20,757 bases of DNA, taken from the IMG/VR virus record IMGVR_UViG_3300005098_000037, positions 1 through 20,757 of that record, one strand, 5' to 3'. A program made the translations under genes and the position numbers. How positions within the stretch are numbered: position 1 is the stretch's first letter; the number at the start of each line of letters is the position of its first letter. Shown here piece by piece: positions 1 to 20,757 of this stretch. The stretch comes from a virus. The notes beneath the pieces are model-generated. The model saw only the letters and a program-made list of their open reading frames with translations. It searched no databases and had not been told where the DNA came from.

Positions 1-1948
1 TGTCGACGATGAGGTCCTTGCCCTTAGCAAGGCCGTTGGCCAGGGTCGCCGCGTAGTCCTTGCCCTGCTTCAGGCCGGCACCGGCCAAGCCACCCAGTTG
101 CTGGCCGGCAATGCCGATCCCCGCTTTGACCCCGCCGCCCAGCATACCGAACGCCTCCCGGGCGTTCTGGCCGAACTCCCGGCCCATGCTCTTGATATCC
201 TCTATCAACTTTTGCACGCGGGCCTTTATCAGCCCACCGACGATAGCGTTCTGCACGTCGTTGAACGCCTTAACCCAGCCCTCGCCCCACTCCTTCGCGC
301 GGTTGATATCCTTCCACACGGACTTGAACGTCTCGCGCATGTGTTTCAGGTTCTGGCCTATCCAGGTCAGCGGCTCCCCGCCCTCGAAGAGCACGGACCA
401 TGCCTCGCCGAGCCCCGTGCTTATACTGGATACCGCTTTCCCCAGCATTTTGATCGGCCACATCACGATATCGAGTGCGGTCTCGCTGGTTTCCCATATT
501 GCGTCCATGGTATCGCGGTTCTCGCTTAGCGACTTCCTAACCTTTTCTAGCTCCCCCCAACCGCGCTTGACGGTATCGGCGAACTCCTCAACTGCCTCGG
601 TAGCGTCCTCCCACATCTTAGGCAGCCGCGGCCCCACATCGTCCAGCCACTTACGTATCCCACGGAAGATCTTCGTTGCGCTGACGTCCACATCGGCGAT
701 GTCCTCGGTTACCACGGTGAAGAGGTTATCGAGTGCGCTTCCAATACCTCGTACTTCCCCTGCTATCTCAGTCAGCGATTGGAAGAAGTTGTCGAACCCC
801 GCCTCTAGGTGCTTGTTCTTGGCGATCCAGTCGGCGGTCCGCAGGATCAGGTCCCGCATGGGGCCTTCGAGAAACCGCTGCAGGGGCCCCTGGAACTTCT
901 CGGCCAACGACAGCGCCGCTTCGCCGATAGCTGTCTTGACCTTGCCCCAGGCAACCGACAGGGTATCCCGGATCTTGCTCGCCGCCTCGGCGGCGTAATC
1001 GGTATGCGCCTGGATCTGCTTGTTGTAGTGCGCGAGCAGGTCGGCACCCCGCAACGTGACCCCGTTGACTTCCTTTTGCGCATTGAGCAGCCCCATCATA
1101 CCCGATACCGCGCGCCGGCCGAAGATCAGGCCCGCCTCTGCTGCAGTCAGGTGGGCCTTCTGCAGCTCCCCAAGCATGCCCACGAGGTCCTTGGTCGAGC
1201 CGTCGGCGTTGCGGATGTTTATCCCCAACATGCGCATGACCTTCAAGGTCTGCTCGCTGGGGTTAATCAACCGGAGCAGGGCGCCGCGCAGGGTAGTGCC
1301 GGCCATGGAGGCCTTGACGTTGCGGTCGGCCATCAGGCCGATGGCGGCCGATACCTGCGACATCTCGATGTTCATCGTCTTGGCCAACGGGGCGATGAAC
1401 CGCATGGCGTCGGCCATCTCGCGGACGTTGGTGTTGGACTTGGATTGCACGTACGCGAACTGGCTGGCCACCTCGGACGCCTGCGACGCCTGCAGGCCGA
1501 AGGCCCGCACGGCGCTCGCCACGGTGTTGGCGGCATCGGCAAGCGACATGCTGCCAATCGTAGCCAGGTCGAGCACGCCCGGCAGGGCGCCGATGACCTC
1601 CTTGGTGTTGAAGCCCGCCTGCCCGAGGTAGACCATCCCTTGGGCCACCTCGGACGCGCCGCGGCCCATATCCACCGCTGTACGGCGCGCCACGCGCCCC
1701 AAGCGCGCCAGGTCAGCCGATGTCGGGGTGACGATAGCGTCCAGGCGCGCCATCTCGAACTGGAACTCGGCGCCATGCCGTGCCGCCAATACCAGCGGCG
1801 TAGACACCGCCGCGAAGCCGATGGCCAGCTTGGTCCCGATGGAGCGGATGTCACCGGCCAGCTGGTTCACCTGCCCGCGTATTGTACGCATGGCGCGGGT
1901 GAACGGGCCGTAGTCGGCGCCTATCCTGGCCGTCAGTTGTGGGGGCAC
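1..1948 (-). CDS. Phage tail tape measure protein (TP901 type), 3' part outside window
   Basis: The frame is open from a GTG at 1948 to the left edge, giving 649 codons with no stop seen, so the C-terminus is missing. The tape measure sets tail length, fills the tube and helps DNA ejection. After an opening VPPQLTARIGADYGPFTRAM, the first 300 or so residues hold alpha-helical text typical of TP901/PhageMin_Tail proteins, for example MSLADAANTVASAVRA, EVASQFAYVQSKSNTNVREM and NVKASMAGTTLRGALLRL. Further on it becomes charged and helical, then Gly/Ala-rich (AGIGIAGQQLGGLAGAG) near the left edge. The GTG is chosen because it is the first usable start after the chaperone stop at 1981 and keeps a typical N-terminus. 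Its Shine-Dalgarno (GGGAAGG) is weak and distant. An ATG at 1891 is the alternative but has no ribosome site. The family call is firm; the exact start is not. Confidence 0.93.
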   Translation of the reverse strand, partial: MPPQLTARIGADYGPFTRAMRTIRGQVNQLAGDIRSIGTKLAIGFAAVSTPLVLAARHGAEFQFEMARLDAIVTPTSADLARLGRVARRTAVDMGRGASEVAQGMVYLGQAGFNTKEVIGALPGVLDLATIGSMSLADAANTVASAVRAFGLQASQASEVASQFAYVQSKSNTNVREMADAMRFIAPLAKTMNIEMSQVSAAIGLMADRNVKASMAGTTLRGALLRLINPSEQTLKVMRMLGINIRNADGSTKDLVGMLGELQKAHLTAAEAGLIFGRRAVSGMMGLLNAQKEVNGVTLRGADLLAHYNKQIQAHTDYAAEAASKIRDTLSVAWGKVKTAIGEAALSLAEKFQGPLQRFLEGPMRDLILRTADWIAKNKHLEAGFDNFFQSLTEIAGEVRGIGSALDNLFTVVTEDIADVDVSATKIFRGIRKWLDDVGPRLPKMWEDATEAVEEFADTVKRGWGELEKVRKSLSENRDTMDAIWETSETALDIVMWPIKMLGKAVSSISTGLGEAWSVLFEGGEPLTWIGQNLKHMRETFKSVWKDINRAKEWGEGWVKAFNDVQNAIVGGLIKARVQKLIEDIKSMGREFGQNAREAFGMLGGGVKAGIGIAGQQLGGLAGAGLKQGKDYAATLANGLAKGKDLIVD

Positions 1949-1951
1949 AAC
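1936..1951 (-). promoter_or_regulatory. Hairpin covering the proposed tape measure start codon
   Basis: A perfect inverted repeat on the minus strand reads GTTGTG, CCCC, CACAAC (6-bp stem, 4-base loop). The GTG in the 5' arm is the proposed tape measure start. In mRNA this could hide the start until ribosomes finishing the GT chaperone at 1981 approach and melt it. The regulatory role is inference; the repeat itself is seen directly. Confidence 0.4.
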
Positions 1952-1980
1952 ACCTGCCCGCCTTCCCGTACGTCGAGGCG

Positions 1981-2304
1981 CTACCGCCTCCGTCGGGCTC
2001 CCCTAGCGGCCAGGTGGGGAGCACGTTTCCGTAACTCCGCGCGGCGCTTCTGCGCCGCCTGCGCCTTCTCCTGCTCGATCCGGATCCGGCGCTGCTTGTC
2101 CGCTTCCTTCAGGTCGAGCAGGAACAGGTACTCTTCCATCTCCGCCCGGTCGTCCAGCGACAGCGCGCGGTACACCGACGGCGGCAAGCCCCAGTCGCGC
2201 GCCGCGCGCATCTCCATCTCCGCCTGGGTGGCCTGCGTGCAGTCGGCCGAGTACGTGACCCGGCCGCCCGGGCCGGCGGTCCGCCGGACGCCTAAGCGGC
2301 GCCG
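1981..2304 (-). CDS. Tail assembly chaperone, -1 frame extension (T part of GT fusion)
   Basis: This is the downstream half of the frameshifted tail chaperone. The frame is open without stops from the slippery site at 2304 to a TAG at 1981-1983, 107 codons, and so links to the upstream G gene in the -1 frame. The fusion would be about 292 residues. GT-type fusions bind the tape measure and recruit tube subunits during tail assembly. The part after residue 29 (RDWGLPPSVYRALSLDDRAE followed by a charged helix rich in Lys, Arg, Glu and Gln) resembles T-domain text in other siphophages. A free-standing start at the ATG at 2217 is possible but lacks a convincing ribosome site, so expression by frameshifting is preferred. 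It sits directly before the tape measure, the conserved location of this pair. Confidence 0.82.
   Translation of the reverse strand, partial: RRRLGVRRTAGPGGRVTYSADCTQATQAEMEMRAARDWGLPPSVYRALSLDDRAEMEEYLFLLDLKEADKQRRIRIEQEKAQAAQKRRAELRKRAPHLAARGARRRR
2259..2287 (-). promoter_or_regulatory. GC-rich inverted repeats, possible frameshift stimulator
   Basis: About 16 bases after the slippery heptamer the minus strand holds CCGGCGGACCGCCGG (2273-2287), a self-complementary block, followed by a second GC-only block (CCGGGCGGCCGGG). Either could form a stable stem, or part of a pseudoknot, at the distance expected for a -1 frameshift stimulator. No folding was computed. In DNA this GC-rich, short self-complementary stretches also arise by chance. 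Confidence 0.45.
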
Positions 2305-2858
2305 AAAAAACTCCGGCGTTCCTCCTCGGTGAAGTTGCTTATCCGCGCCACGGCCTCTGCGACCTCGCGGATCTGGGCGCTGCCCCAGCCCGCTTGTCGC
2401 AGGGCCCGGATCTTCTCCTCGGTCGTCTTCGCCTCGATCGGTTCCTTCCCCTCACCCGGCGCATAGTACAGGGGCACGTCCAGCGCCTCGGCGGCCACGG
2501 ACCATGCCTGGAGCTGGTTGTACTCCTCCAGCGCGGCCAGGTACTTCTCGTCGGAGTAGTCGGGGATGTCGCAGATCGTGGGCTTGACCAGGCCCATCGC
2601 CTGGCCCTCTTCGCTGTCGGGCTTGACGAACCGGGTGACGACCGGCGGGCGCGGGGCCCGCTCGGCCGTCAAGGTGCGGATCACGTCTTCCAGGCGCTCG
2701 GTGGTGATCGGCACCACGTCGATGCTTACGACCTCGTTGCCGTCGGCGTCGAGGTCCACGCGCTTGATGAACGCCCGCCCCCGGTTCGCATGGCTGGTCC
2801 CGGGGCGGATACCCGTTATGGTGTTCCAGGTTACCGGCTTGGACGATACGTTGCGCAT
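2292..2858 (-). CDS. Tail assembly chaperone, zero-frame product (G-like)
   Basis: This 188-residue protein lies between the tail tube genes and the tape measure, the place of the G chaperone. It is mildly acidic. It has a beta-like first third (FIKRVDLDADGNEVVSIDVV) and a helical C-terminal half (EKIRALRQAGWGSAQIREVA) ending FTEEERRSFFGAA. The ATG at 2858 has a good Shine-Dalgarno (AGGAAGGAG) nine bases upstream. The last Phe-Phe codons are the slippery site that allows part of the ribosomes to make the longer GT form. The name rests on position, size and the frameshift rather than on a recognised catalytic or binding motif. Confidence 0.8.
   Translation of the reverse strand: MRNVSSKPVTWNTITGIRPGTSHANRGRAFIKRVDLDADGNEVVSIDVVPITTERLEDVIRTLTAERAPRPPVVTRFVKPDSEEGQAMGLVKPTICDIPDYSDEKYLAALEEYNQLQAWSVAAEALDVPLYYAPGEGKEPIEAKTTEEKIRALRQAGWGSAQIREVAEAVARISNFTEEERRSFFGAA
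2304..2310 (-). promoter_or_regulatory. Programmed -1 frameshift slippery heptamer T_TTT_TTC
   Basis: On the minus strand the codons AGT TTT TTC near the end of the G gene form the heptamer T TTT TTC, which fits the X_XXY_YYZ rule. Slipping back one base leads straight into the open frame that ends at 1981. The G stop (TAG, 2292-2294) lies only nine bases after the heptamer. G/GT frameshifting before the tape measure is established for lambda and many siphophages. Its use here is inferred from sequence. Confidence 0.85.
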
Positions 2859-2900
2859 GTGTGGTCGCTCCTTCCTGCGGCCAAGGGGGTGATGCGGCCC

Positions 2901-3497
2901 TTAGCTCTCGGTCCCGGACGTGAAGCTCGTGATCTCGGTGATGGTGCCGTAGATCAACCCGGTGGCGCTGATGATTACGCCCTCTTCGCTCTCGGCCAGG
3001 CTCTGCTGATCGGGAGGGAAGTACACGGCGCCGTACTTGAAGCCGTAAGCCACGCTGTCGAGCGTCCACAGGATCTCGACGTTGACGCAGACCTTCTTGC
3101 TGTCGGCGAACGCCGGGTCGGTGAACGAGTTGCCGTCGCCGTCGGTTAGCGTGAAGTCGCCCTTGGTCGATACCCACGTGTCGCCGTCCACTTCCCAGGT
3201 GGCCGCCAGGTCGGGGTTGCACATGGCCGCCCGGAACTTCTGCGCCGTGGCCAGGACGTTCTGCACCCGCAGGCCGAACGTCAACTCCAAGGGTTCGAGG
3301 ATCGGCGCGTCCGGTCCGCTGATATAATGCACGCCCTTAGCGCCGCGGCCGCGGTGGAATATCGCCGTCTCCTCGGGGCGGGCTCGCCCGCTGGGGGCCG
3401 ACAGGTTGCCCTCGTCGAACGTCAGCGCCACGTAATAGGGCGTGGCCGAACCGTCGTACAGCCGGATCTGGCCCTGGATACTGGTGTAGGTCGCCAT
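2901..3497 (-). CDS. Tail tube protein, short paralogue
   Basis: This 198-residue, beta-rich protein is placed and sized like a siphophage major tail tube subunit, which stacks in rings around the tape measure. It is clearly homologous to the gene just upstream (3516-4541). Shared blocks include FDEGNLSAP, GRARPEETAI, KGVHYI, GPDAPILEP, DGDGNSFT, VYFPPDQQSLAESEEGVI and TGL.YG. It lacks the extra N-terminal domain of that paralogue: residues 18-21 here take the place of about 149 residues there. The ATG at 3497 follows a good GAGAGGAG site. The next gene downstream is the G chaperone. Which of the two paralogues is the main tube subunit cannot be told from sequence; this compact one is the better candidate. 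The tube call is positional, since no family signature was recognised with certainty. Confidence 0.78.
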   Translation of the reverse strand: MATYTSIQGQIRLYDGSATPYYVALTFDEGNLSAPSGRARPEETAIFHRGRGAKGVHYISGPDAPILEPLELTFGLRVQNVLATAQKFRAAMCNPDLAATWEVDGDTWVSTKGDFTLTDGDGNSFTDPAFADSKKVCVNVEILWTLDSVAYGFKYGAVYFPPDQQSLAESEEGVIISATGLIYGTITEITSFTSGTES

Positions 3498-3515
3498 AGT
3501 AGGTGCTCCTCTCGT

Positions 3516-4541
3516 CTAGTACTGGTATGCGAACCAGAAGATCTCTTCTATCTTGCCATACACCAAGCCGGTGCAGGACACGATCACGCCCTCTTCGCTC
3601 TCGGCCAGGCTCTGTTGGTCGGGAGGGAAGTACACCTCGTGGTACGCGCGCCCGTACTGGACCCCGTCCTTGGTCCACAGGATCTCCACGCACACGGTCT
3701 TCTTCTCCGAGTCGGCGAAGCCGGGCAACGTGAACGAATTGCCGTCCCCGTCCACCAGGGACGTATCGCCCTTGGTCGAGGTCCCGGCCGCGTCCCAGTT
3801 GGTGTCGTAGTTGGGATTGCCGCAGGTCAAGGCGGCGAGCAGCGCATTACGGTTGTAGACCGTATCCACGCGCACACCGAACGTCAGCTCGACCGGTTCG
3901 AGGATCGGGGCGTCTGGGCCCCCGATGTAATGCACGCCCTTGGCTGCCCGGCCACGGTGCAGGATGGCGGTCTCCTCCGGCCGCGCCCGGCCCTCGGGGG
4001 CCGACAGGTTGCCCTCGTCGAAGATCAGGGCGAAGTACTGCCCGTCCACGGGGTACGCCTGCTCGGCGTTGGGCGGGGTGCTCGGTACGTTCGCCGTGGA
4101 CAGCCGCACGTAGTACTTGTCGCTGTCCAGGCTGGCCGTGCCCTGCTTGTCCCAGTCGGCCGGGGGCTTGAATGACACCACGCCGTCCTGCGCGAACGTG
4201 TTGCCGCCCGAGGCCGTGCCGTCAGTGACCCCGCTTATGGCCGACCAGGCCGAGCCGTCGTAATACTCGACCGTCAACGCACCGGCCCCCACCGCCGCGG
4301 TGTCGAGGTCGAACGTAATGCGGGCGAAGGGCGCGGTGTGCCCTACGTACAGGTAATCGCCCGAGTCGGCGCAGAAGTCCCCCGTCAAGCTGCCGCTTGC
4401 GCTGCGGGCTGCCGATGTGACGTCGGTATAGGACGGGCCCGAGGCGTCGTAGATCTCCACATTGCCCCCGGCCAGGGAGCGCAAGTCGTCGGTGCTGTCA
4501 TAGATCCGCACCTGGCCGTCTATCATCGTGTAGGTGCTCAT
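3516..4541 (-). CDS. Tail tube protein, long paralogue with inserted beta domain
   Basis: This 341-residue protein pairs end to end with the 198-residue gene downstream. Residues 1-17 (MSTYTMIDGQVRIYDST) match its N-terminus, and residues 167-341 match the rest. Residues about 18-166 are an insert, encoded by roughly 4044-4490, with the pattern YVGHTAPFARITFDLDTA, ALTVEYYDGSAWSAISGVTD, FKPPADWDKQG and YYVRLSTA. Similar text occurs as a beta-sandwich module in various phage structural proteins, where it is probably surface exposed. The insert follows an N-terminal strand, so it may project from the tube or from its first or last ring. The start ATG at 4541 has GGAAGGG upstream. It could be a minor tube component, a tail-tip ring or a decorated tube subunit. 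Confidence 0.75.
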   Translation of the reverse strand: MSTYTMIDGQVRIYDSTDDLRSLAGGNVEIYDASGPSYTDVTSAARSASGSLTGDFCADSGDYLYVGHTAPFARITFDLDTAAVGAGALTVEYYDGSAWSAISGVTDGTASGGNTFAQDGVVSFKPPADWDKQGTASLDSDKYYVRLSTANVPSTPPNAEQAYPVDGQYFALIFDEGNLSAPEGRARPEETAILHRGRAAKGVHYIGGPDAPILEPVELTFGVRVDTVYNRNALLAALTCGNPNYDTNWDAAGTSTKGDTSLVDGDGNSFTLPGFADSEKKTVCVEILWTKDGVQYGRAYHEVYFPPDQQSLAESEEGVIVSCTGLVYGKIEEIFWFAYQY

Positions 4542-4558
4542 CGCTGTCTTGCCCTTCC

Positions 4559-5098
4559 TTATGCCGTCGAGCCGTGCGGCTCAATGTAGCGTAAGACCAC
4601 GGTCACCACCCAGGCGCTCAGCCCCTGGCCGCTGCCGTCCATGCCCACGACCACGCCGCGCGCCCCCGTTGCAGGTGCCAGGGGGGCGTCGCTCACTTGC
4701 GCGACGTCCAGTACGCCGGCCGGTCCTGTGCCCCCCACGTAGTCGGTCAGCGTGATCTCGCCACCGAGCGGGAAGCGCCCCAGCACCTTGTCGCGCAGTA
4801 TGAGATGAGCCGCCCGGTTGGTGGGTACGCCCGCAGCAGTTCGCCGGCGGGCGAAGCAGGTGAATTGTAGCTGCAGGCGCACGTCGGCCCCGGCATCGTC
4901 GCCGTTCACGCGCCCGAACCGGGCCGCATCACCCTTGCCCAGGTAGTAGAGTTCCACCCAGGACGCCAAGTCGCGACTGTCGAACGGCACCCCGGGCCAC
5001 GCCACCGCCACGCCGTCTGTCGTCACCAGCGTGTCCTGGATGTACTTCTCCAGGCTGGCCACTACGTTCTGGAGCCGCTGGGCCGGCTTAATGCTCAT
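4559..5098 (-). CDS. Probable tail terminator / tail completion protein
   Basis: This 179-residue protein lies between the gp10-like gene and the tube genes, where siphophages keep the tail terminator that caps the tube and joins it to the head (lambda gpU role). It starts with a helix (AQRLQNVVASLEKYIQDTL) and continues with alternating strands, e.g. LASWVELYYLG, VRLQLQFTCFARR, WVVTVVLRYIE, consistent with the alpha/beta terminator fold. The ATG at 5098 lies nine bases after the previous stop (5108-5110). The spacing suggests translation coupled to its neighbours. No catalytic motif is expected. The call rests on gene order, size and secondary-structure pattern. Confidence 0.62.
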   Translation of the reverse strand: MSIKPAQRLQNVVASLEKYIQDTLVTTDGVAVAWPGVPFDSRDLASWVELYYLGKGDAARFGRVNGDDAGADVRLQLQFTCFARRRTAAGVPTNRAAHLILRDKVLGRFPLGGEITLTDYVGGTGPAGVLDVAQVSDAPLAPATGARGVVVGMDGSGQGLSAWVVTVVLRYIEPHGSTA

Positions 5099-5107
5099 GT
5101 GTCACAC

Positions 5108-5686
5108 CTACTTCTTCCCCCGCCGGCCTCGGGCCGGGCCAGCCAGGGGACCGCCGCCCGTCGCCCGCCAGGCTGTCCACCGGGCCACGCCGTCGCGCTT
5201 CCACATCTCCGCCAGCTCGCCCAGTATGTGCTTGGGGACGGAGCGGGTTATCAGTTGCATGGAGATACGGACCATGCCATACGGCGCCTGCGCCGACCAG
5301 CCATACTCCAGCGGAAGGATGTAGGCCACGGCGTTGGTTATCTCGATCCACTTCCGGGCGCCGCGCAACTGCGTTACCAGCTTGCCTTGCGCGAAGCCCT
5401 CCCGCTCGGCGGCGCTGGCCGGTGTGCGTCGAGGCCCTTGCCCCAGGAGGCCGAGCAGGCCGGTCTGGGCGAAGTACCACCCTGCGCGGCTGCGGCCGGT
5501 ATCCACCGGGTTCTTGGCGATTATCTGCTGGAGCAGGTCCAGGCCGATCTTGACCAGCGCACCGGCTGCCTTGGGGCCGTTCAGTTGCGCCAGGAACCGC
5601 TTGATGAACGCATTGAACTCCGTGGTGACGAGCTCGATGCTCATCGCCGGCTGGCCGGTCACGCCGCGTCGTGGGTTGTAAGCCAT
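5108..5686 (-). CDS. HK97 gp10-like neck / head-tail connection protein
   Basis: This protein has 192 residues. The stretch NPVDTGRSRAGWYFAQ, then AVAYILPLEYGWSAQAPYGM and a closing long helix, is the usual signature of the HK97 gp10-like family: a proline-valine-aspartate-threonine-glycine motif, then a Tyr-rich motif before a Gly/Pro turn. These proteins sit at the head-tail interface or act in tail completion. The first ATG (5686) has an AAGGGAG site. An internal ATG at residue 15 (MSIELVTTEF) is a possible alternative start and would match the usual family N-terminus better. The C-terminus is a basic Gly/Arg/Lys tail (PARGRRGKK). Confidence 0.78.
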   Translation of the reverse strand: MAYNPRRGVTGQPAMSIELVTTEFNAFIKRFLAQLNGPKAAGALVKIGLDLLQQIIAKNPVDTGRSRAGWYFAQTGLLGLLGQGPRRTPASAAEREGFAQGKLVTQLRGARKWIEITNAVAYILPLEYGWSAQAPYGMVRISMQLITRSVPKHILGELAEMWKRDGVARWTAWRATGGGPLAGPARGRRGKK

Positions 5687-5701
5687 GTGCCCCGCGCTCC
5701 C

Positions 5702-6127
5702 TTACGTCTCGCCGCCCAGCACGCGGGCGTACACGATCACCAGCCGCGTGTGCGCCTGGTACCGCACCCATATCACCTCGAACGCCGTGCCGTCATAGAC
5801 GATCACATCGCCGGCAACCGGGTCTGCCCCCAGGTCCGAACGGTCGAGGAGGAACTTGCGGTCGGTGGCCTCAAGCTCTACCCCGGCCAGCTTGGCGTCC
5901 TCCTCTCGCACGGCGCCCACGACCGCGGTGGTTGTCGTACTGGTGTACGGGTCCGTGATCGATCCGTCGGTGGGGTCGTACGTGGCGCTGCCGGACACGG
6001 AGCGCCGCCTGTACGTCACCGACACGCTGCCGGCGTTCGCTTCGTCGACCAGGGCAGCCAAGTCGGCCCGGATCTCGTCGCGCTCGTCGTCGGTCAGGTA
6101 GGTAGGGGCCGGCAAGTTAGGCGGCAT
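5702..6127 (-). CDS. Probable head closure / stopper protein
   Basis: This 141-residue protein fits the head-closure (stopper) position between adaptor and gp10-like genes. It begins with a helix (LTDDERDEIRADLAALVDEA) and then becomes strand-rich: SVSVTYRRRS, TTTTAVVGAVREED, KFLLDRSDL, PVAGDVIVYDGTAFEVIWV. The GD-x-I-x-Y-D/N-G-x-x-F/Y-x-V stretch is common in this family (SPP1 gp16-like or HK97 head-tail joining proteins). It probably forms a ring under the adaptor that holds DNA in the head. It starts three bases after the stop of the adaptor gene, so the two are likely translated together. Confidence 0.68.
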   Translation of the reverse strand: MPPNLPAPTYLTDDERDEIRADLAALVDEANAGSVSVTYRRRSVSGSATYDPTDGSITDPYTSTTTTAVVGAVREEDAKLAGVELEATDRKFLLDRSDLGADPVAGDVIVYDGTAFEVIWVRYQAHTRLVIVYARVLGGET

Positions 6128-6129
6128 GG

Positions 6130-6546
6130 CTACGCGTCACCGTCCTCGTAGTGGGTCTGGAAGTAGTTGGCGTCGTCGTCGCTGGCGTAGTCGCTGTCGT
6201 CGTAGCCCGTCACCTTCTCCACGAGCAGGGGCCACTCGACCATGTAGTCCTCGGTGTCGGTGCTGCCGGCCTTGGCGTCGTACTTGTCGGCGAGCTCCAG
6301 GTAGTACCGGGGCACGCTCTTCTTGTCCACCCGCATCTCGCTGCCGAGCAGGCTGTACGCAATCGCCGACTTGGCCGCCGAAGCCGCGATTGCGCGGCAA
6401 CAGTCGGCCGCGGCTGCGAACACGTCGTCGCCGTTGAGCGACAGGGCCGCATCAACCTCGTCGTCGGTCATGATGAAGCTCGACTCGTTCGTGTCGCCGA
6501 TGAGCATGCGCACCCGGCCGCGGTTCTGCGAATAGTCGATAGCCAC
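6130..6546 (-). CDS. Head-tail connector / adaptor protein
   Basis: This 138-residue protein starts with GTG at 6546. The N-terminal pattern DYSQNRGRVRMLIGDTNESS followed by a D/E-rich turn (TDDEVDAAL) and an Ala-rich helix (VFAAAADCCRAIAASAAKSA) is typical of the HK97 gp6 / SPP1 gp15 adaptor family, which binds the portal and receives the tail. The GTG is preferred over the internal ATG at residue 14 because the family begins before the RxLIGD motif. No close Shine-Dalgarno is visible, only GGGGAGGGAG about 15 bases away. The C-terminus is very acidic (DDSDYASDDDANYFQTHYED). Confidence 0.75.
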   Translation of the reverse strand: MAIDYSQNRGRVRMLIGDTNESSFIMTDDEVDAALSLNGDDVFAAAADCCRAIAASAAKSAIAYSLLGSEMRVDKKSVPRYYLELADKYDAKAGSTDTEDYMVEWPLLVEKVTGYDDSDYASDDDANYFQTHYEDGDA

Positions 6547-6573
6547 GCGCTACCAGAGCTCCCTCCCCCGCCG

Positions 6574-6843
6574 CTAGGAGTAATGGACCACCGCCACGGC
6601 GTTGCTGACCTCGACGTAAATCGAGGCATCGCACGCCAGGCCCTGGGAGAACGCCAGTGAGTAGCGGCTGGCGGCACTGGCCGGGGTGGCCAGGCTCAGC
6701 ACCGTGGTCCCCGAGGCGCCGCCGTCCTTGATTACGATGGTGCCGGCCGTGCCGGACGGCTCCACGTGCACGGCCCACACCGTGCCTTTCGTTCCCTTGA
6801 CGCTGCCCGTGCTCGTCACGCGGGCCGTGGTTGCATACGCCAC
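6574..6843 (-). CDS. Small beta-rich structural protein after the capsid gene
   Basis: The start is set at GTG 6843, which has a near-perfect GAGGGAGG seven bases upstream. The frame is open further up to a TTG at 6885, but that would bury the ribosome site in coding sequence. The resulting 89-residue protein is rich in Ala, Thr, Ser, Val and Gly, with repeated strand-turn patterns (GTVWAVHVEPSG, GTIVIKDGGASGTTVLSL, SIYVEVSNAVAVVHYS). Short proteins like this often follow the major capsid gene in phages and may be decoration or fibre-attachment proteins, but no known motif proves it. An inverted repeat in the 127-bp gap before it may set its expression level apart from the capsid gene. Confidence 0.68.
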   Translation of the reverse strand: MAYATTARVTSTGSVKGTKGTVWAVHVEPSGTAGTIVIKDGGASGTTVLSLATPASAASRYSLAFSQGLACDASIYVEVSNAVAVVHYS

Positions 6844-6877
6844 GTCTATGCCTCCCTCGTAAAGAACCGACCGGGAC

Positions 6878-6933
6878 GGGGCCAACGGTGGGCCGCTGTC
6901 GGCGCCGCGAGGCTAACCGACCACCGTTGCCCC
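6878..6933 (-). terminator. Long inverted repeat after the major capsid gene
   Basis: Arms 6878-6891 (GGGGCCAACGGTGG) and 6921-6933 (CCACCGTTGCCCC) are complementary over 13 pairs with one bulged base. The 29-base loop can form an inner TCGG/CCGA stem. It begins 38 bases after the capsid stop. There is no strong T-run, so it may be a rho-independent-like pause, a 3' mRNA stabiliser for the capsid message, or a processing site. It could give more capsid protein than downstream neck proteins. Confidence 0.55.
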
Positions 6934-6970
6934 GCACCCGGCCGGAATTGAACGTACAGGTCGTCAGGGC

Positions 6971-8029
6971 CTAGACGTTGGCGCGGACCCAGCCCCGGTA
7001 ATCCGGGATGACCATGCCGAAGATGTGCCGCGCCTTGTAGCGCTTCACGTCACGGTCGAAGGCCGCGTCGGACAGCTCCGACTCCTCGAAGAGCTCCGGT
7101 TCCTGGCGGCCGCCGAGGAAGCCGATCTCCAGGGTCTCGATGAGCGACGGGTCGGCCACGAGGTACCAACGGCCCGAGGTGATCCGGCTCGTCACGCACA
7201 GATCCAGCTCGCCCTGGTGGACGTTGATGGTTGCCACGTCGCTGGGCTTATGCTCCGACAGGATGATGCGCATGGCATCGTACTTCTGGTCCGGATGCAC
7301 GATGAGGTACCGCGGGACCAGGTCGAGCGGGTTGCCGTCGAGGTCGGTCTGCGCGAGCATGAGCTCGATGGCCGCTTCGAGGTTGTCGTGGTTCAGGGGC
7401 TTCGACGCGCCGAGGTCGTTGCCGTGGTTCGTGCTGTCGAAGAGGTTGTTGCCGTCGTAGATGGCGGCATTACCGTCGATCAGCGTGGTGAACAGGTACT
7501 TCTCCACCGTCCGGGCCGCGGCCCCGCCGAAGCGCTGCATCACCTTGCCGAACACGCCCAGGTCGTCGTTCGACATGGACTCGTAGGTCACGGCGAAGAT
7601 GTTGCCGTACTTCTTGACGGTGTAGGTCGCGCGGTCGTCGGTGAACTCGGTCTCCTGGTAGTCGCCGCCCTCCGGCACCTCATCCAGGGTGGTGAAGTCA
7701 CCGGTCTGGATCACGTTGATGGTGCGGAAGTCCGAGACGTTCCGGATCGTGCTCGCTATCTTGCGCCAGTGCAGGGCCTGCGCCGCGGCGTCCCAGCCCT
7801 TGATCATGCGCTTATGCATGGCGTCGAGCATGATGCTGTCCCAGGCACCGGTACCGATTGCCTCGCGTAGGGACCGGAGAGGGAACCGCGCCCCCATCTC
7901 CATGGCCTTGATTACGCGGGCGAACTGCACCGGGTCCACCTCCACCGGACGCCGCTTGCGCGGGCGGTCGTTCGCCAGGGCGGCCTGGAACGAGTCGAAG
8001 GTTTCGAGAGTGGGCTTCCCGATAAGCAT
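6971..8029 (-). CDS. Major capsid protein (HK97 fold, Mu gpT-like)
   Basis: This 352-residue protein is the probable capsid subunit. The pattern SDFRTINVIQTGDFTTLDEVPEG in two parts, followed by YTVKKYGNIFAVTYESMSND and DDLGVFGKVMQRFGGAAART, matches Mu-like major head subunits (gpT) with their long E-loop, spine helix and P domain. Later strands such as PRYLIVHPDQKYDAMRIIL and SGRWYLVADP are also typical. The N-terminal 60 or so residues (RPRKRRPVEVDPVQF) are basic and could be a short delta region or arm. The ATG at 8029 follows AAAGGAG. It lies after the decoration gene and the protease-scaffold gene, in the standard head order. The protease next to it may trim scaffold rather than this protein. 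Confidence 0.88.
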   Translation of the reverse strand: MLIGKPTLETFDSFQAALANDRPRKRRPVEVDPVQFARVIKAMEMGARFPLRSLREAIGTGAWDSIMLDAMHKRMIKGWDAAAQALHWRKIASTIRNVSDFRTINVIQTGDFTTLDEVPEGGDYQETEFTDDRATYTVKKYGNIFAVTYESMSNDDLGVFGKVMQRFGGAAARTVEKYLFTTLIDGNAAIYDGNNLFDSTNHGNDLGASKPLNHDNLEAAIELMLAQTDLDGNPLDLVPRYLIVHPDQKYDAMRIILSEHKPSDVATINVHQGELDLCVTSRITSGRWYLVADPSLIETLEIGFLGGRQEPELFEESELSDAAFDRDVKRYKARHIFGMVIPDYRGWVRANV

Positions 8030-8072
8030 GTCGTCGTGCTCCTTTCCTCTTGTTGCCTCAGCCGCCCAGGTA

Positions 8073-8483
8073 CTAGGCGTGAGTGGTCTGCAGGTTCAGG
8101 GTCGAGTACAGCCAGAACTTGATCGTGCTGGCTCCGCTGGGCGGGTCGGTCTCCATGACGTACCCAACGCACTTGTCGCTGGTGCTGCCAGAGTCCACGG
8201 TCGAAGAGCTCGCCGTGTAGACGGGCGCGTGCGGGGCGAAGTTCACGGTGCCGGCCACCGTCGCCTCGAACAGGCCGTCGATATAGAGCACGCCGGTCTC
8301 GCCGTCGGCCACGTCGGCCGCTACGATCCCGAGGCACCCCACGGTGTTGTTGTCCGCTACCTTGGCGATGGTGCCCGAGTTGTCGTACACCATGTCGCCC
8401 TCTTCGAGCGCGCCGCCCGAGTTGTTGTAGAACGGCACCTGGCGGCCAGGCACCAGTACGCGGAAGTCGCGGTCCAGAGCCAT
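8073..8483 (-). CDS. Capsid decoration / stabilising protein (DUF2190-like)
   Basis: This 136-residue protein opens with RVLVPGRQVPFYNNSGGALE, then EEGDMVYDNSG, TVGCLGIVAADVADGETGVL, YIDGLFEATVAG and NFAPHAPVYT. This order of strands (a Gly turn, a statement of low complexity beta text, 'GxxGVLYIDGxF', 'GxxVYxD') is seen in DUF2190 proteins, which occur beside Mu-like capsid genes and are thought to decorate or cement the shell. The ATG at 8483 has AAGGAGGG. Its stop is 43 bases before the capsid gene start. Family recognition is good, but the structural role is inferred from family and place. Confidence 0.75.
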   Translation of the reverse strand: MALDRDFRVLVPGRQVPFYNNSGGALEEGDMVYDNSGTIAKVADNNTVGCLGIVAADVADGETGVLYIDGLFEATVAGTVNFAPHAPVYTASSSTVDSGSTSDKCVGYVMETDPPSGASTIKFWLYSTLNLQTTHA

Positions 8484-8533
8484 CGTCGTTCCCTCCTTCT
8501 ATCTATGTTGGTATGGACTGTCCTAGCCGGCGG

Positions 8534-9022
8534 CTAGTTCGCCGGCTTGTCGTCGTCGGGCACCACACCCACGAAGCCCTCGATCATGCGCCGCACGGTC
8601 TCCGCAGCCTTCTGCGCCAGGGCCTCGTCGCCGTCCTCGGCGTCGGTCGGGCGCTTGGGCGGGAGGCCGGCGGGCTGGGCCGGGGCGTCTTCCTTCTTGT
8701 CTTCGACCTTCTTGGCCTTGTCTTCGGCTTCCGTCGCGGGGGCGAAGTCCTTGGCGAACGCCTCGGCCCGGGCCGTCCACTCGGCTTCGAGCGCGGCGAG
8801 CTTGTCGCGATCCACCTCGTCGAGTGCGGCGGCCGCTTCGCGCACGGCCGCTTCGACGCTCGGCTTGATCTCGTCGCGGCGTTCGCGCAGGTACTCCTCG
8901 ATGAGGCGCTCGCGGCGCAGCTTGGCCAGTTCTTCCTCGGCGGCGCCGGCGCGCTTTTCGCTCTCCGCCCGCGCCTGCTCCAGCTCCTTGACCTTGGCTT
9001 CGAGTTCCTTGATCTTCTCCAT
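8534..9022 (-). CDS. Candidate nested scaffold protein from an internal start
   Basis: In frame within the protease gene, ATG 9022 (residue 414, MEKIKELEAKVKELEQ) is preceded by GAGGAGGAGGAC, which supplies an AGGAGG site at 9028-9033 five bases from the ATG. The product would be 162 residues, a coiled coil followed by an acidic tail: the scaffold part alone. Lambda makes Nu3 inside gene C in this way. The site is also explained by a run of Glu codons, so the internal start needs proof. Confidence 0.5.
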   Translation of the reverse strand: MEKIKELEAKVKELEQARAESEKRAGAAEEELAKLRRERLIEEYLRERRDEIKPSVEAAVREAAAALDEVDRDKLAALEAEWTARAEAFAKDFAPATEAEDKAKKVEDKKEDAPAQPAGLPPKRPTDAEDGDEALAQKAAETVRRMIEGFVGVVPDDDKPAN

Positions 9023-10261
9023 GTCCTCCTCCTCTTTCTGTCCGTCGGTCACGGGGTCGGCATCTATGGTCTCGCCGCCGGGGCGGGGCGCTTGGGCTTG
9101 ATCGGGCGGGGGCTGTACAGGCGCCTGTTCCAGCACGGAGATGACCCCGCCGCCGGCCGCGGGGTCGTCGACGAGGTCCACGGACTGTACCTTCTCGATG
9201 GACTCGATGGTCTCGCTGCCGTCGTCGTTGCGCTTGCTGTACGCCCACACGTACATCGACAGCCCGACCAGGTGGGGCTTCTCGGCGATGACCTTCTGGA
9301 GCCACGTGTCGGCCTCCAGAACTTCGAGCACGCCGAGCAGGCCGCGCTTGATGTCGCCGTCGGGAGTGCGGGCGTCGCCCATGCCGATGACCTTGATCTC
9401 ACCGGCCAGGTCGCGGAAGCTGCGCTGCCCGCTGTCCTTGTGGTCGTAGAAGACCTTGGCGCCGTTGAACTTCGGGGCCGCGGCCTCCAGGACCTTCTCG
9501 CTGTAGATGTTGTTGTTGAGCGACCGCCCGGCCACGGCGATCACGACCTTGGCGCGCCGGCCGGTCATTGCCGGCTCGTACGGCGTCGGCATGCTGAACT
9601 GCTCGCACGTGGCGGCGTCAAGCGCTTCGCACCGGGCCTCGATACGGACGGGCACCAGCGCCCGCTCGGCCAGGAGGCCATGTATTGCCCGGTAGTTGGC
9701 AGTGACGCTCTCGCCGCCCTGCCGGCGCCGGTACTGGTCGAGGAGCCGCTGGATCTCGGCCTTGGCCTTGGCCAGTACGCTGGCCGGCACTCCCTTCACC
9801 TGGTTGATCCGGGCCAGGGCGTTGCGGAGCGCATTGACGTTGACCGTGCCATCCGGCTCGCGGATGGGGAGCTTGAGGTCGCCCTTGATGACGTCGCGGT
9901 CGGCAGCCTTGGCCTGCTGGCGTGCCCACTGCGCGATGGCCCGGGGGACCGCCCGCAGGGCCTGGTCGATGGTGTACCGGCTCAGGCTGCCGTCCCAGGG
10001 CTTGGTCGTGAAGGACGTGGCCTCGCCAGACGCCGCGTTCTCTCCGCGCATTGCCGCGCCACACTTGGGGCACGTCTGCTCGGTGCAGGGGCTTCCCTTG
10101 ATGTGCTCGGCCGTAGCGCCGCACTCGGGGCAGACGCAGCGCTCGGCGCCGCCGTCCCCCTGTGGATCGCCACCTTGGCCCTTGCCCTGACCGCGTTCCT
10201 CGGCCTTGGGCGCGGGCGGTACTGGCGCATGGTCCATGTAGATGTGAATGTTGCTCGCCAT
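8534..10261 (-). CDS. Prohead protease-scaffold polyprotein with N-terminal zinc ribbon
   Basis: This 575-residue protein has four parts. Residues 42-67 hold CVCPECG and CPKCG pairs, a likely zinc ribbon. Residues 95-180 are a helical domain (REPDGTVNVNALRNALARIN) often attached to phage maturation proteases. Residues 235-378 look like a prohead serine protease: RSLNNNIYSEKVLEAAAPKF, FYDHKDS with His274, LVGLSMYVW with Ser335, and ESIEKVQSVDLVDDPAAGG. Residues 414-505 are a charged coiled coil like a scaffold core, followed by an acidic and Pro-rich tail. The protease matures the prohead by cutting scaffold from its own C-terminus. The start is the ATG at 10261 (GAGAGGGG upstream). The frame is open further to 10432 but that part is GC/Pro/Arg noise in the non-coding island. 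An internal start at 9022 is listed separately. Confidence 0.86.
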   Translation of the reverse strand: MASNIHIYMDHAPVPPAPKAEERGQGKGQGGDPQGDGGAERCVCPECGATAEHIKGSPCTEQTCPKCGAAMRGENAASGEATSFTTKPWDGSLSRYTIDQALRAVPRAIAQWARQQAKAADRDVIKGDLKLPIREPDGTVNVNALRNALARINQVKGVPASVLAKAKAEIQRLLDQYRRRQGGESVTANYRAIHGLLAERALVPVRIEARCEALDAATCEQFSMPTPYEPAMTGRRAKVVIAVAGRSLNNNIYSEKVLEAAAPKFNGAKVFYDHKDSGQRSFRDLAGEIKVIGMGDARTPDGDIKRGLLGVLEVLEADTWLQKVIAEKPHLVGLSMYVWAYSKRNDDGSETIESIEKVQSVDLVDDPAAGGGVISVLEQAPVQPPPDQAQAPRPGGETIDADPVTDGQKEEEDMEKIKELEAKVKELEQARAESEKRAGAAEEELAKLRRERLIEEYLRERRDEIKPSVEAAVREAAAALDEVDRDKLAALEAEWTARAEAFAKDFAPATEAEDKAKKVEDKKEDAPAQPAGLPPKRPTDAEDGDEALAQKAAETVRRMIEGFVGVVPDDDKPAN

Positions 10262-10385
10262 TACGGGGCACCCCTCTCTTCCGTCGGTGTGAAGTGCCGG
10301 TGGGTATCCATAAGGTGGACCCACGGCGGGCTGCTGGCCGGCAAACGCACGGGGGAGTACCGGGGGTGGGCGTTTTGTCCCGTGC

Positions 10386-10408
10386 GCGCGGGGCGGTATC
10401 GCCCGCGC
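10386..10408 (-). other. GC hairpin in protease 5' leader
   Basis: GCGCGGGGCG (10386-10395), GTAT, then CGCCCGCGC (10400-10408) form a stem of nine pairs with one bulge. It lies about 125 bases upstream of the protease ATG. No T-run follows on the minus strand, so it is not a standard terminator. It may shape the leader mRNA. Confidence 0.45.
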
Positions 10409-10463
10409 GGGGGTCCGATGTAAGGCAAGCACGATGGCATGTGGAAAAGTCGAGGTGGTGCTA

Positions 10464-10537
10464 AGTGCGAAGCACTTAAGCAGTTAAAACGTCCGTTCAA
10501 AAGGACGCTTTAGACGCGAAACACTTAAGCAGTTAAA
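10464..10537 (-). repeat. Two direct 22-bp AT-rich repeats, possible operator or promoter pair
   Basis: Copies at 10467-10488 and 10516-10537 are identical in 21 of 22 bases and share CACTTAAGCAGTTAAA. They start 49 bp apart. Each core holds the palindrome TTAAGCAGTTAA, and the first also carries the inverted repeat AAGTGC-GAA-GCACTT (10464-10478). On the minus strand each offers a TTTAAC box with TCTAAA or CTTAGC 17 bases downstream, a promoter-like spacing, though not a strong match. The AT content stands out against the window. The copies could bind a phage regulator or recruit RNA polymerase to the head genes. Which of these applies is unknown. Confidence 0.55.
10486..10511 (-). terminator. 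Terminator-like hairpin with T-run
   Basis: On the minus strand: CTAAAG-CGTCC, loop TTTTGAAC, GGACG then TTTTAA. The 5-bp core can extend by three A-T pairs past one bulged G. It follows the two small genes and the MuF gene, so it may end that transcript. The plus strand can form a weaker version (CGTCC..GGACG-CTTT). The T-run overlaps the downstream repeat copy, which would let a bound factor affect termination. Confidence 0.45.
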
Positions 10538-10571
10538 GAACCAGGGGCGCCGGCATGTGCGTGCCAAGCGC

Positions 10572-10591
10572 CCCCGGTTCGAGCCCCGGGG
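10572..10591 (-). other. GC hairpin just after the small unknown gene
   Basis: CCCCGG-TTCGAGCC-CCGGGG is a perfect 6-bp stem with an 8-base loop, starting 17 bases after the stop of the 98-residue gene. The loop begins TTCGAG, as in a tRNA T-arm, but the loop is one base too long and no acceptor, D or anticodon arms fit around it. It is probably a 3' end structure of the upstream transcript. A worn tRNA-derived attachment site cannot be excluded. Confidence 0.35.
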
Positions 10592-10607
10592 AGTCAGGCC
10601 CAGGGCG

Positions 10608-10904
10608 TTATTTCGTCGCCCGCGTCAGGGTCAGCGGCAGGCGGAACAGCCTATGCAACCGGGCGCAGAGCAGGATAAGCATGGCCAGGGAGCCGCGCGC
10701 GCACTCGGCACCATCAGTCCCGTCGCGCCAGGGGGTATCGGCCGGCTGCGCCAACACGTGGTCGAGGAGGGCCTTTGCCCCACGGGACGACTCGTCCTGC
10801 TCACCCGCGGTCTCGTCCAGCAAGACCTCGCACGTCCCGGGCTCCAGCATATCGTTTCCCTCCCAGGCTACCTCCACGGCGCCTAGGCGCAGCTGTACTA
10901 TCAT
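10608..10904 (-). CDS. Hypothetical protein coupled to the preceding small gene
   Basis: This gene encodes 98 residues and is not recognised. The start is ATG 10904, which overlaps the TGA of the previous gene (ATGA), a sign of coupled translation. The frame is open further up to 11081 but that would overlap most of the neighbouring gene. It opens with a likely beta hairpin (MIVQLRLGAVEVAWEGND), then an acidic stretch (LLDETAGEQDESS), a short helix, and a hydrophobic helix with Cys (GSLAMLILLCARLHRLFRL). The first residues resemble those of its neighbour (ITVGGVTVRWRGVD), so the two may be distantly related. Directly downstream of the MuF-zincin gene, it is an immunity candidate, or it could be a small head protein. 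Confidence 0.65.
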   Translation of the reverse strand: MIVQLRLGAVEVAWEGNDMLEPGTCEVLLDETAGEQDESSRGAKALLDHVLAQPADTPWRDGTDGAECARGSLAMLILLCARLHRLFRLPLTLTRATK

Positions 10905-11251
10905 TCGACCACCCCGTCTTCCAGCGCGTAGCGCGGCATGGGGGCCGGATCGGGCGTTACCGCCTGGTCCCCCGTCATCTTGGCCGCCAGGCCATGCTGA
11001 TGGGCAAAGCGCAAGCATACCGCCCGCACCGCCGCCCAACTGCGCGCCCGGATGGGCGGCGCACCCCCGTGAGCCAACCACCAGCCGTTGGTATCGGTAA
11101 TCAGCTCGCGCACCTCCCGCGCCAGCTCCGTATCCATGTAGGTAGGAGACACGGGCGTCTCTATCGTAATCTCCCCGTCGGTCCAGGGGTTGGCGGAGTC
11201 AACGCCGCGCCACCGTACCGTGACCCCGCCTACTGTAATAGCCGCTGCCAT
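10901..11251 (-). CDS. Hypothetical protein downstream of the MuF-zincin gene
   Basis: This gene encodes 116 residues and is not recognised. ATG 11251 has a strong GGAGGG site six bases upstream. The N-terminal part is strand-like (MAAAITVGGVTVRWRGVD, GEITIETPVS), followed by a helix (DTELAREVRELITDTNGWWL) and another (RSWAAVRAVCLRFAHQHGLA), and a Pro-rich end. It has no signal peptide or membrane segment. It begins 34 bases after the MuF gene and its stop overlaps the next gene's ATG. Position beside a probable toxin-bearing MuF gene suggests immunity or chaperone work, but a structural role is equally open. Confidence 0.72.
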   Translation of the reverse strand: MAAAITVGGVTVRWRGVDSANPWTDGEITIETPVSPTYMDTELAREVRELITDTNGWWLAHGGAPPIRARSWAAVRAVCLRFAHQHGLAAKMTGDQAVTPDPAPMPRYALEDGVVE

Positions 11252-11285
11252 GTCTTTCCCTCCGGAAATAAAAGGGCCGCCGCGT

Positions 11286-13538
11286 CTATAGGGCGCCGGC
11301 CACCGCGTTCAGCAGCAATTCGAAGTGCTCCGGATCATACGTGGCCCAGTCGACCGCGTTCCTCGCCGCGGGCGATATGTACATGTACGCATCGCCCGCC
11401 ACTCCCTTTTGCAGGGGGCGCGCCATGTTCAAGCCGGGCAGATGCTCCGTTGCCATGCTGAACACCTCGCGCGGGACCTCATCGTCCCCATATACCTTAC
11501 CCACGTATGCCTTCCAGAACCGGTCCGGCTTCGCCCGCTCATCGTAGTCGAAGGAGCCGAAGGGGCTGATATCGCGCAGCCGCCGGGTCGCCTCGCCCCG
11601 CGTCCGGCGGTCGAAGAACCGCCTGGCTGCTCGGTTGACCCTCGGATCACTGTACTCCCAGGTATGCCCCAGCTCGTGGAAGGCAACCCTTAACTCCTCG
11701 ACCTCCCCCGCCGTGGTAGAGCCCCCCAGCTCTATTATCTGCGACACGTCCAGCAACACGCTGTGGCACCTCTCCCGGTACCCGAACGCGGCACCGTCCG
11801 GCACTGCCACGACCAGGCCCTGCCGGTTGTACCACTCCGGCGTGCTCGTGTACTGGTCCATGGAGAACGCCCGTGCGGGACGCAGGCGGGCAGTAATCGA
11901 CGGCTTATAGCCGCCGACCACTATTGTAACGGAGGCGTCGCCGTGTCCCTTGATGATTGCACCGCCGCCGTGCTTCACGAACTTGGTCCCTCGTAATGTA
12001 CGCATGCCTTCGTTGAAGGCTTCAAGCGCTTCATCGAACGTCATCCCCAGGAGGGGATCCTGCGCGTTCGCTGCTACTACGTAGTCGCGGATCAGGGCGT
12101 GTAATGCGCTCTTGGTCGCGGGCTCCTTGTAGGTGGCCCTTAGCGTCCGGCGGACCGCCGCGCCCGGTACCTTGTTCGCGCCCGACAGCGCCTGCGCTTC
12201 CTTGACCAGCGCCCGCAGGCGGCGGTGCACCGCCACTTGGAAGTCGAGGACCTTCTTCGTAACTGCGGCGGCGTCTACCTCCGTCACGTTCAGTATACTG
12301 GCCAACTGCTCACGTAAGGACAGACGCCGTCCCGCGCGCACGTCACGCCAATACGTAGCCAGTTGCTTACGACTCATCCCCGCCTTCAAGGCCTCGGCAT
12401 TGATCAGGGCGCGGATCTCGCTGGCCTTGAAGGCCCGTTTGCCGGGCTGGACCACCCGGCGCTTGGGCTTGGCGCGGCGGCCCAGGCCGCGGACCTTGGC
12501 CAGTTGGTCGGGGGATAAGGGCTTCAAGCGGCGGGGGATGGTGGATACCATGTCGCGCAGCTTGAACCGTCCGGCCTTCCAATCGAGCCAGCGCTTGCGC
12601 CCCAGGATGGCCAACTGCACGTCCTTGGGCTGGCGCTTGAACCAGACGCCATAACCCGGCACCCGGGCCAGCTTGCCGTCCAAGTCCTTGAGGCCGGGAA
12701 AGCCTTTCAGGTCCTGCTTGTCGAAGCCCAACTGCTTCCAGCTCTTGGTCGCGGCGCAGAGAAAACATCTGCAGAGCGGGTGTAATGGCGGTTCTGGAGC
12801 CTCAGACAGCAACGGCGGGCGGTCGTAGTGCCACATCATCTGGTCCAGCTCGGCGCAGGCGGCACACGTCCGGCGGTCGAGCGTGGCATACCACGTCAGC
12901 CCGGCCAGGATGTTCTTGTGGCGGCGGTACACGTGCAGCTGCGCGGCCGTGGCCGCGCGGTGTATCTCGGTCCTGGCGATCCGCTGGGCATTGTACATGG
13001 TCTTGCCCTTGACGTACTGCCGGATCCGGCGCGCTGCGGGATCGATGCCCTCGCCCAGAGTAATGGACGTGGCCAGGGCCGAACGCACATCCTCCGCCGC
13101 GCCGGCGACCATGGTCTTCAGCCGGTCGTTGAGCGTCTTGCCCCCCAGCGGGGTCTGGATCATCTGCTCGATCTGCGCCAACGGCAAGCGCTCGAACGAG
13201 ATGAGCACCTCCATCGGCTTGGGCAGGGCGTCGAGGAGGATACCGGTCTGGGCCACGTTCTCGGCCTGGATTATCTCGCGTAACGTGGCCTTGAGCTCGC
13301 CGCCGGCGGCTTGCGCGCTCAGCTCGACCATGCCGGCCAACTGCTTCTCCAAGCGGACCAACCGCTGGCCGGTGAACGTGCGTGGGTCGAAGCCCACCCG
13401 GGCCATCGTTGTACGGACCTCGCGCAGGGCCTTGTCGAACACGCGGCCCATCTGCGCCAAGGCGTGCTCTTCCACCGCCAGGAGGTAGTGGCGGTGTTGA
13501 AGGACCAGGTCGGCCAGGGCTTGATTGACCGAGGCCAT
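11286..13538 (-). CDS. MuF-like head morphogenesis protein fused to a C-terminal zincin domain
   Basis: This protein has 750 residues, much longer than a plain MuF protein (around 250-400). Residues about 150-265 carry the SPP1 gp7/Mu gpF signature: ARTEIHRAATAAQ, TWYATLDRRTCAACAELDQ and PPLHPLCRC, with conserved Cys and His. Residues 295-330 (WFKRQPKDVQLAILGRKRW) are a spacer also common in MuF proteins. The C-terminal 250 residues differ. They contain FHELGHTWEY (HELGH, residues 621-625, a gluzincin-type HExxH motif) and a later PREVFSMATEHLPG (about 689-702) that may supply the third zinc ligand (Glu), as in lethal-factor-like zincins. MuF proteins travel in the capsid, so this may be a packaged toxin delivered with DNA. 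The domain is lower in G+C than the N-terminal half (57-58% in two sampled 60-base lines, against 68%). Start: ATG 13538, GAGGAG 12 bases away. Confidence 0.85.
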   Translation of the reverse strand: MASVNQALADLVLQHRHYLLAVEEHALAQMGRVFDKALREVRTTMARVGFDPRTFTGQRLVRLEKQLAGMVELSAQAAGGELKATLREIIQAENVAQTGILLDALPKPMEVLISFERLPLAQIEQMIQTPLGGKTLNDRLKTMVAGAAEDVRSALATSITLGEGIDPAARRIRQYVKGKTMYNAQRIARTEIHRAATAAQLHVYRRHKNILAGLTWYATLDRRTCAACAELDQMMWHYDRPPLLSEAPEPPLHPLCRCFLCAATKSWKQLGFDKQDLKGFPGLKDLDGKLARVPGYGVWFKRQPKDVQLAILGRKRWLDWKAGRFKLRDMVSTIPRRLKPLSPDQLAKVRGLGRRAKPKRRVVQPGKRAFKASEIRALINAEALKAGMSRKQLATYWRDVRAGRRLSLREQLASILNVTEVDAAAVTKKVLDFQVAVHRRLRALVKEAQALSGANKVPGAAVRRTLRATYKEPATKSALHALIRDYVVAANAQDPLLGMTFDEALEAFNEGMRTLRGTKFVKHGGGAIIKGHGDASVTIVVGGYKPSITARLRPARAFSMDQYTSTPEWYNRQGLVVAVPDGAAFGYRERCHSVLLDVSQIIELGGSTTAGEVEELRVAFHELGHTWEYSDPRVNRAARRFFDRRTRGEATRRLRDISPFGSFDYDERAKPDRFWKAYVGKVYGDDEVPREVFSMATEHLPGLNMARPLQKGVAGDAYMYISPAARNAVDWATYDPEHFELLLNAVAGAL

Positions 13539-13547
13539 GGGCGCGGG

Positions 13548-15098
13548 CTACTCCTCTTCCTCCGGCGGGGCGGCCGGCTCCTCTTCGGCGGGGCCGAAGT
13601 CATGCGGCTGCGCCTCGTCGCGCTCGTCGGCCAAGCGCTCGTCCTCGTCCGGGTCCAGCCCCACCCGGGCACGGTATGTACCCCGCGACACCACGCCGTC
13701 GCGGAACATGATACTGAACGCCTGCACGACCTTGAGGAGCTCGTCACGTACGATCTCGGGGAACTCGATCTGCGGCCGCACGCCAACGATCTCCTCGATC
13801 ATGTCGGCGAAGCAGGCGGCGAAGCGCCCGCGGTAATCATTGAACATGGCCAGGATCGGCGACGACTGGGCCAGCGTGCTTGCGAGGTTGGCGTTGCTGG
13901 CGTCGGCGGTGACCATGAACTCCGGCAAGTTGACGCCCGTGGCTATCTGCAACAGGATGGTACGGCCGTCCTCCGCCGCGCTGGCGCCGTCAGGGGGCCC
14001 GCCCGGGTATATCCACTCCTCGTCCCGGCCGACGATGGCCACTGTCCCGGGACGGGGGAGCTTGTGTGCCTCCATGGCCGCCTTGCGCCCGGCCTTGCGT
14101 TTGGGGCCGCTGCCGCCGATCTTGCGGATCAGGGGGATCCGGGTCCGGATGGCCGTCATCGTCAAGCGGTCGAGCTGGAACATGCGGTAATACGCGATCT
14201 GTCGCAGCACGGGCTCCAGGATGGGCCGGCCGCGGTCGGTCAATGACAGGTCGTCCACCTTGAAGTGCGTGACGTCGTTGGCGTAGAACACGTCGGGCCA
14301 TGGTTGCCCGGAGGTCCGGGGGGCATTGCGCAAGCTGGCGTCCACGTCGGTCCGGGTATCCGAAGCCAGCTTGTACGCCCACGGGCGCTCGCGGTTGGTG
14401 GGCGCGGCCACGACCTCCTCGACCTCCAGGGGGCTCAAGCTGTTGATTGTGATGGCCTCGGGCGGCAGCGCGGCCAGGTATGCACGCAACGCGTCCGCGT
14501 CCGGACGTCCGGCCGCCTCGTCCCAGTACCGATCCTCGACCAGCGGCTTCCGGACCACGAACCACTCGCCCAGCAGGTAGGTCAGCGTAATGATGTCGCG
14601 GTACCGCCGCTCCCAGTCGTTGGCCTGCGCGATGATATCCCACCGGGCCTGCGCCGCGCCGTCCGGGTCGACATCGGCCGGGAACAGCACCCGCATGCCC
14701 TTCCCGCACGTCAGGTACGTGTAGGTCTTGATGATGCAGCGGGCGAGCGGATCGCGGTAGTAGAGGTGGTTGCATTGCTTGAGCACGCGCTGGCGGTTGG
14801 TCTGGGACAACGGTAACACGCGCAGCCCACGCCCCATCGCGTTCCACGTGCGGGTGTCCCGGGCCAGGTCGCTCAGCGTCTCACGCTCAGTCGCACGGAC
14901 CAGGCGCAGGGTGTTGGCCTCCTCGTGGAGGTCCTCGCGCAGCTCCTCCAGCAGCGGGTCCGCCGTGAACAGCCAGTCCAGGAGGACATCGGGGTCTGCG
15001 TGCGCGCAGCCGGACGCCGGGCGCCAGCTCGGTCCTTCGCCTGCCGGGTCGTCCTCGTCGGGCGTGGGGTGGTCTGTCGTTGTGGGGCGCGTGGTCAT
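13548..15098 (-). CDS. Phage portal protein
   Basis: This 516-residue protein sits between terminase and MuF, the portal's usual place. The portal forms the ring through which DNA is packed and leaves. The pattern MGRGLRVLPLSQTNRQRVLK, YYRDPLARCIIKTYTYLTCG, then a long helical stem region (ILEPVLRQIAYYRMFQLDRL) and TAIRTRIPLIRKI is typical. Residues VNLPEFMVTADASNANLAST match the tunnel-loop region of portals. The N-terminus (first 40 residues) is Pro/Asp/Thr-rich and the end is acidic (PAEEEPAAPPEEEE). ATG 15098 lies only three bases after the terminase stop; its site GGGAGGAG lies inside that gene, so translation is likely coupled. Confidence 0.9.
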   Translation of the reverse strand: MTTRPTTTDHPTPDEDDPAGEGPSWRPASGCAHADPDVLLDWLFTADPLLEELREDLHEEANTLRLVRATERETLSDLARDTRTWNAMGRGLRVLPLSQTNRQRVLKQCNHLYYRDPLARCIIKTYTYLTCGKGMRVLFPADVDPDGAAQARWDIIAQANDWERRYRDIITLTYLLGEWFVVRKPLVEDRYWDEAAGRPDADALRAYLAALPPEAITINSLSPLEVEEVVAAPTNRERPWAYKLASDTRTDVDASLRNAPRTSGQPWPDVFYANDVTHFKVDDLSLTDRGRPILEPVLRQIAYYRMFQLDRLTMTAIRTRIPLIRKIGGSGPKRKAGRKAAMEAHKLPRPGTVAIVGRDEEWIYPGGPPDGASAAEDGRTILLQIATGVNLPEFMVTADASNANLASTLAQSSPILAMFNDYRGRFAACFADMIEEIVGVRPQIEFPEIVRDELLKVVQAFSIMFRDGVVSRGTYRARVGLDPDEDERLADERDEAQPHDFGPAEEEPAAPPEEEE

Positions 15099-15101
15099 GG
15101 T

Positions 15102-16586
15102 TCAGTACTCCTCCCATTGGGCCGACCAGCCGGTGGCGTCCCAGTTGTCTTCCAGGTCGTCGAAGCGGCCGTCGTCGCCGCCGACGTAGTCTATCTGCGC
15201 CTCGGGCTCCCCTGCCCGGCGGCTGAAGCTGTCCGGCGGCTCGGTGGCCATACACGCATAACGTAGCGCGTCGCATGTGTGGTCGTTGAGCTTGCGCGGG
15301 CGCGGGACCTTGGCCGTGGGGTCCATGATGTAGTGCAGCATATCACCGATCAGCCCGGTACAGCACGCACCCACGTGCAGATAACCATGCGCCAGCAAGC
15401 GACCGACACGCTCGATCCCAGCGTTGACGGCATTAACGGCGGGCTCGATGTGGATACCCTCGGCGTCGAACTCAGCGGCCCAATGCGGATCGGCCGGGTC
15501 GCCGACAAACCGTACCATATCCACGCCGCCGTACAGGTCCGAGATTGCCTTGATGTGCACGGCGTGTTCGCTGGTCCGGCGGCGCGGCGCCGAGTACTCG
15601 GCCAGGACCTGTACCTGCTGGCTCGGCCCAACGGCGATCCAGACCGCCGCCAGTGGCGCCGTGAACCCAAAGTCCACGCCGCAGACAACGTCCCAACCCT
15701 TGGGGCAGGGGAGCTGGTCGGTGCCGGCTGGTGCCCGCAGCAGGTGGCCGGGCTCGTCGGGGTCGTCGGCGAACCGGTCCTTGAACTCGGGCCACACGCG
15801 CCCCGAAATGTCCTTGAACTGCGCCTCGTACTCTTGCTCGAACTCCCAGGGGCGCAGTTGCTGCCTGGCCGCTTCGATCTCCTCGGGGGCGATGTGTACC
15901 GCCTCGCGCGACGGGCTGTGCCACCAAGCCCAGCGCGGGTCCTGGCCGCTGCGGGCGCGGTGCCAGAGGGCTTCGAGGTGGGGGCCCTTGAGGGCGTTAG
16001 GGGTCCCGATGAACAGGGCGTGCCCCCGCGTGGCCACGAGCATGGGCTGGATGGCCTGGGTCCACGCCTCCATTCGCATGGTCCCGTACTCGTCGAGCAC
16101 CACGCTGGTCAAGCTCGGTCCGCGCAGGCTGTCGCTGTCGGCGGCGCCGATCAGGAATATCTTGCTGCCGTTCTGGAGGTACAGGCACAACGAACTCTCG
16201 TTGGGGCGCCGGGACATCATGCCGCGTGGCAGGATGGCCTTGGCCTTGTCCCAGGCAATGCGCTTGGCCTGCTTGTACGTCGGGGCCACATACCAATGGA
16301 TCGTGCCCGGGTGAAGCACGGCGCGGCGGAATATCCACAGCAAGGCGGTGACGGTCTTGCCGCGTTGCCGCCCCCACACGCAGATCTTGCGCGGGTGCTG
16401 GTCCTCGATCACGGTCTGCTGCAAGGTGTCGGGCTGGATGCCGAAGCGTATGTGCAGGCGCGGCGCCCGCTGGGCCAGGCCCTGCTGCGAGCGCTGGAAT
16501 GTCCGCTTGCGCACGTGGCGGCGCCACCGGTCCACTGCCCGGGCCAGGTGGCGGGCTTCGCGCTGCAGGTCAGCGGGCGAGGTCAT
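15102..16586 (-). CDS. Terminase large subunit (ATPase and nuclease)
   Basis: This 494-residue protein drives DNA into the prohead and cuts it. Walker A is VWGRQRGKTVTA (residues 70-81), Walker B is SVVLDEYG (161-168, Asp165 and Glu166), and FIGTP (192-196) fits the coupling motif. The RNase H-like nuclease follows: GVDFGFTAPLAAVW (Asp305), FVGDPAD (Asp363) and NDHTCDALRYA (Asp439). All the parts needed for both activities are present. Its ATG overlaps the TGA of the small terminase gene (ATGA). The end is acidic and Trp-rich (NWDATGWSAQWEEY). Packaging type (cos or headful) cannot be judged from this text alone. Confidence 0.95.
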   Translation of the reverse strand: MTSPADLQREARHLARAVDRWRRHVRKRTFQRSQQGLAQRAPRLHIRFGIQPDTLQQTVIEDQHPRKICVWGRQRGKTVTALLWIFRRAVLHPGTIHWYVAPTYKQAKRIAWDKAKAILPRGMMSRRPNESSLCLYLQNGSKIFLIGAADSDSLRGPSLTSVVLDEYGTMRMEAWTQAIQPMLVATRGHALFIGTPNALKGPHLEALWHRARSGQDPRWAWWHSPSREAVHIAPEEIEAARQQLRPWEFEQEYEAQFKDISGRVWPEFKDRFADDPDEPGHLLRAPAGTDQLPCPKGWDVVCGVDFGFTAPLAAVWIAVGPSQQVQVLAEYSAPRRRTSEHAVHIKAISDLYGGVDMVRFVGDPADPHWAAEFDAEGIHIEPAVNAVNAGIERVGRLLAHGYLHVGACCTGLIGDMLHYIMDPTAKVPRPRKLNDHTCDALRYACMATEPPDSFSRRAGEPEAQIDYVGGDDGRFDDLEDNWDATGWSAQWEEY

Positions 16587-17302
16587 GCGCCCTCCCCTGG
16601 ATCGCTGTCCTTTGCCGGCGGTGGCACAGCGCCGCCCACGTCGTCGGGCAGCACCTCGTGCTCGACGGTGATATCCGTCACGGCGGGCAATGCGGGCGGC
16701 GGGCGGCGCTTCGCCGCGCGGACCCGGCGCACCATGGCCTCGTCATAGGCCGGCCCGTCGGGGCTGCCGTATTCCAGGATCACGTCGCGGACTTGCCGCA
16801 GGCTGTTACTGTCCTCGACGTTGGTCATGGCCTCGATGACGCGGCGCACGGCGTCGGCGTAATGCACCACCCAGCGGCGGTAGTCCTTAGCCGTGATTGC
16901 GCCGAGGGTGTAATCCTCTTCAAGCCGCAGGCGCTGGAGCTGGAGGTCGCGCAACTGGGCCTTGAGCACGTCCATCGGCTGCTCGGGCAGGGCGTCGTAT
17001 ACGTGGAGCTCGCGTTCGTCGAGGTAGTCGCGCAGGTCGGCGCCGTCGTGGTGCTCGTCGAGGGGCACCATGACCGGTACCAGGCGCAGGGCGCGGAACA
17101 GGGCCTCCAGGGCGGGGAGCTTGGGTACCGCGCGGCCGGCCAGCCAGGACTGCAGGGCCCGGGGGCGCACCCCGGCCGCCCGTGCCAGGCTGGATACACT
17201 GATACCGCGGGAGTCGACCGCCCGGCGGATCTGGAGCAGGAGAAGGGATTGAAGCGATGGGGCGTTGTCCCCCGGGGTGCCTGTATCGTCCGGTGCCGCC
17301 AT
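16583..17302 (-). CDS. Probable terminase small subunit with XRE-like HTH
   Basis: This 239-residue protein stands directly upstream of the large terminase and overlaps it by four bases. Residues about 18-74 form an XRE-type helix-turn-helix (VSSLARAAGVRPRALQSWLA, then VPKLPALEALFRALRL). The middle is a charged coiled coil (VLKAQLRDLQLQRLRLEEDY), suited to oligomers, followed by a short helical part and a Pro/Asp-rich tail. Small terminases bind pac or cos DNA through an N-terminal HTH and form rings, which fits. The XRE form of HTH is more usual in repressors, so a dual role or a repressor located here is possible. Start: ATG 17302, weak GAAGGG upstream. Confidence 0.7.
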   Translation of the reverse strand: MAAPDDTGTPGDNAPSLQSLLLLQIRRAVDSRGISVSSLARAAGVRPRALQSWLAGRAVPKLPALEALFRALRLVPVMVPLDEHHDGADLRDYLDERELHVYDALPEQPMDVLKAQLRDLQLQRLRLEEDYTLGAITAKDYRRWVVHYADAVRRVIEAMTNVEDSNSLRQVRDVILEYGSPDGPAYDEAMVRRVRAAKRRPPPALPAVTDITVEHEVLPDDVGGAVPPPAKDSDPGEGA

Positions 17303-17342
17303 CGCTGTCGCCGTGCCCTTCTCTACTCATGACGCACGCGCA

Positions 17343-17363
17343 CCCGCCCTTCAAGAGGGCGGG
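17343..17363 (-). terminator. Perfect GC hairpin between ParB-like and terminase genes
   Basis: CCCGCCCT-TCAAG-AGGGCGGG is a perfect 8-bp stem with a 5-base loop, in the 95-bp gap before the terminase block. There is no T-run on either strand, so it is not a classic terminator. It may pause transcription, protect mRNA ends, or form part of a packaging recognition site beside the small terminase gene. Confidence 0.5.
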
Positions 17364-17397
17364 CCGCGGTGCAATGCAAGCGGTGATGCGGCCGGTT

Positions 17398-18219
17398 TTA
17401 CTTACCCTCGCTGTCGGCGAACGCGCGGCACACCCGCAGCAGGCCGGCGGTAGTATCACCTGCCGGTCCGGCTGCCTGAAGCACGGCCTGGACCTCGGCT
17501 ACCTCATCGGCCGTGAAGCCCCGGACCACGAGCCACCCGGCCTCAGCCAGGGCGGCCATGATGCCCGCCACGCGGTCGGGGGGCAGGGTGGTCAGCTCGC
17601 GCACCAGCTCTTCGGCGGCCACGTCGTCCACCTCGGCGGGCGCTGCCTGTTCGCCACCGGTCGAGGGGACCACCGCTTGGGGCTGGGTCGCCGTATCGCC
17701 CGCGGGGCTGCCCTCGCCTTCTTCGCCGCCGCTTGCGTCCGGCGGCGGCACCTTGTACTGGTCCCAGTCGAAGTCCAGGGACTTGTACAAGTCGCCCAGC
17801 TGGTCGGTCGTGAACGGCAGGCTCTCGGCCAGCACGTCGACCGACAGGCCGTCTTCATCCACCAGGCTGCGGATCAGCTTGGCCTCGGCTACCAGGTCCG
17901 GGTTGCCACGCAGGTGGATGAACACCTCGACGAGCTGCTTGGCTTCGGTGTCGGTCACCTTGCCCAGGTCCCAGGCGGGGATCTGCTTCATGCCGAGCTC
18001 CTTGGCCGCGCGCCAGCGGTGCTCGCCGTCGATGATCTCGTACTCGCCGTCGGCGGCCAGACGTACGATGATCGGCTGGGCAAAGCCGTACGCGTGGATG
18101 CTGGCCTTCTGCCGGTCGTACATGAAGGCGTCCTGTACGTTGGGGTTCCATGGGTTGGGTCGGATCTTATCGACGTCGAGCTTGGTTGCTTTGCCGCGCA
18201 GCTTTGGCTTGCTGGCCAT
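17398..18219 (-). CDS. ParB-like nuclease-domain protein
   Basis: This protein has 273 residues. The N-terminal 100 or so residues fit the ParB/Srx fold: LDVDKIRPNPWNPN, IHAYGFAQPIIVRLAADG and EYEIIDGEHRWRAAKELGMK (the GEHRWRAA motif that binds nucleotide in ParB proteins, residues 65-72). Residues about 155-205 are a low-complexity Pro/Gly/Glu/Thr linker, and the C-terminus is a helical domain (DRVAGIMAALAEAGWLVVRG). Phages often carry ParB-like proteins next to methylases or terminase genes; their role is not settled and may involve partition, nicking or regulation. There is no ParA here. ATG 18219 follows AAGGAGAG. Strong for the domain, weak for function. Confidence 0.82.
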   Translation of the reverse strand: MASKPKLRGKATKLDVDKIRPNPWNPNVQDAFMYDRQKASIHAYGFAQPIIVRLAADGEYEIIDGEHRWRAAKELGMKQIPAWDLGKVTDTEAKQLVEVFIHLRGNPDLVAEAKLIRSLVDEDGLSVDVLAESLPFTTDQLGDLYKSLDFDWDQYKVPPPDASGGEEGEGSPAGDTATQPQAVVPSTGGEQAAPAEVDDVAAEELVRELTTLPPDRVAGIMAALAEAGWLVVRGFTADEVAEVQAVLQAAGPAGDTTAGLLRVCRAFADSEGK

Positions 18220-18232
18220 GCAGGGTCTCTCC

Positions 18233-18628
18233 TTACTCCATGATCTTGCGGAGCCTGGCCGCCGTTAATGGAGGGGATGCGCCCCCGACCTCTTCGACGA
18301 CGATCTCCAGCGTGCCCTCGTCATGCGTAGCGTAATAGTCAAGCACCGCGCGGCGAACTGCCATCAGGGCCGACAGGAAGTCGCTCCGGCGCGCGCGCAG
18401 GCAGATCACCCGGCGGGTCGATCCACGGTTGTCCTCCAACATGGGGTGTCCCTTCCCTGCTACCAGCAGCAGCGACCACAGCCACGCCCGCTGCCAGGTC
18501 TGTACCAGGAACAGTAATGCTTCCACCAGCACCCACGCCGCCACGGCCCACCAGAACGAACCATAGCGCCCCAGCGCCAGCCCCCCAACAAAGACTAGCC
18601 GGACCAGGGCAGAGATCCAGGGGAACAT
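18233..18628 (-). CDS. Small membrane protein with cytoplasmic tail
   Basis: This 131-residue protein is not recognised. Residues 6-22 and 25-45 are hydrophobic (ALVRLVFVGGLALG, WWAVAAWVLVEALLFLVQTW), and a third short stretch follows (LWSLLLVAG), so it likely crosses the membrane two or three times. Residues 63-131 are soluble and basic to acidic (STRRVICLRARRSDF, YYATHDEGTLEIVVEEVGG). An ATG at 18442 (residue 63) has GGGAAGGGAC upstream, so a separate 69-residue soluble protein could also be made. It lies 18 bases after the methylase gene. A holin-like role is possible from the hydrophobic part, but there is no lysin next to it, so no function is assigned. Confidence 0.62.
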   Translation of the reverse strand: MFPWISALVRLVFVGGLALGRYGSFWWAVAAWVLVEALLFLVQTWQRAWLWSLLLVAGKGHPMLEDNRGSTRRVICLRARRSDFLSALMAVRRAVLDYYATHDEGTLEIVVEEVGGASPPLTAARLRKIME

Positions 18629-18646
18629 ACCACGCCACCCGGGCCT

Positions 18647-19591
18647 TCAGGGCGCGTCGGGGCGGCGGAACACCAGCACGTGCTCGTGCTCGACGAGGGG
18701 ATAGGCCGGGTTGCGTTTGCGTTGGACGTGCTGGTAGAAGCCCGGGCGGATCGGGCGCAGGTGATAGCCGACGTAGTGCAGCCCGCCAGCCTCGGCCAGC
18801 GTCACGGTGTCGAGGTCGAGCCGCACCACCCGCGCCTGGCGGACGAAGTTCTTGATGTGGACGAGCACCAGGCCGTTGGCCGGGGGGACACGGGCGAAGG
18901 CGCCCAGGATCGCGGCCCACTCGTAGAGGAACGATGACCGGGCGGTGGGCCCGCAGGCGCGGTCTTCGCCCGACAGCACGCCGGCCACGGAGCCGTACGG
19001 CCGGTCGTGGTTGCCGATCTGGTCGGGGTGGTCGCCGTAATCCTCCATCGCGCCCGTCAGGTGCAGGTCGCGGATTATGCGGCGCTGCATCTCGCTGTGC
19101 CGGCCCGGGTGGTGGCCGGTGGGGCCGAATGGCGGGCTGGTCAGGATCAGGTGGTAAGGGGCGTCCCGGGGTAGGAGGCGGCGGAGGTGCTTGGCATTAC
19201 CTACGCGGAACCATACGGCCCCCGGGCGGAGCGCGGCCGGCAACCGGCGCTTGGCCTGGTCCAGGGCCGCGCGGGCCAGCATTGCCCACCGGCGTTCGAG
19301 CTCCACGCCCGCGGCGCAGCGGTTCAGCCGCAGGGCCTCGATCAGCGTGGTCCCAATGCCGGCCATCGGATCGAGCACCCGCTGGCCCGGGCGCGAGTAG
19401 CGCTCGATAAGCCAGCGGGCCAGCTCCACCACCATCTTGCCCGGGTGGACCATGCACTGGACCGGGTACCACTCGCGCCGGGCCACTGCGTGCCGGGCGC
19501 AAGTGCCCAGGTCGATCATACCCAGGAAGGGCGCGCGCCCGGGGAGGCCGTCGGTGGACCAAGGGACGGGAGGGGGAGTGGGTGATGTCAC
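18647..19591 (-). CDS. DNA methyltransferase with TSPPF motif (N4-cytosine or N6-adenine)
   Basis: This protein has 314 residues from GTG 19591, which overlaps the TGA of the previous methylase (GTGA). A longer open frame up to 19789 overlaps that gene and is rejected. Motif I is VLDPMAGIGTTLIEALRL (residues 72-89), binding S-adenosylmethionine, and motif IV is LILTSPPFGP (148-157). The TSPPF form is usual in N4-cytosine and some N6-adenine methylases. A target region follows with MEDYGDHPDQIGNHDRPYGS. The conserved order puts the cofactor motif before the catalytic one (beta-like). It probably marks the phage DNA against host restriction. No partner endonuclease is seen. Target specificity cannot be read off. 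Confidence 0.85.
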   Translation of the reverse strand: MTSPTPPPVPWSTDGLPGRAPFLGMIDLGTCARHAVARREWYPVQCMVHPGKMVVELARWLIERYSRPGQRVLDPMAGIGTTLIEALRLNRCAAGVELERRWAMLARAALDQAKRRLPAALRPGAVWFRVGNAKHLRRLLPRDAPYHLILTSPPFGPTGHHPGRHSEMQRRIIRDLHLTGAMEDYGDHPDQIGNHDRPYGSVAGVLSGEDRACGPTARSSFLYEWAAILGAFARVPPANGLVLVHIKNFVRQARVVRLDLDTVTLAEAGGLHYVGYHLRPIRPGFYQHVQRKRNPAYPLVEHEHVLVFRRPDAP

Positions 19592-20508
19592 GTAGTGGCC
19601 TCCGGGGCGGGGGCCAAGCACGCCGGGGAGAACCAGACACATTCCCGCTGCCTGTTTGTGTTCTTCGAGGACGCATAGCCACTCTTGCCTACCCACCGTA
19701 CCTGCTGCCAGCCCGGGAGGTCGTAGTCCCCGACGTGCCCACACAGGGCAATCCGCAAGTTGGGGCATGCGCCTGCCTTCCTGCACCATTGCTCCACGGC
19801 GGCTGCTACGTGCGCACCAGCACCTACAGCGTAAGCCGTAACCGTCAGATCGGATCCTCGGTAGGGGGGGTCAAGGAATACCCCAATCATGGCACCAGTT
19901 CCTGTCCGCAAGGTGCCTGGGCCTAGTACGCGAGTCCAATCACCACAAAGAACACGGACACACGCAAGCCGCGCCTGCAGCTCATGTAGCCACGTGACGA
20001 GCTCCTGCTGGCGATCCGGGCGGTAGAAAACCGAGTACGGCGCTGCACGAGGCTGCCCATGGTAGTTCCCCTTCATCGCCTTGAAGTACCCACTCCCGAT
20101 CCAGCACGCCATAGCCCACACCCACCGGCCGGCGATTTCGGCATCATAGTACCCAATGTCTGCCTCTAACCTGGCCAGTAGGGAGGATAACCGCCACCGT
20201 AACCAGCCCTCCGTAGCGCGCAGTTCCGCCTCGTTGACTGGGCGGACCGCATGCTTGGCCACAACGTCCGGATCAGCGCTTACGGCACGCCAGCAGTTGC
20301 AGATCAGTCCGTCCTTATCGTTCACGGTCTCGCCGCCGGCGCCACAATGCTCGTGCTCCCGGGGTCTGCCTAAGAGGACGGCTCCACTGCCGAAGAACGG
20401 CTCGACGTAATACTTCACATCGCCCAGCCGCTCCCAGACGATATGGGCTACGCGTCGCTTCCCGCCGAACCACGGGAACGGTGCACGTAATGGCTGACTG
20501 TCGGTCAT
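19588..20508 (-). CDS. D12-class N6-adenine DNA methylase (Dam-like)
   Basis: This 306-residue protein has all the expected motifs of the D12 class: PFPWFGGKRR (residues 10-19), YVEPFFGSGAVLL (34-46), a later NDKDGLICNCWRAV (63-76) and the catalytic FLDPPYRG (211-218), with RQRECVWFSPACL near the C-terminus. It transfers a methyl group from S-adenosylmethionine to adenine N6. The order (motif I early, DPPY late, target region between) is the alpha class. In sampled lines its G+C (about 62%) is lower than in the next gene (about 77% at 19081-19140). ATG 20508 overlaps the TGA of the upstream gene. The target site is not known from sequence, though GATC is usual for this class. Confidence 0.9.
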   Translation of the reverse strand: MTDSQPLRAPFPWFGGKRRVAHIVWERLGDVKYYVEPFFGSGAVLLGRPREHEHCGAGGETVNDKDGLICNCWRAVSADPDVVAKHAVRPVNEAELRATEGWLRWRLSSLLARLEADIGYYDAEIAGRWVWAMACWIGSGYFKAMKGNYHGQPRAAPYSVFYRPDRQQELVTWLHELQARLACVRVLCGDWTRVLGPGTLRTGTGAMIGVFLDPPYRGSDLTVTAYAVGAGAHVAAAVEQWCRKAGACPNLRIALCGHVGDYDLPGWQQVRWVGKSGYASSKNTNRQRECVWFSPACLAPAPEATT

Positions 20509-20757
20509 GCCTCACACTCCTCCACCAACCACAAGACGCCTTGGCGGGCCGGCTGGGAGGTAACCGCGCGGCGCAAGTGCAGGGCACGTAACGCTGCCTG
20601 CGCCACCTCGACTGGCACGGCGCAGTATGCCGCATACTGGGCCAGGGTGAACGGGCCGGTCCTATCCACCAGCTGACGCGCCAGGCGCAAGAACGTATCC
20701 AGGTCGTCGGGCGCCAGTTCGTCGTCGTCGGCCGGCCGCTTCCCCCGCAGCCCCGGG
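20505..20757 (-). CDS. Hypothetical winged-helix-like protein, 5' end outside window
   Basis: The frame is open from the right edge to a TGA at 20505-20507, giving 83 residues of the C-terminus; the start lies beyond the window. A TTG at 20690 is in frame but the coding look continues upstream (ADDDELAPDDLDTFLRLARQ), so it is probably not the start. The visible part has a helix, then TGPFTLAQYAAYCAVPVEVA, a second helix and a strand pair (RAVTSQPARQGVLWLVEE), which resembles a small winged-helix DNA-binding fold. It overlaps the adenine methylase start by four bases, so the two are probably made together. No function is assigned. Confidence 0.6.
   Translation of the reverse strand, partial: PGLRGKRPADDDELAPDDLDTFLRLARQLVDRTGPFTLAQYAAYCAVPVEVAQAALRALHLRRAVTSQPARQGVLWLVEECEA

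Follow-up and report, generated by a model that had tools for sequence, protein, structure and literature searches.

Why would a phage keep two adjacent genes for tail-tube proteins, and why would only one of them carry an additional domain? This question is raised by a 20,757-base viral contig from environmental DNA (the whole stretch analysed, here called the window), which ends inside the tape measure gene and includes two tandem open reading frames encoding a short protein (S) and a longer one (L). The features of the pair are the following:

2901..3497, minus strand: S, short tail-tube protein, 198 aa (open reading frame; AF2 model; orthologue at L003:4001-4600, 67% identity).
3516..4541, minus strand: L, long tail-tube paralogue with an inserted domain, 341 aa (67% identity to S over the core; orthologue at L003:2493-3521).
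3519..4043, minus strand: tube core of L, residues 167-341 (L 169-337 are homologous to S residues 22-192).
4044..4490, minus strand: inserted CBM/jelly-roll-like module, L residues 18-166 (profile and fold match to orf18 of the LME-1 phage).

Comparison of both proteins by BLASTP has revealed 172 aligned residues at 67% identity (E 1e-76), and at the DNA level 497 bases align with 70% identity (E 7e-59). The blocks GRARPEETAI and VYFPPDQQSLAESEEGVI, from which the sequence-only reading had deduced a tandem duplication, are identical in S and L, so that this deduction is borne out. The insert lies exactly where that reading had placed it, at L residues 18-166 between the first strand and the tube core, and its GC content is 0.68 versus 0.67 in the window. 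The two open reading frames are separated by 18 bases, with a stop and a start between them. The pair is not an effect of chance or assembly, because a second phage contig (L003), found in the search of viral contigs, has the same L and S genes, each with 67% identity, and an insert that is 64% identical. The pair with the insert is known from these two phages only.

The AF2 model of S (18 sequences; mean pLDDT 78.6, pTM 0.75, with loop 35-69 as the least confident part) predicts the beta-sandwich fold of tail tubes, with a helix and a long loop; strand 1 comprises residues 2-14 and strand 2 residues 21-34. When this model was compared to the PDB with Foldseek, the best match was modest (E 1.4e-3) and the leading named matches were tube or Hcp proteins. 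In a second structure comparison, nearly all of the 50 matches listed were tube or Hcp proteins (Z 7.1 to 8.8), including Hcp1 (6bdc, Z 8.8), PVC (6j0n_n, Z 8.5), HFTV1 (9fkb, Z 8.0) and lambda gpV (8iyd, Z 7.5), and the top entry in BFVD was 'Tail tube protein' (E 1.6e-5). Another fold for S was rejected by these PDB and BFVD matches. No significant Pfam or PHROG match was found for S or for the L core, and no PHROG match for 10 family members. The model of L (mean pLDDT 46) was moderate over the insert and poor outside it, and the tube fold was assigned to the L core by homology, on the basis of its identity to S. The expectation of a common fold was thus upheld by the model for S, and by sequence identity for L.

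S and L are located between a terminator (weak match) and a chaperone (by position) and the tape measure, as tail-tube genes are, and this order is kept in relatives. The direction of transcription gives the order methyltransferase and ParB-like genes, terminase, portal, capsid genes, neck proteins, putative terminator, L, S, chaperone-like open reading frames and tape measure. The tail genes flanking the pair are the following:

5108..5686, minus strand: tail completion/neck protein (phrog_169, E 1.1e-20).
4559..5098, minus strand: putative tail terminator, gene preceding L (PF13554, E 0.018, under the curated cut-off; phrog_179, E 0.038).
2292..2858, minus strand: putative tail assembly chaperone (G-like), gene following S (assigned by its location between the tube and tape measure genes, without a family match).
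1981..2217, minus strand: small open reading frame, second chaperone-like part (by position only).
2..1948, minus strand: tape measure protein, truncated where the record stops (PF10145 PhageMin_Tail, E 1.6e-41).

A gene of similar size is present at the position of the putative terminator in L003, L013, L014 and L064, and the position of the putative chaperone is kept in L003, L013, L014, L062 and L064. Because no sheath-like gene is located between the putative terminator and the tube genes of this incomplete record, the tail is most likely siphovirus-like, sheath-less and long. A scan of window positions 2800-5200 revealed neither promoter nor terminator patterns. Elsewhere in the window, upstream of the terminase, the gene for a ParB-like protein has two genes for DNA methyltransferases in its vicinity, one N6_N4_Mtase and one of the D12 class (17398-18219, 18647-19789 and 19588-20508, minus strand). 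The C-terminal part of a Mu F-like head protein (PF04233; 11286-13538, minus strand) is long and contains a zincin-like HELGH motif (VAFHELGHTWEY); it is possibly a metallopeptidase domain carried in the virion.

Further relatives of the tube core came from profile searches. Profile scans of open reading frames revealed two tandem tube genes without the insert in L014 and L061-L063, and one tube gene in the available DNA, which includes some short contigs, of L010-L013, L015, L057-L060, L064 and L065. In a tree of 18 sequences the L014 pair grouped together (100/99) and so did the two L proteins (86/96), the L061 pair had no resolved grouping, and a single clade of the two S proteins was neither supported nor rejected (p-AU 0.397). 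The tandem tube genes of these three lineages may therefore reflect either separate duplications or one old duplication blurred by homogenisation. S gave no tblastn match against 50,697 phage records, nor did the family member L015, and non-exhaustive scans of genome contigs with short back-translated patterns found no relative. In L003, a free-standing HNH endonuclease gene (L003:3522-3988; PF13392, E 2.2e-14) lies exactly between the tube genes and begins at the L stop codon. Downstream of the L013 tape measure, DUF2460, minor tail protein L-like and NlpC/P60 genes (L013:5852-7275) are reminiscent of lambda/GTA tail tips.

The insert was described from the letters as an extra beta-sandwich-like domain, and the fold matches support this description. 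A profile built from five relatives matched orf18 of the LME-1 phage portal-tail complex (PDB 9efk chain M, E 1.9e-15) and, weakly, Afp11. Residues 18-166 of the L model were aligned with 9efk_M over 140 residues (Z 10.3, rmsd 3.8). Contractile injection systems supplied the next matches, their baseplate proteins (Z 6.8-8.2), followed by CBM32/CBM35 domains at Z about 6-6.5. CBM-like matches outside phage and injection-system proteins lie at Z 6-7, and in this common arrangement such a level points to the fold class only.

The search for the insert in other phage proteins, proposed with the first description, was productive, and the module is present in 46 viral loci. It is found in a baseplate J-like protein (PF04865) in L007, in an L020 protein that weakly matches a head-tail adaptor (phrog_442, E 3e-4) and in a virion structural protein in L004 (phrog_3287). 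L040:3978-5750 encodes a member of another tube family (PF18906, E 9e-11) with two tandem C-terminal copies of the module, this locus having a single tube gene, which is an independent use of the module on a tail tube. Judged from these sequences, the insert is a mobile decoration module, and given its presence in baseplate and connector proteins and in further tail-tube proteins, L has probably acquired it. When L was searched by tblastn, only two records were matched, both of the same 735-kb phage genome and in the insert region. This uncultured phage genome (LR756501.1 / LR756503.1, 117213-117596) encodes the module with 34.8% identity (E 5e-4). In L008 a small phage protein family (phrog_17057) has the module at its N-terminal end. 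A protein of about 370 aa with an N-terminal module was found in L008, L017, L021-L022, L024-L027, L029, L032, L036-L037, L041-L042 and L049 (phrog_17057 in two that were scanned), contigs that look like one widespread phage group.

The relation between both tube proteins was analysed by aligning S and L of the two phages, which gave 29 informative residues, 12 of orthologue type and 17 of paralogue type (alike within a genome). Two matching blocks stand out:

3267..3431, minus strand: S residues 23-77, strand 2, long (ring-stacking) loop and strand 3 (11 paralogue-type and 0 orthologue-type residues).
3870..4034, minus strand: matching block in L, residues 170-224 (85% identity to S 23-77).

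The finding of paralogue-type residues at all 11 informative positions of S 23-77 is a new observation. The N-terminus, helix region and C-terminus (S 1-22, 78-113 and 183-198 together) contain 11 orthologue-type and 0 paralogue-type residues, and S 114-182 contains one and six, respectively. The block differed from the rest of the protein (6 paralogue-type, 12 orthologue-type) with a Fisher p of 4e-4, its borders being drawn after the sites were seen; independently of these borders, the informative sites fall in 7 runs (permutation p 0.0018). Within each genome the copies are 85% identical in S 23-77 and 38% identical in S 78-113; between the genomes the corresponding values are 62-65% and 53-62%. 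The tandem pair of L014 showed a similar gradient (75% in the block, 47% in 78-113), which was absent from the more similar copies of L061.

In P74-26 nearly all inter-ring contacts are made by the long loop (PMC10034513), and in R4C the long loop touches three subunits of the next disc (PMC10276861). The S loop would correspond to this stacking loop by its place between strands 2 and 3, in a part of the model with low confidence. In functional terms, the block is most simply explained if both proteins have to fit a common set of neighbours, which would most likely be S and L themselves. The likeness could also come from old gene conversion without a shared interface, since third codon positions are saturated and conversion and selection are inseparable in this block, and the HNH gene between the L003 copies is a possible driver of such conversion.

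Clear ribosome-binding sites of similar strength precede S and L in both phages, that of L being AAGGAAGGG. The duplex energies for L and S are -8.9 and -8.3 in the window and -13.5 and -11.7 in L003. Between the two phages each gene has a dN of about 0.3 and a dS of about 1, and the resulting dN/dS near 0.3 indicates that both are under purifying selection. Neither the ribosome-binding sites nor the dN/dS values give any hint that L is a rare form.

We give an even chance to a mixed tube, in which S and L assemble together and the CBM-like insert of L points outward and binds weakly to the host. Both proteins, as structural tail-tube subunits, would polymerise into the same tube, each contributing the same beta-sandwich, with the long loop docking in the sockets of the next ring. 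The loop is common to S and L of one phage, and so, probably, is a large part of the socket face, which would allow stacking between either type of ring or subunit. The CBM-like jelly-roll of L, inserted after strand 1 and before strand 2, would lie at the outer surface of the tube and make many weak contacts with sugars of the host surface. A role of the pair in tail length, also considered in the sequence-only reading, is unsupported.

L might instead be a specialised ring, present once or a few times at the head-proximal or tip-proximal end of a tube made of S, although this arrangement seems unlikely. Tube paralogues with special positions (tube initiators) are known in the contractile injection systems PVC and AFP; the matches of S to PVC/AFP tube proteins include baseplate (6j0n_n, 6rao_F) and trunk/cap entries (6j0b_a, 6rap_A), and the L gene adjoins the putative terminator gene. 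However, the partner of a terminal ring differs on one face, and L would then be expected to depart from S in its loop or sockets. Instead, the genome-specific pattern is seen in both proteins, in the loop block as well as at most of the informative sites of 119-167, and in both phages the ribosome-binding site of L is at least as strong as that of S.

These comparable ribosome-binding sites would also suit a tube in which S and L alternate within each ring as a 3+3 pseudo-hexamer, which would be the unfused equivalent of the T5 and P74-26 tube proteins with their two domains; we consider this arrangement decidedly improbable. The tandem pairs in three lineages of the family are in line with it, as is the divergence of S and L at the N-terminus, helix region and C-terminus, because the N-terminus is an intra-ring contact in P74-26, whose tube protein is described as a duplication plus fusion (PMC10034513). 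A heterohexamer of Hcp paralogues has been solved and is among the structure matches of S (9vne). However, many relatives show a single tube gene, which indicates that pairing is not required by the fold. The stricter form of the alternating ring, an obligate two-gene pseudo-hexamer whose stacking loop evolves in concert in each genome and which displays a regular array of sugar-binding domains, is similarly doubtful.

Gene conversion between tandem copies is ordinary, and the HNH endonuclease gene lies between the copies in L003, as a largely redundant duplicate with a loop block kept alike through conversion would allow. That L is made but dispensable or barely incorporated is nevertheless quite improbable, since both genes have full reading frames and a dN/dS of about 0.3 and the insert is kept at 64% identity, even if the SPP1 report appears to describe no detectable laboratory fitness effect when the extended form 17.1* is absent (PMC6316719).

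The proposed co-assembly of S and L in one tube can be compared to several known tails. SPP1 tails contain gp17.1 and the longer gp17.1* at 3:1 (PMC6316719), and the TpeX extension of the major tail protein (MTP) of 936 phages is CBM-like and binds host cells (PMC6669499). As in SPP1 and 936 phages, S and L are two forms sharing the tube domain; in SPP1 the plain and the extended version of one protein are built into a single tail, and in the lactococcal 936 phages the CBM-like extra domain is on a fraction of the tube subunits. However, SPP1 uses one gene, a +1 frameshift and a C-terminal FN3 domain, and the 936 extension is also C-terminal and made by programmed frameshift, its CBM being BppA-like. 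In contrast, S and L are separate open reading frames, each with its own start and ribosome-binding site, and the insert is between strands 1 and 2. The pair would work like the two-form tubes of SPP1 and 936 phages but is not one of them.

T5 pb6 and P74-26 also have a duplicated tube domain (PMC10034513), but there the copies are fused in one chain, whereas neither S nor L contains two tube domains, the genes are separate and only one copy is decorated. Ig-like tube decorations are common, and the tube proteins of YSD1, lambda, JBD30 and Douge have extra domains, mostly outward (PMC8718954, PMC11445458, PMC13033339); these phages have one tube gene, with domains that are C-terminal or after helix 1 and mostly Ig-like. 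LME-1 orf18 and the injection-system baseplate proteins share a module like the L insert, but they are other virion or injection-system proteins and not tube subunits. The sequence-only view of such a tail as unusual therefore holds in part: two tube forms or outward domains are known in SPP1, 936 phages, lambda and T5, and the use of two genes and a strand 1-2 insert is less usual. No phage with two separate homologous tube genes was found in the literature (open-licence papers).

In the cited known phages the ratio between plain and decorated subunits is linked by the frameshift, and separate genes would uncouple the two amounts and allow independent evolution of the decorated copy. The site patterns suggest which surfaces of a tube subunit need to match between partners (the loop block and parts of the socket face) and which are free to differ (the N- and C-terminus and the helix region). 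The recurrent tandem tube genes of this uncharacterised family may also provide a model for an intermediate toward fused two-domain tube proteins.
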